From contig JAUNAJ010000015.1 in NCBI GenBank assembly GCA_030527645.1, forward strand, positions 1 through 64,000: 64,000 nucleotides of DNA, in the 5' to 3' direction. Under the pieces are notes generated by a model, which saw nothing but the letters and a program-made list of their open reading frames with translations, ran no database searches and was not told where the DNA came from. Shown here piece by piece: positions 1-64,000 of the stretch. The stretch is from Lachnospiraceae bacterium (GTDB lineage Bacteria > Bacillota > Clostridia > Lachnospirales > Lachnospiraceae). Every line of letters starts with the position of its first letter. Position 1 is the stretch's first letter. The position numbers and the translations under genes are program-made.

Positions 1-50
1 GCGCCAGATTGTGGCTCTGGAGGCCAAGGGTTCGAATCCCTTTATCCACC
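1..50 (+). tRNA. tRNA-His (GTG), 5' end cut by window edge
   Basis: Only the part from the anticodon arm to the acceptor end is inside the window. The anticodon loop shows GTG at about 11-13, followed by a T-arm with GGTTCGAATCC and the acceptor half TATCCAC. The terminal C is what is expected to face the extra G(-1) of tRNA-His. It is the first member of a four-tRNA cluster. Confidence 0.85.
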
Positions 51-69
51 CTGCCGAATGGCGAAATAA

Positions 70-141
70 TGGGCTATCGCCAAGCGGTAAGGCACAGCAC
101 TTTGACTGCTGCATGCGCTGGTTCGAATCCAGCTGGCCCAG
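70..141 (+). tRNA. tRNA-Gln (TTG)
   Basis: Complete cloverleaf. The 5' acceptor strand TGGGCTA pairs with TGGCCCA, the anticodon loop is CTTTGAC with anticodon TTG, and the T-loop is GTTCGAATCC. No CCA is encoded. Confidence 0.93.
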
Positions 142-150
142 TTATGATTC

Positions 151-223
151 GGAGCATTAGCTCAGTCGGTAGAGCACTTGACTTTTAATCAAGTTGTCCG
201 GGGTTCGAATCCCCGATGCTTCA
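151..223 (+). tRNA. tRNA-Lys (TTT)
   Basis: Complete cloverleaf. Acceptor GGAGCAT pairs with ATGCTTC (one G-T pair), the D-arm is AGCTCAGTCGGTAGAGC, the anticodon loop is CTTTTAA with TTT, and the T-arm is GGGGTTCGAATCCCC. Confidence 0.95.
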
Positions 224-227
224 CTTT

Positions 228-265
228 GATGATGATTTTCGCGAGAAGGTTATCATCTTTTTTTT
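228..265 (+). terminator. Intrinsic terminator after tRNA-Lys
   Basis: A GATGAT...ATCATC stem extends through several A-T and G-T pairs to a GCGA tetraloop and is followed by a run of eight T. It separates the His-Gln-Lys tRNAs from tRNA-Leu. Confidence 0.8.
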
Positions 266-272
266 AAACTAT

Positions 273-352
273 GCGGCTATGGCGGAATTGGCAGACGCGG
301 CGGGTTTAGGTCCCGTTGGGCAACCATGCAGGTTCAAGTCCTGTTAGCCGTA
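273..352 (+). tRNA. tRNA-Leu (TAG)
   Basis: Class II tRNA with a long variable arm. Acceptor GCGGCTA pairs with TAGCCGT, the anticodon loop is TTTAGGT with TAG, and the T-arm carries GGTTCAAGTCC. Its length of 80 nt fits leucine tRNAs. Confidence 0.93.
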
Positions 353-367
353 CTTGTATCACATTGT

Positions 368-398
368 CAGACGGAAGAGAGGAATACTTTTCCGTCTG
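368..398 (+). terminator. Hairpin in the rho leader, possible terminator of tRNA-Leu
   Basis: CAGACGGAA pairs perfectly with TTCCGTCTG across a 13-nt loop. The T-tract after it is weak (ATCTTTACTATTA), so it may be a poor terminator or an attenuator. A second short hairpin (CCTGCCG/CGGCAGG, 470-484) lies directly before the rho ribosome binding site. Together they make a structured 148-bp rho leader. Confidence 0.45.
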
Positions 399-500
399 GC
401 ATCTTTACTATTACAAATGCAGGCCGGGTATAGAAGGCCCGGACACGATTCAGATCACATAATCTTTATCCTGCCGTCGGCAGGGCCGAAAGGAATTTCC

Positions 501-1802
501 ATGACAAAAGAACAGTATGAATCTTTGCCCCTGAGCGAACTGCGACAGATCGCAAAGGCAAGGGAGATGAAGGGAACCTCTGCATGTAAAAAGCAGGAGC
601 TTATTCAGCGAATGCTGGAGGAGGATGAAAGAGTAGAAGCGGAAAAAAATCAGATCAAGCCGGATCTCAGAGCGCTGGACAGCGGAATTGAGGTCAGCGG
701 AATACTGGAAGTGATGGAGGATGGTTTCGGGTTTATGCGTTCTACCAACTTCCTGTCCGGCTCCGATGACGTGTACGTGAGTCCTTCCCAGATCAGAAAA
801 TTCCGCATGAAGACCGGCGATTATATTAAGGGAACCATGAAGGTAAAGGAAGAAAGGGACAGGAATGCTGCACTGATCCGCGTGATCAGCATCAATGGTC
901 TTGCCCCCCATCACTGCGGCCGTCGCATGAATTTTGATGAAATGACCCCTGTTTTTCCTGATAAAAGGCTTCGCATGGAATATCCGGGCTGCAGTACCGC
1001 CATGCGCATTCTGGACCTGATCAGTCCTGTGGGCAAAGGGCAGCGTGGAATGATCGTTTCCCCGCCGAAGGCGGGAAAAACCACACTTCTGAAGGATGTA
1101 GCCAGGTCTATTCTTCGGAATAATCAGAATATACATCTGATCATCCTTCTGATCGATGAGAGACCGGAGGAAGTAACGGATATGAAGGAGACGGTGCAGG
1201 GACCGAATGTGGAGATTATCCATTCTACCTTTGATCAGCTTCCGGAGCATCATAAAAAGGTATCGGAGATGGTCATCGAAAGAGCAAAGCGCCTTGTGGA
1301 GATGAAGCAGGATGTGGTCATTCTGGTGGACAGCATCACACGTCTTACGAGAGCGTATAATCAGGTGGTTGCTCCCAGCGGAAGAACACTTTCCGGAGGC
1401 CTGGATCCCGCTGCGCTGCACATGCCGAAACGCTTCTTTGGAGCGGCTCGAAACATGCGGGAGGGAGGCAGTCTTACGATCCTTGCTACTGCTCTGGTGG
1501 AGACCGGCAGTAAGATGGACGATGTTGTGTACGAGGAATTTAAGGGAACCGGCAATATGGAGCTGGTACTGAACCGGAAGCTCCAGGAGAGAAGGGTTTT
1601 CCCTGCAATTGATATTATCAAATCCGGAACAAGAAGAGAGGATCTTCTGCTGAATCCGGAAGAGCTTGACGCCGTGAATTATATGCGAAGAGCGCTGAAC
1701 GGATTGAAGGCCGAGGAGGCAGCGGAAAATATCCTGAATATGTTTGCCCGAACCAGAAACAATACAGAGCTTGTGCAGCAGATCAAAAAGCAGAAGTTGT
1801 AA
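501..1802 (+). CDS. rho: Transcription termination factor Rho
   Basis: Hexameric RNA-dependent ATPase that releases RNA polymerase at Rho-dependent sites; cytoplasmic. The 433-residue protein has an N-terminal Rho_N helical segment ([18 protein letters not shown]). An S1-like RNA-binding domain follows at about 60-130, where DGFGFMRS and [13 protein letters not shown] are typical. The RecA-like ATPase core has a Walker A motif [10 protein letters not shown] near residues 188-197 and [12 protein letters not shown] after it. The ATG at 501 has an AAAGGA site at a good distance. Upstream in-frame codons run back to TTG at 354, but that region is tRNA-Leu leader. It is monocistronic behind the tRNA cluster, and the structured leader could allow autoregulation. 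Confidence 0.97.
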
Positions 1803-1803
1803 C

Positions 1804-1892
1804 CCTGCATAAGCAGTCAGGCTGCGTAAGCAGCATCCCCCGCCGTGTAACGGCGGGGACTGCGCATGAAGGGGAGGTTCCCCGTGAACAGC
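1804..1892 (+). repeat. Interspersed palindromic repeat R1, copy A
   Basis: GC-rich element of about 89 bp between rho and rpmE. The core is an 8-bp hairpin CCCCGCCG/CGGCGGGG (1838-1858). A conserved flank reads TGCGCATGAAGGGGAGG, then TTCCCCGTGAACAG. Related copies lie in the opposite orientation at 10089-10166 and 22523-22610, with fragments at 58223-58285 and 59242-59280. No T-tract follows the hairpin. Confidence 0.75.
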
Positions 1893-1922
1893 ATAGATTT
1901 TGAAATAAAAGACAGCCGGGTA

Positions 1923-1951
1923 TTGCATTTATTCTGAACACATGATATAAT
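1923..1951 (+). promoter_or_regulatory. SigA-type promoter of rpmE
   Basis: TTGCAT (-35), 17-bp spacer, TATAAT (-10). Transcription would start near 1958, giving an rpmE leader of about 60 nt. Confidence 0.75.
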
Positions 1952-2016
1952 GCATAAGCCGTTGATTAATGAGAACGAAATTACAGTAAAAATATTATGG
2001 AAAACGAGGTGTAATT

Positions 2017-2214
2017 ATGAGAGAAGGAATCCATCCGGAATATTACGAAGCTAACGTAACATGCAACTGCGGAAACACATTCACAACTGGTTCTACAAAG
2101 AAAGATATCCACGTTGAGATCTGTTCTAAATGCCATCCTTTCTATACAGGACAGCAGAAAGCAGCAACAGCTCGCGGACGAATTGAGAAATTCAACAAGA
2201 AATACGGCATGTAA
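2017..2214 (+). CDS. rpmE: 50S ribosomal protein L31
   Basis: Small protein of the large ribosomal subunit, 65 residues. It has the zinc-binding form of L31: CNCG near residue 16 and CSKCH near residue 37 supply the metal-ligand cysteines, and HPFYTG is the family signature. It starts with [12 protein letters not shown], as expected. The gene has its own promoter (1923-1951), a spaced AACGAGGTG ribosome binding site and a terminator immediately after the stop. Confidence 0.97.
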
Positions 2215-2238
2215 TTTAATTTCAGTAAGAGAAGGGTT

Positions 2239-2265
2239 GAGGTTGAAAAATCTCAACCTCTTTTA
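2239..2265 (+). terminator. Terminator after rpmE
   Basis: GAGGTTGA pairs with TCAACCTC around a short A-rich loop, followed by TTTT. It sits between rpmE and the DUF1385 gene. Confidence 0.75.
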
Positions 2266-2291
2266 CTATACTGAGATATGGAGGAAATCAT

Positions 2292-3236
2292 ATGAAATCA
2301 TCCGGTATCGGCGGGCAGGCTGTAATGGAAGGTATCATGATGCGGCATAAGGATCAGTATTCGATTGCGGTCAGAAAGCCGGATCAGACCATTGAACTGA
2401 AGGTAGAGCCTTATAAACCGGTGTTGAACTGCGGTCCCCTTTTGAAAGTCCCCTTTATCAGAGGCGTCTTCAGCTTTTTAGATTCTCTTGTAGTCGGAAT
2501 TTCCTGCCTGATGTATTCTGCTTCCTTCTTTGAAGAGGATGAGGAAGAGAAGAAGAGCGAATCCCTCTCGGAAGAGGAAAAAAAGAAAAAAGAAGAGAAG
2601 GAAAAGAAGGAGGAGAAGCTGTTTATGGCAGGAACACTTGCCCTTTCTCTGGTCCTTGCGGTAGGAATATTTTTTCTCCTGCCATATTTTCTGACGGACC
2701 TTCTTCGCAGTGTAATTGCCAGTTCCTATATTGTAAGTCTGATTGAGGCTGTGCTCCGCATTGTCATCTTTCTGCTGTATCTGCTTCTTATCTCTCGGAT
2801 GAAGGACATTCAGAGAACCTTCGAATACCATGGGGCAGAGCATAAGTGTATCAACTGTATTGAAAACGGAATGGAACTGACCGTGGAGAATGTGCTGAAA
2901 AGCTCCCGGCTTCATAAACGATGCGGAACCAGCTTTCTTTTCTTTGTAGTGATCGTCAGTGCGTTCCTTCTGATGCTGGTTCAGTCAGAATCTCACCTCA
3001 TGCGGATCGTTTGGCGGCTGGTACTGATCCCGGTAGTTGCCGGAATCTCCTATGAACTGATCCGTCTGGCGGGCAATTCCGACAATCCGGTCATTTCTCT
3101 GCTGAGCAGGCCCGGACTGGCCCTGCAGAAGCTTACCACGAGAGAGCCGGATGCGGAAGAAGCTGAGGTTGCGATTGCTGCTGTTGAGGCGGTATTTGAC
3201 TGGAGAGCATATCTGGAGGAGAATAAAGGAGATTGA
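2292..3236 (+). CDS. DUF1385 (YqhQ-like) membrane protein
   Basis: Conserved Firmicute membrane protein of 314 residues; molecular function unknown. It opens with the family signature SSGIGGQAVMEGIMMR. A very charged Lys/Glu stretch follows at about 77-113, then hydrophobic segments at about 114-140, 146-170, 214-235 and 240-260. The central HGAEHKCINC motif is a family hallmark that looks like a metal site. The C-terminal part contains SRPGLALQKLTTREP. The gene follows rpmE and precedes prmC-prfA by one base, a common clostridial arrangement, so it is probably co-transcribed with the release-factor genes. Confidence 0.9.
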   Translation: MKSSGIGGQAVMEGIMMRHKDQYSIAVRKPDQTIELKVEPYKPVLNCGPLLKVPFIRGVFSFLDSLVVGISCLMYSASFFEEDEEEKKSESLSEEEKKKKEEKEKKEEKLFMAGTLALSLVLAVGIFFLLPYFLTDLLRSVIASSYIVSLIEAVLRIVIFLLYLLLISRMKDIQRTFEYHGAEHKCINCIENGMELTVENVLKSSRLHKRCGTSFLFFVVIVSAFLLMLVQSESHLMRIVWRLVLIPVVAGISYELIRLAGNSDNPVISLLSRPGLALQKLTTREPDAEEAEVAIAAVEAVFDWRAYLEENKGD

Positions 3237-3237
3237 T

Positions 3238-4098
3238 ATGTACAGTGCGAACGGACCTGTCCGCTCTATGAAGGAGTGGCTGGAATACGGAGTCGGCTTC
3301 CTGGAAGCCCATCAGATTCCCGATGCCGGGACAGATGCCTGGATTCTGCTGGAATATACAGCCAATATTAACAAAAACTTCTATTATATGCACATGCATG
3401 AGCCCATGGATGCAGGGGATGCAGAGGACTATGCACTCCTTATCCATCGCAGGGCGGAGCATATTCCGGTTCAGTATCTGACCGGTGAGGCCTGGTTTTA
3501 CGGCCGCAGCTTTCGGGTCAATGAGTCTGTGCTGATTCCCAGACAGGATACAGAAGTACTGGTGGAAGAGGCATTGAAGCGAATCCGCCCCGAAATGAGG
3601 GTGCTGGATCTGTGCACCGGCAGCGGCTGCATTCTGCTGACTGTTCTGAAGGAAGCTGCTGTGACAGGTGTAGGCTCTGATATTTCTCCGGATGCTCTGG
3701 TTGTGGCAGAGCTGAACAGAAAACGCCTGAATGTGCAGGCAAACTTTATCTGCAGTGATCTGTTTGAGCATATCGGAGGAACCTTTGATATGATCCTGTC
3801 CAATCCTCCCTACATCTGCAGCGATGTGATCCTGACGCTGGATCCGGAGGTGCGGGATCATGAACCGCATCTTGCTCTGGATGGCAGTCATGACGGTCTG
3901 TTCTTTTACAGAAGGATTGTGCAGGAGGCGCCGGACTATCTGAATGCCGGCGGCTGGCTCTGCCTGGAGATCGGTTACGATCAGGGCGGAGAGCTTCAGA
4001 AGCTTTTGAAGGAATCAGAAAAATTTATTAATATTCAGGTCATCAGGGATCTGTCCGGACTGGACAGAGTTGCCTGTGCACAGCTGAAAGGAGAATGA
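3238..4098 (+). CDS. prmC: Peptide chain release factor N5-glutamine methyltransferase
   Basis: SAM-dependent enzyme that methylates the glutamine of the GGQ motif in release factors; cytoplasmic. It has 286 residues. The N-terminal helical domain carries the usual PVQYLTGEAWFYGR stretch, followed by a Rossmann fold with DLCTGSGC (SAM binding). The catalytic NPPY motif is at about residues 189-192. The ATG at 3238 is one base after the DUF1385 stop, with AAAGGAGAT as ribosome binding site; upstream in-frame codons overlap DUF1385. It lies directly before its substrate gene prfA. Confidence 0.95.
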   Translation: MYSANGPVRSMKEWLEYGVGFLEAHQIPDAGTDAWILLEYTANINKNFYYMHMHEPMDAGDAEDYALLIHRRAEHIPVQYLTGEAWFYGRSFRVNESVLIPRQDTEVLVEEALKRIRPEMRVLDLCTGSGCILLTVLKEAAVTGVGSDISPDALVVAELNRKRLNVQANFICSDLFEHIGGTFDMILSNPPYICSDVILTLDPEVRDHEPHLALDGSHDGLFFYRRIVQEAPDYLNAGGWLCLEIGYDQGGELQKLLKESEKFINIQVIRDLSGLDRVACAQLKGE

Positions 4099-4101
4099 AG
4101 C

Positions 4102-5178
4102 ATGTTTGATAAGCTGGAAGATATTCTGCATCGTCTGGAGGAAGTGCTTCTCCGCCTGAATGAACCGGGCGTAACCTCGGATCCTGCAGAATTTCAGCGT
4201 TTGATGAAAGAGCAGGCGGAGCTGCAGCCCATTGCAGATGCCTATATTTCTTATAAAAAATGTCAGCAGACAGTGCAGGACAGCCTGGAGCTGCTGCGGG
4301 AGGAGTCCGACGAGGAAATGCGTCAGATGCTGAAGGAAGAGATGAATGAGGCAAAGGAGGAGATCCTTTCGCTGGAGCAGGAGCTGAAGATCCTTCTTCT
4401 TCCCAAGGATCCCAATGACGGAAAGAATGTAATTGTAGAGATCCGTGCAGGGGCAGGAGGCGATGAAGCGGCCCTGTTTGCTGCTGAAATCTATCGTATG
4501 TATCAGAAATTTGCCGATACACAAAGCTGGAGGACGGAGCTGCTGAGCGTCAATGAGAATGGTCTCGGGGGCTTCAAGGAGGCTACCTTTATGATCAATG
4601 GAAACGGTGCCTATTCCAGACTGAAGTATGAAAGCGGTGTACACCGTGTGCAGCGTGTTCCCGAAACAGAGAGCGGCGGAAGAATTCATACATCCACGAT
4701 CACGGTTGCCATTATGCCTGAGGCGGAGGAAGTGGATTTTCAGCTGGATCTGAATGACTGCAGATTCGATGTGTTCCGTGCATCCGGAAATGGGGGACAG
4801 TGCGTCAATACCACCGATTCAGCGGTACGCCTGACTCATATCCCCACGGGAATCGTGATATCCTGCCAGGATGAAAAATCACAGCTGAAGAATAAAGATA
4901 AAGCTCTGAAGGTGCTGCGTTCCCGTTTGTATGAGATGGAACTGGAAAAGCGCCATGACGAGGAAGCGGAAGCCCGGCGGTCCCAGATCGGAACGGGAGA
5001 TCGGTCCGAGAAGATTCGAACCTATAACTTCCCGCAGGGCAGGGTAACAGACCACAGGATCAAACTGACGCTTCATCGGATCGACAGTATCCTGAACGGC
5101 GACCTGACAGAATTGATTGACAGCCTCACTGCTGCAGATCAGGCGGCCCGGCTGACAAGAATGAATGAAGCATCGTAA
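4102..5178 (+). CDS. prfA: Peptide chain release factor 1
   Basis: Recognises UAA and UAG stop codons and triggers peptidyl-tRNA hydrolysis. The 358-residue protein has the tripeptide anticodon in [13 protein letters not shown] (PxT type, typical of RF1 rather than RF2). The catalytic GGQ is at residues 231-233, inside [16 protein letters not shown]. The gene starts 3 bp after prmC, with the ribosome binding site AAAGGAGA inside the prmC end, so the pair is translationally coupled. Confidence 0.97.
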
Positions 5179-5227
5179 CAAAGAGTGAAGCTGCATAAGC
5201 GTAAGATCGACGGAATTGATCTCAGTC

Positions 5228-5246
5228 GAATGCAGCTCTGAACAGT
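5228..5246 (+). repeat. R2 element, degenerate copy upstream of glmM
   Basis: GAATGCAGCTCTGAACAGT matches the start of the 23-nt element found at 15290-15312 and 55056-55078 with small changes. It lies about 30 bp before the glmM start. The preceding sequence holds an inverted repeat, AGCTGCAT ... ATGCAGCT. Confidence 0.5.
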
Positions 5247-5275
5247 CCCCGTAATATGAAAGAAGGAGCATGGCA

Positions 5276-6622
5276 ATGGGAAAATATTTTGGAACAGACG
5301 GTTTTCGCGGCGAAGCAAATGTTTCGCTGACTGCTGAGCATGCCTATAAGATCGGCCGCTTTCTTGGCTGGTACTATGGCAGAGATAAGAAAGCCAGATT
5401 TGTAATGGGTAAGGATACCCGGCTGTCCGGTGATATGCTTGAGTCTGCCTTGACATCAGGTCTGACTGCTTCCGGAGCCGATGTGTATCTGCTGCATGTG
5501 ACCACCACTCCCAGCGTGGCATATCTGGTAAAAAGAGAGGGATTTGACTGCGGAATTATGATCTCCGCCAGCCATAACCCCTTCTATGATAACGGGATCA
5601 AGCTGGTGAATTGCCGCGGTCAGAAAATGGAAGCCTCAGTGGAGGATCAGATTGAGGCATATATCGACGGTGAAGGGGGAGAGCTTCCCCTTGCAGCAAG
5701 AGAAGCAATCGGAAGGAGCATTGAGTATCCGGAGGGGAAAGCACTTTATGTAGACTATCTGAAATCCATTCCTGAAAGTCCGGTGAGACAAAGGGAAATT
5801 GCCCTTGACTGCTCCAACGGAAGTGCTTCCGATCTGGCAGGACAGGTCTTTGCTGCCTGTGGGATTCCGGCAGAAATCCTGTTCTGTGAGCCGGATGGCG
5901 TCAATATCAACAGGGACTGCGGATCTACCCATATCAGCAGACTTCAGGAATATGTGAAGGAGCATGGTCTGGATGCCGGCTTTGCCTATGACGGTGATGC
6001 GGATCGCTGTCTGGCAGTGGATGAAAAGGGACATCTTGTGGACGGAGATCTGATCCTGTTTATCTGCGGCAAGTATCTGGACGGTCTGGGACGGCTTCCC
6101 GGACATACGATCGTGACTACAGTTATGTCTAACATGGGACTGTATAAGGCCTGCGAAAGAGACGGACTGCATACCGAACAGACAGCCGTAGGCGATAAAT
6201 ATGTCTGTGAGAATATGAATGCAAACGGCTACGCACTGGGAGGAGAACAGTCCGGCCATGTGATCTTCCGTGAGTTTGCAACTACAGGAGACGGAATGCT
6301 CACCTCGCTGATGCTGCTGGAGGTAATGAATGCCACCGGACGTTCCCTGTCCTCTCTGGCAGAGGAGGTAAGGATCTATCCGCAGCTCCTGAAAAACATC
6401 CGTGTGGTGAACAAAACAGAAGCAAGAGAAAATCCTTCAGTACAGGCAGCCGTTGCGGCCGTTGCGGAAAAGCTTGGTGAAAACGGAAGGATTCTGGTGA
6501 GAGAAAGCGGAACAGAGCCGTTGATCCGCGTGATGGTTGAAGCAGAAAATGATGATGTCTGTCTGGAAATGGTAGACAGCGTGATCGATGTAATCAGGAA
6601 TGAGGGACTTGCAGCAGAATGA
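5276..6622 (+). CDS. glmM: Phosphoglucosamine mutase
   Basis: Converts glucosamine-6-phosphate to glucosamine-1-phosphate on the way to UDP-GlcNAc and peptidoglycan. The 448-residue protein opens with GKYFGTDGFRGEAN. The phosphoserine loop is ISASHNPFYDNGIK (Ser at about residue 99), the metal-binding loop is DGDADRC, the sugar-binding loop is GGEQSGH, and the phosphate-binding loop is RESGTEPLIRVM. An ATG also exists at 5270, but the AGAAGGAG site at 5261-5268 is correctly spaced only for 5276. The end overlaps the start of the next gene. Confidence 0.95.
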   Translation: MGKYFGTDGFRGEANVSLTAEHAYKIGRFLGWYYGRDKKARFVMGKDTRLSGDMLESALTSGLTASGADVYLLHVTTTPSVAYLVKREGFDCGIMISASHNPFYDNGIKLVNCRGQKMEASVEDQIEAYIDGEGGELPLAAREAIGRSIEYPEGKALYVDYLKSIPESPVRQREIALDCSNGSASDLAGQVFAACGIPAEILFCEPDGVNINRDCGSTHISRLQEYVKEHGLDAGFAYDGDADRCLAVDEKGHLVDGDLILFICGKYLDGLGRLPGHTIVTTVMSNMGLYKACERDGLHTEQTAVGDKYVCENMNANGYALGGEQSGHVIFREFATTGDGMLTSLMLLEVMNATGRSLSSLAEEVRIYPQLLKNIRVVNKTEARENPSVQAAVAAVAEKLGENGRILVRESGTEPLIRVMVEAENDDVCLEMVDSVIDVIRNEGLAAE

Positions 6623-7665
6623 GTAATAGACAGAAAATGCTCGGTGTGCTTCTGACGGGACTGCTTTTTTTGGGCGCCGCAGGATGCACGCAGCAGGATT
6701 CCGGTGCCTATGATCAGGCGATGGAAGCTTTGAATCTGGGGAATTACAATCTGGCAGAAGAAAAGCTGGCTGAGGCAGAGCTTTCGGATGATCGTCCTGC
6801 CGAGGCTGCCAGGGGAATGGGAATCCTGAGCCTTGCCCGGGGACAGTATCAGGAAGCGATGGAATATTTCGAGGCGGCGATTGAGTATGCCGGGGCAAAG
6901 AACAAGACCTTTATCCGGGATGTGAAGCTGTACCAGGCAGAAACGTTCCTTGCTGAGGAGAAACTGGATGAAGCAGAGGAACTCTGTCGGGAGCTGCTGG
7001 AGGAAGGGAAATCCGGAAAAGCAGAGATCATTCTGGGGCGTATCTGCCTTCTGCAGGAGGATCCGGAGGCAGCACAGGAGCATTTTACAGCCTCTGTATC
7101 TGCAGAACAGTCTTATGAGAATTATCTGGCAATCTATGATCTGTATGTGAATGCCAGTATGGAGGCAGACGGTGCTGTATTCCTGGAACAGGCATTGACT
7201 CTGACCCCTTCCGACGCAGAGGATTACTGCAGTCAGGGACAGGTGTATTACAGTCTGGGTGAAACGGAGCTGGCGAAAACAAGCTTTGCCAGAGCAATTG
7301 ACCTTGGAAGTACGGAGGCGGTTCCCATGATGGGAAGTCTGTATCTTGAAAATCAGGAGATTCAGGCTGCAAGATCCATGTACCAGAGTTATCTGAACGA
7401 GGCCGTACGACCGGCAATTGCCTATAACGGTCTTGCCCTCTGCGATCTGGCAGAGGGTGACTACGATGCTGCACTTGCCAATATCAGCAAGGGACTGGCA
7501 GAGGAGGATACCGAGATTCGCGAAAGTCTTCTGCTGAATGAGATTGCAGCCTATGAATATAAACTGGATTTTCAGACTGCCAAATCGAAGATGGAAGAAT
7601 TTCTGGCTGAATATCCTGAGAATGAAGCAGCTGTGCGGGAAAACCTGTTCCTGCAGAGCCGGTGA
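6619..7665 (+). CDS. TPR-repeat lipoprotein
   Basis: Predicted lipoprotein of 348 residues, anchored outside the membrane. The signal peptide (MSNRQKMLGVLLTGLLFL) ends in the lipobox GAAGC, with the lipidated cysteine at about residue 23. The rest is a chain of tetratricopeptide-like helical repeats rich in Ala, Glu and Leu, for example ALNLGNYNLAEEKLAEAE, YYSLGETELAKTSFARAI and CDLAEGDYDAALANISKGL. Such repeats bind other proteins. The ATG overlaps the glmM stop (ATGA), so translation is coupled. No specific partner can be named; the neighbourhood only suggests a cell-envelope role. Confidence 0.85.
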   Translation: MSNRQKMLGVLLTGLLFLGAAGCTQQDSGAYDQAMEALNLGNYNLAEEKLAEAELSDDRPAEAARGMGILSLARGQYQEAMEYFEAAIEYAGAKNKTFIRDVKLYQAETFLAEEKLDEAEELCRELLEEGKSGKAEIILGRICLLQEDPEAAQEHFTASVSAEQSYENYLAIYDLYVNASMEADGAVFLEQALTLTPSDAEDYCSQGQVYYSLGETELAKTSFARAIDLGSTEAVPMMGSLYLENQEIQAARSMYQSYLNEAVRPAIAYNGLALCDLAEGDYDAALANISKGLAEEDTEIRESLLLNEIAAYEYKLDFQTAKSKMEEFLAEYPENEAAVRENLFLQSR

Positions 7666-7674
7666 GGAACATAT

Positions 7675-8913
7675 ATGTTTGAAATGAAACCGACAGAAGA
7701 CAGAGTAATTCTGGTGGCAGTCTCTGTGGATTCTGAAAATGAGACGAAGGCATCGCTCCGGGAACTGGCGGAGCTGGCGAAAACTGCAGGAGCCTCTGTG
7801 GCTGAAACTGTGATCCAGAATCGTGAGAGTGTACATCCGGGTACCTATCTGGGCAAGGGTAAGATCGAAGAGCTGAAGGCGCTTTTATACATGCTGGATG
7901 CCAACGGCATCATCTGCGATGATGAGCTTTCGCCGGCACAGATGAACAATCTGGAGCAGGCATTGGAATGCAAGGTAATGGATCGGACGCTGCTGATCCT
8001 TGATATCTTTGCAGGACGGGCAAGAACCAGTGAGGGTAAGATCCAGGTAGAGCTGGCTCAGCTGAAATACAGACAGGCCAGGCTGGTTGGACTTCGCAGC
8101 TCCCTGTCCAGACTGGGAGGAGGGATCGGTACAAGAGGTCCCGGTGAAAAGAAGCTGGAGATGGACCGTCGTCTGATCACGGATCGGATCGCATCCCTTG
8201 GGAAGGAGCTGGAGGAGGTAAAACGCCACAGAGAGCTGATCCGTGAGGGAAGAGGCAGGAACGCAGCGAAGGTGGCGGCAATTGTAGGGTATACCAATGC
8301 AGGAAAATCCACCCTTCTGAATACCCTGACAAGGGCGGGAGTACTGGAGGAGGATGCACTGTTTGCGACGCTGGATCCAACCACCAGAGTACTGGATCTT
8401 CCCGGGGGAACGCAGATCCTTTTGACGGATACGGTCGGCTTTATCCGAAAGCTGCCCCATCACCTGATCAATGCCTTCCGAAGTACTCTGGAAGAGGCGG
8501 TTCATGCAGATCTGATCCTTCATGTGGTGGATTCCTCGAATCCCCAGATGGAAGAGCAGATGGCAGTGGTCTATGAGACACTGCAGCAGCTGGGAATGAA
8601 GAAAAAAACCGTGATCACCCTGTTTAACAAGCAGGATAAGGCGGCAGCTGCAGGACAGCGGCTTGCGGATCCCATGGCGGATCATACCTTCCGGATCTCT
8701 GCCAAGACCGGTGCGGGACTGGAGGAGTTCGGAGCAGCTCTGGAGGAGATCCTTCTGAAGGAACAGATTTATATCGAGCGTCTGTACAGCTATCAGGAGG
8801 GAGGAAAAATCGCCCTGATCCGGCAGTACGGCACCCTTCTGTCTGAAGAGTTTCTGGCTGAGGGAACGAAGATCAAGGCCTATGTTCCGGCGGAAATTTA
8901 CGGAAAGGTGTAA
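7675..8913 (+). CDS. hflX: GTPase HflX
   Basis: Ribosome-associated GTPase that splits or rescues stalled ribosomes under stress. The 412-residue protein has an N-terminal HflX domain, with NRESVHPGTYLGKGK and ICDDELSPAQMNNLEQ. The linker GGIGTRGPGEKKLEMDRR is diagnostic. The G domain has G1 GYTNAGKST, G3 DTVGFI and G4 NKQD. It begins 9 bp after the TPR lipoprotein with GAGGAA as ribosome binding site. Confidence 0.96.
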   Translation: MFEMKPTEDRVILVAVSVDSENETKASLRELAELAKTAGASVAETVIQNRESVHPGTYLGKGKIEELKALLYMLDANGIICDDELSPAQMNNLEQALECKVMDRTLLILDIFAGRARTSEGKIQVELAQLKYRQARLVGLRSSLSRLGGGIGTRGPGEKKLEMDRRLITDRIASLGKELEEVKRHRELIREGRGRNAAKVAAIVGYTNAGKSTLLNTLTRAGVLEEDALFATLDPTTRVLDLPGGTQILLTDTVGFIRKLPHHLINAFRSTLEEAVHADLILHVVDSSNPQMEEQMAVVYETLQQLGMKKKTVITLFNKQDKAAAAGQRLADPMADHTFRISAKTGAGLEEFGAALEEILLKEQIYIERLYSYQEGGKIALIRQYGTLLSEEFLAEGTKIKAYVPAEIYGKV

Positions 8914-8986
8914 CAGTATCGAGCGCTCCGGCTGAAAAACCGGAATAGAACCACTGCAGGCAGGAAGGCAGGAGAATGGAGAAATT

Positions 8987-10066
8987 ATGGAATATACAAT
9001 CATGCAGACTAAGATCAGTCAGCTGCTTCAGACGGTGGAAGCCGATGCACTGATCATCACAGATCCTTTTAATATGCGCTATCTTTCCGGATTTTCCGGT
9101 GGTGAGGGAGCACTGTTTCTTGCGAAAGACCGTCTGGTGCTGATCACGGATTCCCGCTATACAGAGGCGGCAGAGAGAGAAAGCTCCTTTACAGTAATCG
9201 AGGAGAACAGATCGCACCCCCGCATGCAGATCTTCCGGGAATGTCTGAAGGAAGCAGGTGCTGCTAGTATAGGGTACGAAGATCTGTCACTTCGATGTGC
9301 AGAGTTTGACCGTATGCGCAGTGAGCTGCCGGAAGAGCTGAACTGGATCCCTCTGGGCGATCAGGTCGACAGAACCAGGAGAATCAAGACCCCTGAAGAA
9401 ATTGAGCTGCTTGCAAAGGCGGAAGCCATCGGAGATCAGGCATTTCTCGAGATCCTGAAAATTCTGCAGCCGGGAATGACTGAGCTGGAAGCGGCAGCAG
9501 AGCTGGAATATCAGATGCGCAAAGCCGGTGCAGGCGGATTTTCCTTTGACACCATTATGGCATCCGGTAAAAACACCTCTATGCCCCATGCAGTGCCCTC
9601 AGAAAAGAAACTGGAGCAGGGTGATTTTGTCACAATGGACTTCGGCTGCACCTGGCAGGGATACTGTTCCGATATGACAAGAACCATTGTGCTGGGTGAG
9701 GCAGATGAAAAACAGAGAGAAATCTATCAGACTGTTCTTGCAGCGCAGGAGGCGGCGCTGTCTGTTCTTCGCCCCGGTCTGACCGGACAGGAAGTAGACA
9801 AAGCGGCCAGAGATCTGATTTCCGATGCCGGCTATGGTGCATATTTCGGACATGGTCTTGGACACAGTGTGGGACTTTTTATTCATGAGGAGCCCCGTCT
9901 GTCCCCGACAGGACTGGACGTACTGGAAGCCGGAATGATCGAAACCGTAGAGCCGGGAATCTATGTGCCGGGCTTCGGCGGTGTCCGGATCGAGGACATG
10001 GTCGTGCTGACGGAGGATGGTTATAGAAATCTTGCCTCCTCTCCGAAGTGTCTGATCGAGCTGTAA
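8987..10066 (+). CDS. M24-family Xaa-Pro aminopeptidase
   Basis: Metallopeptidase expected to remove N-terminal residues preceding proline; cytoplasmic. It has 359 residues. A creatinase-like N-terminal domain (ALIITDPFNMRYLSGFSGGEG) is followed by the pita-bread catalytic domain. Metal ligands appear in order: Asp in TMDFGC, Asp in YCSDMTRT, His in GHGLGHSVGL, Glu in IETVEPGIYV and Glu in RIEDMVV. The ATG at 8987 has a GGAGAAATT site; an ATG five codons later is possible. It is most like clostridial PepP/YqhT-type proline peptidases. Confidence 0.92.
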   Translation: MEYTIMQTKISQLLQTVEADALIITDPFNMRYLSGFSGGEGALFLAKDRLVLITDSRYTEAAERESSFTVIEENRSHPRMQIFRECLKEAGAASIGYEDLSLRCAEFDRMRSELPEELNWIPLGDQVDRTRRIKTPEEIELLAKAEAIGDQAFLEILKILQPGMTELEAAAELEYQMRKAGAGGFSFDTIMASGKNTSMPHAVPSEKKLEQGDFVTMDFGCTWQGYCSDMTRTIVLGEADEKQREIYQTVLAAQEAALSVLRPGLTGQEVDKAARDLISDAGYGAYFGHGLGHSVGLFIHEEPRLSPTGLDVLEAGMIETVEPGIYVPGFGGVRIEDMVVLTEDGYRNLASSPKCLIEL

Positions 10067-10088
10067 GATCTGCAAAGAGGCAATGTGC

Positions 10089-10166
10089 CTGTTCACAGGA
10101 AAACTCCCTGACATGCGCAGTCTCCGCCGTTTACACGGCGGGGGCTGCCCCGTGAGCAGTAACCTG
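10089..10166 (-). repeat. Interspersed palindromic repeat R1, copy B
   Basis: Opposite orientation to copy A. It shares GTTCAC..GG, ATGCGCAGT, the CCGCCG/CGGCGG hairpin and GGGGGCTG. It lies between the M24 peptidase and glyA. Confidence 0.7.
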
Positions 10167-10184
10167 TAATTCAATATTCTAAGA

Positions 10185-10229
10185 AAAAATCCGGAATGTG
10201 TTGACATTTTCCGGATTTTTCTTTAAGAT
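10185..10229 (+). promoter_or_regulatory. glyA promoter embedded in a bidirectional terminator hairpin
   Basis: AAAAATCCGGAA (10185-10196) pairs perfectly with TTCCGGATTTTT (10209-10220), a hairpin with A and T tracts that can terminate in both directions. The -35 box TTGACA (10201-10206) lies in its loop, followed by a 17-bp spacer and -10 TAAGAT (10224-10229). A small hairpin GTTCGC/GCGAAC follows in the leader. Confidence 0.75.
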
Positions 10230-10281
10230 GGACACAGTGTTCGCTATTCGCGAACAAAAGTATTTCACGGAGGGACAAACC

Positions 10282-11532
10282 ATGTATTCAATTGATGAAA
10301 TCAGAGCTGTGGATCCAGAAATCGCAGATCTTGTAGTGAAGGAGCTGGAGAGACAGAATTCACATATCGAGCTGATCGCTTCAGAGAACTGGACAAGCAA
10401 TGCAGTAATGGCTGCAAACGGAAGTCCGTTTACCAATAAGTATGCAGAGGGGTATCCGGGTAAGCGATTCTACGGCGGCTGCTCCGTTGTGGATGAAGTG
10501 GAGACACTGGCGATTGAGCGTGCAAAAAAGATTTTCGGCTGTACCTATGCCAATGTGCAGCCTCATTCAGGAGCCCAGGCGAATATGGCAGTCTTCTATG
10601 CGCTGCTGCAGCCGGGTGATACTGTAATGGGCATGAACCTGTCAGAAGGCGGACATCTGTCTCACGGTTCACCGGCCAACCTGTCCGGTTCCTACTTCAA
10701 GGTTGTCAGCTACGGCGTGAATGAGGAAGGATTTATCGATTACGATGAGGTGGAGCGTATTGCTAAGGAAGCTCAGCCGAAGATGATCATTGCCGGTGCA
10801 AGTGCGTATTCCCGTATTATTGATTTCAAGCGTTTCAGGGAGATCGCTGATCTGGTCGGAGCTTATCTGATGGTGGACATCGCTCACATTGCAGGTCTGG
10901 TTGCTACAGGACAGCATCCGAGCCCGATCCCCTATGCACATGTCACCACCACAACTACGCACAAAACCTTACGGGGTCCGAGAGGAGGACTGATTCTTTC
11001 CAGTGAGGAATTTGCAAAGGAGCATGGTCTGAACAAGGCAGTGTTCCCGGGTATTCAGGGTGGTCCTCTCGAGCATGTGATCGCAGCAAAGGCAGTCTGC
11101 TTTAAAGAGGTTCTCAGTCCGGAATTCCAGGAATACGGAAAACGTGTGAAGGAGAATGCAAAAGCTCTCTGCGACGGTCTGCTGAAGAGAGGCATTCCGA
11201 TCGTATCCGGCGGAACAGACAATCATCTGATGCTGATCAATCTTGCAAAGCTGGGCAAAACCGGTAAAGAGGTAGAGGTACTTCTTGACAGCGTACACAT
11301 TACCGCCAATAAGAACACCATCCCGAATGATCCGAAGAGTGCCTTTGTAACAAGCGGTATCCGTCTCGGAAGCCCTGCTGCCACTGCACGCGGCATGCAG
11401 CCGGAGGACATGGATCTGATCGCTGAGACCATTGCAAACATTATCAATGATCCGGAAGGCTACGCGGATCAGGCAAGAGCCAATGTAAAGGTTCTGACAG
11501 ATAAATATCCGCTGCCGTACTTCAGAAAGTAA
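10282..11532 (+). CDS. glyA: Serine hydroxymethyltransferase
   Basis: PLP enzyme that interconverts serine and glycine with tetrahydrofolate, feeding one-carbon units to purine synthesis. The 416-residue protein has the conserved ELIASENW, then [13 protein letters not shown] and [18 protein letters not shown] follows, and the PLP-lysine motif is [15 protein letters not shown]. An in-frame extension to about 10198 covers the promoter, so the ATG at 10282 with ACGGAGGGA upstream is the start. A strong terminator follows at 11625-11660. Confidence 0.97.
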
Positions 11533-11624
11533 AGCAGGTCAGAGGTTTCCTGAACCGTAACGATCCCTTCGAATTGTTCCCGGTTCGAGCGAAGCAGTGA
11601 CAATCGGACAATATTTTGTAAAGC

Positions 11625-11660
11625 AGAGGAGCTTCGCGTTTGCAGCGGAGCTCCTCTTTT
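11625..11660 (+). terminator. Terminator of glyA
   Basis: AGAGGAGCTTCGC pairs with GCGGAGCTCCTCT (one G-T) over a 7-nt loop and is followed by TTTT. The 90 bp between the glyA stop and this hairpin hold no gene. Confidence 0.85.
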
Positions 11661-11679
11661 AAAAAATCAGATGAATCCG

Positions 11680-11708
11680 TTGACTTTTTAAGTGTCTGAT
11701 GCTATGTT
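11680..11708 (+). promoter_or_regulatory. Promoter of the purO-AICARFT operon
   Basis: TTGACT, 17-bp spacer, TATGTT. The transcript would begin close to the riboswitch 5' edge. Confidence 0.7.
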
Positions 11709-11712
11709 TAAA

Positions 11713-11812
11713 ACAGTTATACGACTGACGGAAGTGGAATTGACCACAGGGAGTATAACAGTAGAAGCCGACCGTCTGGGCAGTTGTGTGTCCGGGGGCG
11801 GCTGTTTTTTTG
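11713..11812 (+). ncRNA. ZTP (pfl) riboswitch with terminator
   Basis: The leader contains the pfl-motif signatures ACTGACGGAAGTGG..CCAC..GGGAGTA and, downstream, GCCGACCGTCTGGGCAG. The latter is close to the highly conserved CCGCCTGGGC of ZTP aptamers. The expression platform is visible: CAGTTG, right after the conserved CTGGG, pairs with CGGCTG before a run of seven T. Aptamer folding would therefore compete with a terminator. ZTP and ZMP are derivatives of AICAR, the substrate of the enzyme encoded downstream, which fits the family's known gene associations. Confidence 0.85.
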
Positions 11813-11947
11813 CTTTGAAGCGATTCGAAGGGATGAGAAAAGAGCAGGAGTTTAATGGATCCTGCCTGAATCCTTTTGCGTAAAGCGTCAAAAAAACAGT
11901 GCACTCCGGATGATTCAGCCAACGTACAGAAAAGGAGACAAGATAAG

Positions 11948-12661
11948 ATGAACATGTTATCACTTGAGCAGGAACTGAAAAATAATTCTTATCCGGGAAG
12001 AGGAATCGTCATTGGACGTTCTGAGGACGGAAAATCAGCAGTAACCGCATATTTTATCATGGGAAGAAGCGTAAACAGCAGAAACCGCGTGTTTGTTGAG
12101 GAGGGAGAAGGCATCCGTACCCAGGCATTTGATCCTTCCAAGCTGTCTGATCCAAGCCTGATCATTTATGCTCCGGTACGTGTGCTGGGAAATAAAACCA
12201 TCGTGACCAACGGTGATCAGACCGATACGATCTACGAGGGAATGGATAAGCAGCTGACCTTCGAGCAGAGTCTTCGCTCCAGAGAATTTGAGCCGGATGC
12301 TCCGAACTATACACCTCGTATTTCAGGAATCATGCACATTGAGAATGGAACCTACAACTATGCAATGTCCATCCTGAAGAGCAACAACGGCAATCCGGAG
12401 CAGTGCAACCGCTATACCTTCAGCTACAGCAATGCCACAGCCGGTGAAGGACACTTCATCCACACCTATATGCATGACGGCAGCCCGCTTCCATCCTTCG
12501 AGGGTGAGCCGAAGCTGGTCGCTATTCCCAATGATATTGATGGATTTACATCCCTCGTATGGGAGAGTCTCAACGAGGATAACAAGGTTTCTCTGTTTGT
12601 TCGCTATATCGACATTGAGACAGGCAAATATGAGACAAGAATCGTAAATAAAAATGTGTGA
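11948..12661 (+). CDS. purO: IMP cyclohydrolase (PurO-like)
   Basis: Closes the inosine ring from FAICAR, the last step of de novo IMP synthesis. The 237-residue protein matches the PurO-like cyclohydrolase family, first known from archaea, rather than the MGS-fold domain of bacterial PurH. Recognisable segments are YPGRGIVIGRSEDGKSAV, YFIMGRSVNSRNRVF, GDQTDTIYEGM and TPRISGIM. The ATG at 11948 has AAAGGAGA upstream. Next in the operon is the stand-alone AICAR transformylase, so the two supply the activities of classical bifunctional PurH. Confidence 0.9.
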   Translation: MNMLSLEQELKNNSYPGRGIVIGRSEDGKSAVTAYFIMGRSVNSRNRVFVEEGEGIRTQAFDPSKLSDPSLIIYAPVRVLGNKTIVTNGDQTDTIYEGMDKQLTFEQSLRSREFEPDAPNYTPRISGIMHIENGTYNYAMSILKSNNGNPEQCNRYTFSYSNATAGEGHFIHTYMHDGSPLPSFEGEPKLVAIPNDIDGFTSLVWESLNEDNKVSLFVRYIDIETGKYETRIVNKNV

Positions 12662-12736
12662 CCGCAATGTAAGGCGGCTCCCGCCTTGCAGACGATGCGT
12701 GCCCCTTGGATAAATACAGATAAAACAGGAGAAATC

Positions 12737-13915
12737 ATGAAAGAACTTGAATTAAAATATGGATGTAATCCAAATCAGAAACCATCAAAAATCTATGTTG
12801 CAAACGGAGAAGAGCTTCCGATCGAAGTGCTCTCCGGCCGTCCGGGATATATCAATTTTCTGGATGCCTTCAACGGCTGGCAGCTGGTTCGAGAGCTGAA
12901 GAAAGCAACAGGTCTTCCGGCAGCGACATCCTTCAAGCATGTATCCCCGGCGGGAGCGGCAGTTGGTCTGCCCATGAGCGACACCCTGAAGAAGATCTAC
13001 TGGGTAGATGACATGGGCGATCTCTCACCACTGGCATGTGCCTATGCAAGAGCAAGAGGTGCAGACCGTATGTCTTCCTTCGGAGACTTCATTGCACTGT
13101 CCGATGTGTGTGATGCAGATACAGCCTCCATCATCAAACGAGAGGTATCCGACGGTGTTATTGCACCAGGCTTTACAGAGGAAGCAATGGAGATCCTGAA
13201 ACAGAAAAAGAACGGAAATTACGTTGTGATCAAGATCGACGAGAACTATGTTCCTGCACCAATGGAGCATAAAGAGGTGTTCGGAATCACCTTTGAGCAG
13301 GGACGTCAGGAACTGAAGATTGACGACGAGTTCCTGTCCAACGTTGTTACCGAAAACAAGGAGCTTCCTGCAGAGGCAATCCGTGATCTGAAGATTTCTC
13401 TGATCACACTGAAATATACCCAGTCTAATTCTGTATGCTTTGTAAAAGACGGACAGGCAATCGGTGTCGGTGCCGGACAGCAGTCTCGTGTACACTGCAC
13501 CCGTCTGGCCGGATCCAAGGCTGATAACTGGTGGCTTCGTCAGAGTCCTCAGGTAATGGGACTGCAGTTCGTAGACAATATCCGTCGTGCAGACAGAGAC
13601 AATGCCATTGATGTTTACATTGGCGAGGAGTACATGGATGTGCTGGCAGACGGAGCATGGGAGAAGATCTTCAAGGTAAAACCGGCTGTCTTCACCCGCG
13701 AGGAAAAGAGAGCATGGCTGGATCAGATGGAGGGAGTAACTCTGGGATCCGACGCATTCTTCCCCTTCTCTGACAACATTGAGAGAGCTTATAAGAGCGG
13801 TGTCAAATATATTGCGGAGCCGGGCGGATCTGTAAGAGACGATGCAGTCATTGACTGCTGCAACAAATACGGAATGGCAATGGCATTCACAGGAATCCGT
13901 CTGTTCCATCATTGA
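12737..13915 (+). CDS. AICAR transformylase, stand-alone
   Basis: Phosphoribosylaminoimidazolecarboxamide formyltransferase: AICAR plus 10-formyl-THF gives FAICAR. The 392-residue protein corresponds to the AICARFT half of PurH. It opens with LKYGCNPNQKPS and contains the active-site motif AATSFKHVSPAGAAVG, where KH is catalytic. KYTQSNSVCFVKDGQAIG, GAGQQSRVHCTRLAG and DAFFPFSDNIERA follow. No cyclohydrolase domain is present; PurO upstream fills that role. The ribosome binding site is CAGGAG. A strong terminator ends the operon. Confidence 0.95.
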   Translation: MKELELKYGCNPNQKPSKIYVANGEELPIEVLSGRPGYINFLDAFNGWQLVRELKKATGLPAATSFKHVSPAGAAVGLPMSDTLKKIYWVDDMGDLSPLACAYARARGADRMSSFGDFIALSDVCDADTASIIKREVSDGVIAPGFTEEAMEILKQKKNGNYVVIKIDENYVPAPMEHKEVFGITFEQGRQELKIDDEFLSNVVTENKELPAEAIRDLKISLITLKYTQSNSVCFVKDGQAIGVGAGQQSRVHCTRLAGSKADNWWLRQSPQVMGLQFVDNIRRADRDNAIDVYIGEEYMDVLADGAWEKIFKVKPAVFTREEKRAWLDQMEGVTLGSDAFFPFSDNIERAYKSGVKYIAEPGGSVRDDAVIDCCNKYGMAMAFTGIRLFHH

Positions 13916-13977
13916 TCGGACGATCTGTCAGTTCGGCTAATGCTTATACTAGCTGTCATCTGAAGAGGTGATATACA

Positions 13978-14011
13978 GGGCGGCATCGGGGTTTTCCCGG
14001 TGCCGCCTTTT
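13978..14011 (+). terminator. Terminator of the purO operon
   Basis: GGCGGCATCGGG pairs with CCCGGTGCCGCC over a T-rich loop and is followed by TTTT. Confidence 0.85.
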
Positions 14012-14020
14012 GCTGCTCAG

Positions 14021-14049
14021 TTGCTATGCGGGACTGATTCTGCTATAAT
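14021..14049 (+). promoter_or_regulatory. Promoter with hairpin leader for the small orphan genes
   Basis: TTGCTA, 17-bp spacer, TATAAT. The leader that follows holds two adjacent small hairpins, CCACCT/AGGTGG and CCTCG/CGAGG, around 14077-14112, directly before the first gene. Confidence 0.7.
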
Positions 14050-14130
14050 GAGAGACGTTCGGGATCAATGATTACTCCCCACCTGTCAGAGGTGGAGCCT
14101 CGACCATCGAGGTGAAAGGCGGAAAGAACC

Positions 14131-14373
14131 ATGCGAAAGATGGAGTTCAAAATGGAGCGGCAGGGACTGCTGGAAATAGGACAGGAGGTTACGGTAACGG
14201 AGAGTGCTCTCCCCACTTCCTATTACTACACGATTATCCCGGCGGTGGCCATGAGCAAGAATTATCAGGCGTATGAGCGTCTGCGATCCACAACCGGAAT
14301 TGTACGGGAGATCAACGAAACCCCCAGAGGATTCTACACCATTGTGGAATTCGATGAAGAGGAACTTTCCTGA
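14131..14373 (+). CDS. Small protein of unknown function
   Basis: An 80-residue soluble protein; the family was not recognised. It starts MRKMEFKMERQGLL, holds a Tyr-rich centre (SYYYTIIPAVAMSKNYQAYERL) and ends acidic (VEFDEEELS). The pattern of GIVREINETPRGFYTIVEF looks like a small beta-barrel, but no function follows from this. It has a promoter with TATAAT 80 bp upstream and a GGCGGAAAG-like site. It is followed by another small gene on the same strand, so the pair may form one transcript. Confidence 0.7.
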   Translation: MRKMEFKMERQGLLEIGQEVTVTESALPTSYYYTIIPAVAMSKNYQAYERLRSTTGIVREINETPRGFYTIVEFDEEELS

Positions 14374-14451
14374 TGGGTTCGGGCTGAGAAGTATTTTTAC
14401 CGCCTGCAGAGGCAGAGCTTCTGCAGCTGAGATGAAGCAGAGGATAAGACT

Positions 14452-14682
14452 ATGAAGAAAAGCTATGAAACGGTCTGGGAGATTTTTAATCAATGTCCCA
14501 ATAATCAGATGCGGGATGTATTTATCGATGAAATTACGATAGAGGATCCGGAGCAGTTTATTCTGGAAAAATTCCGGGATAAGGAGATCTCCTATGATAA
14601 GTCGGTTCTGCCTGACGGCACGATTGCTTTTGATATTATTGTATCCGGCATCCATCACCGGTATACATTTACAGAAATATAA
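14452..14682 (+). CDS. Small acidic protein of unknown function
   Basis: A 76-residue protein with no signal or membrane segment, starting MKKSYETVWEIFNQCPNNQM. It contains DVFIDEITIEDPEQFILEKF, and its C-terminal half is a beta-rich stretch, DGTIAFDIIVSGIHHRYTF. Good ribosome binding site GAGGATAAG. The family was not recognised. Its neighbours are another small orphan upstream and the CsoR-type regulator downstream; no functional link can be shown. Confidence 0.72.
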   Translation: MKKSYETVWEIFNQCPNNQMRDVFIDEITIEDPEQFILEKFRDKEISYDKSVLPDGTIAFDIIVSGIHHRYTFTEI

Positions 14683-14719
14683 ACAATACATGTTTAGAAC
14701 AGCAGCAGTTGGGAAATTC

Positions 14720-14745
14720 ATATCTATCTGCATGCAGATAGATAT
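14720..14745. promoter_or_regulatory. Perfect 26-bp palindrome before the CsoR-type gene
   Basis: A 13+13 bp perfect palindrome with no spacer, centred on TGCA (arm ATATCTATCTGCA). It lies about 20 bp upstream of the repressor start codon, next to the ribosome binding site. It could be an operator for the repressor or an RNA stem that covers the translation start. Confidence 0.6.
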
Positions 14746-14764
14746 CTAAAGGAAAAGAATAGAT

Positions 14765-15190
14765 ATGCATCAGTTTAACGAAACGGAACAGGGTCTGAAT
14801 CCCCATGAGTATGACCTGCTTCATGCGCCGCATGAGGAGAACGGCGATCATCTGTCCTCCGGGGAACATGTACATATGCTGGAAGACGGAACTGTGGTAG
14901 AGCATGTGCATACACATACCCATACGCACACGCACCAGAATACAAAGGCGGTAGTAAACCGCTTATCCAGAGCGATCGGCCATCTGGAATCCGTAAAAAA
15001 GATGGTGGAGGAGGGCAGAGACTGCGCAGAAGTGCTGATCCAGCTTTCGGCAGTAACTTCCGCATTGAAGAATACCGGAAAAGTAATCCTGCATGATCAT
15101 ATCGAGCACTGTATCGTGGATGCAGTAGAAAGCGGCGATCATCAGGCGATTGAAGACCTGAATAAAGCCATCGATCAGTGGATGAAATAA
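14765..15190 (+). CDS. CsoR/FrmR-family metal-sensing repressor with His-rich N-terminus
   Basis: DNA-binding repressor of the DUF156 (CsoR/RcnR/FrmR) family, 141 residues. The C-terminal 85 residues form the all-helical family fold with the expected ligands: Cys in DCAEVLIQLSAV, then His and Cys in ILHDHIEHC. This is the Cys-His-Cys arrangement of copper-type sensors. Unlike typical members of about 90 residues, it has a roughly 55-residue N-terminal extension with an HVHTHTHTHTHTHQ-type run. The extension probably binds metal. A 26-bp palindrome lies just upstream and an Mrp-type ATPase follows. No metal exporter is in the window, so the target genes are unknown. Confidence 0.85.
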   Translation: MHQFNETEQGLNPHEYDLLHAPHEENGDHLSSGEHVHMLEDGTVVEHVHTHTHTHTHQNTKAVVNRLSRAIGHLESVKKMVEEGRDCAEVLIQLSAVTSALKNTGKVILHDHIEHCIVDAVESGDHQAIEDLNKAIDQWMK

Positions 15191-15268
15191 GGATACGATG
15201 GTACCGGTTCAAAAGGATGACAGAAAATCAGATGCAGACATTGTGCCTGCACGAATGATTATAAATAT

Positions 15269-15313
15269 AGTAACTATTCAGAGCCATGTGAATGCAGGCT
15301 CTGAATAATTACT
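15269..15313 (+). repeat. R2 element inside a 17-bp hairpin upstream of the Mrp gene
   Basis: The arms (15269-15285 and 15297-15313) pair at 16 of 17 positions around an 11-nt loop. The 23-nt segment at 15290-15312 is almost identical (22 of 23) to 55056-55078 upstream of ribH, and it resembles 5228-5246 upstream of glmM. It ends about 30 bp before the start codon of the next gene. Confidence 0.7.
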
Positions 15314-15342
15314 AAATATACGTAAAAAGAGAGGAAATGTGT

Positions 15343-16167
15343 ATGTCGAGAGAGTGCAGCAATTCATCCTGCAGCAAAGAGAGCTGCGAGGGATGCCAGA
15401 GCAGGGAGCAGAACAGCTTCCTTGTGGATCTGAACGAGCAGTCAAGTATCAAGCATGTGATCGGAGTTGTCAGCGGAAAGGGCGGTGTAGGAAAATCCAT
15501 GGTGACCGCATCCCTGGCCAATGCAATGGCGGCGGAAGGCTATAAGGTGGGTATTCTGGATGCAGATATCACCGGACCGTCTATTGCCAGAATGTATGGA
15601 CTGACAAGAGCGGCAGCAGCAGATGAAACGGGAATTGTTCCTCCCGTATCAGCAAACGGAATCAAGGTGATGTCCGTGAATCTTCTTCTTCCTACAGAGG
15701 AGGAGCCGGTGGTCTGGAGAGGTCCGGTCATCGCAAATATGGTAAAGCAGTTCTGGACGGATGTGATCTGGGGCGATCTGGACTATCTTTTCGTTGATAT
15801 GCCACCGGGAACAGGAGATGTTCCTCTGACTGTGTTCCAGTCTCTGCCGGTAGAGGGAATCGTGATCGTATCCTCCCCGCAGGATCTGGTGCGCATGATT
15901 GTGACCAAGGCATTCAACATGGCAGGCATGATGGGCATTCCGGTATTTGGAATCGTAGAGAACTACAGTTATATTGAATGTCCCGACTGCGGAAAGCAGA
16001 TTTCTGTATTCGGAGAAAGCCATATTGACGAGATTGCAGAGGCGCTTCATACGGAGGTACTGGGCAAGGTGCCGATCCGCCGGGAATATGCGCTGGCAGC
16101 GGATACAGGAACCTTTGGTGCGATCATCAACAACTATCTTGTGGAGGCAGTGAAGGCACTGCAGTGA
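15343..16167 (+). CDS. Mrp/NBP35-family Fe-S cluster carrier ATPase
   Basis: P-loop ATPase that assembles or carries iron-sulfur clusters; cytoplasmic. The 274-residue protein has a deviant Walker A GKGGVGKS near residue 45, then DADITGPSIARMYG and the Mrp signature DMPPGTGDVPLT. The C-terminal pair is CPDCGK. The N-terminus carries four clustered cysteines (CSNSSCSKESCEGC), like the extra N-terminal cluster of Nbp35 types. ATG at 15343 is preferred to 15337 because GAGAGGAA is then better spaced. The R2 hairpin lies directly upstream. Confidence 0.9.
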   Translation: MSRECSNSSCSKESCEGCQSREQNSFLVDLNEQSSIKHVIGVVSGKGGVGKSMVTASLANAMAAEGYKVGILDADITGPSIARMYGLTRAAAADETGIVPPVSANGIKVMSVNLLLPTEEEPVVWRGPVIANMVKQFWTDVIWGDLDYLFVDMPPGTGDVPLTVFQSLPVEGIVIVSSPQDLVRMIVTKAFNMAGMMGIPVFGIVENYSYIECPDCGKQISVFGESHIDEIAEALHTEVLGKVPIRREYALAADTGTFGAIINNYLVEAVKALQ

Positions 16168-16404
16168 TCTGAAGAATCCGATCCGGGAACGGCAATGGGG
16201 CTGTACACGCAGCTCCGCGAGGATGCGCACGGATTCGGAGAGGTAAATGTCAGCTGAAGCTTAAGTGAGACAGCAAATCTGCGATTTGCGTAGTCGAACT
16301 TATACGTAGTTGACTCGAATTCTGCGTTCCGCTTCGGTCGGCGCTCACGCAGGTGCACTGGACCTGCAAGCCCGGAGCCAGGTCTCGCAGACAGGAAATA
16401 ATAA
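16168..16404. other. Gene-free gap with short inverted repeats
   Basis: No convincing open reading frame. It contains the hairpin GCAAATC/GATTTGC (about 16266-16282). Its AGGTCTCGCAG (16380-16390) reappears in reverse complement at about 43554-43564, in the gap after the beta-mannosidase gene. It may be a decayed repeat element. Confidence 0.4.
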
Positions 16405-18795
16405 ATGACAGATTGTGTTGAAAAAAGGAGAGTACGGATTTCGGTCCGTACTCTCGTAGAATTTATGGGAAGAAGCGGCGATCTCCAGGGTGGATCCGGC
16501 GGCTGGCGGGACAAGGAAGCCATGCAGAAGGGCAGCAGGATCCACAGGAAGATCCAGAAAAGAATGGGTCCCGGTTATCAGGCGGAGGTTCCGCTGAAAT
16601 ATGAGGCAGAGCGAGAGCATTGCATGCTGGTTCTGGAGGGCCGTGCGGACGGAATTCTGGAGGATGCGGACGGAGTCCTGATCGATGAGATCAAGGGAGT
16701 CTATCTGGATGTTTCGGAGCTGGAGGAGCCGGTACAGGTGCATCTGTCCCAGGCGAAATGCTACGCAGCCATTTACTGCAGGCAGCATTCACTGGAGAAC
16801 ATCCGTGTGCAGCTGACCTACTGCCAGATGGAAACAGAGGAGATCCGGCGGTTTGTGAAAAACTTTACCGCAGAAGAGCTGGAACTCTGGTTTTCGGATC
16901 TTCTGGACGGGTACGGAGTCTGGGCGGATCTGCAGGTGCTGTCCCGGCAGGAACGGAATGCTTCCATGCAGGAGCTGGCGTTCCCCTTTGAGTATCGGGA
17001 GGGGCAGAAGCAGCTGGTGGCTGATATCTATCGGACCGTACTCCGGAAAAAGCAGCTGTTTGTGCAGGCTCCCACCGGTGTGGGAAAGACTATGTCTGCC
17101 GTGTATCCTGCTGTTCGGGCTTTGGGTGAGGAACTGGCAGAGAGGATCTTCTATCTGACAGCAAAAACAATTACCAGAACCGTGGCGGAGGAGGCATTTT
17201 CCATTCTGAAGTCCCACGGTCTGAAATGCAGAAATATCACGATTACTGCAAAGGAGAAGCTCTGCGTCTGTGAGGAGCCGGACTGCGATCCGGAGCTGTG
17301 TCCCCGGGCAAAGGGGCATTATGACAGGGTTAATGCTGCTTTGTATAATATGCTGACGGAGCAGGTGCAGTACGATCGGGAAAGTATTCTGCTGCAGAGT
17401 GAGGCTTTCACGGTCTGTCCCTATGAGCTGCAGCTGGATCTTGCCATGTTTGCGGATGCCATCATATGTGACTACAACTATGCCTTTGATCCCACTGTGC
17501 GGCTGAAACGCTTTTTTGGTGAAGGAGCCGCTCAGGGGGAAGGGCTGTTTCTGATCGATGAGGCGCACAATCTTGTGGAGCGGGGCAGGGAGATGTACAG
17601 TGCTTCCATTGTGAAGGAGGAAGTGCTTGACGTGAAGCGAAAGATCAAGGGACAGTTTCCGAAGGTGGAAAAGGCTCTGGAGCGGGTGAACAGAGTTCTC
17701 CTGGAACTGAAGAGGCAATGCGACGGAACCACCGAGCTGGAACAGGCGGGCGGCCTGATCCTCGCATTGATGAACCTGGCAGGACAGATGGATGAGATGC
17801 TGGGAGAACTGAAGGGTGGCGGGCTGAGAAACGAATTGCTGGAGTTTTATTTCCGGGTGTATGAGTTCCTTGGAATCGCAGACCTGCTGGATGAGAATTA
17901 TATGATCTACGGCGGATATCTTTCTGATGGAAGCTTTATGGTTCGTCTGTTCTGTGTAAATCCGGCTGTCAATCTCCAGAAATGTCTGGACAGAGGACGC
18001 AGCACCGTATTCTTCTCGGCTACCATGCTTCCTGTGCGATACTATCAGAAGATGCTCAGTGCCCGGGAAGATGATTACGCAGTATACATTCCGTCTCCTT
18101 TTCCTGCAGAGAACAGAATGATCGCCATCGGTGCGGATGTCAGCAGCCGCTATACCAGAAGGACACCGGAGGAATTTCGGAGAGTAGCTTCGTATATCGA
18201 AAAAATGGTTCGGGCAAGAGAGGGAAATTATCTGGTGTTTTTTCCGTCCTATTCCATGCTGGAATCGGTAGCAGAATACATAGAGGATCTGCTTTTGAAT
18301 CAGGAACAGCCCTGGGAGGGAGAGCTGTTCAGGCAGCAGCCGGGGTTGAATGAAGCAGAAAGGGAGGCATTTCTGCAGGCATTTTCTGCAGATCGGGAAC
18401 GTCCCTGTCTGGGTCTGTGTGTGATGGGCGGTATTTTCGGAGAAGGGATCGATCTGACAGGAGAAGCTCTGATCGGCGCAGCAGTAGTAGGTCCCGGCAT
18501 TCCTCAGGTAGGGGAAGAACGGGAATTGCTGAAGCGGTATTATGACCGGAAGGGAGAAAACGGCTTTGATATTGCCTACCGTTTTCCGGGCATGAACAAG
18601 GTTCTGCAGGCTGCAGGCCGGGTGATCCGGACATCTGAGGATCGAGGGGTGATCCTGCTGCTGGATGACCGGTTTCGAAATTCAGAGACAAGAGCGCTGT
18701 TTCCGGCAGAATGGAGGGATTGTCAGGTGACAGCTCTGCCGCACATCGATGCAGGTCTCCGGGAATTCTGGGAGAATCAGAAAGATCCGGAGTAA
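16405..18795 (+). CDS. DinG/XPD-like Fe-S DNA helicase with N-terminal nuclease-like domain
   Basis: Superfamily 2 helicase of 796 residues. Residues 1-150 resemble a PD-(D/E)xK nuclease domain, with GRADGILEDADGVLIDEIK as the likely D...ExK core and SQAKCYAAIYC after it. The helicase part has Walker A APTGVGKTMS (about residue 222) and the DEAH box IDEAHNL. Between them lies a Cys cluster CVCEEPDCDPELC typical of the XPD/DinG Fe-S domain. The C-terminal motifs include FFSATML and AAGRVIRT. Likely role: DNA repair or R-loop/D-loop unwinding. The first codons contain an 11-bp perfect hairpin (16428-16455). It follows a 237-bp gap without genes and ends at a REP-like hairpin. Confidence 0.9.
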   Translation: MTDCVEKRRVRISVRTLVEFMGRSGDLQGGSGGWRDKEAMQKGSRIHRKIQKRMGPGYQAEVPLKYEAEREHCMLVLEGRADGILEDADGVLIDEIKGVYLDVSELEEPVQVHLSQAKCYAAIYCRQHSLENIRVQLTYCQMETEEIRRFVKNFTAEELELWFSDLLDGYGVWADLQVLSRQERNASMQELAFPFEYREGQKQLVADIYRTVLRKKQLFVQAPTGVGKTMSAVYPAVRALGEELAERIFYLTAKTITRTVAEEAFSILKSHGLKCRNITITAKEKLCVCEEPDCDPELCPRAKGHYDRVNAALYNMLTEQVQYDRESILLQSEAFTVCPYELQLDLAMFADAIICDYNYAFDPTVRLKRFFGEGAAQGEGLFLIDEAHNLVERGREMYSASIVKEEVLDVKRKIKGQFPKVEKALERVNRVLLELKRQCDGTTELEQAGGLILALMNLAGQMDEMLGELKGGGLRNELLEFYFRVYEFLGIADLLDENYMIYGGYLSDGSFMVRLFCVNPAVNLQKCLDRGRSTVFFSATMLPVRYYQKMLSAREDDYAVYIPSPFPAENRMIAIGADVSSRYTRRTPEEFRRVASYIEKMVRAREGNYLVFFPSYSMLESVAEYIEDLLLNQEQPWEGELFRQQPGLNEAEREAFLQAFSADRERPCLGLCVMGGIFGEGIDLTGEALIGAAVVGPGIPQVGEERELLKRYYDRKGENGFDIAYRFPGMNKVLQAAGRVIRTSEDRGVILLLDDRFRNSETRALFPAEWRDCQVTALPHIDAGLREFWENQKDPE

Positions 18796-18812
18796 CGAAA
18801 CCGGAACGGTAC

Positions 18813-18876
18813 TGGAACAGGGGGACGGTGCTGTCGTTCCATTCTTTTGGCACGACAGCACCGTCCCCCTGTTCCA
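18813..18876. repeat. REP-like long hairpin H1
   Basis: A 25-bp perfect inverted repeat (18813-18837 with 18852-18876) with a 14-nt loop, between convergent genes. The arm begins TGGAACAGGGGGACGGTGC. No T-tract follows on either strand. It shares its arm type with 40952-41012 and 44973-45019, and more loosely with 21437-21495. Confidence 0.8.
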
Positions 18877-18881
18877 AAGGA

Positions 18882-19535
18882 TCACAATACAACATTGATC
18901 CGGTAATTTTCATTTTCCTCCTCTGCATTATCCACTACATACAGAGTAAATTCCTTCGTATCCGCAGGTACGGAGAAGGAAACCTCCGCTGTAACGGGAT
19001 CGCCGGTGGAGAGATCGCCGGTCAGCTGATCAGAGACAACATACGCATCACAGGCAGTATCATCATAGAACAGGCGGAAACTCATATCATCCACCAGTGC
19101 TCCTTCTCCGTTCAGAGACTTGTAGCTGTAGGTAATAAGAAGAACCTGCTCTGTTTCATCTCCCGGAATGACAGAACGCCGGTCGGTGAAGCCAATCTGT
19201 TCGATCGTAACAGAATGAGTGTCTGTGCCGTTCGCGGTAAACGTAAGTTCGTCACCAACCTCTGCCGTAAGAAGGGTTCCTTTTGGAAGTTCATCCGGAA
19301 CGGTTCCCTCCGCATCACCAGTATCAGCAGTTTCCGTCGGCTCCTCATAATAATTTGAGGAGGTGGTGATATTTTCATTTACAGATTCCGGATAAACGGA
19401 AGAACTGCTGCTGACAGTGTAAGGCTGTTCACCGGAGGAAGAAACAACTGCTTCTTCACCCTTTCCGCAGCCAGTCAGAAGCAGAACAGAACATCCAAGA
19501 AGAAGTAAAGATTTTTTATTCCACGTATTTTTCAT
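18882..19535 (-). CDS. Lipoprotein with C-terminal beta-sandwich-like domain
   Basis: Predicted surface lipoprotein of 217 residues with a signal peptide (KKSLLLLGCSVLLL) ending in the lipobox LTGC. A Ser/Thr/Glu-rich low-complexity linker covers about 25-85. The C-terminal 120 residues are beta-rich, with GDELTFTANGTDTHSVTIEQIGF and VTAEVSFSVPADTKEFTLYV. This resembles DUF4352-type immunoglobulin-like lipoprotein domains, but that match is by impression. ATG at 19535 is chosen over an in-frame TTG two codons earlier. It is divergent from the HAD phosphatase and convergent with the helicase. Confidence 0.8.
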   Translation of the reverse strand: MKNTWNKKSLLLLGCSVLLLTGCGKGEEAVVSSSGEQPYTVSSSSSVYPESVNENITTSSNYYEEPTETADTGDAEGTVPDELPKGTLLTAEVGDELTFTANGTDTHSVTIEQIGFTDRRSVIPGDETEQVLLITYSYKSLNGEGALVDDMSFRLFYDDTACDAYVVSDQLTGDLSTGDPVTAEVSFSVPADTKEFTLYVVDNAEEENENYRINVVL

Positions 19536-19574
19536 TGGCAATACCTTGCTTTCTATTAAAATTCACGGTATATT

Positions 19575-19591
19575 TTAACATTAGTTGTTAA
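19575..19591. promoter_or_regulatory. Inverted repeat between divergent genes
   Basis: TTAACA and TGTTAA separated by 5 bp, in the AT-rich divergent promoter region between the lipoprotein and HAD genes. Possible operator; no cognate regulator is adjacent. Confidence 0.35.
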
Positions 19592-19620
19592 TGAAAACAA
19601 GTGAATGCAGGAGGGGCTAT

Positions 19621-20463
19621 ATGGAGAGAATCAGACTGGTCGCACTGGACCTGGACGGAACCTTATTGAATTCTGATAAACAGGTAACCGATGAAAGCAG
19701 AAAGGTATTGTACAAAGCGGCAGAACAGGGGATTGAGATCGTGCCCTGCACCGGACGCTTTTTTGGAGGAATGCCGGAGAATGTCCGGAAATTTCCGTTC
19801 CTTCATTATGCCATCACTGTCAACGGAGCCTCCGTGTACGATGTGCGGGAGCAGAAGGAGCTGTACTCCTCCTGTATTCCCTGGGAAAAAGCAATTGAGG
19901 TACTGGAGTTTATTGAAACTCTGCCTCGTCCGCTGGTCTATGATGCCTACATTGAGAACTGGGGATGGATGCCCCGGGTCATGCAGGAGAATGTGGAGCC
20001 CTTCGGCCCCGATGCCCATTATCTGAAGATGCTGAAAACCTTCCGCACACCGGTGGAGGATCTGAAGGCCTATATCCGGGAAAATCAGAAGGATGCACAG
20101 AAGCTGCAGATCTATATGCTGCCCGGCGAGGTAGAGGAATATAAGGCAGGTATGATGCAGGCCATCCGTGAGCAGTTCCCCTGGCTGGCGGTAACCTCAT
20201 CAGTTGTAAATAACATTGAAATGAACTTCAAGGATGCCAATAAGGGAGACGCTCTGATGGCACTGGCAGGCTATCTGAACATTCCCAGAGAGCAGGTGGC
20301 TGCCTTCGGTGACGGCTCCAACGATCTGACTATGATCAAGGCAGCAGGCTTCGGTGTATCCATGGAAAACGGCGTTCCGGAACTGCGTGAGATGGCAGAG
20401 TATGTAACAAGAAACAATGATCACGAAGGAATTGCCTTCGGATTCAGAAAGTTTCTGAAATAG
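19621..20463 (+). CDS. Cof-type HAD-IIB family phosphatase
   Basis: Haloacid dehalogenase superfamily hydrolase of 280 residues, probably acting on sugar phosphates or similar metabolites. Motif I is LDLDGTLLNSDK, motif II is VPCTGR, the motif III lysine is in NKGDAL, and motif IV is AFGDGSNDLTMIK. The HAD-IIB cap lies between motifs II and III. The ATG at 19621 follows CAGGAGGGG. A second HAD-IIB domain with the same layout is fused to TadA at 56905. Confidence 0.92.
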   Translation: MERIRLVALDLDGTLLNSDKQVTDESRKVLYKAAEQGIEIVPCTGRFFGGMPENVRKFPFLHYAITVNGASVYDVREQKELYSSCIPWEKAIEVLEFIETLPRPLVYDAYIENWGWMPRVMQENVEPFGPDAHYLKMLKTFRTPVEDLKAYIRENQKDAQKLQIYMLPGEVEEYKAGMMQAIREQFPWLAVTSSVVNNIEMNFKDANKGDALMALAGYLNIPREQVAAFGDGSNDLTMIKAAGFGVSMENGVPELREMAEYVTRNNDHEGIAFGFRKFLK

Positions 20464-20544
20464 TATTTCCGGATTACATAAATGGTACCGTTACTGTACG
20501 GTAACATGGCACTTGTACAGCTTGCAAAAACATTCGTATTCCCA

Positions 20545-20573
20545 TTGCGGACAGATGACCTGCATGTTATAAT
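20545..20573 (+). promoter_or_regulatory. Promoter of thrH
   Basis: TTGCGG, 17-bp spacer, TATAAT. Predicted start near 20580, which leaves a leader of about 190 nt. Confidence 0.7.
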
Positions 20574-20579
20574 AACCTG

Positions 20580-20769
20580 GTGTTATGTCAGACTAGTCTG
20601 GCTCGGGGCATGCGCCGTCTCGGCACTTCTCCTTTTGCATGCCCCGGCACGTTTAATCCGGTGAGATGACTTTCACCTCTGTATCATCAGGTGGGAGTTA
20701 CAAGCGCAGCCGGATAGACGGCATTGCACGCAAGGCCGAACAGAAAATCCACAATGGAGGAAGAAGAAT
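20580..20769 (+). ncRNA. Structured 5' leader of thrH, candidate cis-regulatory RNA
   Basis: Elements seen: a 10-bp stem CGGGGCATGC/GCATGCCCCG (20604-20613, 20637-20646) enclosing GCCG/CGGC, and a stem ATCCGG/CCGGAT (20656-20661, 20710-20715). The strand GCCGTCT (20614-20620) can instead pair with AGACGGC (20716-20722). CACC near 20673 can join either of two small hairpins. Mutually exclusive pairings upstream of an amino-acid gene suggest a switch. It does not resemble the riboswitch classes I can recall. No T-tract terminator is visible, so any control would be translational or by RNA stability. Confidence 0.5.
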
Positions 20770-21375
20770 ATGTATATTACTTGTTTGGATCTGGAAGGTG
20801 TACTGGTGCCGGAAATCTGGATCGCATTTGCTGAGGCAAGCGGCATTCCGGAGCTGAAAAGAACCACCAGAGATGAACCGGATTACGATAAACTGATGAA
20901 CTGGAGACTGGGGATCCTGAAGGAGCATGGTCTTGGACTGAAAGAGATCCAGGCAACCATTGAGAAGATCGATCCTCTTCCGGGTGCGAAGGAGTTTCTG
21001 GATGAGCTTCGCTCTATTACACAGGCAGTGATCATCAGTGACACTTTTTCGGAATTTGCACAGCCGCTCATGAAGAAGCTTGGCTGGCCTACGATCTTCT
21101 GCAACTCTCTGGAGGTGGCTGAGAATGGTGAGATCACCGGCTTTAAGATGCGCTGTGAGAAGTCCAAATACAGTACTGTAAAAGCACTGCAGTCCGTTGG
21201 CTTTGAGACCATCGCCAGCGGTGACAGCTTCAATGATCTGGGGATGATTGAGATCAGCAAGGCAGGATTCCTGTTCCGCAGTACAGAGCAGATCAAAAAG
21301 GATTACCCGCAGTATCCGGCATTTGAGACCTACGAGGAACTGCTGGCAGCCATCAAGGCGGTAATGGCTGAATAA
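20770..21375 (+). CDS. thrH: Phosphoserine phosphatase / homoserine phosphotransferase ThrH
   Basis: HAD-family enzyme known to dephosphorylate phosphoserine and transfer the phosphate to homoserine. The 201-residue protein shows the ThrH form of motif I, CLDLEGVLVPEIW, with Glu in place of the second phosphatase Gly. VIISDTFSEFAQPLMKKLGWPTIFCN (motif II region) and ASGDSFNDLGMI (motif IV) follow. The ribosome binding site is TGGAGGAAG. It is preceded by a long structured leader and followed by a REP-like hairpin shared with the convergent purC. Confidence 0.93.
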   Translation: MYITCLDLEGVLVPEIWIAFAEASGIPELKRTTRDEPDYDKLMNWRLGILKEHGLGLKEIQATIEKIDPLPGAKEFLDELRSITQAVIISDTFSEFAQPLMKKLGWPTIFCNSLEVAENGEITGFKMRCEKSKYSTVKALQSVGFETIASGDSFNDLGMIEISKAGFLFRSTEQIKKDYPQYPAFETYEELLAAIKAVMAE

Positions 21376-21436
21376 GTGTGAGATGAATGGAACTGATCTT
21401 CCCGCGAAGACAGACTCTGAACAGGTAAGTTCAAAA

Positions 21437-21495
21437 ATAAAGGGAACGGTGCTGCAGTACCACATGTGTGGTGCGGCAGCACCGTTCCCTTATTT
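21437..21495. repeat. REP-like long hairpin H2
   Basis: AGGGAACGGTGCTGC (21441-21455) pairs perfectly with 21476-21490. Outer A/T pairs extend it, and an inner CCACA/TGTGG hairpin occupies the loop. It lies between convergent thrH and purC. Confidence 0.7.
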
Positions 21496-21554
21496 AAACA
21501 GTTATTTTATTCATTAGGTTCGATATGCACGGAGCGTGGATAACTGTCTGCTGC

Positions 21555-22412
21555 TTACAGATCCTTTCCTGTCAGAAGCTTATAAGCCTGCAGATATTTC
21601 TCGATGGTTTTATCCACTACATCCTGGGGAAGCTCCCAGTCGTGCTCATTGGCAGTGAGCCAGTCTCTTGCAAACTGTTTGTCGAAGGACGGCTGTCCGT
21701 GTCCCGGCTCATATCCCTCTGCCGGCCAGAAGCGGGAGCTGTCAGGGGTCAGCATCTCATCACCGATCACCATGTTTCCGTTCTCATCCAGACCAAACTC
21801 AAATTTTGTATCTGCAATGATAATACCCTTGCTCAGTGCATAGTCCGCACATTTTTTGTAAAGAGCAATGGTGTAATCTCTCAGCTTGGCAGCGTACTCC
21901 TCGCCCTTTCCCGGATAGCGTTTTTCCAGATACTCTACACTCTGCTCATAGGAAATGTTTTCGTCATGATCACCGATCTCAGCCTTAGTGGAAGGTGTAT
22001 AGATCGGCTCAGGCAGCTTGTCAGACTCCTGCAGACCCTCCGGAAGAGTGATTCCGCATACAGTGCCGTCCTTTTTGTAGCTTGCCCAGCCGCTTCCGGT
22101 GATGTAGCCGCGGACAATGCACTCAACAGGAAGCATCTCCAGCTTCTTGCACATCATACTGTTTCCGTCAAACTGCGGCTGCTGAAAATACTCCGGCATA
22201 TCCTTTACATCTACAGAAATCATATGGTTGGGAATGATATCCTCTGTCAGGTCGAACCAGAATTTGGACATCTGGGTAAGGACAGTTCCCTTCTTTGTTA
22301 CAGTGTTTTTTAAGATCACATCAAAACAGCTGATTCTGTCGGTTGCAACCATGATCAGGCTGTCATTGTTGTCATAGATCTCACGTACTTTACCTTCTTT
22401 GATCGGTTTCAT
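21555..22412 (-). CDS. purC: Phosphoribosylaminoimidazole-succinocarboxamide synthase
   Basis: SAICAR synthetase: ATP-dependent joining of CAIR and aspartate in purine synthesis. It has 285 residues and starts [16 protein letters not shown]. Family motifs seen are [46 protein letters not shown] and [14 protein letters not shown]. The cat at 22410-22412 gives the ATG, with CGGAGTG upstream. It is a single gene with its own promoter (-10 AACATA complement at 22471-22476, -35 at 22494-22499). The next pathway step uses PurB, which is not in the window. Confidence 0.97.
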
Positions 22413-22470
22413 AATAACACTCCGTTTCTTTTCTAATTATGCTCAGCAAGCTGAAGTTACATATATTTAT

Positions 22471-22499
22471 AACATATACAGTTTACAGGGAAAATGCAA
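22471..22499 (-). promoter_or_regulatory. Promoter of purC
   Basis: Read on the minus strand: TTGCAT, 17-bp spacer, TATGTT. A small stem CAGC/GCTG lies in the leader. Confidence 0.65.
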
Positions 22500-22522
22500 T
22501 ACATTTCGTATCCTGCGCATGA

Positions 22523-22610
22523 AGTTCACGGGGAAAACCTCCCATCTATGCGCAGTCCCCGCCGTTACACAGCGGGGGCTGCTGCTGACACAGCCTGACT
22601 GAAATGTAAC
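22523..22610 (-). repeat. Interspersed palindromic repeat R1, copy C
   Basis: Same orientation as copy B. It shows GTTCACGGGGAAAACCTCCC, ATGCGCAGTCCCCGCCG, the GGGGGCTGCTGCT segment and CAGCCTGACTG, matching copy A read in reverse. The rest of the 550-bp gap up to iolD holds only promoters and no convincing gene. Confidence 0.75.
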
Positions 22611-22824
22611 GGTATCCTTTAGGGTACTAAGGCACTAATAAGTGCATTCTTGCTCATTTGAAAAACAGAGGATATGATAAAGTTACAGGAAAAGAAACAA
22701 AACAGTCCGAAGGAGGTGACAGGGAAAAACGGTACTGAAAATCAATCTGAAACACGGACAGAATACAGTGTCCGAAGAACGTTAAAAATTTAGTAATCAT
22801 GTGTGCTGAGACGGGAAAATGCCC

Positions 22825-22853
22825 TTGACGCTTGTCTGAAAAACAGGTAATGT
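22825..22853 (+). promoter_or_regulatory. Promoter of iolD
   Basis: TTGACG, 17-bp spacer, TAATGT (with an overlapping TATAGT). A second possible promoter, TTGCTC-17-TATGAT, lies upstream at 22650-22678. Confidence 0.6.
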
Positions 22854-22962
22854 ATAGTTTATACAATGATGTAATTATGCAGGGCATTGCTGTGCCTGCA
22901 GCATGATTCGCAGTGAAATTGTAGCAGTAAGAAAATATAGTTGTAGAAGAGGAGAAAAACTA

Positions 22963-24888
22963 ATGAAGACAACACGTATGACAGTAGCGCAGGCTATCGT
23001 TAAATTCCTCGACAATCAGTATGTTTCCATGGATGGAGAAGAGACAAAGTTTGTTGAAGGCTTCTTTACAATCTTCGGACACGGAATCGCTGTTGGTCTT
23101 GGAGAGGCTCTGGACACCAACCCTGGTTCCCTTCATGTTATGCAGGGACGTAACGAGCAGGGTATGTGCCATGTTGCGACTGCATTTGCAAAACAGAGCA
23201 ATCGTAAAAAAATCATTGCATGCGCTTCCTCTGTAGGACCGGGAGCTGCTAACATGGTTACAGCTTGCGCAACTGCAACAGTTAACAATATTCCGCTGCT
23301 GGTATTCCCGGCAGATACCTTTGCTTCCAGACAGCCTGACCCTGTACTTCAGCAGCTGGAGCAGAGCTCAAGCCTGGCAATCACTACAAACGACGCTTTC
23401 AAGCCGGTTTGCAAATACTGGGATCGTATCTCAAGACCTGAGCTGATCATGACAGCTCTGATCAACGCTATGCGTGTTCTGACTGATCCGGCTGAGACAG
23501 GTGCTGTATGTATCGCACTTCCTCAGGATGTTGAGGGTGAGTCCTTCGATTATCCGGATTACTTCTTCAAGAAACGTGTGCATAAGATCACACGTCCTGT
23601 AGCAGTAGAGGAAGAGGTAGACGAGGTTGTTGAGATCATCGCCAATGCTAAGAAACCTCTCCTGATCGTTGGTGGCGGTGTGAAGTACTCCGGCGCAGGC
23701 GAGACAGTTGAGAAATTCTGCGAAGAGTTCGGAATTCCGTTCGGCGAGTCTCAGGCAGGAAAATCCGGCTGCGTATCCAGCCATCCATATTGCCTCGGCG
23801 GTATCGGTGTAACAGGAACCTATGCTTCCAACCACATCGCTCATGACGCTGATGTTGTAATTGCAGTCGGATCCAGACTTTCTGACTTCACAACATCTTC
23901 CAAGAGACTGTTCAAAGAGGACGTTAAGTTCGTTACAGTTAATAACAACAAATATCACGGATCCAAGATGGACGCAACAAAAGCAATCGGTGATGCAAAG
24001 GTTACTATCGAAGCAATCGCTGCTAAGCTGCGTGCAAAAGGATACAAATCAGGATATACAACAGAGATCACAGAGGCTAAGGCTATCTGGGATAAAGAGA
24101 TGGAGCGCCTGACAGGCATCGTTTACACAGGCGATGACTTCGAGCCGATCATCAAAGCACGTGATCCGAGAACTGTTCCGGAGTTCGTTAAACTGACAGG
24201 TTCTGACCTGACTCAGACAGCTGCAATCGGTGCGGTTCGTCGTGTCATTGACAAGGACGCAAACCTGATCACAGCCGGCGGATCCCTTCCGTCCTGTCTG
24301 CAGAGAATGTGGACCACCGACAAACGCGGCGGCTATCATGCAGAGTATGGATATTCCTGCATGGGCTATGAAGTAGCTGCTACACTTGGTGTTCGTTTTG
24401 CAGATCCTGAGAACGAGGTTTATGCACTGGTTGGTGACTCTTCCTTCCAGATGCTCCACAGTGAGATCATGACCATCCAGCAGGAGAAACAGAAAGTAAA
24501 CATCCTTGTATTCGATAACTGCGGATTCGGCTGCATCAACAACCTGGAGATGAACCATGGTATCGGATCCATCGCTACAGAGTTCCGTTACACAGACGGA
24601 CAGAAACCGACAGGTGATCTGATCCCTGTTGATTATGCTAAGATCGGTGAAGGCTACGGACTGAAAACTTACACATGTAAGACAGTTGCTGAGCTGGAGG
24701 CTGCTCTTGAGGATTCCAAGAAACAGACTGTTGCATGTCTGTTCGATCTGAAGGTTATTCCTAAGACAATGACCGACGGATATGAGTCATGGTGGAACGT
24801 AGGTATCGCTACCACATCCGAGAAAGAGTCTGTACGTAAGGCTTGCGAGGGCGTTATGGAAGGCCGTGCAGAGGCAAGAATCTATTAA
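22963..24888 (+). CDS. iolD: 3D-(3,5/4)-trihydroxycyclohexane-1,2-dione hydrolase
   Basis: Thiamine-diphosphate enzyme that opens the inosose-derived ring in myo-inositol breakdown. The 641-residue protein starts MKTTRMTVAQAIVKFLDNQY. The N-terminal ThDP fold has GHGIAVGLGEAL and QGRNEQGMCHVA, followed by the central nucleotide-like domain LLIVGGGVKYSGAGE. The C-terminal ThDP-binding fold has VGDSSFQML...FDNCGFGCINN. The ATG at 22963 has GAGGAGAAA. No other iol gene is in the window. Codon use favours GTT, GCT and ACA more than its neighbours do, as in highly expressed genes. Confidence 0.93.
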   Translation: MKTTRMTVAQAIVKFLDNQYVSMDGEETKFVEGFFTIFGHGIAVGLGEALDTNPGSLHVMQGRNEQGMCHVATAFAKQSNRKKIIACASSVGPGAANMVTACATATVNNIPLLVFPADTFASRQPDPVLQQLEQSSSLAITTNDAFKPVCKYWDRISRPELIMTALINAMRVLTDPAETGAVCIALPQDVEGESFDYPDYFFKKRVHKITRPVAVEEEVDEVVEIIANAKKPLLIVGGGVKYSGAGETVEKFCEEFGIPFGESQAGKSGCVSSHPYCLGGIGVTGTYASNHIAHDADVVIAVGSRLSDFTTSSKRLFKEDVKFVTVNNNKYHGSKMDATKAIGDAKVTIEAIAAKLRAKGYKSGYTTEITEAKAIWDKEMERLTGIVYTGDDFEPIIKARDPRTVPEFVKLTGSDLTQTAAIGAVRRVIDKDANLITAGGSLPSCLQRMWTTDKRGGYHAEYGYSCMGYEVAATLGVRFADPENEVYALVGDSSFQMLHSEIMTIQQEKQKVNILVFDNCGFGCINNLEMNHGIGSIATEFRYTDGQKPTGDLIPVDYAKIGEGYGLKTYTCKTVAELEAALEDSKKQTVACLFDLKVIPKTMTDGYESWWNVGIATTSEKESVRKACEGVMEGRAEARIY

Positions 24889-24928
24889 TTTCTGCCGGAA
24901 GCGTTATAACTTCATTGAAAATTACTTT

Positions 24929-24961
24929 GAGGCTGCCGCACATAGTGCGGCGGCCTCTTTT
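24929..24961 (+). terminator. Terminator of iolD
   Basis: GAGGC.GCCGCA pairs with TGCGGC.GCCTC and is followed by TTTT. The following 250 bp are strongly AT-rich and contain no gene, only a weak GTGACA-17-TAAACT promoter candidate at 25120-25148. Confidence 0.85.
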
Positions 24962-25222
24962 ATGTGTTTTGAACTGAATTAACTGAAAATATACGGGAAA
25001 TCGCAAAGAAATACAGAATTAATTGCTAGTGAGGAATTATATTCGGATATATGCTGTTAATGATTCGAAAAATAATAAATAAATCTATATTTTCAAATAA
25101 AAAAGAATAAAGAATAATAGTGACAGATAATAAGCCGTATGTTAAACTAAAGATGTAAGAAATGGGGAATGTGTAATATAACTATCAACACTTAAATTTT
25201 TAGTGGGGAGGTGGCATCAGGG

Positions 25223-25819
25223 ATGAGTATATTTAAAAGATTTATAGCTATGATACTGGTTTGTGTATGCAGTATAAATATATTATCGACTTCTGTGTAT
25301 GCAAAGGAGTGTGACATTAGTCCGTATTCTTTAGATGGAACCACTGAGACAGTTATTATTGAAAATATCACTTATCGATATGATTATTATTATATTGATG
25401 GAAATCGTATAACTAAAATTACTAATTTAAATACTAACGAAATTGATACTGTATTGTATGTGCCAATCGATGGATTGCTATATTTAAATGACGAAGTAAT
25501 TGGTGCTGTGGGCCCTCTCGGATATACAGCAGATGGTTGGCAGATAATGGGGAGCGATACTATTTTAATTACTTGGGGAACAGGTGTGGCTGTTGCAATA
25601 GTTGCAGGTGCTATATCAGCAGGACTTGGAAATTTAGGGGCTGCAGGCGTGATAGCGGCAATGGGAACTACTGCTTTGAGTGTATTGGATGCAAGTTGTG
25701 TTGGAGGAACTATTTACCGTCAGCTTCATATGTACCCAAATCCTATTCAATACAGATATCAATGGCGTTTTAGAGCACCGACGGGAACATATTATGGACC
25801 ATATTATTATACTGTCTGA
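25223..25819 (+). CDS. Secreted protein with Gly/Ala-rich hydrophobic core, unknown function
   Basis: A 198-residue protein in a visibly AT-rich island. The signal peptide (FKRFIAMILVCVCSINIL) probably ends after VYA. The mature part has a Tyr-rich beta-like stretch (YRYDYYYIDGN). A long Gly/Ala/Ile hydrophobic stretch (about 118-160, containing GTGVAVAIVAGAISAGLG) comes next, and the aromatic tail ends GTYYGPYYYTV. The stretch is long enough to enter a membrane. The family was not recognised. A small two-helix membrane protein follows at once, an arrangement often seen for secreted peptides and immunity proteins, but that is only an analogy. ATG at 25223 is preferred to GTG 25211. Confidence 0.7.
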   Translation: MSIFKRFIAMILVCVCSINILSTSVYAKECDISPYSLDGTTETVIIENITYRYDYYYIDGNRITKITNLNTNEIDTVLYVPIDGLLYLNDEVIGAVGPLGYTADGWQIMGSDTILITWGTGVAVAIVAGAISAGLGNLGAAGVIAAMGTTALSVLDASCVGGTIYRQLHMYPNPIQYRYQWRFRAPTGTYYGPYYYTV

Positions 25820-25830
25820 AGGTGATGCAT

Positions 25831-26046
25831 ATGAAAAAAACTCATAAGTTTACATTGTTTTGGTTTATAATAGGTGTCGGAATACTAATTCTCATATCCA
25901 TAGCATCACATATGAAAAATGACAGTTTTATTTTTATTGTTGATGGTATTGTAAAACTCTATATTGGACTATCGTTTGTTGTGGCATTAATAATAGGATA
26001 CATCACAAGAAAAGAACAGAAGAAAATAAATGAGTTGTCACAATGA
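25831..26046 (+). CDS. Small two-helix membrane protein, unknown function
   Basis: A 71-residue protein with two transmembrane helices (FTLFWFIIGVGILILISIA and LYIGLSFVVALIIGYI) and a charged C-terminus (TRKEQKKINELSQ). The ATG at 25831 has AAGGTGAT. It begins 11 bp after the secreted-protein gene and shares its AT-rich base composition, so the two probably form an operon. No family was recognised. Confidence 0.65.
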   Translation: MKKTHKFTLFWFIIGVGILILISIASHMKNDSFIFIVDGIVKLYIGLSFVVALIIGYITRKEQKKINELSQ

Positions 26047-26075
26047 TGTTTTATATAACTGAATGCATTAGCAGG

Positions 26076-26120
26076 GCTGTCACGTATGTGTTTTATCATA
26101 TATGTGACAGGCTCTTTTTT
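26076..26120 (+). terminator. Terminator of the AT-rich gene pair
   Basis: CTGTCAC pairs with GTGACAG, extended by inner A/T pairs, and is followed by TTTTTT. Confidence 0.85.
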
Positions 26121-26137
26121 GAAACGAAAGAAACCTC

Positions 26138-26166
26138 TTTACATTTCATATGATTAGGTATAGAAT
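26138..26166 (+). promoter_or_regulatory. Promoter of metK
   Basis: TTTACA, 17-bp spacer, TAGAAT. The leader is about 125 nt with one modest stem (GCTCTG/CAGAGC, about 26200-26243). It does not match the SAM riboswitch classes I can recall. Confidence 0.65.
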
Positions 26167-26298
26167 AGGAATTTGTTCAAAGAGGATTTATCCAAATCAG
26201 CTCTGGACAATATTTCAATAGTACATCAATCGGATTCAGAGCCGGTTGAAGAAATACCCTGTAATCATGTTATATGTGAAAAGGAGAGTTGAAGTAAA

Positions 26299-27489
26299 AT
26301 GGAGAAAAGATTATTTACCTCAGAGTCTGTTACTGAGGGACATCCCGATAAGATGTGCGATCAGATTTCTGACGCAATCCTGGATGCCTGCATGGAACAG
26401 GATCCCATGAGCCGTGTTGCCTGTGAGACTGCAACGACTACTGGAATGGTCGTAGTGATGGGTGAGATCACAACAACCGCCAATATTGATTATCAGAAAA
26501 TCGTTCGTGAAACGATTCGCGAGATTGGCTATGACCGCGGTAAAAAAGGCTTTGACTGTGACACCTGTGCTGTTCTGGTTGCAATGGACAAGCAGTCTGC
26601 TGATATTGCCATGGGTGTGGACAGAGCACTGGAAGCAAAAGAGAATACCATGTCTGACGCAGAGATCGATGCGATCGGTGCCGGTGATCAGGGTATGATG
26701 TTCGGTTATGCCTGCAATGAGACAGAGACCTACATGCCTTATCCGATCTATCTGGCTCACAACCTGACCAGAAGACTGACAGAGGTTCGTAAGACAGGTG
26801 TGCTGCCTTACCTTCGTGCAGATGGAAAATCACAGGTGACTGTTGAGTACGATGAGGCCGGAAAGCCGGTACGTATTGATGCAGTTGTCCTTTCCACACA
26901 GCATGGACCGCAGATCAGCCAGGAGCAGATCCACGAAGATATTAAGAAATATGTGTTTGAGCCGGTTCTTCCGAAGGAGATGATCGATGAGGAAACAAAA
27001 TTCTTCATCAATCCCACAGGACGTTTCGTAATCGGCGGCCCGAATGGCGACTCCGGTCTTACAGGAAGAAAGATCATCGTTGATACCTACGGCGGCTATG
27101 CCCGTCACGGCGGCGGCGCTTTCTCCGGCAAGGACTGCACAAAGGTAGACCGTTCCGCAGCTTACGCTGCACGCTACGTTGCAAAGAATCTGGTTGCAGC
27201 AGGTCTTGCTGATAAATGCGAGATCCAGCTGTCTTACGCAATCGGTGTAGCATATCCAACCTCTATCCGTGTGGATACCTTCGGAACAGGAAAGATTTCT
27301 GATCTGAAGCTGACAGAGATCGTGCGTGAGCATTTCGATCTGAGACCGGCAGGAATCATCAAGATGCTGGATCTCCGTCGTCCGATCTATAAGCAGACAG
27401 CAGCTTACGGACATTTCGGAAGAAATGATCTGGATCTGCCATGGGAGAAGCTGGATAAGGTGGAGACACTGAAGGGGTATCTTGTATAA
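26299..27489 (+). CDS. metK: S-adenosylmethionine synthetase
   Basis: Makes SAM from methionine and ATP. The 396-residue protein has the family signatures [32 protein letters not shown] and [16 protein letters not shown], as well as [20 protein letters not shown]. It is a single gene with its own promoter and a terminator (27552-27585). Ribosome binding site AAAGGAGAG. Confidence 0.98.
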
Positions 27490-27551
27490 TCGGATAGTTC
27501 GAGATTGCAGATACACCGGTTTCAACAAGAGTAGAATATAACTGATAACAG

Positions 27552-27585
27552 ACAGGATCGAGGCTGCAGCCCCGGTCCTGTTTTA
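27552..27585 (+). terminator. Terminator of metK
   Basis: ACAGGATCG pairs with CGGTCCTGT, with inner GGCTGCAGCC, followed by TTTT. Confidence 0.85.
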
Positions 27586-27720
27586 TAATACTTTTATATT
27601 TATAGAGGATTCAATCCAACTGCCCTGTGCTATAATGAGACCAATGAGGGTACGGATCCCGGGATACAGGCAATGCATATAAGAAGTGGAGGGTATCCGT
27701 AAACAGAAAACCAATAAGTC

Positions 27721-29358
27721 ATGAGTGCGAATGATTGGAAAGGATCTTATACGCATATGGAGAGAAAAACGGTACAACTGAAAAATCGTGTAGTAGCTTC
27801 CTTTCTCGTTCTGACGATCATACCGGTAATCGTTACTGCAGCAGTGGTGGCAGTGACTTTGCAGCTGCAGACCAGCAAGGCAAAGCAGCAGTACGGACTT
27901 CAGACAGGTTATGAAACTCTGTATGATAATTCCCGGCAGCTTTCGGCGATGGCAGACGAAATATATGAGGAGATTCAGCAGAAGGCAGAGGAGCAGTCGG
28001 AGGATCTGGAAGACAATGCCTACCTGAATCAGCTGAATGAAAGGATATCCACCTACAGCGGCTTCCTGGTGGTGCGAAAGGACAGTGACATCTATTATAA
28101 TGGTAATTCTTCTGCAAGCGATTCGGTTGTGCAGAAGGTACTGCCTGCTTTTGGCGAGGAGGATGCTGATACCTTTGTTCTTCTGGAGTCCGGAGGACGG
28201 TATCTGGTAAGGCAGGTGGATTTTCTGTTTTCGGATTCCTCGGAGGGATCGGCATTTATTCTGATCAACACGAATCAGCTGAGTCCTACAGTGAAAAGCT
28301 GGCTGTTCAGTATGATCCTGCTGATCATTCTGCTGCTTGCGCTCACCAGCTCACTTGTCAGCTTCTGGATCTACCGCAGTGTAATCATTCCTTTGAACGG
28401 ATTGAAAAAGGCTGCACAGGAGATCCGGGACGGAAATCTGGATTTTTCGGTGGATCACTGCGGCATCACGGAGATCGATGATCTCTGCTCGGACTTTGAG
28501 GAGATGCGGCTTCGGCTGAAGGAGTCAGCAGACGAGAGGGTAAAGAATGATCAGGACAGCAAGGAGCTGATCAGCAACATTTCCCATGATCTGAAAACCC
28601 CGATTACGGCGGTGAAGGGCTACTGTGAGGGGATCATCGACGGTGTGGCAGACACACCGGAAAAGCTGGATCGGTACATTCGAACCATTTATAATAAAAC
28701 CATTGAGATGGACCGCCTGATCAACGAGCTGACCCTGTACTCCAAGATCAATACCAATAAGATCCCCTATACCTTTACTAAGATCCATATCAGTGATTAT
28801 TTTGCTGACTGCGTGGAGGAGCTGCAGCTGGATCTTCAGGCGAAGCAGGTGGAATTCACCTACTTCAATTATCTGACAGAGGACAGCATAGTAATTGCCG
28901 ATGCGGAGCAGCTGTCCAGAGTGATCAACAACATTGTCAGCAATGCAGTGAAATACATGAACAAGCCCCATAAGATCATCAACATGCGCCTCAGGGATGT
29001 GGGGGATTTTGTGCAGATCGAGGTGGAGGATAACGGAAGGGGAATTGCCCAGAAGGATCTGCCGAGGATCTTCGAGCGTTTCTACAGGACCGATGCATCC
29101 CGGAATTCCTCCCGGGGAGGCAGCGGAATCGGCCTGTCCATTGTGCGGAAGATCGTGGAGGATCACGGCGGCAAGGTATGGGCAACCAGCAAGGAGGATG
29201 TAGGCACCGTGATGTATGTGGTGCTGAGAAAATATCAGGAGGTAACAATTGATGCAGAACAATCGGAGGATACTGATCGTCGAGGACGAAATGGCAATAG
29301 CAGAGCTGGAGAAGGATTATCTGGAACTGTCCGGCTTCGAGGTCGAAATAGAAAATGA
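27721..29358 (+). CDS. Sensor histidine kinase
   Basis: Membrane histidine kinase of 545 residues if started at ATG 27721. An ATG at 27757 (MERKTVQ) is equally plausible because neither has an ideal ribosome binding site. Transmembrane helices are at about 23-45 and 191-216 and enclose an extracellular sensor region. A HAMP domain follows (YRSVIIPLNGLKKAAQEI). The phosphoacceptor His is in SNISHDLKTPITAVKGY. The ATPase has N box NIVSNAVKYM, G1 DNGRGI and G2 GGSGIGLS. The last 35 codons overlap the response-regulator gene by 107 nt, which is unusually long. The ligand is unknown. Confidence 0.93.
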   Translation: MSANDWKGSYTHMERKTVQLKNRVVASFLVLTIIPVIVTAAVVAVTLQLQTSKAKQQYGLQTGYETLYDNSRQLSAMADEIYEEIQQKAEEQSEDLEDNAYLNQLNERISTYSGFLVVRKDSDIYYNGNSSASDSVVQKVLPAFGEEDADTFVLLESGGRYLVRQVDFLFSDSSEGSAFILINTNQLSPTVKSWLFSMILLIILLLALTSSLVSFWIYRSVIIPLNGLKKAAQEIRDGNLDFSVDHCGITEIDDLCSDFEEMRLRLKESADERVKNDQDSKELISNISHDLKTPITAVKGYCEGIIDGVADTPEKLDRYIRTIYNKTIEMDRLINELTLYSKINTNKIPYTFTKIHISDYFADCVEELQLDLQAKQVEFTYFNYLTEDSIVIADAEQLSRVINNIVSNAVKYMNKPHKIINMRLRDVGDFVQIEVEDNGRGIAQKDLPRIFERFYRTDASRNSSRGGSGIGLSIVRKIVEDHGGKVWATSKEDVGTVMYVVLRKYQEVTIDAEQSEDTDRRGRNGNSRAGEGLSGTVRLRGRNRK

Positions 29359-29950
29359 GGGTGACACCGGACTGAAACGGGCGAAGGAGGAGGACTTTGA
29401 TCTGTTGATCCTGGATCTGATGCTTCCCGGAACAGACGGCTTTGAGATCTGCCGCCAGGTGCGTGAGATCAAGGATATCCCGATCATTATGGTATCGGCG
29501 AAAAAAGAAGATATCGACAAGATCCATGGTCTCGGAATGGGAGCGGATGATTACATCACCAAGCCCTTCTCTCCCAGTGAAATGGTTGCCAGAGTGAAGG
29601 CTCACATGGCACGGTATGAACGCCTTGTCAGTGCGACAGCGGCAAAAAACGATGTGATCGAGATCCGTGGAATCAAGATCGACAAAACCGCCCGTCGTGT
29701 ATGGGTCAACGGAGAGGAGAAGAACTTCACCAATAAGGAATTTGACCTTCTTACCTTCCTGGCAGAGAATCCCAACCATGTATTTACCAAGGATGAGCTC
29801 TTCCGGGAAATCTGGGACATGGAGTCCATCGGGGACATTGCAACCGTCACAGTGCATATCAAAAAGATCCGTGAAAAAATTGAATTCAATACAGCAAAAC
29901 CCCAGTACATCGAAACGATCTGGGGTGTGGGGTACCGGTTTAAGGTCTGA
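29252..29950 (+). CDS. OmpR/PhoB-family response regulator
   Basis: Partner of the kinase upstream; DNA-binding regulator of 232 residues. The receiver domain has the acidic pair in IVEDEMA, the phospho-Asp in LLILDLMLPG (about residue 53), Ser in IMVSAKKE and Lys in YITKPFSP. The C-terminal winged helix contains NKEFDLLTFLAENPNHVFTK-type sequence and ends VGYRFKV. The ATG at 29252 follows AGGAGG at 29237-29242, which lies inside the kinase gene. Confidence 0.95.
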   Translation: MQNNRRILIVEDEMAIAELEKDYLELSGFEVEIENEGDTGLKRAKEEDFDLLILDLMLPGTDGFEICRQVREIKDIPIIMVSAKKEDIDKIHGLGMGADDYITKPFSPSEMVARVKAHMARYERLVSATAAKNDVIEIRGIKIDKTARRVWVNGEEKNFTNKEFDLLTFLAENPNHVFTKDELFREIWDMESIGDIATVTVHIKKIREKIEFNTAKPQYIETIWGVGYRFKV

Positions 29951-30025
29951 AACGCTGCAGTATACTTCGGCTGTATCAGGTAGGATGCTTCCGTCTCTCA
30001 GGAGGTAAGATGCCCGCCCTGCAAA

Positions 30026-30067
30026 CAGAAGGAGCCGGCTGGTTTGATCACCAGTCGGCTCCTTCTG
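30026..30067. terminator. Bidirectional terminator hairpin
   Basis: A 17-bp stem (30026-30042 with 30051-30067, one G-T pair) between the convergent response-regulator and Crp-type genes. It includes the last codons of the Crp-type gene. T-tracts are weak. Confidence 0.6.
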
Positions 30068-30737
30068 CGTCTTCAAGAGCATACAGCTCAAAATGCTTTC
30101 GATTTGTTTTCAGCAGTCCTTCCTTCTGGAGCTTGGAAAGCTCCGAGGACATGGCTGCCCGCTCCACTGACAGGTAATCAGCCAGCTGCTGCCGGTCATA
30201 GGGAATGTCGAAGGACAGAGAATTCTGCCGGATGGATTCTGATGACAGATAGGACAGCAGCTTATCCCTTGTGGACCGTTTGCTGATATGGGTGATCTTA
30301 TCATTAAAGGTCAGAAGCCTTCTGGAAAGTACATTGATCAGATTGCGGATCAGAGTCTGGTGCTGGCCGCAGACACTCTGGCAGGTAGTCAGTAGCTGCC
30401 GGACATGCAGCCAGAGCACGTCACAGTCTGAGTCTGCGTAGATGCTGATGTTCAGTACGGCATCGGGTGTTGCTGCGTAGGGCTCGCCGAAGAAATCTCC
30501 GGCAGTGCATTTGGAAAGAATATTGCGGTGCCCCCACAGATCCTCCTGGATGACCAGCACAGAGCCTGTCAGCACCAGACCCATGGATTCTGTAGTGTCT
30601 CCTGCCTGCAGAAGGAAGGAGCCTTTTTCCCGATGCTTCACTGTTCCTCCGATACACCCCAGAATAGAAAGAATCTCTTTATCCTCCAGCCCTGAAAAAA
30701 AGGGACTTTGTTTCATAACCGGTAAAAATTCCTGCAT
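30048..30737 (-). CDS. Crp/Fnr-family regulator, probable HcpR-type
   Basis: Transcription factor of 229 residues with an N-terminal cyclic-nucleotide-like sensor domain (PFFSGLEDKEILSILG ... GSVLVIQED, GDFFGEPYA). The C-terminal helix-turn-helix contains PYDRQQLADYLSVERAAMS. It has no Fnr-type four-cysteine cluster. It is divergent from hcp with a 17-bp palindrome between them, which suggests it controls hcp in response to nitric oxide or nitrosative stress; this is an inference from context. GTG at 30746 is an alternative start, better spaced to AAAGGA. Confidence 0.87.
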   Translation of the reverse strand: MQEFLPVMKQSPFFSGLEDKEILSILGCIGGTVKHREKGSFLLQAGDTTESMGLVLTGSVLVIQEDLWGHRNILSKCTAGDFFGEPYAATPDAVLNISIYADSDCDVLWLHVRQLLTTCQSVCGQHQTLIRNLINVLSRRLLTFNDKITHISKRSTRDKLLSYLSSESIRQNSLSFDIPYDRQQLADYLSVERAAMSSELSKLQKEGLLKTNRKHFELYALEDAEGADW

Positions 30738-30777
30738 AAAAATCACTCATTCCTTTCGTTTTTCCGGAAAAATAGTG

Positions 30778-30794
30778 ATGAAAATTATTTTCAT
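30778..30794. promoter_or_regulatory. Perfect 17-bp palindrome between the Crp-type gene and hcp
   Basis: ATGAAAAT-T-ATTTTCAT. It lies in the divergent promoter region, about 55 bp upstream of a TATACT -10 candidate for hcp (30844-30849). Likely operator of the adjacent regulator. Confidence 0.6.
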
Positions 30795-30897
30795 ACTAAT
30801 CGCTTTTGTTGGAAATCAAACATACAATCCACTGCCATTGTACTATACTCAACTCATCGAAACAACAGGAATTCATGCGGTCCGAGGCATGTGCAGA

Positions 30898-30971
30898 ATA
30901 TGGGTAACCGGAGCTGTGAAACGGCAGCGTCTGAGCAGGCAGGTGAGTTCATTCGCGAAAGGTAACCCATG
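30898..30971 (+). other. Stem-bounded leader segment before hcp
   Basis: ATGGGTAACC and GGTAACCCAT pair with one mismatch and enclose about 55 nt that contain a GCTG/CAGC hairpin. It lies between the hcp promoter and start codon. CATGAGC, CCGGGG and ACAGGAATAA just after it recur in the same order at 36123-36153, so part of it may be a repeat element. Confidence 0.4.
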
Positions 30972-31019
30972 AGCCGGGGACTGAACAGGAATAAGATTAT
31001 TTTAATGGAGGATCAAGGA

Positions 31020-32609
31020 ATGAGTGAGATGTTTTGTTTTCAGTGCGAGCAGACAGCAGGCTGCACAGCATGTACAGGAAAAGCAGGTGTCTGCGGCAAG
31101 AAGGCGGATACAGCAGGACTGCAGGATGAGCTGACAGGAGCACTGATCAGCCTGGCAAGAGCCACTGAGGGAAATGGTGTGGATAAACAGACAGCAAAGG
31201 TGCTGATCGAGGGTCTGTTTACAACGATTACAAACGTAAGCTTCGATGATGAGGCAATCAGGGCAATGACTGAGAAGGTCAGAGCAGAGAAGCAGAGACT
31301 GGTGCCGGAATGTGATACCTGCGGCTCCCCCTGCGGAAGAAATGATGAATACGACATGAAGCAGATGTGGAACGATCATGAGGACATCCGTTCTCTCAAA
31401 TCGCTGATCCTGTTCGGAATCCGCGGCATGGCTGCCTATGCCTATCACGCAGAGGTGCTGGGATATACCGATGATGAGGTAAACAGCTTCTTTGCAGAGG
31501 CGCTGTTCAAGATCGGCTATGAAGACAGTGCTGACGATCTTCTTCCGACAGTACTGAAGGTGGGAGAGATCAATCTGAAGTGCATGGCTCTTCTGGATCA
31601 GGCGAATACCGAGACCTACGGAACACCGGCACCTGTAATGGTACCTCTTACTGTAGAAAAGGGACCCTTCATCGTGGTAACCGGACATGACCTGAAGGAC
31701 CTTCAGCTGCTTCTGGAGCAGACAGAGGGCAAGGGAATCAATATCTATACCCATGGCGAGATGCTGCCGGCACACGCGTATCCGGAGCTGAAGAAGTTCT
31801 CTCACCTGAAGGGCAACTTCGGTACAGCATGGCAGAACCAGCAGAAGGAGTTTGACGGAATTCCAGCGCCCATCCTGTACACCACCAACTGTCTGATGGT
31901 TCCGAAGGCAAGCTACGCAGATCGGGTATTCACCACAGAGGTTGTGGCATTCCCGGGCGCTGTGCATATCGATGAGGAGAAGGATTTTACTCCCGTGATC
32001 GAGAAAGCTCTGGAGCTTGGCGGATATGCAGAGGATACTGCATTCACCGGTATCAACGGCGGAAACCAGGTAACCACCGGCTTCGGTCATGCAGCGATCC
32101 TGTCTCATGCAGGTACCGTAGTAGAAGCGGTGAAAGCAGGAGCAATCAAGCATTTCTTCCTGGTGGCCGGCTGTGACGGTGCAAAACCGGGCAGAAACTA
32201 CTACACTGAGTTTGTTAAACAGACGCCCTCCGACAGTATCGTTCTGACTCTGGCCTGCGGAAAATACCGCTTCAATGATCTGGACCTTGGTGAGATCGGC
32301 GGACTTCCGAGACTGATGGACATGGGACAGTGCAACGATGCCTATGGTGCCATCCAGGTTGCAGTGGCTCTGGCAGAAGCATTTAACTGCGGTGTCAATG
32401 AGCTTCCTCTGTCCTTCGTTCTTTCCTGGTATGAGCAGAAGGCAGTTTGTATCCTGCTGACACTCCTTCATCTGGGTATCAAGAACATCCGCCTTGGTCC
32501 GTCTCTGCCGGCATTTATCTCACCGGCGATTCTGAACTTCCTGGTGGAGAACTACGGAATCGCTCCGATCAGCACCCCGGAGGAGGATCTGAAGGCACTG
32601 CTGGGATGA
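31020..32609 (+). CDS. hcp: Hydroxylamine reductase / hybrid cluster protein
   Basis: Fe-S protein that reduces nitric oxide or hydroxylamine, protecting anaerobes against nitrosative stress; cytoplasmic. The 529-residue protein has the N-terminal cysteine cluster FCFQCEQTAGCTACTGKAGVCG for the cubane. Hybrid-cluster ligands are visible later in TTNCLMVP, VAGCDGAKPGRNYY and TLACGKYRFN. The ATG at 31020 has GGAGGATCAAGGA; upstream in-frame codons lie in the leader. It is divergent from a probable HcpR-type regulator. Confidence 0.95.
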   Translation: MSEMFCFQCEQTAGCTACTGKAGVCGKKADTAGLQDELTGALISLARATEGNGVDKQTAKVLIEGLFTTITNVSFDDEAIRAMTEKVRAEKQRLVPECDTCGSPCGRNDEYDMKQMWNDHEDIRSLKSLILFGIRGMAAYAYHAEVLGYTDDEVNSFFAEALFKIGYEDSADDLLPTVLKVGEINLKCMALLDQANTETYGTPAPVMVPLTVEKGPFIVVTGHDLKDLQLLLEQTEGKGINIYTHGEMLPAHAYPELKKFSHLKGNFGTAWQNQQKEFDGIPAPILYTTNCLMVPKASYADRVFTTEVVAFPGAVHIDEEKDFTPVIEKALELGGYAEDTAFTGINGGNQVTTGFGHAAILSHAGTVVEAVKAGAIKHFFLVAGCDGAKPGRNYYTEFVKQTPSDSIVLTLACGKYRFNDLDLGEIGGLPRLMDMGQCNDAYGAIQVAVALAEAFNCGVNELPLSFVLSWYEQKAVCILLTLLHLGIKNIRLGPSLPAFISPAILNFLVENYGIAPISTPEEDLKALLG

Positions 32610-32692
32610 TACCGAACATTTGATCATGAAGGGGGATACCTGCGAACTGTACCAGTTTGTATGCTCTCTTGATTATCCAACAAGAAAAGTGC

Positions 32693-32720
32693 TTGCATTT
32701 TCATTGTTTTCTGCTACAAT
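32693..32720 (+). promoter_or_regulatory. Promoter of the MATE-kinase gene
   Basis: TTGCAT, 16-bp spacer, TACAAT. Transcription would start near 32727, immediately before the riboswitch-like element. Confidence 0.7.
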
Positions 32721-32726
32721 GGCAGA

Positions 32727-32804
32727 TGAAAACAAATGAACGTTAAGCGTGTAGTCTTTCAATGGCGTAAATCCAGCTGCCTGGAGGACTGCACGCTTTT
32801 TTTG
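32727..32804 (+). ncRNA. Probable guanidine-IV (mepA-motif) riboswitch with terminator
   Basis: GCGTGTAGTC (32747-32756) pairs with GACTGCACGC (32787-32796), followed by seven T: an intrinsic terminator placed right after the promoter of a MATE transporter gene. Its loop contains AATGGCGTAAATCCAGCTGCCTGGA-like sequence, which resembles what I recall of the mepA motif. That motif is typically found before MATE exporters in clostridia. Ligand binding would have to prevent terminator formation. Assignment is by memory and context, not by covariance search. Confidence 0.6.
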
Positions 32805-32865
32805 TGCTTTCCTCCGGGGAGTGGGGCTCGCAGCAGCCCGCGCAGCCATGCGAAAAGGAGGAAAT

Positions 32866-34944
32866 ATGGCAGGACAACAGTCAAACAAAATGGGACGGGA
32901 CAGCATGAAGCGGCTGATCTGGGGAATGGGTCTCCCCATGATCATTTCCATGGTGCTGCAGGCCCTGTATAACGTAGTGGATTCCATATTTGTGGCAAAT
33001 ATGGGAGCAGAGGGTGCAGTGGCCAATCAGGCACTGACCATTGCATTTCCGGTGCAGATTATGATCATTGCGCTGGGTGTGGGAACAGGAGTGGGAATCA
33101 ATGCCCTGCTTTCCAAAAGCCTCGGAGAGAATAATTCCGTTCTGGCTAATAAGGTGGCAGGAAACGGTATTTTCCTGAGTATTGTGATCTACGCTGTATT
33201 CCTGGTATTCGGTGTGTTTTTTGCAAAGGGCTTTATCTCTCTCTTTGCCAACGGTGATGCGGCTGTTATTTCCATGGGAACCAGCTATCTGCGGATCGTT
33301 ACGATCTTTTCCTTCGGAGGCATTGCCTTTACGGTATTTGAACGACTGCTGCAGGCTACCGGAAAAACAGTGTATTCCATGGCAGCACAGATCAGCGGTG
33401 CCGTCACCAATATCATTCTGGACTATATCTTTATCTATCCGCTGGGAATGGGTGTTGCCGGTGCGGCAGCTGCAACGGTCATCGGTCAGTTTGTCTCTCT
33501 CTTCGTGGCAGCCTGGTTCCACTACGGTCATAATCGCGAGATCGACGGCAGTCTGAAGTTTATCAGACCGGAGGGCGGAATCATCAGGGGCATCTACAGC
33601 ATCGGTGCATCCGCTGCAGTCATGCAGGCCCTTCTGTCTGTCATGATGGCGGGCATGAATGCCATTCTTAATACGGCAGACGCTGATCCGACGATCCTGG
33701 TAGGCTCCTTCGGAATCTATTACAAGATCCAGCAGATCGCTCTGTTTGCAGCCTTTGGTCTCTCGAATACAATGATCTCTGTTCTTGCCTTTAATTACGG
33801 CATGAGAAACAAGCAGAGAAGCAGGGACTGTATCCGGTACGGAATTCAGGATACCCTTCTGGTGATGCTGATCATTACAGTGATATTCCAGATTTTTGCT
33901 TCCGCTCTGGCTTCTCTGTTCGGACTGGCAGGAGATTCCACGAAGGAGATCATCGATGTGTGCAAGACAGCGATCCGGATCGCCAGCCTTGGTTATCTGT
34001 TCATGGGCTTCAGTGTAGCCGTTCAGGGGGCACTGCAGGCACTGCGCTATGCGGGAAGGCCGCTGCTGATCTCTCTTCTGCGACTGGTGATCTTCGTGTT
34101 CCCCATTGCGTATTACTTTACCGGATTTGAAAATGTAACTGAGGTTGTGTGGTGGACCTTCCCCATTACTGAGATTCTGACGGCAGTGATCTCTGCATTC
34201 ATTCTGCGGGCAACCTACAAATCTAAAATTGAGACCATGGAGGACGCAGCAGTTCCGGCAGGGGCAGACTCAATCGAGTCGGGAGCCGGACAGCGGAGAT
34301 CCGAAGGCAGCGGTTCCGATGGTCTGCATGGAAAGTCTGCAGGCGCAGGCGCTGCTGCTTCTGAAGCGGACGGGCAGCAGAGGGCAGAAACGGGTATTGT
34401 TCTTGCGATTTCAAGACAGCACGGAACCAACGGAAAGAGGATTGCCCGTATGGCAGCGGAAAGCCTTGGACTGGCCTTCTATGACAAGGAAGAGGTGAAA
34501 AATTATGCTGCCGGGCATGGTCTGGTGCAGGAGACGGATGATAAGGAGCTGTACCGGTTCTTCCTTTCTCTTGATGTGGAAAAGAATTCTATTATCAAGC
34601 AGGCGGAAGCGATCAGAAGTATTGAGAAGGAAGGCAGCTGTGTGATCGTCGGCCGGGGAGCTGACCACGTACTGGACAGCAGCCGTGTGGTCCGGATCTT
34701 CCTGTATGCACCTGAGGAATACAGAATCGGAAATATCATGAAAAACTACGAAGATTCCTATAAGGATGCGAAAAAGCATATCCAGGATTCCGATGTCAGC
34801 AGGGCAAGATATTATGATGTGATTGCCGGAAAGACCTGGGGGGATAAGGATAATTATGATCTGTGCATCAACTGTGAGATCGGGGATGAGAAGGTGAAGG
34901 AACTGATCTGCAGCTATGTGAAAAGTATCAGTGTAACAGAATAA
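32866..34944 (+). CDS. MATE efflux transporter fused to a cytidylate kinase-like domain
   Basis: A 692-residue two-part protein. Residues 1 to about 458 form a MATE-family Na+/H+-drug antiporter with twelve hydrophobic segments (LIWGMGLPMIISMVLQALYN at the start, family repeats AQISGAVTNIILDYIFIYPL). A flexible Ala/Gly/Ser/Glu linker of about 50 residues follows. The last 185 residues are a cytidylate kinase-like P-loop domain: IVLAISRQHGTNGKRIARMA, FYDKEEV, VIVGRGADHVL and RIFLYAPEEYRI. Its phosphate loop is HGTNGKRI. The frame is open throughout, so the fusion is real in this sequence. AAAAGGAGG precedes the ATG. A probable guanidine-sensing leader controls it. Confidence 0.9.
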   Translation: MAGQQSNKMGRDSMKRLIWGMGLPMIISMVLQALYNVVDSIFVANMGAEGAVANQALTIAFPVQIMIIALGVGTGVGINALLSKSLGENNSVLANKVAGNGIFLSIVIYAVFLVFGVFFAKGFISLFANGDAAVISMGTSYLRIVTIFSFGGIAFTVFERLLQATGKTVYSMAAQISGAVTNIILDYIFIYPLGMGVAGAAAATVIGQFVSLFVAAWFHYGHNREIDGSLKFIRPEGGIIRGIYSIGASAAVMQALLSVMMAGMNAILNTADADPTILVGSFGIYYKIQQIALFAAFGLSNTMISVLAFNYGMRNKQRSRDCIRYGIQDTLLVMLIITVIFQIFASALASLFGLAGDSTKEIIDVCKTAIRIASLGYLFMGFSVAVQGALQALRYAGRPLLISLLRLVIFVFPIAYYFTGFENVTEVVWWTFPITEILTAVISAFILRATYKSKIETMEDAAVPAGADSIESGAGQRRSEGSGSDGLHGKSAGAGAAASEADGQQRAETGIVLAISRQHGTNGKRIARMAAESLGLAFYDKEEVKNYAAGHGLVQETDDKELYRFFLSLDVEKNSIIKQAEAIRSIEKEGSCVIVGRGADHVLDSSRVVRIFLYAPEEYRIGNIMKNYEDSYKDAKKHIQDSDVSRARYYDVIAGKTWGDKDNYDLCINCEIGDEKVKELICSYVKSISVTE

Positions 34945-35007
34945 TGGAGCACATCTACTTGCTCTTGTGATCTTCACGCTGTATAATTTCCTGAGATTAA
35001 CGAATAG

Positions 35008-35049
35008 TTAGCTAAATAATAGAATGGATTAGGTAAAATAAAACCTAAT
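35008..35049. promoter_or_regulatory. Operator-like palindromes upstream of the LacI-family gene
   Basis: TTAGCTAA (35008-35015) within GTTAGCTAAATA, then ATTAGGT and ACCTAAT separated by 8 bp (35028-35049). AGCTAAATA and ACCTAAT recur upstream of the sugar operon (36256-36300), which suggests shared control by the LacI-family protein. Confidence 0.5.
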
Positions 35050-35089
35050 TATCAGGACGAGTCGGATAGAGTACAGAGGAGGACATACA

Positions 35090-36121
35090 GTGGCAAAGAT
35101 TGTGAGAATGAAGGATATTGGTGAGAAACTGGGGGTCAGCACAGTCACGGTTTCAAAGGCCTTTTCCGGACAGAAGGGTGTATCAGAAAAACTCCGGGCG
35201 GAAATATTGAAAACTGCACAGGAAATGGGTTATGAACCGCCTGCATCCCGGAAAGAGCGGACAGGCATCAGCTATAATATCGGTGTTCTCATTGCTTCCA
35301 GATATCTGGATAAGAGCAGCTCCTTCTACGGACAGATGCTGCAGCATGTCACAACGGAGGCATCAGGCAGAAACTGCTTTACCATGCTGGAAACCATTAC
35401 GGACGAGATGGAGTCGGAGTGCATGCAGCCCCAGTGCATCAAAAGCGGAAATATTGACGGCATAATTCTGATCGGCTATCTGGCAGAGCACTACTTGGAA
35501 ACCATTGAGAGTATCTGCAGTCTCCCTATGATCTATCTTGATTTTTCCGGAAACATGCGCGGCAGAGACTGTATTATCAGCGACAGCTTTTACGGTGCAT
35601 ACCAGCTGACGAATTATCTCTGTGACAACGGACACAGAGAAATCGCCTATGTGGGAACTGTCCTTTCCACCAGTTCCATCACGGACCGGTATCTCGGCTA
35701 CATGAAAGCCATGATGGAGCATCACTGTGAGATCAGACCGGAATGGATCATTGATGACAGAAGAACAGACAACGGACTCATTGACCCGGAGCATCTGTTA
35801 CAGCTGCCGGAGCAGCTGCCGACTGCCTTTTTCTGCAACTGTGACCTTGCGGCCTCTCATCTCCTGAGGAAGCTGGAGGCCAGAGGGGTGAACTGTCCGA
35901 GTGACGTTTCCATTGTGGGATATGACAATTTTACCTATGACGAGTTTTCGGATGTATCCTTTACCACTTACGAGGTGGATATGAAGGAAATGTCACGGAA
36001 GGCGGTCAGCAATCTGATTCACAAGCTGAACGGTGAGTACTACCGCAGAGGCGTGATCATTATTGCAGGAAAGATGATAGAGAAAGGGTCTGTAAAGGCC
36101 CGAGCGAGTACATCTCTGTGA
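35090..36121 (+). CDS. LacI-family transcriptional regulator
   Basis: Sugar-responsive DNA-binding regulator of 343 residues. The helix-turn-helix is VRMKDIGEKLGVSTVTVSKA near residues 5-24. The periplasmic-binding-like effector domain follows, with INRxGYLAEHY-like positions replaced by GIILIGYLAEHYL and the C-terminal SIVGYDNFTYDEFSDVSFTTYEVD. The start is GTG at 35090: AGGAGG at 35077-35082 is ideally spaced, and the next ATG (35108) would cut into the HTH. It precedes the mannoside operon, its likely target, and its promoter holds similar operator-like motifs, consistent with autoregulation. Confidence 0.93.
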   Translation: MAKIVRMKDIGEKLGVSTVTVSKAFSGQKGVSEKLRAEILKTAQEMGYEPPASRKERTGISYNIGVLIASRYLDKSSSFYGQMLQHVTTEASGRNCFTMLETITDEMESECMQPQCIKSGNIDGIILIGYLAEHYLETIESICSLPMIYLDFSGNMRGRDCIISDSFYGAYQLTNYLCDNGHREIAYVGTVLSTSSITDRYLGYMKAMMEHHCEIRPEWIIDDRRTDNGLIDPEHLLQLPEQLPTAFFCNCDLAASHLLRKLEARGVNCPSDVSIVGYDNFTYDEFSDVSFTTYEVDMKEMSRKAVSNLIHKLNGEYYRRGVIIIAGKMIEKGSVKARASTSL

Positions 36122-36180
36122 ACCATGAGCGAGAGCCGGGGGCGACAGGAATAAAGAAAACGATTTTTTCGAAAAATAAT

Positions 36181-36225
36181 AAAGCAGAAGATCTCTTGTT
36201 GGGGAAAGAGGTCTTCTGCTTTTTT
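36181..36225 (+). terminator. Terminator of the LacI-family gene
   Basis: AGCAGAAGA.CTCTT pairs with AAGAG.TCTTCTGCT and is followed by six T. Confidence 0.9.
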
Positions 36226-36285
36226 GCGCAGTTTAGCGGGGCTTCTGTTAAAAAGCACCTAATAATTGCAGGTAATTTTGTGAAA

Positions 36286-36337
36286 TAGTAAGCTAAATAG
36301 CTAATTAAATTGAAAGTTAAATTAACTTAAATATAAT
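36286..36337 (+). promoter_or_regulatory. Promoter and operators of the mannoside operon
   Basis: TTGAAA (36310-36315), 16-bp spacer, TATAAT (36332-36337). The perfect palindrome AAGTTAA-A-TTAACTT (36314-36328) fills the spacer, where a repressor would block polymerase. Upstream lies GTAAGCTAAATAGCTAA, sharing AGCTAAATA with the LacI-gene promoter. The leader to the start codon is about 50 nt. Confidence 0.6.
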
Positions 36338-36393
36338 TAAAAATGTCTAAAGAGAAGATGTACAGATCATCACAAATAAAAGGAGGGACACGT

Positions 36394-37770
36394 ATGAAGT
36401 TCAAAAAAATCATGTCACTGTGCCTGATCATTGGTATGGCAGCATCGCTCGCAGCCTGCGGAGAAAGCTCTGACTCTGCCTCTTCTGACAGTGCATCAGG
36501 AAGCAGCACAGCAGCTGTCTCCGATCTGCCGTCCTTCGATGCGTTACATATCGAGGATTATACGGATCTGGAGGCGGATATCACAATCCTCACAGACCGT
36601 ACGGATATCGTGGATACGACCTATGCAGAATATGCCGCTGAATTCCAGGGGCAGTTCCCGGGCATTACTGTGACCTATGAAGCAGTAACCGATTATGCAG
36701 AGGCTGTTACACTCCGTCTTACAAACGGTGACTGGGGCGACATCTGTTTTATTCCGGATTCCGTAGAGAAGTCTGAGCTTTCCACTTATTTTGCTCCGCT
36801 TGGTGACTACGATACGCTGGATGAGATCTACTACAACATGAATGCGCAGACCTACGACGATACTGTTTACGGAATTCCAAACGGCGGAAATACACCGGGT
36901 ATCATTATTAACAAAGAGGTCTGGGCTGAGGCCGGAATCAGAGAGTATCCCACCACACCGGATGAGTTTATCGAAGCACTGCAGCAGATCAAGGATAATA
37001 CCGACGCCATTCCGCTGTACACAAACTTTGCAGACGGATGGCCGCTGGGACAGTGGACAGGCTACATCGGAATCCCGACCAATGCAGATCCGGACTATGC
37101 AGAGAACATCATGCCTCACCAGGAGAATCCTTTTGCTGAGCCGGAGGACGGTGACTACGGTCCCTACGCTCTGTTCAGTATTCTGTACGATGCAGTTGCC
37201 AATGACCTTGTAGAGGAGGATCCCGCATCCACAGACTGGGAGAGTTCAAAGGCAAATATCGGAAACGGAACCATTGCAGCCATGGTGCTCCAGAGCTGGG
37301 CCATCAACCAGTGTAAGGATCTGGCAGAGAATCCGGAGGTGATCGATTACATCCCAATGCCCATTACTGTAAACGGAGTACAGGCAATGCTCGTGAATTC
37401 CAACTACTGCTATGGAATCAACTGCCAGTCCGCAGAGGAGAACCAGCTGGCATCCATGGTGTATGTAAAATGGCTCATCGAGGAGTCTTCCATCATGGAG
37501 GACGAAGGAAATATTCCGGAGCGCAAGGATCAGGATCTGCCGGACAGCCTGGCAAACTTCGAAGGACTTGAGCTGATGACCAATGCAAAAGAGGAAGAGG
37601 CGGGACTGAAGAATACGGTTGCCAATGAGTCTGAGGTTCTGACCGATGCCAACATTGCCAAGGTAGTAGAGGGAGCTCTTGCCGGAACTTCGTTTGATGA
37701 GATCATGGATGACTGGAATCAGAAATGGTCCGATGCACAGGAATATGCCGGAGTAGAAGTGAATCAGTAA
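36394..37770 (+). CDS. ABC transporter sugar-binding lipoprotein
   Basis: Extracellular solute-binding protein, family 1, of 458 residues, anchored by a lipobox. The signal peptide is MKFKKIMSLCLIIGMAA and LAAC is the cleavage site, followed by a Ser/Ala linker. The mature part has the typical two-lobe pattern (ITVTYEAVTDYAEAVTLRL, IPNGGNTPGIIINKEVWAEAGI). The ATG at 36394 has AAAGGAGGGAC. It is first in the operon with two permeases and a beta-mannosidase, so the ligand is probably a mannose-containing glycan. No ATPase is encoded here; a shared MsiK/UgpC-type ATPase elsewhere would be needed. Confidence 0.94.
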   Translation: MKFKKIMSLCLIIGMAASLAACGESSDSASSDSASGSSTAAVSDLPSFDALHIEDYTDLEADITILTDRTDIVDTTYAEYAAEFQGQFPGITVTYEAVTDYAEAVTLRLTNGDWGDICFIPDSVEKSELSTYFAPLGDYDTLDEIYYNMNAQTYDDTVYGIPNGGNTPGIIINKEVWAEAGIREYPTTPDEFIEALQQIKDNTDAIPLYTNFADGWPLGQWTGYIGIPTNADPDYAENIMPHQENPFAEPEDGDYGPYALFSILYDAVANDLVEEDPASTDWESSKANIGNGTIAAMVLQSWAINQCKDLAENPEVIDYIPMPITVNGVQAMLVNSNYCYGINCQSAEENQLASMVYVKWLIEESSIMEDEGNIPERKDQDLPDSLANFEGLELMTNAKEEEAGLKNTVANESEVLTDANIAKVVEGALAGTSFDEIMDDWNQKWSDAQEYAGVEVNQ

Positions 37771-37803
37771 GGAAACAGACTGGAGAAGAGAAGGGAGATA
37801 TGT

Positions 37804-38811
37804 ATGAGTAATGTGCCGGAAAATGCTGCAGCTGAACCGAAAAAAAGGGGAATGAGCCAGAAGACACAGAAAACCATCGTGATTCTCGTCTTTATGGCAG
37901 TTCCTCTGGCACTGCTGCTGCTGTTTACCTATATTCCATTTGGAAAGATGATCCAGTTTTCTTTCTATAACATGAAATATATCGGAAAAAGGACCTTCGT
38001 TGGTCTGGCAAACTATAAGCAGGTATTTAAAAACAAAGAATTATTCGGTTCTCTTGTGGTCAGTTTGTATTACATGGGAGGCGGTGTGGTGCAGCTTGCT
38101 CTGTCGCTTCTCTTTGCTACCATGTTCGTGTTCAAGGTAAAGGGAGAGGCTCTGTGGAAAGCCTGCATGTTCTTCCCGTATCTGATCTGCGGTATTGCAA
38201 TCGGATTTATCTTTAAATTCTTTTATTTCCACGGGTACGTGCTGGATACGATACTGATGACCCTGGGAATGGAGCTGGAGGATCTTCCCCTCTGGCTCCA
38301 GAATACAAGTATCAACAATATCAGCCTTGCTGCTACATCCGTATGGCGCTACACAGGACAGCAGACGATCCTGTTTCTCGGTGCGATGATGTCCGTGGAT
38401 ACCAGCCTGTATGAGGCTGCAGTTCTGGATGGCTGCAACCGCTGGCAGCAGTTTCGATATATCATTCTGCCAAGCATCAAGTCTATTATTGTGCTGAATA
38501 TCATTCTCTGCGTCAGCGGATGTCTGTCAGCATTTGAGCCGCCCTACGTTATTACAAACGGATCCTTTGGAACAGCTACCTACTTCGTGAAGATGAACTC
38601 GGTTGCTCATGAGACACAGAAGGTAGGACTGGCCAGTGCCATGGCAATCATCCTTCTCGTTATCATCATTGCGTTTACCGTGGGGCAGCAGCTGTTTTTT
38701 AAATACGTGTTCAACAACGGTACGGACAGTGAATCAAGAGAGGCAGTCAGAAGAAAGAAAAAAGAGGAAAAAGCAGCTAAGAGGCTGGCAGGAAAGGGGA
38801 TGCGTGTATGA
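37804..38811 (+). CDS. Sugar ABC transporter permease (MalF-type)
   Basis: Integral membrane subunit of 335 residues with six predicted helices, starting with TIVILVFMAVPLALLLLFTY. The cytoplasmic EAA loop that contacts the ATPase is YEAAVLDGCNRWQQFRYIILP. The C-terminus is a Lys/Arg-rich tail. It is 33 bp after the binding protein and overlaps the next permease by four bases. Confidence 0.95.
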   Translation: MSNVPENAAAEPKKRGMSQKTQKTIVILVFMAVPLALLLLFTYIPFGKMIQFSFYNMKYIGKRTFVGLANYKQVFKNKELFGSLVVSLYYMGGGVVQLALSLLFATMFVFKVKGEALWKACMFFPYLICGIAIGFIFKFFYFHGYVLDTILMTLGMELEDLPLWLQNTSINNISLAATSVWRYTGQQTILFLGAMMSVDTSLYEAAVLDGCNRWQQFRYIILPSIKSIIVLNIILCVSGCLSAFEPPYVITNGSFGTATYFVKMNSVAHETQKVGLASAMAIILLVIIIAFTVGQQLFFKYVFNNGTDSESREAVRRKKKEEKAAKRLAGKGMRV

Positions 38812-39656
38812 TCAAGACTCGGAAAAGTATCGGAGGAATCATTTTCGATATCCTGAAATATCTCATTCTTATCAGTGCATCCGTGGTTGCGGTACTTCCT
38901 ATTATCGTCTGCGTATTCACAGCCTTTAAGACAGAAACAGAATATCAGCAGGGTTCTGTACTGGCACTGCCGGATTCCTTTACCTATCTGGAGAACTTTA
39001 AGGAAGCGGTCACAAAAGCAAACATGCTGCGCTGCTTTGCCAACACAATGCTTGTGCTGCTGGTAGTCCTTACCGTTTCCGTGTTTATCAGTGCCATGCT
39101 GGCCTTTATCCTGAACCGGTTTACCTTCCCGGGAAGAAATCTGATTCATAGTCTGTTTCTGTTTGCATCGCTGCTTCCGGGAATTGCCATGCAGGTAACG
39201 ATCTATCAGATCATGTATTCTCTGGGGCTGATCAACCATCTCTATGGTTATATGATCGTTCTCTACGGTACAGATATCATTTCCATCTATGTGTTTCTGC
39301 AGTTCTTTGAGAATCTGCCTGTCTCACTGGATGAGTCGGCCACCATGGACGGCTGCACCTACTTCGGCGTGTTTTTCAGGATCCTGTTTCCGCTTCTGAA
39401 GCCTGCGATCATGACGACGGTAGTGCTGAAGGGAGTCAGCGTTTACAATGAATACTATGCCTCCAACCTGTACCTTCAGAAATCAGAGCTTCGTACTATT
39501 TCCACTGCCCTGTATACCTTTACCGGACCCTATGGAAGCAAATACAATTATATCTGTGCAGGTGTGCTGATCACCATCATACCGATCCTGATCTTCTTCC
39601 TGATCTTCCAGAAGCAGGTGTATAGTGGCATGGCAGCGGGAGCTGTGAAGGGATAA
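38808..39656 (+). CDS. Sugar ABC transporter permease (MalG-type)
   Basis: Second membrane subunit of 282 residues. Helices start at YLILISASVVAVLPIIVCVF. The EAA loop is LDESATMDGCTYFGVFFRILFP, and VYSGMAAGAVKG is the usual MalG-family end. The ATG overlaps the stop of the first permease, so translation is coupled. Confidence 0.95.
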   Translation: MIKTRKSIGGIIFDILKYLILISASVVAVLPIIVCVFTAFKTETEYQQGSVLALPDSFTYLENFKEAVTKANMLRCFANTMLVLLVVLTVSVFISAMLAFILNRFTFPGRNLIHSLFLFASLLPGIAMQVTIYQIMYSLGLINHLYGYMIVLYGTDIISIYVFLQFFENLPVSLDESATMDGCTYFGVFFRILFPLLKPAIMTTVVLKGVSVYNEYYASNLYLQKSELRTISTALYTFTGPYGSKYNYICAGVLITIIPILIFFLIFQKQVYSGMAAGAVKG

Positions 39657-39725
39657 ATGAAGATGTGATCTACCCAGAGTGGATAGCGGTATAGAAACAG
39701 GTATTCAGGAGGAGAATCAGAAAAA

Positions 39726-40334
39726 ATGATTGTGAAACATGCAATCAGTAATTTCAGGATACAGACAGCGGCCATGGACCGGAAAGAAAAGGCGTCCTAC
39801 ATAGCGGAGTATTACTGGTATCATATACTGCTTTCCTTTGCTGCTGTGTTTGTCCTGATCATGGTAATCTACAACTTCACATTCGGAAGACAGACCGTCT
39901 CGTTTCAGCTTGCAATTGTGAATGAACAGACGGATGATGAGAGGGATACTCGACTGTCAGCGGTTCTGGCGGAGAAGCTGGGGCTGGAGGAACGTGCGGT
40001 CGTGGTGGATTCCAAGTACAGCGTCAGCTATGAGGAGCATCTTCAGAATGATGAGATGGGAAGCGTGGATTATTCCGGATATGATAAATTTTTCTTCGGC
40101 TGGTCCAACGGCGAGCTGGATGCGGTGGTGCTGCCCTCCAGTCTGCTGGAGTACTGCCTGGATCTTGGAGGAGAACTGAAAACTCTCACTGAGAATGGAA
40201 TGGTGTGCATTGCATTGAAGGAGTCCTCTCTGGTTTCGTTTGTTGAGGATGATACAGAGGATCCCATGGTGATCATTCTCCCCCTGAACGGAAGACATGT
40301 AGAGGAGGCAGATCTATTCTGTGAATTGTTATGA
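39726..40334 (+). CDS. Single-pass membrane protein of the sugar operon, unknown function
   Basis: A 202-residue protein with an N-terminal cytoplasmic region, one transmembrane helix (YHILLSFAAVFVLIMVIYNF) and an extracytoplasmic domain of about 145 residues. The domain is acidic (QTDDERDTRLSAVLAEKLGL) and contains no motif I recognise. It sits inside a sugar ABC operon between the MalG-type permease and YesL, overlapping the latter by four bases. This suggests an accessory role in transport or envelope assembly, not shown by the sequence itself. Confidence 0.75.
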   Translation: MIVKHAISNFRIQTAAMDRKEKASYIAEYYWYHILLSFAAVFVLIMVIYNFTFGRQTVSFQLAIVNEQTDDERDTRLSAVLAEKLGLEERAVVVDSKYSVSYEEHLQNDEMGSVDYSGYDKFFFGWSNGELDAVVLPSSLLEYCLDLGGELKTLTENGMVCIALKESSLVSFVEDDTEDPMVIILPLNGRHVEEADLFCELL

Positions 40335-40948
40335 GTGAAAAAATATTTCAATCCGACAATCTGTTTTTCCGGATCATGGATCGATGTGCAGATTACGTGA
40401 TCCTGAATCTGCTGTTTGTACTGACGAGCGTTCCGGTCGTTACGGTTGGCGCGTCCATCAGTGCCATCCATGCTGTTCTGAATCGCATGGATCGGGACGA
40501 GGAGGGATCGATTCCCAAAACCTATCTGAGGATGTGGGCTGAAAATTTCAAACAGAGCACCAGACTTTGGGCCGTACTTCTTGCAGCAGCAGTGGTGATC
40601 GGAGGAGATCTCTATATCGTTTTTACTGCCGACGGAGGTTCTCTCCAGGCCTTTCTCCTGATCGCACTGACGATCATGGCAGTTCTATGGTGTTTTATTT
40701 TTACCTGGAGCTTTGTGAATCCGGAATTTCTGAAGGGAAGCATCAGGGACAGGGTAAAAGCTGTCTTTTCTCAGGCAGTGCGCCATCTTCCGGCCACCCT
40801 TGGCATGATTGCGGTGGAGGCGGTACCCTTTGCGGTTCTTGCAGTTTCCTTCGGAACCTTCGCTGCAGTCATGGAGCCGGCCATGTTTCTGTGCTGGTTT
40901 TCTGTAAGCGGAAAAATCTGCCATATTCTGGCAAAACGTGCAATGTGA
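40331..40948 (+). CDS. YesL-family (DUF624) membrane protein
   Basis: A 205-residue integral membrane protein with four to five helices. It matches the DUF624/YesL pattern: an NLLFVLTSVPVVTVGASISA segment near residue 27 and a basic loop between helices. Members accompany sugar ABC transporters in Firmicutes; biochemical role unknown. It is translationally coupled to the gene before it and followed by REP-like hairpin H3. Confidence 0.88.
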   Translation: MSEKIFQSDNLFFRIMDRCADYVILNLLFVLTSVPVVTVGASISAIHAVLNRMDRDEEGSIPKTYLRMWAENFKQSTRLWAVLLAAAVVIGGDLYIVFTADGGSLQAFLLIALTIMAVLWCFIFTWSFVNPEFLKGSIRDRVKAVFSQAVRHLPATLGMIAVEAVPFAVLAVSFGTFAAVMEPAMFLCWFSVSGKICHILAKRAM

Positions 40949-40951
40949 TGA

Positions 40952-41012
40952 GGAACAGGGTACTGGTGCCGGCGTTCCGCAATATGGAACACCGGCACCG
41001 TCACCCTGTTCC
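40952..41012. repeat. REP-like long hairpin H3
   Basis: GGAACAGGGT...GGTGCCGG (40952-40972) pairs with 40992-41012 with a three-base mismatch block. The inner GTTCC/GGAAC extends the stem. It lies within the operon between yesL and the mannosidase gene, so it may stabilise upstream mRNA or reduce expression of the enzyme genes. Confidence 0.75.
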
Positions 41013-41042
41013 AACAGTAAAGTAAATGAAAGTGAGAGCAAC

Positions 41043-43532
41043 ATGAAAACGCAGCTGTTGAATGGCCTGTGGGCTATGAAGAATGAAGCCGGAGACCGTA
41101 CCGACGGTCAGATTCCGGGATCGGTATATTCCTTCTATCTGGATGCAGGGAAGATGGAGGATCCCTATTACAGGGACAATGAGTTTGCAGCATTGGAGCT
41201 GGTGAAGCAGGATTACAGCTTTTCCAGATTCTTTGATGCAGATCTGAGCATCCTCGGGTCCGAAAACCAGCACCTCCGATTTGACGGAGTGGATACAATC
41301 TCAGAAATATTTCTGAATGGAGTCAGCATCGGCAGTACGGACAATATGTTCTGCGCCTACGAGTTTGATGTAAAAGGCGTATTAAAGGAAACAGGAAATT
41401 TTCTGGAGGTCTGCATTCAATCGCCGACGGCCTATATTGCGATGATGGATGCAAAGGATCATATCGGAGGTTCCGAGGAGTCCATGCGAGGCTTTTCACA
41501 CCTTCGAAAAAGCCACTGTATGTTCGGTTGGGACTGGGGACCGCGGCTTCCTGATGAGGGGATCTGGAAGGATGTAAAGCTGCTGGGCTTTAATAATGAC
41601 CGGATCAGTGATGTGAGAATTCACCAGCATCATATGCTGGCAGACGGATCGGAAGCCCTGGGGGCGAAGGAGCATGCTGCACAGGCCCATGCGGGACAGA
41701 TCCGGGTGGAGCTTACTGTGGATGTGCTCCATGATGGGAAGGAATCGGTGAGGATTCTTCTGGAAGCGCCTGACGGTACAGTCGTTGAACCGAAAAACGG
41801 AGCAGCCTGTGAGGTTCCGTCGCCAAGGCTCTGGTGGCCCAACGGATTGGGGGAGCAGACCCTTTATAAGCTGACTGTGATCCTGGCGGAGGGAACGGAG
41901 GATGAGGAGCGGCAGGTGCGCCTGATCGGTCTTCGCACAGCAGCGGTTCAAAGAAAAAAGGATCAGTGGGGGGAGACCTTTGCCCACGAGGTAAACGGAA
42001 GAAGCTTTTTCGCCATGGGAGCCGACTACATTCCGGAGGACAGCATTTACTCCAGAATGACCAGAGAGCGTACCGAGAAGCTGATGCAGACCTGCCGGGA
42101 TTCCAATTACAATACGATCCGTGTCTGGGGGGGAGGAATCTACCCTGGTGATGATTTCTATGATCTCTGCGACCGGTACGGATTCCTGGTGTGGCAGGAT
42201 CTGATGTTTGCCTGCGCCTACTATCGTCTCACAGACGCATTTGCGGCATCCATTAAAGAAGAGATTCGTCAGAATGTGCGGAGGCTTCGTCATCATGCCA
42301 GTCTCGGACTGTGGTGCGGCAACAATGAGATGGAGTCCTTTACCGTGGACGGCGGCTACGAGTGTGATGACGTGACACGGGCAGATTACCTGATCCAGAA
42401 CGAATATATCATTCCTGAAATCCTGAAGGAGGAGGATCCGGATACCTTCTACTGGCCATCCTCCCCCTCATCCGGCGGAAAGCTGGTTTTCCCCAGTGAT
42501 CCTGACAGAGGGGATGTGCACTACTGGGATGTCTGGCATGGAGGAAAGCCTTTTACAGAGTACAGAAAATTCTATTTCCGGTACCTGTCGGAGTACGGCT
42601 TCCAATCCTTCCCGGGGATTGAGACGGTCAGGAGCTTTACGGAACCGGAGGACAGGAATATCTTCTCCTATGTGATGGAGATGCATCAGAGAAATGCAGG
42701 CGCCAACGGCAAGATCATGCAGTATCTGTCCCAGACCTACCTGTATCCCGGATCCTTTGAAACTGTTCTGTATGCCTCTCAGCTTCTGCAGGCGGAGGCA
42801 ATCCGTTACGGAGTGGAGCATTTCAGGAGAAACCGCAGGGATGAACGATGCATGGGAGCTGTGTACTGGCAGCTGAATGATATCTGGCCGGTTGCATCCT
42901 GGGCAAGCGTAGATTACTATGGAAGATGGAAGGCTCTCCAGTATTATGCTGCAAGATTCTTCTCTCCGGTCATGATCTCCTGTGAGGAGCAGGGCATGGT
43001 ATCCTCGGGAAGAACCTGCATCTCTGATCCCTCCCTTCCGCCGGTGAGAAAAAGTGCCCGCCTGAATGTGACCAATGAAACCTGGGAGCCGGTCACAGGC
43101 TCTGTACGATGGGAACTGAGAAATGCTGACAGCGAACTCCTTCGGCAGGGGGATGCTGAGGTGACTGTGGATCCATTCTCTTCGCTGTGGCTTCCGGAGA
43201 TGGATCTTGCTGACATCAATGAAAGGCAGGTGCATCTGCATTACGGCTTCTTCACCAATAACGCAGAAATCAGCAGCGGCTCCGTTCTGTTTATCGCACC
43301 GAAGCATTACTGCTTTGCCGATCCGAAGCTGACGGTGAAGGTTCTGGAGGACGGAAGGACGCTTGAGATCACAGCCCATGCCTATGCAAAATCAGTGGAG
43401 GTCTATTCAGAAAGCGGCTATATCCGCACCGGTGACAATTACTGGGATATGGAAGCAGGCACCAGGAGGATAGAGCTTCTGGAAGGAGAGGCCAGGGATC
43501 TGAGGGTGCGAAGTGTTTTCGATATTCGATAA
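41043..43532 (+). CDS. Glycoside hydrolase family 2 beta-mannosidase
   Basis: Removes terminal beta-mannose from oligosaccharides. The 829-residue protein has no signal peptide, so it is intracellular. The N-terminal sugar-binding and Ig-like domains (LRFDGVDTISEIFLNG, SHCMFGWDWGPRLPDEGIWKDV) are followed by the TIM barrel. Acid/base Glu is about E429 in LWCGNNEMESF, and the nucleophile Glu is about E517 in LSEYGFQSFPG. YWQLNDIWPVASWASVDYYG is a beta-mannosidase signature that separates it from beta-galactosidases of the family. The start codon ATG 41043 has only a weak GAGAG site. With the adjacent isomerase it would yield mannose and then fructose. Confidence 0.93.
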   Translation: MKTQLLNGLWAMKNEAGDRTDGQIPGSVYSFYLDAGKMEDPYYRDNEFAALELVKQDYSFSRFFDADLSILGSENQHLRFDGVDTISEIFLNGVSIGSTDNMFCAYEFDVKGVLKETGNFLEVCIQSPTAYIAMMDAKDHIGGSEESMRGFSHLRKSHCMFGWDWGPRLPDEGIWKDVKLLGFNNDRISDVRIHQHHMLADGSEALGAKEHAAQAHAGQIRVELTVDVLHDGKESVRILLEAPDGTVVEPKNGAACEVPSPRLWWPNGLGEQTLYKLTVILAEGTEDEERQVRLIGLRTAAVQRKKDQWGETFAHEVNGRSFFAMGADYIPEDSIYSRMTRERTEKLMQTCRDSNYNTIRVWGGGIYPGDDFYDLCDRYGFLVWQDLMFACAYYRLTDAFAASIKEEIRQNVRRLRHHASLGLWCGNNEMESFTVDGGYECDDVTRADYLIQNEYIIPEILKEEDPDTFYWPSSPSSGGKLVFPSDPDRGDVHYWDVWHGGKPFTEYRKFYFRYLSEYGFQSFPGIETVRSFTEPEDRNIFSYVMEMHQRNAGANGKIMQYLSQTYLYPGSFETVLYASQLLQAEAIRYGVEHFRRNRRDERCMGAVYWQLNDIWPVASWASVDYYGRWKALQYYAARFFSPVMISCEEQGMVSSGRTCISDPSLPPVRKSARLNVTNETWEPVTGSVRWELRNADSELLRQGDAEVTVDPFSSLWLPEMDLADINERQVHLHYGFFTNNAEISSGSVLFIAPKHYCFADPKLTVKVLEDGRTLEITAHAYAKSVEVYSESGYIRTGDNYWDMEAGTRRIELLEGEARDLRVRSVFDIR

Positions 43533-43687
43533 CCGCGTGAGTTCAGACCGACCCTGCGAGACCTGATGCGGGATGCTTAAGCTTACGCAAGCCGGCAGCT
43601 GATCCGGCGGGAAATGATCTGCGGTTCGCGGGGTGAGCTGTAACGGAAATGATCTGACCGTAAAAATACAGAATGGGAGAAAGAACG
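43533..43687. other. Intra-operon gap
   Basis: A 155-bp gap between the mannosidase and isomerase genes with no reading frame. It contains CTGCGAGACCT, shared in reverse with 16380-16390, and short GC-rich inverted segments (GCCGG/CCGGC). No terminator with a T-tract is seen. Confidence 0.35.
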
Positions 43688-44944
43688 ATGGCTGATAAAT
43701 ATAAGATTGGTACAAGAGAAAACCGGGAATTTCTGGAGCAAACGCTGGAGAATCTTCTGCAGTTCGGTCACCGGTTCCCGTCGCCCGGCGGCGGTTCCTA
43801 CTGGCTGGGGGATGATGGAACGCCCTGGAAGGACAGACCGAGGGAAACCTGGATCACATCCAGAATGACTCACGTGTATTCCATCGGTGCATTTCTTGGA
43901 CATAAGGGAAGTGAAGAACTGGTGGACGCGGGACTGAAGGGGCTTCAGGGAGAACTGCGGGACCGTAAAAACGGAGGCTGGTATTCCGGAATCACTTCGG
44001 AGGGCGAGTTCCTGCCCCTGAAGCAGTGCTATGCCCATGCCTTTGTGATCCTGGCATCCACAAGTGCATATCTGCTTGGACGACCGGGGGCAGAGGAGCT
44101 GATGCGGGAGGCGGCTGATTTCTTTCTTTCCAGATTCTGGGACGAGGACAGAGGGCTGACCTTTGATACCTGGAATACAGAATTCACAGAGCTGGACAGC
44201 TACAGAGGCATCAATGCCAATATGCATACCGTAGAGGCTTTTCTGGCACTTGCCGATGCGGCAGATGATGAGATCTGGCGGCAGAGAGCCGGCAGGATCA
44301 TCGATCATGTAAGAGGCTGGGCAGAAGAAAACAGCTGGAGGATTCCGGAGCATTTCACCAGTGAGTGGGTGCCGGATCTGGAGTGCAATAAAGACCGCCC
44401 TGCGGATCCCTTCAAGCCATACGGCGCTACTCCGGGACATGGTATAGAATGGGCAAGGCTGATCACACAGTATGCCTTATCCGCATATCCGGGAGATCAG
44501 GCGCAGATAGTCTCAGAGCAAGCGGCCCCGTATATTGCAGATGCAGAAAAGCTGTACAGAAGAGCTGTCAGCGACGCATGGAACGCAGACGGTGCTCCCG
44601 GCATTGTATATACCACAGACTGGGAAGGGCAGCCGGTGGTGCATGACCGCATGCACTGGACACTGGCGGAGGCCATTAACACCAGTGCAGTTCTGTATCA
44701 TGTGACCAAAGAGACGGACTATGCTGAGGATTATGCAGGCTTCCTTGGGTATCTGGATGAAACAGTGATGGATCATGAGAACGGATCCTGGTTCCATCAG
44801 CTGGACAGCAGGAATCAGCTTCTGGACACAGTCTGGCCCGGAAAATCCGATCTTTACCATGCGGTACAGTCCATGCTGATTCCAAAATATCAGGCGGATA
44901 CTTCAATTGCAAAAGCAGTGAAGAACAGACTTTTTCTCGAGTGA
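43688..44944 (+). CDS. AGE-family sugar isomerase, probable mannose isomerase
   Basis: A 418-residue (alpha/alpha)6-barrel enzyme of the N-acylglucosamine 2-epimerase superfamily. Typical segments are WITSRMTHVYSIGAFLG, LKQCYAHAFVILAST, GINANMHTVEAFLALADA, PGHGIEWARL and LYHAVQSMLIPKY. The conserved His in the HVYS, HAF, NMH and PGH positions line the active site in this family. The pattern is closest to YihS/mannose-isomerase types. After a beta-mannosidase, conversion of free mannose to fructose is the likely role. ATG 43688 follows GGGAGAAAG. Confidence 0.88.
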   Translation: MADKYKIGTRENREFLEQTLENLLQFGHRFPSPGGGSYWLGDDGTPWKDRPRETWITSRMTHVYSIGAFLGHKGSEELVDAGLKGLQGELRDRKNGGWYSGITSEGEFLPLKQCYAHAFVILASTSAYLLGRPGAEELMREAADFFLSRFWDEDRGLTFDTWNTEFTELDSYRGINANMHTVEAFLALADAADDEIWRQRAGRIIDHVRGWAEENSWRIPEHFTSEWVPDLECNKDRPADPFKPYGATPGHGIEWARLITQYALSAYPGDQAQIVSEQAAPYIADAEKLYRRAVSDAWNADGAPGIVYTTDWEGQPVVHDRMHWTLAEAINTSAVLYHVTKETDYAEDYAGFLGYLDETVMDHENGSWFHQLDSRNQLLDTVWPGKSDLYHAVQSMLIPKYQADTSIAKAVKNRLFLE

Positions 44945-44972
44945 GAAAATACTACGTAACGTGAACAACAAG

Positions 44973-45019
44973 ACAGGGGACGCTGGCGTTCGATTTTATC
45001 GAACGCCAGCGTCCCCTGT
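44973..45019. repeat. REP-like long hairpin H4
   Basis: A 22-bp perfect inverted repeat with a 3-nt loop. The arm starts ACAGGGGACGCTGGCG. It lies between the convergent isomerase and XRE genes and could terminate both, though only a short TTTT follows on the plus strand. Confidence 0.8.
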
Positions 45020-45051
45020 TTTGGACCATCACCACCGTCCCTCCGTTCCGT

Positions 45052-45543
45052 TTACTGCTGTCCGTTTTCCGCAGATTCCTTCAGCTCCTGCTTTTCCAGC
45101 CAGAAGGAAAGGGCCGATGCGCAGCTGGAGAGCTTCTGCAGCTCCTGCCGGATGCGGTCAAAATCATCCTTCTCATCATCGGAGATCAGACCATCTACCG
45201 TGATCTCCACCAAACGGTTCTTTTCGTTGCCCAGAGCGGTAATTCCTGCAAGCAGCTCCAGCACAATGGCGGAAAGCTCCTTCTGCTTCAGCTCCGGTAC
45301 ATATTTTCTGCCGATGGGGCAGGTGTTGGAGCAGTAATAGTTGGAAAGCTCCGGCACGTGATAGGCCTTCGCCATGGCAAGAATTTCCTCCGGATGCGGA
45401 AGAGATCGCTCGCTCTCAATCTTTTCAATGCGGTCTGCAGAGATGAAATCCATTCGTTCGCTGGCCTTATCCCTGGTCAGAGACAGCGCTTCCCTGCACT
45501 GCTGGTAGACCGTCTTATTCTCTCTGACAGATCTTTTTCCCAT
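45052..45543 (-). CDS. XRE-family helix-turn-helix regulator
   Basis: A 163-residue DNA-binding protein. The N-terminal HTH covers about residues 10-60 (VYQQCREALSLTRDKASERM, ISADRIEKIESERSLPHPEE). A short Cys segment follows (NYYCSNTCPIGRKYVPEL), then a helical C-terminal half of about 90 residues, likely for oligomerisation. AGGAGGTATTACA precedes the ATG. An 18-bp palindrome lies between its -10 box and start codon, consistent with autoregulation. Target genes are unknown. Confidence 0.88.
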   Translation of the reverse strand: MGKRSVRENKTVYQQCREALSLTRDKASERMDFISADRIEKIESERSLPHPEEILAMAKAYHVPELSNYYCSNTCPIGRKYVPELKQKELSAIVLELLAGITALGNEKNRLVEITVDGLISDDEKDDFDRIRQELQKLSSCASALSFWLEKQELKESAENGQQ

Positions 45544-45596
45544 TGTAATACCTCCTGTCGGCTGCCGAGCGAAAAGCCGGCTGCCTTTTTCCGTCT

Positions 45597-45614
45597 GGTT
45601 ACTGTATGGTAACC
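45597..45614. promoter_or_regulatory. Operator-like palindrome of the XRE gene
   Basis: GGTTAC-TGTATG-GTAACC. On the minus strand a promoter TTGCTA (45653-45658), 17-bp spacer, TATGAT (45630-45635) lies just upstream, placing the palindrome near +16 to +33. Confidence 0.55.
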
Positions 45615-45790
45615 GTTTTTTCTCCTAACATCATAATAGAAAACAGCAGGAATAGCAACCATAATAGATTTGTGCTACACTGGAACGGAATACAGAGGGA
45701 AAAGTCAATTGCAGGAACTGCATGTACGGAGCAGAGTCCCTCATCAAAAATAACGGACAGGTATTGTATTGAGTAAACAAGGAGAATGCC

Positions 45791-46375
45791 ATGGGCAGAA
45801 TCTATTATCTTATGGGAAAAAGCGCTTCGGGAAAGGACAGGATCTATTCTGAGCTTCTCGGAAATCCGACTCTTTCTCTGAAACCCCTGGTGCTGTATAC
45901 CACGAGACCCATACGAACCGGGGAAGTGAACGGACAGAATTATTTTTTTACCGATGAGGAAAAGCTGAAGGAGCTGCGGAAGCAGGGCAGGGTCATTGAG
46001 GAGCGCTGCTATCAGACCGTACATGGCCCCTGGTATTATTTTACGGCGGATGACGGACAGTTCGATACAGAAGAGGATCTTCTGGGGATCGGCACATTGG
46101 AATCCTACGGAAATCTGCGGGCATATTTCGGATCGGATCGGATCGTGCCCCTGTTGATCGATGTGGAGGACGGCATCCGGCTGAAGAGGGCCATCGCCCG
46201 GGAAGAACAGCAGGAGGAGCCGAAATACAAGGAGCTCTGCCGCCGTTTCCTTGCGGACAGTGAGGATTTCAGTGAGGAACGGATTCGGGAGCTGGGAATT
46301 GCAGACAGGATCACCAACAACGGAACCCTGGAGGAGGGGCTGGAGAAGGTGATCGCAGTGATGAGGAAGTTGTAA
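45791..46375 (+). CDS. Guanylate kinase-like protein
   Basis: A 194-residue P-loop protein of the guanylate kinase fold. The N-terminus is YYLMGKSASGKDRIYSELL, where the usual Ser/Thr after the P-loop lysine is Asp. The GMP-binding region is LVLYTTRPIRTGEVNGQNYFF, close to the TTR(P)xR..E.xG.(D/N)Y pattern of Gmk. It lies upstream of holB, where many Firmicutes have tmk. It may be a guanylate kinase variant or a kinase with another role; the Asp makes catalysis uncertain. Confidence 0.82.
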   Translation: MGRIYYLMGKSASGKDRIYSELLGNPTLSLKPLVLYTTRPIRTGEVNGQNYFFTDEEKLKELRKQGRVIEERCYQTVHGPWYYFTADDGQFDTEEDLLGIGTLESYGNLRAYFGSDRIVPLLIDVEDGIRLKRAIAREEQQEEPKYKELCRRFLADSEDFSEERIRELGIADRITNNGTLEEGLEKVIAVMRKL

Positions 46376-46415
46376 CAGCTGCTCGATGCATTCATATCCA
46401 GACCGTCGCGGACGG

Positions 46416-46444
46416 TTCACAAATCCATCTGAATGTGCTATACT
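46416..46444 (+). promoter_or_regulatory. Promoter of the holB gene cluster
   Basis: TTCACA, 17-bp spacer, TATACT. A small hairpin ACCGT/GACGGT overlaps its upstream edge. Confidence 0.6.
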
Positions 46445-46504
46445 GACTCTGATTATGATAACACGCTCAGCTTTCGGCAGCAGCCGAAGACAGAAAGGAC
46501 AGGA

Positions 46505-47503
46505 ATGAAGGAGATCAGAGGATTTCAGGACGTGGTGGGACATCGCGATATTATCTCTCATCTGCAGAATGCGATCCGGCTGAACAAGGTTTCTCACGCC
46601 TATATCTTTTGCGGGGAGGAAGGATCCGGAAAAAACATGCTGGCAAGTCTGTTTGCCATGACCCTGCAGTGCAAGGAGGGAGGAACAGAGCCCTGCATGA
46701 ACTGCATTTCATGCAAAAAGGCACTTAGCGGAAACCATCCGGACATCATTCGTATCACCCATGAAAAGCCAAACAGCATCGGTATCGATGACATTCGAAG
46801 CCAGCTGGTAAACGATGTGGCGATCCGACCCTATGAGAGTCCCAGGAAGATCTATATTGTGGATGAGGCGGAAAAGATGACGCCCCAGGCACAGAATGCT
46901 CTTCTGAAGACCATTGAGGAGCCGCCGGCTTATGTATCGATTTTCTTTCTTTCGGACAATCCGGGATTGTTTCTTCCCACAATTACGTCCCGCTGTGTCA
47001 TGCTGAAGCTGAAGCCGGTGTCAGATCAGGCGGTAAAAGAATACCTGGTAAGAGAACTGCAGGTCCCGGATTATCAGGCCGAGGTACAGGCTTCTTTTGC
47101 CAGAGGAATAATAGGGAGGGCGATCAAGATGGCAGAATCTCAGGAATTCAATGAAGTAACGCAGAATGCGCTGCAGCTTTTAAAGCAGTCTAAAAATATG
47201 GAAGTCTATGAGCTGGTTGATGCGATCAAAAGCATGACTGCTGAAAAACAGAATGTGTACCAGTATCTGGAACTGTTCACCATGTGGTTCCGGGATGTTC
47301 TGTTGTTCAAAGCCACCAAGGAAGTAGACGATCTGATCTTCAAATCAGAATTCAATTACATCAAAGAGCGTGCGGCTGTCAGCTCCTATCGCGGGCTGGA
47401 AGCGATCCTGGAGGCAATCCGCGTTGCCGAGACACGTCTGCATGCGAATGTAAATTATGATCTGACAATGGAACTGCTGTTCCTGACGATCAGAGAAAAT
47501 TGA
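46505..47503 (+). CDS. holB: DNA polymerase III delta' subunit
   Basis: Clamp-loader AAA+ subunit of 332 residues. It starts MKEIRGFQDVVGHRDIISHLQNAI. P-loop-like FCGEEGSGKNMLA, a zinc-type cluster (CKEGGTEPCMNCISC), IYIVDEAEKMTPQAQNALLKTIEEPP and the SRC motif in TSRCVML follow. The ATG at 46505 has AAAGGACAGG; an in-frame upstream extension overlaps the promoter. It is followed by ricT, trmN6-like and rsmI, as in Bacillus. Confidence 0.93.
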   Translation: MKEIRGFQDVVGHRDIISHLQNAIRLNKVSHAYIFCGEEGSGKNMLASLFAMTLQCKEGGTEPCMNCISCKKALSGNHPDIIRITHEKPNSIGIDDIRSQLVNDVAIRPYESPRKIYIVDEAEKMTPQAQNALLKTIEEPPAYVSIFFLSDNPGLFLPTITSRCVMLKLKPVSDQAVKEYLVRELQVPDYQAEVQASFARGIIGRAIKMAESQEFNEVTQNALQLLKQSKNMEVYELVDAIKSMTAEKQNVYQYLELFTMWFRDVLLFKATKEVDDLIFKSEFNYIKERAAVSSYRGLEAILEAIRVAETRLHANVNYDLTMELLFLTIREN

Positions 47504-47599
47504 TGGGACAGTTCGCTCTGTGAACTGTTACAGACCGGCAGTTGTTCCGGATTCGGCAGCGGCTGTGAAAATATTAAACAGAAAGACTGGATAATAGCA

Positions 47600-48496
47600 A
47601 TGGTAAAAGTAATCGGTGTGAGATTTCGGAACGTTGGTAAGATCTATTACTTTGATCCGAAATCTCTGAATCTCCGCTCCGGAGATCACGTGATCGTGGA
47701 AACCGCGAGAGGAGTGGAATTTGGAACTGTAGTACTTGCTCCCCGGGAGGTGGAGGATGACAAGGTGGTTTCTCCTCTGAAGGAGGTGATCCGGGCTGCA
47801 AATCAGAAGGATCTGCTTCGGGAGGAGACCAACAGAAGAAAAGAAAAGGAAGCCTATCAGATCTGTCTGAAAAAGATCCGTGAGCATAATCTTCAGATGA
47901 AGCTGATCGGGGCAGAATATACCTTTGACAACAACAAGGTGCTGTTCTATTTTACAGCAGACGGCCGTGTGGATTTCCGCGAGCTGGTAAAGGATCTGGC
48001 ATCCGTGTTCAAAACAAGGATCGAGCTGCGGCAGATCGGTGTCCGGGATGAAACAAAGATCCTGGGCGGCATCGGCATCTGCGGCCGGCCGCTGTGCTGC
48101 CACACCTATCTTGCGGACTTTGTACCGGTTTCCATCAAGATGGCGAAGGAACAGAACCTTTCGCTGAATCCTACAAAGATCTCCGGCACCTGCGGCAGAC
48201 TGATGTGCTGTCTGAAGAATGAGCAGGAGACCTATGAGTACCTGAACAGGAAGCTTCCGGGAATCGGCGATGTGGTTGTGACTGCAGACGGTCTGAAGGG
48301 AGAGGTCAGCAGTGTGAACGTGCTTCGCCAGCTGGTGAAGGTGCTGGTGGAAACAGGGGACGACAAGGAGATCATGGAATTCCCTGTGGAGGAGCTGAAG
48401 GTAAAGCAGCGTCACAGAAAAGGGAAAGACAGAGATAAACAGGACAAGAATCTTTCGAAGGAAGAGCAGAAAGAACTGAAAAAAATCCAGAAATAA
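47600..48496 (+). CDS. ricT: PSP1-domain protein RicT (YaaT)
   Basis: Part of the RicAFT (Y) complex that in Bacillus stimulates RNase Y-dependent mRNA processing and influences development. The 298-residue protein has the PSP1 domain (KIYYFDPKSL...GDHVIVETARGVEFG). The cysteine-rich GGIGICGRPLCCHTYL and ISGTCGRLMCCLKNE are known to bind an Fe-S cluster in RicT. The C-terminus is a Lys-rich tail. The conserved position after holB supports the call. Confidence 0.93.
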   Translation: MVKVIGVRFRNVGKIYYFDPKSLNLRSGDHVIVETARGVEFGTVVLAPREVEDDKVVSPLKEVIRAANQKDLLREETNRRKEKEAYQICLKKIREHNLQMKLIGAEYTFDNNKVLFYFTADGRVDFRELVKDLASVFKTRIELRQIGVRDETKILGGIGICGRPLCCHTYLADFVPVSIKMAKEQNLSLNPTKISGTCGRLMCCLKNEQETYEYLNRKLPGIGDVVVTADGLKGEVSSVNVLRQLVKVLVETGDDKEIMEFPVEELKVKQRHRKGKDRDKQDKNLSKEEQKELKKIQK

Positions 48497-48510
48497 CAGG
48501 AGGATGTACT

Positions 48511-49257
48511 ATGCCTGCAGAAATTCGTCAGGGAGAACAGCTGGATGATCTTCAGAACGGATACCATATCATTCAGGCAGAGGGAGCATTTCGCTACGGC
48601 ATTGACGCAGTGCTGCTGTCCGGCTTCGCAAGGGTGAAGCCGGGGGAGCGGGTACTGGATCTGGGAACCGGAACCGGGATCATTCCGATCCTTTTGAGTG
48701 CAAAGACGGAGGGCCGGTCCTTTACCGGACTGGAGATCCAGGAAAAAAGCGCAGATATGGCGAGGCGCAGTGTGGCATACAACCATCTGGAGGACAGGAT
48801 ACAGATCGTGACAGGAGATATCAAAGAGGCCGCTGCAGTGTTTGCTCCGGCTTCTTTTGATGTGGTGGTGAGCAATCCGCCCTATATGACCGGAAAGCAC
48901 GGACTGGTAAATCCTGAAGAGGCAAAGGCCATTGCGCGGCATGAGATCCTGTGTACACTGGAGGATGTGATTTCCCAGGCTTCCAGGGTGCTGACAGCGA
49001 AAGGACGCCTGTATATGGTGCATCGCCCCTTCCGCCTGGCAGAGATCATGCGGCTGATGATGAAGTATCAGCTGGAGCCCAAGCGTATGCAGCTGGTGCA
49101 TCCCTACATTGACAGGGAACCCAACATTGTGCTCCTGGAAGCCTGTAAAAACGGAAGACCCCGGATCACGGTGGAAAAGCCGCTGATCGTCTATGAAAAG
49201 CCCGGTGTCTATACAAGGGATGTGTTGGACTATTACGGGGACGGAAGAGATCACTGA
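48511..49257 (+). CDS. tRNA1(Val) A37 N6-methyltransferase-like protein
   Basis: SAM-dependent methyltransferase of 248 residues (TrmN6/YabB family). EGAFRYGIDAVLLSGFA is the family start. The SAM loop is VLDLGTGTGIIPIL, and VVSNPPYM is the N6-adenine catalytic motif. It begins 14 bp after ricT with ACAGGAGGATG. Substrate assignment is by family; the RNA target was not tested. Confidence 0.9.
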   Translation: MPAEIRQGEQLDDLQNGYHIIQAEGAFRYGIDAVLLSGFARVKPGERVLDLGTGTGIIPILLSAKTEGRSFTGLEIQEKSADMARRSVAYNHLEDRIQIVTGDIKEAAAVFAPASFDVVVSNPPYMTGKHGLVNPEEAKAIARHEILCTLEDVISQASRVLTAKGRLYMVHRPFRLAEIMRLMMKYQLEPKRMQLVHPYIDREPNIVLLEACKNGRPRITVEKPLIVYEKPGVYTRDVLDYYGDGRDH

Positions 49258-49326
49258 AGCAGCGCTGTGTTCAGAACCCGGGAAGAGAGCGGTGCTTGAA
49301 ATAAATGCTTCAGAATGGAGAAACGT

Positions 49327-50178
49327 ATGAGCGGACAACTATATCTGTGTGCAACACCCATCGGCAATCTGGAAGATATGACCTTTCGGGTGGTGCGGAC
49401 ACTGAAGGAAGTGGATCTGATCGCAGCAGAGGATACACGAAACAGTATTAAGCTGCTGAACCATTTCGATATTCATACACCCATGACCAGTTATCATGAG
49501 TTCAATAAGTTTCCAAAGGGCAGAGAGCTTATTGAGAAAATGCTTTCGGGCATGAAGATTGCCCTGATCACCGATGCCGGAATGCCCGGCATATCGGATC
49601 CCGGCGAGGAACTGGTGGCCATGGCGGTGGAAGCCGGCGTGCCGGTGACTGTGCTGCCGGGACCGGCTGCCTGTGTGACTGCGTTAACCCTGTCCGGTCT
49701 TCCCACCAGAAGATTCGCCTTTGAGGCATTTCTCCCGCGGGATAAGAAGGAAAGAAAAGTAATTCTGGAGGAGCTGAAGACAGAAACCAGGACCATTGTT
49801 CTCTACGAGGCCCCCCACCGTTTGCTGCAGACCCTGTCGGAGCTTCTTGAAACTCTGGGAGGGGAACGAAGGATCACAGTATGCAGAGAGCTGACCAAGC
49901 GCCATGAGACGGCATTTCGGAGCACACTGCAGGAGGCACTGGAGTACTATACGGCCAATGAGCCAAAGGGCGAGTGCGTGCTGGTGGTGGAGGGGAAAAG
50001 CCGGGAGGAGCTGGTGAAGGAAGAGCAGGACAGCTGGCTGTCTATGTCCGTGGAAGAACACATGCAGCATTATGAGTCTCAGGGCATGTCCAATAAAGAG
50101 GCCATGAAGCTGGTTGCAAAGGACCGCGGCGTCACCAAGAGAGATATATACCGGTATCTGGTGGAACAGAAGCAGTGA
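49327..50178 (+). CDS. rsmI: 16S rRNA 2'-O-methyltransferase RsmI
   Basis: Methylates the ribose of C1402 in 16S rRNA. The 283-residue tetrapyrrole-methylase-fold protein has LYLCATPIGNLEDMTFRVV, AEDTRNSIKLL and LITDAGMPGISDPGEELV. The family loop is LPGPAACVTALTLSGLP. The C-terminal HemD-like helical tail ends GVTKRDIYRYLVE. ATG 49327 is preferred to 49315 because GGAG then has normal spacing. Confidence 0.96.
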   Translation: MSGQLYLCATPIGNLEDMTFRVVRTLKEVDLIAAEDTRNSIKLLNHFDIHTPMTSYHEFNKFPKGRELIEKMLSGMKIALITDAGMPGISDPGEELVAMAVEAGVPVTVLPGPAACVTALTLSGLPTRRFAFEAFLPRDKKERKVILEELKTETRTIVLYEAPHRLLQTLSELLETLGGERRITVCRELTKRHETAFRSTLQEALEYYTANEPKGECVLVVEGKSREELVKEEQDSWLSMSVEEHMQHYESQGMSNKEAMKLVAKDRGVTKRDIYRYLVEQKQ

Positions 50179-50205
50179 TAAGGATGTACAAAGAGGAAAT
50201 TAGCT

Positions 50206-50961
50206 ATGCAGAATTATAAGATGACCATCGCCTATGACGGATCCCGCTTCTATGGCTGGGAGCATCAGCCCAATACAGAGCTGACCATTCAGGGAAAGCT
50301 GGAGGCGGTGCTCTCCCTGATGACCGGTGCCCCGGTGGAGGTGATCGGGGCAGGAAGAACGGATGCCGGCGTTCATGCAAAGGGAATGGTGGCGAATTGT
50401 CAGATGGAGACAAAGCGTTCACCGGATTCCATCAAGGCCTATCTGAACCGCTATCTGCCGGATGATATCTGTGTCCGGGATGTACGGGTGGCAGGAGAGC
50501 GGTTTCATGCCCGCTACAATGCCATGGGCAAAACCTACCAGTATACCTGCTATGTGGGAGATCTGAAGCCGGTATTCAACAGAAAATACGTCTATATTCC
50601 GGAGGAGGTTCCCAATGTGGAGCGTATGCGGAAGGCAGCAGAATATCTGATGGGAACCCATGACTTTGCCAGCTTCTGCGGAAATCCCCGGATGAAAAAG
50701 TCCACTGTTCGAAAGGTGGATAAGATTGAGATCACCCAGTCCGGCTCCTTCCTGCATCTGACCTATCACGGAACCGGCTTCCTTCAGTACATGGTGCGGA
50801 TCCTCACGGGAACGCTGCTGGAGGTGGGCTTCGGAAAGAGAACGCCGGAAAGCATGGAGGATCTGCTGGAGGCAAGGGACAGATCGCAGGCAGGCTTCAC
50901 TGCTCCCGCAAAGGGGCTCTGTCTTCTGAAGGTGGATTACAGCAACCAGGTGACCGGCTGA
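50206..50961 (+). CDS. truA: tRNA pseudouridine(38-40) synthase
   Basis: Isomerises uridines 38-40 in the anticodon stem. The 251-residue protein shows YDGSRFYGWEHQP, the catalytic Asp in GAGRTDAGVHAKG, FHARYNAMGKTYQYTC and FLQYMVRILTGTLLEVG. AAAGAGGAAA precedes the ATG. It overlaps the next gene by one base (TGATG). Confidence 0.97.
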   Translation: MQNYKMTIAYDGSRFYGWEHQPNTELTIQGKLEAVLSLMTGAPVEVIGAGRTDAGVHAKGMVANCQMETKRSPDSIKAYLNRYLPDDICVRDVRVAGERFHARYNAMGKTYQYTCYVGDLKPVFNRKYVYIPEEVPNVERMRKAAEYLMGTHDFASFCGNPRMKKSTVRKVDKIEITQSGSFLHLTYHGTGFLQYMVRILTGTLLEVGFGKRTPESMEDLLEARDRSQAGFTAPAKGLCLLKVDYSNQVTG

Positions 50962-51593
50962 TGCGGTATTATATTTCGGATCTTCATTACTTTCACGAGG
51001 GGTTGAATGAGCGGATGGACTGCCGGGGCTTTCAGGATCTGGAAGCCATGCATGAATACATGATCCGCCGATGGAATCAGAAGGTCAGGCCGAACGATGA
51101 GGTAGTGGTGCTGGGGGATCTTTCCATGGGGAAGGGTCGGGAGACCAACGAAATCCTGCAGCGGCTGAACGGAACAGTGTATCTGATCCGGGGCAATCAT
51201 GACCGGTTTCTCAATGACAGGAGGTTCGATCACAGTCTGATCCGGTGGGTGAAGGACTATGAGGAGCTGAAGGATAATAAGCGGAAAGTGATCCTCAGCC
51301 ATTATCCCATCTTCTGCTACAACGGACAGTATCGTACGGATCAGGACGGGAATCCCAGAAGCTATATGCTGTACGGCCATGTGCACAATACCTTCGATGA
51401 ACAGCTGGTGGATGCATTTATCAAACAGACCAGAGCCTCGGAGCGAATGATCTACGGTGCCGATGAGGTGCGGCCGATCCCCTGTGTTATGATCAACTGC
51501 TTCTGTATGTTCTCAGACTATCAGCCACTGACTCTGGACGAATGGATTAAAAATGACAAAGAACGGCGTGAACAGTCACGGCAAATTGTTTGA
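50961..51593 (+). CDS. Calcineurin-like metallophosphoesterase
   Basis: A 210-residue metal-dependent phosphoesterase. Ligand motifs are DLHYFHEGL, VVLGDLSMGKG, IRGNHDRF, LSHYPIFCY and GHVHN. These give the complete D-x-H, G-D, G-N-H-D, H and G-H-x-H series. Substrate unknown. It is translationally coupled to truA. Confidence 0.93.
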   Translation: MRYYISDLHYFHEGLNERMDCRGFQDLEAMHEYMIRRWNQKVRPNDEVVVLGDLSMGKGRETNEILQRLNGTVYLIRGNHDRFLNDRRFDHSLIRWVKDYEELKDNKRKVILSHYPIFCYNGQYRTDQDGNPRSYMLYGHVHNTFDEQLVDAFIKQTRASERMIYGADEVRPIPCVMINCFCMFSDYQPLTLDEWIKNDKERREQSRQIV

Positions 51594-51611
51594 AAAAAAT
51601 TAAAAAGCTAC

Positions 51612-51640
51612 TTTACAGTCTATACAATAGGGAGTATACT
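51612..51640 (+). promoter_or_regulatory. Promoter of the riboflavin operon
   Basis: TTTACA, 17-bp spacer, TATACT. Transcription would start near 51647, just before the FMN aptamer. Confidence 0.8.
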
Positions 51641-51659
51641 TTGCCTTGTAAGTGAATAA

Positions 51660-51822
51660 GATCTTCAGGGCAGGGTGCAATTCCCTACCGGCGGTAAAGC
51701 CCGCGAGCCGAAAGGCATGATTTGGTGTAATTCCAAAGCCGACAGTACAGTCTGGATGAAAGAAGAGAAGTTGATTCAAGTTTATTTTGCTCTGGAAAAA
51801 GTGTTTTTCCGGAGCTTTTTTA
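51660..51822 (+). ncRNA. FMN riboswitch (RFN element) with terminator
   Basis: Contains the conserved RFN blocks ATCTTCAGGGCAGGGTG, ATTCCCTACCGGCGGT, AAGCCCGCGAGC, GATTTGGTGTAATTCC and AAAGCCGACAGT, in order. The expression platform is a hairpin GCTC.GGAAAAA / TTTTTCCGGAGC with a T-run at 51789-51822. FMN binding is expected to favour termination and switch off ribDEBAH. Confidence 0.97.
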
Positions 51823-51876
51823 CTTAATGAATCCGTATGGCAGCAACCGGTACGAAACCTCGCTGCTGTACGCCAG

Positions 51877-51902
51877 GGCCCTGCATATGCAGGGCCTTTT
51901 TT
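51877..51902 (+). terminator. Second terminator in the rib leader
   Basis: A 20-bp perfect palindrome centred on ATAT (arm GGCCCTGCAT), followed by six T, about 50 bp before the ribD start and after the riboswitch terminator. Confidence 0.75.
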
Positions 51903-51954
51903 CGTGAGAAGCGAGTCGAAGGAATCAGCTCGACTTGAAAGGAAAGGAAAATAG

Positions 51955-53058
51955 ATGTCAGAACAGGAATACATGAGGCGTGCCATTGAGCTGGCAAAGC
52001 AGGGAATCGGAGGTGTCAATCCCAATCCTCTGGTAGGTGCCGTGATCGTAAAGGACGGCAGGATCATCGGAGAAGGATATCACGCGAAGTGCGGGGATCT
52101 CCACGCAGAGCGCTCGGCAATCCGAAATCTGTCCGAATGTGCAGAGGGTGCCACAATCTATGTGACGCTGGAGCCCTGCTGCCATCAGGGAAAGCAGCCG
52201 CCCTGCACCCAGGCAATCCTGGAGCAGAAGATCGCCAGAGTAGTGATCGGCTCCAGGGATCCCAATCCCCTGGTGGCAGGAAAAGGAGCAGCCTTGCTTC
52301 GTAAAGCAGGTGTTGAGGTGGTAGAGGATTTTCTCCGGGAGGAATGCGATGAGATCAATTCTGTTTTCTTTCACTTTATTACCACAAAAACACCCTATGT
52401 GAAGATGAAATACGCCATGACAGCGGACGGAAAGATCGCCACCCGCACGGGAGCCTCCAAGTGGATCACCGGAGAACCGGCAAGAACAGAGGTGCAGAAC
52501 ATGCGTATTGCCTGTACGGGTATCATGGCAGGGATCGGAACGGTTCTGGCAGACGATCCCATGCTGAATGTCAGGATCCCGGGCAAGAGAAATCCGGTCC
52601 GGATCATTTGTGACAGCAGGCTCAGAATTCCTTTGGATTCCCGGCTTTGCAGAACTGCCCGGGATTATCCGGTGATCGTGGCATGCGCATTGACCGGTGA
52701 GACTCCGGAAGCAGAGGAAAAAATCCGCCAACTGGAGCAGCTGGGCGTCCGGGTATGGAATGTTCCTGATGAACAGGGGCAGGTAGATCTCAGAGAACTG
52801 ATGCGGCTTTTGGGGGAGGAATCGATTGATTCCGTCCTTCTGGAGGGAGGAGGGATCCTCAACGACAGTGCCCTGCGGGCGGGGATCGTATCAGAGGTAA
52901 ATGTCTTCATTGCACCGAAGCTTTTCGGAGGCGGGGACAGCAAATCGCCGGTGGAGGGAATCGGCGTGGCACTTCCCTCGGAAGCGGTGAGGATGGAACT
53001 GAAGCATATAGAGCAGATCGGAGAGGATCTGCTGCTGCAGTACAGGATCAGGAGGTAG
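51955..53058 (+). CDS. ribD: Bifunctional riboflavin deaminase/reductase
   Basis: Two consecutive steps of riboflavin synthesis: pyrimidine deamination, then ribose reduction. The 367-residue protein has an N-terminal zinc deaminase with HAERSAIRN and EPCCHQGKQPPC. The C-terminal reductase (about 145-367) contains YVKMKYAMTADGKIATRTG and LLEGGGILNDSAL. ATG 51955 follows AAAGGAAAGG. First gene of the operon. Confidence 0.97.
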   Translation: MSEQEYMRRAIELAKQGIGGVNPNPLVGAVIVKDGRIIGEGYHAKCGDLHAERSAIRNLSECAEGATIYVTLEPCCHQGKQPPCTQAILEQKIARVVIGSRDPNPLVAGKGAALLRKAGVEVVEDFLREECDEINSVFFHFITTKTPYVKMKYAMTADGKIATRTGASKWITGEPARTEVQNMRIACTGIMAGIGTVLADDPMLNVRIPGKRNPVRIICDSRLRIPLDSRLCRTARDYPVIVACALTGETPEAEEKIRQLEQLGVRVWNVPDEQGQVDLRELMRLLGEESIDSVLLEGGGILNDSALRAGIVSEVNVFIAPKLFGGGDSKSPVEGIGVALPSEAVRMELKHIEQIGEDLLLQYRIRR

Positions 53059-53062
53059 ATGG

Positions 53063-53713
53063 ATGTTTACAGGTATTGTGGAAGAGCTTGGCACGGTCCG
53101 GTCTCTTGCAATCTCCGGAAATTCAGGACAGATCAGAGTCCGGGCATCCAGGGTTCTGGAGGGGACGAAAATCGGTGACAGTATTGCTGTAAACGGTGTC
53201 TGCCTCACAGTGATCTCACTGGAGCCGGATGGCTTCACGGCCGATGTGATGGCGGAGACCGTCCGAAGAACCGGATTATCACAGCTGAAGAACGGCTCTC
53301 CGGTAAATCTGGAACGGGCCATGGCGGCGGACGGCCGCTTCGGCGGTCACATTGTTGCCGGACATGTGGATGGAACCGGCAGGATCCGGTCGCTGAAAAG
53401 AGAAGAAAATGCCGTGTGGGTCACCATTGAGGCAGATTCTGAGATTCTGGATCTGGTGGTTCTGAAAGGATCCATTGCGATCGATGGAATCAGTCTTACT
53501 GTTGCCGGCGTGGGAGACGCCTGGTTTCAGGTGTCCGTGATCCCGCATACAGGAGAAGAAACCACACTTCTCGGGAAAACACCGGGGGATCTGGTGAATC
53601 TGGAGACCGATATTGTCGGAAAATATATTCGAAAGCTGATGGGGCTGGAAAAAAAGGAGCCGGAGCAGTCCTCCGGTCTTACCATGGAGGATCTGATCAG
53701 TTTCGGGTTTTGA
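53063..53713 (+). CDS. ribE: Riboflavin synthase, alpha subunit
   Basis: Dismutates two lumazines to riboflavin. The 216-residue protein is two tandem lumazine-binding barrels. The first begins MFTGIVEELG and holds GDSIAVNGVCLTV. The second holds GGHIVAGHVDGTG and KGSIAIDGISLTV. It starts 4 bp after ribD. Confidence 0.97.
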   Translation: MFTGIVEELGTVRSLAISGNSGQIRVRASRVLEGTKIGDSIAVNGVCLTVISLEPDGFTADVMAETVRRTGLSQLKNGSPVNLERAMAADGRFGGHIVAGHVDGTGRIRSLKREENAVWVTIEADSEILDLVVLKGSIAIDGISLTVAGVGDAWFQVSVIPHTGEETTLLGKTPGDLVNLETDIVGKYIRKLMGLEKKEPEQSSGLTMEDLISFGF

Positions 53714-53789
53714 ACAAAGAAAATCAGCAGTCATGTGCCTTGAAGAATACAGTTTACAGTGATCTGCTTAACGGAAGAGGAGAAGAAAG

Positions 53790-55001
53790 ATGAAGAGAGA
53801 GTACAACACCATTGAGGAAGCCCTGGAGGAGCTTCGGGCAGGAAAAATCATTCTGGTTACAGACGATCCGGATCGGGAAAATGAAGGCGATATGATCTGT
53901 GCTGCGGAATTTGCCACACAGGAAAATATCAACTTCATGGCCGTCCATGCAAAGGGACTGATCTGTACACCCATGTCTCAGGAATACGCACTGAAGCTTG
54001 GACTGCCCCAGATGGTCACCGACAATACAGACAATCACAGTACAGCCTTTACCGTATCGGTTGATCATGTAAATACCACCACCGGAATCTCTGCAGCAGA
54101 GAGAGCCTATACCATGATGGCCATGGCCGAGGAGCATACAGCACCGGATGATCTCAGACGCCCCGGTCATGTATTTCCGCTGGTTGCAAGAAAGGGAGGA
54201 GTCATCGCAAGAAACGGCCATACAGAGGCCACTGTGGACCTCTGCAGACTGGCAGGATTAAAGCAGATCGGTGTCTGCTGTGAAATCATGGAGGAGGACG
54301 GAACCATGATGCGCACACCGAATCTCTGGAAGCTGGCAGAGAAGTACAATCTGAAATTCATCACTATTAAGGCATTGCAGGATTATCTGATCACCCATGA
54401 GAAATACGTATCTCAGAAGGCAAGTGCAAAGATGCCTACAGAATATGGAGATTTTCAGATCTATGGCTATGTAAATGACATTACCGGAGAGCATCATGTA
54501 GCCATGGTGAAGGGAGACATCGGAGATGGTGAAGATGTTCTCTGCCGTGTGCATTCCGAGTGTCTGACAGGAGATGTGTTCGGCTCTCTTCGCTGCGACT
54601 GCGGCAATCAGCTGAAGAAGGCCATGGAGCAGGTGGAAAAAGAAGGCAGAGGCATCATTCTGTACATGAGACAGGAGGGAAGGGGTATTGGTCTGATCAA
54701 CAAGCTGAAGGCCTATGAGCTCCAGGAGAAGGGCTTCGATACAGTGGAAGCCAATGTCATGCTGGGCTTTGCACCGGATCTCAGAGAGTACTGGGCAGGT
54801 GCGCAGATTCTGAAGGATCTGGGTGTGAATTCCCTGAGACTTCTGACAAACAATCCATCTAAAGTATACGGACTGAACGGCTTCGGTCTCAGCATCACAG
54901 AGCGAGTGCCGATCGAAGTGGAGCCGCAGAAATATGACTCCTTCTACATGAAGACAAAGCAGGACAAGATGGGACATATTTTCACCAGAATCTCTGTTTG
55001 A
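53790..55001 (+). CDS. ribBA: Bifunctional DHBP synthase / GTP cyclohydrolase II
   Basis: Makes both precursors of lumazine. The 403-residue protein has an N-terminal RibB domain ([50 protein letters not shown]). The C-terminal RibA domain has the zinc cysteines in [18 protein letters not shown], and RQEGRGIGL and [10 protein letters not shown]. Ribosome binding site AGAGGAGAAG. Confidence 0.97.
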
Positions 55002-55055
55002 GTCCAGATGGCGAGAAGCCATATGAGCATGGAATCAATGAAATTGATTTCATGC

Positions 55056-55078
55056 GAATGCAGGCTCTGAATAGTTAC
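55056..55078 (+). repeat. R2 element upstream of ribH
   Basis: Differs at one position from 15290-15312. It is preceded by the hairpin GCATG..ATCAAT/ATTGAT..CATGC (about 55028-55054). It lies about 40 bp before the ribH start, in the middle of the operon. Confidence 0.7.
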
Positions 55079-55119
55079 AAATTACATTTTAATAGAAATC
55101 AAAAATGGAGGAAAGACAC

Positions 55120-55593
55120 ATGAAAGCAATTCAGGTTATGGAAGGAAAAGTAGTAGCGCCTCAGGGGATGAAGGTAGCGATCGCAGCGGCACGTTTCAAT
55201 GAAATTATCGTAAACAAGCTGCTTGGCGGAGCTGTGGATGGTCTGGTTCGTCACGGGGTAGAGGAGGACCATATCACGGCAGTCTGGGTTCCGGGTGCAT
55301 TCGAGCTTCCCCTGACAGCTTCAAAGCTGGCACAGTCCGGAAAGTACGATGCAGTGATCTGCGTAGGAGCAGTCATCCGCGGAGATACCTCTCACTATGA
55401 TCTTGTGTGCAATGAGGCAGCCAAGGGAATTGCACAGGCAGGCCTGTCCACCGGTGTTCCGGTTCTGTTCGGTGTGATCACCACTGAGAATATTGAGCAG
55501 GCCATCGCAAGAGCAGGAAGCAAGGCAGGCAATAAGGGATATGACTGTGCTCTGTCTGCTATCGAAATGGTCAATCTTTTCAAGCAGATTTGA
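55120..55593 (+). CDS. ribH: 6,7-dimethyl-8-ribityllumazine synthase
   Basis: Joins the two riboflavin precursors; forms a large capsid-like assembly in many bacteria. The 157-residue protein has [46 protein letters not shown] and [18 protein letters not shown] 55120 follows ATGGAGGAAAG. A terminator follows at 55630-55672. Confidence 0.97.
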
Positions 55594-55629
55594 TGTTACA
55601 GTAAACAGTAACATCTGGTAAGCAATATG

Positions 55630-55672
55630 CAGATGCGGTATACTGTGGATAACAGATGCCGCATCTTTTTTG
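55630..55672 (+). terminator. Terminator of the riboflavin operon
   Basis: AGATGCGG pairs with CCGCATCT around an inner CTGT/ACAG hairpin and is followed by six T. Confidence 0.85.
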
Positions 55673-55810
55673 CGCGAACAACGAGCCATGCGGACATGCT
55701 TGCATGTCCATATGGCGACTGTCGCGACAACTTGAGAAACTCGCAGAGCGTGTTTCGCATAGTGTTCTTTGCGGCATCCATACAAGACAAACAGAACTGC
55801 GGAGGAGACT

Positions 55811-56914
55811 ATGAAGGTTTGCAGACCGGATTATTATAAAGAATTTCAATGTATTGGCTCAGCCTGTACCGATACCTGCTGTGCTCAGTGGGAGATTGAA
55901 GTAGATGAGACCAGTGCCGACCGTTATGCCGGTGATACAGGTCCCCTGGCGGAAGATTTCAGAAAATATCTCGTCAGGAAGGAGGATGAAAACTACTTTC
56001 GCCTTACGGCAGAAAAACGCTGTCCCTTCCTGAATGAAGCAAATCTGTGCCGGATGATCCTCACCATGGGAGAGGATGCTCTCTGCGATATCTGCAGAGA
56101 ACATCCAAGATTTTATCACTGGTTTGGATCGTATACCGAAGTAGGGCTTGGACTCTGCTGCGAGGAGGCAGGGAGACTCCTGTTTTCCCGGAAGGATCCA
56201 ATCCGGCTGGAACTGCTGTCTGACGAATCAGAGGAAATCGAAGAGGCAGAAACCTGGGAAGAAGACATCTGGGTAGAGCTTCTGCTGAAGGCCAGGAAAC
56301 GGGTGATCCAAATGCTGCAGGACAGACAGCTTTCTCTGGAAATGAGAGTGGGAAACCTGTTGTCTTTTGCAGAACTGGCACAGCCGTATCTGGACACGGA
56401 GGATGAGGAAGGCCTGGAACGACTTCTGGAAACCTGGCCCGATCACATGAGGAACAATTCTGTCAAAGCATGCAAACCGGTTGAACAGGAAGCAGCATTA
56501 CATGAAATGCTGACATTTTACGGAAAACTGGAATCACTGGATCAAAGCTGGCCCTCTATGATGGAAACTTTAAAAAAACAGCTGCCGGAGCTGATCAGAG
56601 CATTTCCGGTTTTTATGAATGAAATAAAAGGCACGGACAGAGAGACGGATTATGAACAGCTGCTGGTGTATTTTGTCTTCAGGTATTTTATGGAGGCGAT
56701 CTATGACAGCAATCTTCTTTCTCCGCTGCGCTTCGCAGTCGTTTCCCTGCAGATGATCCTTCTGCTGGATCTGGAATGCCGAAACAGAACAGGGAATTTT
56801 ACCATGGAGGACAGGATCCGTATTGCCAAATGGTATTCGAAGGAAATTGAATACTGTCCTGACAATATGGAGCTGCTTGCAGAACGGTTGGAGGTACAGG
56901 GAATATGGCAGTAA
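55811..56914 (+). CDS. Flagellin lysine N-methylase-like protein (FliB family)
   Basis: A 367-residue cysteine-rich protein. The N-terminal cluster is FQCIGSACTDTCCAQWEIEVD; later cysteines are in KRCPFLNEANLCRM, LCDICREHPRFY and GLCCEEA. This is the pattern of FliB-type proteins that methylate flagellin lysines. The C-terminal half is helical with no motif I recognise. No flagellar gene is nearby, so the substrate may differ. It overlaps the HAD-TadA gene by 10 bp. ATG 55811 follows GGAGGAGAC. Confidence 0.85.
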   Translation: MKVCRPDYYKEFQCIGSACTDTCCAQWEIEVDETSADRYAGDTGPLAEDFRKYLVRKEDENYFRLTAEKRCPFLNEANLCRMILTMGEDALCDICREHPRFYHWFGSYTEVGLGLCCEEAGRLLFSRKDPIRLELLSDESEEIEEAETWEEDIWVELLLKARKRVIQMLQDRQLSLEMRVGNLLSFAELAQPYLDTEDEEGLERLLETWPDHMRNNSVKACKPVEQEAALHEMLTFYGKLESLDQSWPSMMETLKKQLPELIRAFPVFMNEIKGTDRETDYEQLLVYFVFRYFMEAIYDSNLLSPLRFAVVSLQMILLLDLECRNRTGNFTMEDRIRIAKWYSKEIEYCPDNMELLAERLEVQGIWQ

Positions 56915-58227
56915 AGCTGATCGCGATGGATCTTGACGGAACCCTGCTGAACAGTCAGAAGGTGATTTCTCCGGAAAATCAGAGGGCGCTGGAAATTGCA
57001 GTGGAGAGAGGGATCAAGCTGGCAGTATCCACCGGAAGAGCACTGGAAACCATTCCTTCCTGCGTCATGGACAATCCGGTCTTTTCCTATGCAATCACAT
57101 CAAACGGTGCGGAAATTTACAGGCTTGATACAGGAGAACTGCTGCATGCGGTGAATCTAATGCCCGATTCCGTTGATGCTGTGCTTGCGATCATTGGAGA
57201 GCGGCCGGTGGGCTGGGAGGCATTTATGGAAGGGAAAGCATTCGGTGATGCGTACTATGTGCAGCATCCCTGGGAATTCGGTATCCCTTCCTCTGCCATC
57301 GGATATATCAAAAAAACCAGAGTTCCGGTGGAAAACATCAAGGCATTTGTTCATGAGAACAGAGACCATATGGCGGTGCTGGATCTGGTGGTAGAGGAAC
57401 CTGAGCTGCGCAGGAAGATCTTCAGGGATCTGCGGGAGAGCGGTGAACCACTGTACGTAACTGCTTCCATGGATCAGAGAATCGAGATACTGCATCAGGA
57501 TGCGGGAAAGGCAGCCGGAATCAGACGACTCTGCGAATTGGAGGGCATCGACCCGAAAGAGACTGCAGCCTTTGGGGATGCAGACAATGATCTGGATATG
57601 ATCCTTTTGGCGGGTGCGGGAATTGCCATGGGGAACGCTGCAGAGCATGTGAAGGAACAGGCGGATTTTATCACCGGTGACAATGATCACCACGGTGTTG
57701 GAGAAGCGTTCAGAAAGGTTCTTGGAATTATCTCACTAAAGGAGCAGGAGCAGCATGAAACATTTATGCGGGAGGCTCTGCACCAGGCAGAAAAGGCGAA
57801 TGCGCTGGATGAAGTTCCCATCGGCGCTGTGATCGTGAAGGACGGCACCATTATTTCCGAAGGATACAACAGGAGGAATATCGACAATAATACCCTGTCG
57901 CATGCAGAATTGAATGCGATCCGGAAGGCTTCAAAAAAGCTGGGGGACTGGCGGCTGGAGGGCTGCACCATGTATATTACACTGGAGCCCTGTCAGATGT
58001 GCGCCGGAGCTCTGGTACAGTCCCGGATCGATCGGATCGTGCTGGGGGCAAAGAATCCGAAGGCCGGCTGCGCAGGTTCTGTGATGAATCTCCTTCAGGT
58101 GAAGGCCTTTAATCATCAGGTGGAGATCGTTGACGGTATACTGGAGGAGGCGTGTTCGGAACAGCTGTCTGAATTCTTTCAAAAACTGAGGACAGAGAAG
58201 GAATGTCATATTTGTAAGAATGAGTAA
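56905..58227 (+). CDS. Fusion of HAD-IIB phosphatase and tRNA-adenosine deaminase TadA
   Basis: A single 440-residue frame with two enzymes. Residues 1-280 are a Cof-type HAD phosphatase (MDLDGTLLNSQK, VSTGRALE, AFGDADNDLDMI). Residues about 285-440 are TadA, which deaminates A34 to inosine in tRNA-Arg. Its parts are FMREALHQAEKANALDEVPIG, the zinc His and catalytic Glu in SHAELNAIRKA, and the zinc cysteines in EPCQMCAGAL. TadA before SRP RNA and dnaX is the usual Firmicute order. The HAD part is a full-length domain with all motifs, so both are probably active. Confidence 0.92.
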   Translation: MAVKLIAMDLDGTLLNSQKVISPENQRALEIAVERGIKLAVSTGRALETIPSCVMDNPVFSYAITSNGAEIYRLDTGELLHAVNLMPDSVDAVLAIIGERPVGWEAFMEGKAFGDAYYVQHPWEFGIPSSAIGYIKKTRVPVENIKAFVHENRDHMAVLDLVVEEPELRRKIFRDLRESGEPLYVTASMDQRIEILHQDAGKAAGIRRLCELEGIDPKETAAFGDADNDLDMILLAGAGIAMGNAAEHVKEQADFITGDNDHHGVGEAFRKVLGIISLKEQEQHETFMREALHQAEKANALDEVPIGAVIVKDGTIISEGYNRRNIDNNTLSHAELNAIRKASKKLGDWRLEGCTMYITLEPCQMCAGALVQSRIDRIVLGAKNPKAGCAGSVMNLLQVKAFNHQVEIVDGILEEACSEQLSEFFQKLRTEKECHICKNE

Positions 58228-58285
58228 TCAGTAACGGCGGAAGCTGCGCATGGATGAGAGGTTCGCCGTGAATAGTAATCAGTAA
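58223..58285 (+). repeat. R1 repeat fragment D
   Basis: Orientation of copy A, shortened: CAGTAACGGCGG, CTGCGCATGGATGAGAGGTT, CGCCGTGAATAGTAATC. It overlaps the last codons of the HAD-TadA gene. The remainder of the gap up to 58523 is AT-rich and holds no gene. Confidence 0.6.
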
Positions 58286-58523
58286 TGGATGAGCAATAAT
58301 AGCAAAGAAACAGCGGAGTTGACAAATAACAGCAGATTTTACATAATAGATAGCAGGAAAGGGAATCATATTGAGGAAAAATGATAAAGGATCCATAATT
58401 TATTGCAGCTATTTAGAGCCGGGATTGTCAAATGTCTGAATTCAATTTTGCCTGAAGCGCCATTTGAGAATTACCTGTTTCCTGAATAGATGCAGACTAT
58501 TAATAATTCAGGAGGGATATGAT

Positions 58524-58778
58524 ATGGATGAGGATATGATCGTTTTGACTGATGCCGATGGAGAAGAGACTGTCTTTGAGGTTCTGGATGTCATCGAACA
58601 CAGAGGGGAGGAATATGTGGTTCTGATTCCCGAAGGGGCGGATGAGGACGAACCGGTGCATATCTTCCGGATCGCTTCAGAGGACCTGGACGCCGAAGAG
58701 GTCAGCTACGAGGGATTGGACGATGAAGAGTTGATTCAGACTGTATTCCAGAAATTCTGTAAACGAAACGGATTGTAA
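58524..58778 (+). CDS. DUF1292 protein (YrzB-like)
   Basis: A small very acidic protein of 84 residues, function unknown. It has the DUF1292 pattern: IVLTDADGEETVFEVLDVIE, GEEYVVLIPEGADEDEPVHI and the C-terminal FQKFCKRNGL-like end. ATG 58524 follows AGGAGGGATATG. An ATG at 58519 is in another frame. A strong terminator follows. Confidence 0.88.
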   Translation: MDEDMIVLTDADGEETVFEVLDVIEHRGEEYVVLIPEGADEDEPVHIFRIASEDLDAEEVSYEGLDDEELIQTVFQKFCKRNGL

Positions 58779-58789
58779 AATTCGACAGG

Positions 58790-58838
58790 AGGCATTCATC
58801 CCCTGCCTAAGAGGATAGGGGATGAATGCCTGATTTTT
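58790..58838 (+). terminator. Terminator of the DUF1292 gene
   Basis: AGGCATTCATCCCCT pairs with AGGGGATGAATGCCT around GCCTAAGAGGAT and is followed by six T. Confidence 0.9.
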
Positions 58839-58842
58839 TGAT

Positions 58843-58890
58843 AAAAAAGCAGAGGCGATCTTACGTGCGAGCACGACGACCACCTCTGCT
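58843..58890 (-). terminator. Terminator of the SRP RNA gene
   Basis: On the minus strand AGCAGAGG (complement of 58883-58890) pairs with CCTCTGCT (complement of 58848-58855), with an inner CGTGC/GCACG hairpin and six T after it. It is placed back to back with the plus-strand terminator. Confidence 0.8.
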
Positions 58891-58954
58891 TTATTATATT
58901 TATTCTGAATAGTAACTCTATACGAAAATGTTCGTGCACTTCCCTTCGAAAAGC

Positions 58955-59196
58955 CACCATACGCGTTACTCTTACAGTTAACTCGGCCCAGGCACCCTCA
59001 CGGCACACGGGAGGTTTCACTTAGTGCTGCTGCATTCCTGCCCTGACACGGTTCATGAATTCCCGTTGCGCGAGACCCAGACGTCAACGCCACTTATAAG
59101 AGGCAGCCATACAATGGACAGTCCTCGGTTCAGTATCACCCCTGCTGTAGCGGATTGCAGGTTCAGGGCACCGCTGACTCCCCGGCTGCACGAACT
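58955..59196 (-). ncRNA. ffs: Signal recognition particle RNA (large bacterial type)
   Basis: RNA core of SRP, which with Ffh targets membrane proteins. Read on the minus strand it shows TGCCCTGAACCTGCAATCC and GCTACAGCAGGG near the 5' end (Alu-type domain). The S-domain core is GTGTCAGGGCAGGAATGCAG followed by CAGCACTAAGTG, which matches the Ffh-binding GTCAGG..GGAA..AGCAGC pattern. The 3' strand GTGCCTGGGCCGAG closes the molecule. Its own promoter lies at 59203-59231. The mature 3' end is approximate. In Bacillus the same gene also lies by tadA and dnaX; here it is transcribed opposite to them. Confidence 0.88.
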
Positions 59197-59202
59197 GCTG
59201 AA

Positions 59203-59231
59203 AGTATACTCCCTTCCGGAGCAAAAGTCAA
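59203..59231 (-). promoter_or_regulatory. Promoter of SRP RNA
   Basis: Minus strand: TTGACT (complement of 59226-59231), 17-bp spacer, TATACT (complement of 59203-59208). Near consensus, as expected for an abundant RNA. Confidence 0.85.
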
Positions 59232-59241
59232 TGAAAACCTT

Positions 59242-59280
59242 TCCCCTTGAAGGGGAGGTTCCCCGTGACCCCTGAGTTAC
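59242..59280 (+). repeat. R1 repeat fragment E
   Basis: CCTTGAAGGGGAGGTTCCCC and GTGA match the middle of copy A; the hairpin half is absent. It sits between the divergent SRP RNA and pfkA promoters. Confidence 0.6.
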
Positions 59281-59301
59281 GGGCAGCAGGAGAAACGAAC
59301 C

Positions 59302-59330
59302 TTGAGAAAGAAAGTAAAATAGTCTATAAT
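59302..59330 (+). promoter_or_regulatory. Promoter of pfkA
   Basis: TTGAGA, 17-bp spacer, TATAAT. The leader to the ATG at 59399 is about 60 nt. Confidence 0.8.
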
Positions 59331-59398
59331 TGAACCAGAGAATCCTGCTGGATTCGATGGGAAAAAAGATAAGAAAAATGGAATATGGAGGTGTGCAT

Positions 59399-60478
59399 AT
59401 GTTAAGAATCGGTTTACTTACAAGCGGCGGTGACTGCCAGGCGCTGAATGCAACGATCAGAGGAATTGTCAAAGGTCTGTCCAATAATGTACAGGATCTG
59501 GAAGTGTATGGCTTCATGAATGGTTACAAGGGACTGATCTATGGTGATTACAAGCTTCTTACCCCGCAGGATTTTTCAGGAATCCTCACCCGGGGCGGAA
59601 CAATCCTGGGCACATCCCGTGTACCGTTTAAAACAATTCATGAGCCGGATGAAAATGGTATTGACAAAGTAGATGCAATGAAACAGAATTACCATAAGCT
59701 GAGATTGGACTGCCTTGTGATCCTCGGAGGAAACGGAACGCAGAAGACAGCAAATCTTCTGAGGGAGGAAGGGCTGAATATTCTGCATATGCCCAAAACC
59801 ATTGACAATGATATCTATGGTACGGACATGACCTTCGGTTTCTACAGTGCGATCAACATTGCTACGGATGCAATTGATTGTATCCATACAACTGCATCTT
59901 CTCACAACCGTGTATTCATCGTGGAGATCATGGGACATAAGGTAGGCTGGCTGCCTCTCTATGCAGGAATTGCAGGTGGAGCGGATATCATCCTGCTCCC
60001 GGAGATTCCCTACGATATCAAAAAAGTCGTAAAAGCAGTTGAGAAAAGAAAAAAACGCGGCAGCGGATTCACCATTATCGCTGTGGCAGAGGGTGCCATT
60101 CCGAAGGAAATAGCTGAGCTTGGTAAAAAAGAGCAGAAGAAGGCAATGGAGGATATTCTGAGTCAGTACCCGTCCATCTCCTACAAAATCGCAGCAGATA
60201 TTCAGGAAAAGACAGGCATCGAAATCAGAGTAACCGTACCCGGTCATACACAGCGCGGCGGCAGCCCCTGTCCGTATGATCGTATTCTGTCCACCAGACT
60301 GGGCTCCGAAGCGGCTCAGCTGATCATGGATAAAGAGTACGGATATATGGTGGGTATCGTAAACGGAAAAATCAAAAAAGTTCCGCTGGAGGAGTGTGCA
60401 GGCAAGCTGAAAACAGTAAAACCGAACTGCCAGGAGATCGTTGCGGCTAAACGAATGGGTATCAGCTTCGGCGATTGA
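59399..60478 (+). CDS. pfkA: 6-phosphofructokinase
   Basis: Phosphorylates fructose-6-phosphate, the committed step of glycolysis. The 359-residue protein has LLTSGGDCQALNATIRG, LVILGGNGTQKTA and MPKTIDNDIYGTDMTFGF. VEIMGHKVGWLPL and VPGHTQRGGSPCPYDR follow. GGNG carries Gly where PPi-dependent enzymes have Asp, while PKTIDND has Lys; this mix fits the ATP-dependent 'group III' type. ATG 59399 with GGAGGTGTG is chosen over an upstream in-frame TTG that lies in the promoter. Confidence 0.94.
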   Translation: MLRIGLLTSGGDCQALNATIRGIVKGLSNNVQDLEVYGFMNGYKGLIYGDYKLLTPQDFSGILTRGGTILGTSRVPFKTIHEPDENGIDKVDAMKQNYHKLRLDCLVILGGNGTQKTANLLREEGLNILHMPKTIDNDIYGTDMTFGFYSAINIATDAIDCIHTTASSHNRVFIVEIMGHKVGWLPLYAGIAGGADIILLPEIPYDIKKVVKAVEKRKKRGSGFTIIAVAEGAIPKEIAELGKKEQKKAMEDILSQYPSISYKIAADIQEKTGIEIRVTVPGHTQRGGSPCPYDRILSTRLGSEAAQLIMDKEYGYMVGIVNGKIKKVPLEECAGKLKTVKPNCQEIVAAKRMGISFGD

Positions 60479-60509
60479 TCCGGAACGAAAAGACAGGAGC
60501 GATGATCAG

Positions 60510-62120
60510 ATGAGCTATGTGGCTCTGTATCGTAAATTTCGTCCTGATTCCTTTACGGATGTAAAAGGGCAGGATCATATTGTAACTACATTAAAGAATC
60601 AGATAAAAGCCGGACGCATCGGACATGCGTACCTGTTTTGCGGCACCCGTGGAACAGGCAAAACTACGGTGGCGAAAATCCTTGCCAAAACAGTAAATTG
60701 CGAGGCTCCCGTTGATGGGAGCCCCTGCAATGTATGTCCGACCTGTCGGGCTATTTCTGCCGGTGTATCCACGAATGTCATTGAGATCGATGCGGCATCC
60801 AATAATGGCGTAGACAACATTCGTGAGATCCGGGAGGAGGTATCCTATCGGCCAACCCAGGGCAGATACAAGGTATACATTATTGATGAGGTGCACATGC
60901 TTTCAACAGGAGCATTCAATGCCCTGTTAAAAACACTGGAAGAACCGCCGGAATATGTTATATTTATTCTTGCGACTACAGAAGCGAACAAGATACCGAT
61001 CACGATACTATCCCGCTGTCAGCGGTATGATTTCAAAAGAATATCCATTGAGACTATTTCAGCACGGCTGCAGGACCTTACGGAAAAAGAAGGCGTGGAT
61101 GCAGAGAAACGCGCCCTTCGTTATGTAGCAAGAGCTGCAGACGGATCCATGCGTGACGCATTGAGCCTTCTGGATCAGTGTATCGCCTTTTATCTGGGTG
61201 AGACCCTGACCTACGACCGGGTGCTGGAGGTGCTTGGTACAGTAGATACGGAGATTTTCAGTGAGCTGCTTCGGAATATCATTTCCCAGAATACGGCAGG
61301 AAGTATCCGGATTCTGGAGGATCTGGTCATGGCCGGAAAGGAGATGGTGCAGTTTGCCGGTGATTTCACATGGTACCTGAGAAACCTTCTTCTGGTAAAA
61401 AGCTCAGATCATCTGGAGGATGTGCTGGATGTGTCAACAGAAAATCTTCGCAGGCTGCAGGAAGAAAGCGAAATGGTGGATGCAGAAACATTGATGCGCT
61501 ATATTCGTGTTTTCTCTGAACTGTCCGGCCAGCTCCGCAATTCTGCCCAGAAGAGAATATTGGTGGAGATTGCCCTGATCCGGCTTTCAAGACCGCAGAT
61601 GGAGGTGAATCTTGACTCTGTGCTGGATCGCCTTCGGATTCTGGAAGAGAGAATGGAACAGGGTGTAATGGTTCAGGCAGCCCCTGCTGCCCTGCCTGCT
61701 GAGGAGCATTTTGGAACAGAGCAAAATCATGTGGTGAAATCTGCTGATGTCAGAAAGGCGGCTCCTGAGGATCTGACAAGGATCCGTCAGCAGTGGATGA
61801 AGATTGTTGCACAGGCAGAGCAGCCTCTTAGAAGCCATCTGCAGCGATCTGTTCCGAAATACAATGCGCAGACGGGGGATAATGTTCTGTATGTAGACAT
61901 GCCTGACGCTACAGGAAGAGATATCCTGAATCAGCCGGAACGCATGGAAGAACTGAAAGGTGTAATCCGCAGCGTGATGTCGCTGGAAGTGACTGTGGAG
62001 GTGATCTGCAGCGGTGATACAGGAAACAGCGCTCTTGCGGCGATTCCTGTGGAAGAATTGATAAAAGAAGTAATACACATGCCGGTGGAGATAGATGATA
62101 CACCGGAAGAGGATTTTTAA
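60510..62120 (+). CDS. dnaX: DNA polymerase III gamma/tau subunit
   Basis: Clamp-loader ATPase of 536 residues. It starts SYVALYRKFRPDSFTDVKGQ. Walker A is CGTRGTGKTT, the zinc cysteines are in CEAPVDGSPCNVCPTC, the sensor box is IDEVHMLSTGAFNALLKTLE, and SRCQRYDFKRI is the SRC motif. The C-terminal tau-like region after about 370 is variable. ATG 60510 follows GACAGGAGC; longer frames overlap pfkA. First of dnaX-ybaB-recR. Confidence 0.96.
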   Translation: MSYVALYRKFRPDSFTDVKGQDHIVTTLKNQIKAGRIGHAYLFCGTRGTGKTTVAKILAKTVNCEAPVDGSPCNVCPTCRAISAGVSTNVIEIDAASNNGVDNIREIREEVSYRPTQGRYKVYIIDEVHMLSTGAFNALLKTLEEPPEYVIFILATTEANKIPITILSRCQRYDFKRISIETISARLQDLTEKEGVDAEKRALRYVARAADGSMRDALSLLDQCIAFYLGETLTYDRVLEVLGTVDTEIFSELLRNIISQNTAGSIRILEDLVMAGKEMVQFAGDFTWYLRNLLLVKSSDHLEDVLDVSTENLRRLQEESEMVDAETLMRYIRVFSELSGQLRNSAQKRILVEIALIRLSRPQMEVNLDSVLDRLRILEERMEQGVMVQAAPAALPAEEHFGTEQNHVVKSADVRKAAPEDLTRIRQQWMKIVAQAEQPLRSHLQRSVPKYNAQTGDNVLYVDMPDATGRDILNQPERMEELKGVIRSVMSLEVTVEVICSGDTGNSALAAIPVEELIKEVIHMPVEIDDTPEEDF

Positions 62121-62132
62121 GGAGGACTCGAT

Positions 62133-62486
62133 ATGGCGAAAAGAGGTGGATTCCCGGGCGGAATGGGCATGGGAAATATGAATAATCTGATGAAACAGGC
62201 ACAGAAGATGCAGAAACAGATGGAGGAAAACCAGAAAGCTCTTGAGGAGAAGGAGTTCACGGCCGCAGCAGGCGGCGGAGCAGTTGAAGTAACTGTTTCC
62301 GGAAAAAGAGAGATTCTTTCTGTGAAGCTTCAGGAAGAAGCAGTGGATCCGGACGATATCGAGATGCTGGAGGATCTGATCGTTGCCGCTGTCAATGAAG
62401 CGCTTCGTAAAGTTGAACAGGAGACATCAGCGGCAATGTCTAAGCTGACAGGCGGAATGGGCGGACTGGGAGGTTTCGGCCTTTAA
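62133..62486 (+). CDS. YbaB/EbfC nucleoid-associated protein
   Basis: A 117-residue DNA-binding protein with a Gly/Met-rich start ([20 protein letters not shown]). A helical stretch and the core [19 protein letters not shown] follow, and the Gly-rich end is [11 protein letters not shown]. It lies between dnaX and recR as in most Firmicutes. Ribosome binding site AAGGAGGA. Confidence 0.95.
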
Positions 62487-63082
62487 TGGAATATTACAGT
62501 AAGCATATCAGTAAACTGATGGAAGAGTTTGCAAGACTTCCGGGAATCGGTCCAAAATCGGCACAGCGGCTTGCGTTTCATGTGATCAATATGCCGGAGG
62601 ATCGTGTAGAACAGCTCACATCAGCAATCAGAGATGCAAAGAAGAATATCTGCTATTGCAAAATCTGTCATACTCTGACAGACCAGGAGATCTGTCCGAT
62701 CTGTGCGGATCAGACCAGAAACCATAAGCAGATTATGGTTGTGGAGAATTCCAGGGATCTGGCAGCCTACGAGAAGACAGAAAAGTATGAAGGTGTATAC
62801 CATGTTCTGCATGGTGCGATATCTCCGATGCTGGGCATTGGTCCGGATGATATCAAGCTGAAGGAATTGATGCAGAGACTGCAGGGTGATGTGGATGAGG
62901 TGATCATTGCTACAAATTCCAGCCTGGAAGGCGAGACGACCGCTATGTATATCAGTAAACTGATCAAACCAACCGGTATCCGGGTTTCCAGAATTGCCAG
63001 TGGAGTTCCGGTGGGAGGCGATCTTGAATACATTGATGAGGTAACACTGCTTCGGGCACTGGAGGGAAGAGTGGAACTCTGA
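62486..63082 (+). CDS. recR: Recombination protein RecR
   Basis: Acts with RecF/RecO in daughter-strand gap repair. The 198-residue protein has the helix-hairpin-helix ([16 protein letters not shown]), the zinc finger [16 protein letters not shown] and the Toprim domain ([16 protein letters not shown]). It ends with [22 protein letters not shown]. It overlaps ybaB by one base. Confidence 0.97.
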
Positions 63083-63107
63083 AGATTAATGAGGGACAGA
63101 AACAGCT

Positions 63108-64000
63108 ATGAAGGACAGGAGCAGCTCTCAGGAGAGAGAAAAACTGAATAATCAGACCTTCGAAGAGAACTCAGAAACGTTTGATGATCTGGAAGAGGCT
63201 CTTGGAAATCAGGTGGAGCTGTTGACTTTTTCGGAGTTTGATGATGAAGAAGAGACGTGGAGTCTGTTTAAAAGAAAAAAAGATTCACACGGATCGACGA
63301 TTTTAGATGAAACAGATCCACGGGAATCGGAGAAATTCTCAGACGAATTTTTGAAGGAATTCAAAAAGAAAAAAGAATCAGAGGAACCAGGAGCGGAATC
63401 TGCGGAGAGTGACGGATCTGAAAAAGCACTTGATGAGAAGCAAGGCCTGCAGTCTGGTGATGATGCAGCAGATCTCGACGATGCAGCTTCACAATATAAG
63501 GATGACGATGATGATCCGGATCTGGACGATGCTGATTATATACAATCTCCTGCCTATAGAAAAAGAAACAGACGTACCTTCAGCTATCAGCAGAGAGAAA
63601 AACGCAGAATAAAACGAATCGAAGCGTTCTGGGATTTTGTAGAGCGCAGCAGAAAGCAGATACGCTGGCTGTCTCTCGGTCTGGTTGTGATAATCGGAGC
63701 TGCTGCGGCAGGGATCGTTGCCAGAAACTGGACGTATCATTCGTTGAATGAATTGGTTGTGTCTGAAAAAGAGGATACATTGTCTGTATCCTATGCAAGA
63801 ATCGGTGATACGATTCTGAAATACGGTGTCGACAGTGCTGTACTGGTGGATCAGAATAACTCGATGATCTGGACTGTTTCCTACAATATGTCCGCCCCGA
63901 AAGTAGATCGGTGCGGAGAGACCTTTGTTATCTATGACAGCAAAGGAACGGGAATGGTGATCTGCAACGGTTCCGGAAGACTGGGGGAGATTTCTGCAGA
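63108..64000 (+). CDS. Acidic single-pass membrane protein, cut by window edge (DUF5711-like)
   Basis: The frame is open from ATG 63108 to the end of the window (297 codons seen), without a stop. Residues 1 to about 180 are very acidic and Lys-rich (for example DDDDDPDLDDADY) and presumably cytoplasmic. One transmembrane helix follows (WLSLGLVVIIGAAAAGIVA), then an extracellular part with beta-propeller-like strands (SVSYARIGDTILKYG, IYDSKGTGMVICNGSGRLG). Lachnospiraceae often carry a DUF5711 protein after recR, which is the likely family. Start by position and reading frame; ribosome binding site GAGGGACAG is distant. Confidence 0.75.
   Translation, partial: MKDRSSSQEREKLNNQTFEENSETFDDLEEALGNQVELLTFSEFDDEEETWSLFKRKKDSHGSTILDETDPRESEKFSDEFLKEFKKKKESEEPGAESAESDGSEKALDEKQGLQSGDDAADLDDAASQYKDDDDDPDLDDADYIQSPAYRKRNRRTFSYQQREKRRIKRIEAFWDFVERSRKQIRWLSLGLVVIIGAAAAGIVARNWTYHSLNELVVSEKEDTLSVSYARIGDTILKYGVDSAVLVDQNNSMIWTVSYNMSAPKVDRCGETFVIYDSKGTGMVICNGSGRLGEISA

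Follow-up and report, generated by a model that had tools for sequence, protein, structure and literature searches.

The 64,000 nucleotides of Lachnospiraceae bacterium DNA analysed here (contig JAUNAJ010000015.1, positions 1 to 64,000, hereafter the window) contain a gene in which a MATE exporter continues into a soluble domain resembling cytidylate kinase. To our knowledge, MATE pumps are usually described as carriers of two lobes that lack a regulatory domain of their own. The locus therefore raises the question of whether such a fusion is real and, if so, what a kinase-like domain does on an efflux pump.

One reading frame encodes the exporter and the kinase-like domain

The frame is free of stop codons from 32821 to 34944, and the ATG at 32866 is the better start given the AGGAGG that precedes it (Table 1). 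ORF analysis, Pfam and NCBIfam all confirm the proposal of an earlier note, made from the sequence of this DNA, that a single unbroken frame joins a complete MATE protein to a kinase-like domain. The MatE family (PF01554) matches the protein in two stretches (E = 7.6e-34) and the NCBIfam model TIGR00797 (matE) scores 171.3 bits against a cut-off of 147.4; none of the named MATE equivalogs of NCBIfam reached its cut-off with the window protein. The N-lobe proton network of PfMATE consists of Y37, D41, Y139, N180, D184 and T202 (PMC12358922). Counterparts of all six are found in the window protein (Y35, D39, Y141, N182, D186, and T204, respectively), the equivalence being judged from spacing and conservation, without direct alignment to PfMATE, and each of them is 98–100% conserved among 49 relatives. 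Because all six residues match, the MATE half is predicted to be transport-competent. The protein is thus, like the DinF/PfMATE-type exporters (TIGR00797, PF01554), full-length and two-lobed with the N-lobe network in place, and differs from them by its cytoplasmic C-terminal PF13189 domain.

The low-complexity linker described in the earlier note is indeed present between the halves: it is rich in Ala, Gly and Ser, and its GC content exceeds the 50% and 47% of the flanking halves. The direct orthologue of the gene, L214, has a linker as well, although this one is only about 20 residues long and not of low complexity. On this comparison, the long low-complexity stretch is a local feature peculiar to the window copy.

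Table 1. Positions of the fused gene and its parts in the window
Feature	Coordinates	Strand	Details and basis
Fused gene, MATE exporter::PF13189	32866..34944	+	692 aa; ORF and Pfam
Ribosome-binding site, AGGAGG	32856..32861	+	4 nt 5′ of the ATG; read directly
MATE half, residues 1–455	32866..34230	+	Pfam, NCBIfam, conservation
Ala/Gly/Ser-rich linker, residues 462–511 (50 residues)	34249..34398	+	GC 63%
PF13189 Cytidylate_kin2 domain	34399..34941	+	Pfam match residues 512–670; fold to about 690
Atypical phosphate loop, R517-QHGTNGK-R525	34414..34440	+	Alignment of 96 family members and the genome's own Cmk
Conserved G596-R597 pair (GR of CMP kinases)	34651..34656	+	Alignment conservation
Conserved D643-x-x-R646, lid region	34792..34803	+	Alignment conservation

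An Rfam search gave no match near the fusion gene, and control by a riboswitch was rejected accordingly; a scan for promoters and terminators returned nothing informative. Elsewhere in the window, Rfam identifies a ZMP/ZTP riboswitch (11711–11788) and an FMN riboswitch (51657–51771). Just upstream of the fusion, a gene for a Crp/Fnr-type regulator is divergent from that of a hybrid-cluster (prismane) protein (30048–32609), and a terminator-like hairpin can be seen by eye between the prismane protein gene and the fusion gene.

The fusion recurs, and the two parts also occur as neighbouring genes

The same domain pair was sought across genomes, as the earlier note had suggested. Across 397 genomes of this family, the C-terminal domain has nearly all of its closest relatives in frames of 670–700 aa, with separate kinases lower in the ranking. 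Besides the window's, 14 intact MATE::PF13189 fusions were identified (L214, L059, L061, L123, L126, L127, L215–L218, L220–L222, and L030), giving 15 in total; the window's type comprises the window and 13 of these (n = 14), L030 being excluded as a separate fusion event. L214 belongs to another genus, and its MATE is 69% identical to the window's over 445 residues and its kinase domain 52% over 171. That two genes had been joined artificially, by the assembly or a frameshift, might have been suspected from the GC-rich, low-complexity linker and from the separate neighbouring genes of relatives, but the orthologous fusion in L214 and the 13 further intact ones come from independent assemblies, and this explanation was rejected as having a negligible chance of being correct. 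Homologues are therefore not always encoded separately, which the earlier note had named, together with an assembly error at the joint, as grounds for abandoning its claim. The fusion is real.

Among MATEs that are 45–50% identical to the window's, a PF13189 gene often directly adjoins the transporter gene, frequently overlapping it or lying within tens of bases. The MATE clade of L059 offers a whole series, from fused genes, through adjacent separate frames (L130–L135), to MATE alone. Adjoining MATE and PF13189 genes are annotated by NCBI in Lachnospira eligens and, as the pair BIV16_RS14915/RS14910, in Roseburia sp. 831b, and in the Bacteroidota the gene pair occurs in Phocaeicola massiliensis and a Bacteroidales genome. 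Over a set of 21 genomes, a MATE is fused to, or lies beside, 6 of the 49 strong PF13189 matches. Both halves belong to known families, and database names already exist for the neighbours; among the open-access papers searched we found none on the MATE/PF13189 pairing, and the architecture may well be recorded in subscription papers or domain-architecture databases.

History of the fusion

The MATE halves of the fusions fall into two distant clades (A and B), split at 100/100. The kinase halves of the 14 window-type fusions, those of the window and L214 included, form one clade (100/99). Since one kinase clade sits on two MATE clades, the fused kinase type was probably transferred between MATEs. 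A tree constrained to place the window MATE in clade B was rejected (p about 1e-91), and one that grouped the window kinase with the kinases accompanying clade-A MATEs was rejected only mildly (AU test, p = 0.03). A simple joining of the kinase gene that adjoins clade-A MATEs is disfavoured, the window kinase grouping with the fused kinases of clade B (100/99). L030 stands apart in both the MATE and the kinase trees. L059 and L061 both have a clade-A MATE gene just upstream of a clade-B MATE::kinase gene; loss of the intervening MATE from such an arrangement would yield a clade-A MATE::kinase fusion, which is a possible, unproven route. In L125 and L182, a clade-B MATE carries a remnant of only 39 residues of the kinase domain, an apparent domain loss after fusion.

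The soluble domain has a CMP-kinase fold and an atypical phosphate loop

The C-terminal domain matches PF13189 with 113.7 bits (gathering cut-off 28). Its structure was predicted with AF2 from nine sequences (pLDDT 81), and the model fits best the solved family members 3hdt (Z 23.2) and 3fdi (Z 22.4), followed by CMP kinases at Z 16.7 and lower (to 14), in keeping with an NMP-kinase-like P-loop fold. Both 3hdt and 3fdi are uncharacterised and, at 27–30% identity to the window domain, share its family and fold; they are stand-alone proteins, and a further difference is the loop G-[ST]-x-G-K of the window's fused subfamily. The family-conserved residues R517, G520, G523, G596, R597, D643, R646, W658, and Y664 are all present in the window domain.

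Canonical (d)CMP kinases (Cmk; 2h92, 1kdo) have in common with the window domain the fold (Z 15–17) and the GR motif, but the Walker A lysine is missing from the latter. Indeed, the corresponding column is Gly in 96/96 aligned PF13189 members and Lys in the genome's own canonical Cmk, which is encoded separately (L015). In the window domain G523 occupies this position, with K524 one residue further; the position after the lost lysine is basic (R/K/H) in 73 of the 96 members and K in all 14 fusions of the window's subfamily. The domain deviates from the GxxGxGK[ST] pattern of true Cmk and scores 29 bits with TIGR02173 (Cmk), for which the cut-off is 102.1. Given the invariant Gly, canonical kinase chemistry is unlikely. 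Thus, of the P-loop domain with cytidylate kinase-like motifs that the earlier note had described, the fold is upheld and the canonical lysine is not. In close fusion pairs, omega is about 0.04–0.16 in the fused PF13189 domain, similar to or somewhat above that of the transporter half, so that the domain is maintained by purifying selection.

Other forms of the domain were also encountered. The window's own genome has two tandem PF13189 genes (L012, 1441–2768, minus strand), the second of which (174 aa) has a degenerate loop, KEKGINVDK. A distinct group from other members of the same phylum (L104–L115) consists of longer proteins (316–409 aa) whose additional C-terminal region has no match in Pfam (sequence seen in L104), and in several of them a phosphoribosyltransferase gene comes next (5 neighbours in the Pfam tally).

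PF13189 is also combined with other transporters

Three unrelated transporters or transporter-like membrane proteins, namely EamA/DMT, an NCS1 permease and DUF6198, are likewise fused to PF13189. C-terminal fusion to EamA/DMT is found in L118 and, at full length, in seven other genomes (58–93% identity). The NCS1 fusion of L031 (2265–4407, minus strand) has its frame broken inside the kinase part in that genome, while in G171 the frame is open and encodes 715 aa (83% identity). Finally, a DUF6198 membrane protein carries the domain at its C-terminus in Maribacter (L006). The transporter neighbours of separate PF13189 genes include CitMHS, CitMHS_2, AA_permease, Na_H_antiporter, SNF, and MFS_2. 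Overall, of 103 PF13189 genes, 29 have a multi-TM protein, as called by a simple hydropathy count, either fused to them or next to them on the same strand; among 96 background genes the figure was 9 (Fisher p = 0.001). Since this background came from the same loci and is small, it gives only a rough measure of the enrichment. About 70% of the PF13189 genes have no membrane neighbour, and transport regulation is therefore not the only context of the family; many adjoin housekeeping genes, for instance those of pseudouridine synthase, phosphoribosyltransferase, and polyphosphate kinase. Two PF13189 genes directly following CitMHS_2 citrate carriers (L171, 2273–3313; L095, 1429–2496) encode proteins extended at the N-terminus by about 140 residues, for which Pfam gives no match.

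What the domain may do on the pump

On balance, and with confidence only a little above even, we take the PF13189 tail to be a cytoplasmic ligand-binding regulatory module of a cation-coupled MATE exporter. The conserved Arg/Gly/Asp pocket would bind a phosphorylated metabolite or nucleotide, and the ensuing movement of the lid would reach the last transmembrane helices by way of the linker, so as to switch or tune export by metabolic state, as RCK, PII, CBS and STAS domains do elsewhere. Where the genes are separate and adjacent, the prediction is that the soluble protein associates with the pump as one of its subunits. This reading draws on the 15 intact fusions and the adjacent pairs, the reuse of the domain on EamA, NCS1 and DUF6198 proteins and the multi-TM enrichment, and further on the Gly found throughout the family, the low omega, the transfer between clades and the genome's own Cmk. 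Two observations count against it, namely that the basic residue after the lost lysine might serve catalysis and that most PF13189 genes are away from membrane proteins. Since the domain is common to pumps with unrelated substrates, a sensor is to be preferred over a substrate-specific enzyme, and the same cytoplasmic domain on such different carriers points to an input that they have in common, not to a common substrate. Control of export, one of the options raised in the earlier note, is thus the best supported of them; for the modification of a substrate, no specific support was found.

The main rival is an active small-molecule kinase, phosphorylating or otherwise modifying the compound exported by the MATE, with modification coupled to export. 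The CMP-kinase fold with its GR and DxxR acceptor and lid residues would suit such an enzyme, and the basic residue that is always Lys in the fused subfamily is a possible surrogate for the lost one; the replacement of the Walker A lysine in every member speaks against it, as does the occurrence of this domain on both importers and exporters, whose compounds are unrelated and would be beyond a single kinase of narrow specificity. We regard this explanation as unlikely, although it deserves more weight than the two that follow. A kinase of ordinary metabolism that is simply tethered to transporters, or co-expressed with them, and has no direct effect on transport would fit the many PF13189 genes beside housekeeping genes, but hardly the recurrent covalent attachment to four unrelated kinds of transporter, the low omega of the fused domain, or the transfer of the fused kinase type to another clade of MATEs; it appears less likely still. 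Finally, the domain might only stabilise, dimerise or localise the pump. The coexistence of fused and separate forms makes a scaffold conceivable, yet the most conserved residues are those of the putative ligand pocket and not just of the fold, and we consider a purely structural role very improbable.

Regulatory cytoplasmic domains are established on other transport proteins: RCK on K+ channels, CBS on CLC, STAS on SulP, and PII on AmtB. Like PF13189, these are soluble domains reused on transport proteins, either fused or as partners; they are unrelated to PF13189, for which a regulatory role is a proposal. As a wider and more tentative proposal, which we hold possible rather than probable, PF13189 could be a general regulatory module of secondary transporters, that is, a degenerate NMP-kinase domain acting as a phospho-metabolite sensor that gates MATE, DMT, NCS1, DUF6198, citrate, amino-acid and MFS carriers, fused to them or as their partner.

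If the regulatory reading is correct, a recurrent kinase-like domain would give MATE exporters a direct metabolic input, and PF13189 would receive a first role; the family is widespread, and its solved members are uncharacterised. The existence of fused, paired and solo forms makes this reading directly testable, also for several other transporter families.
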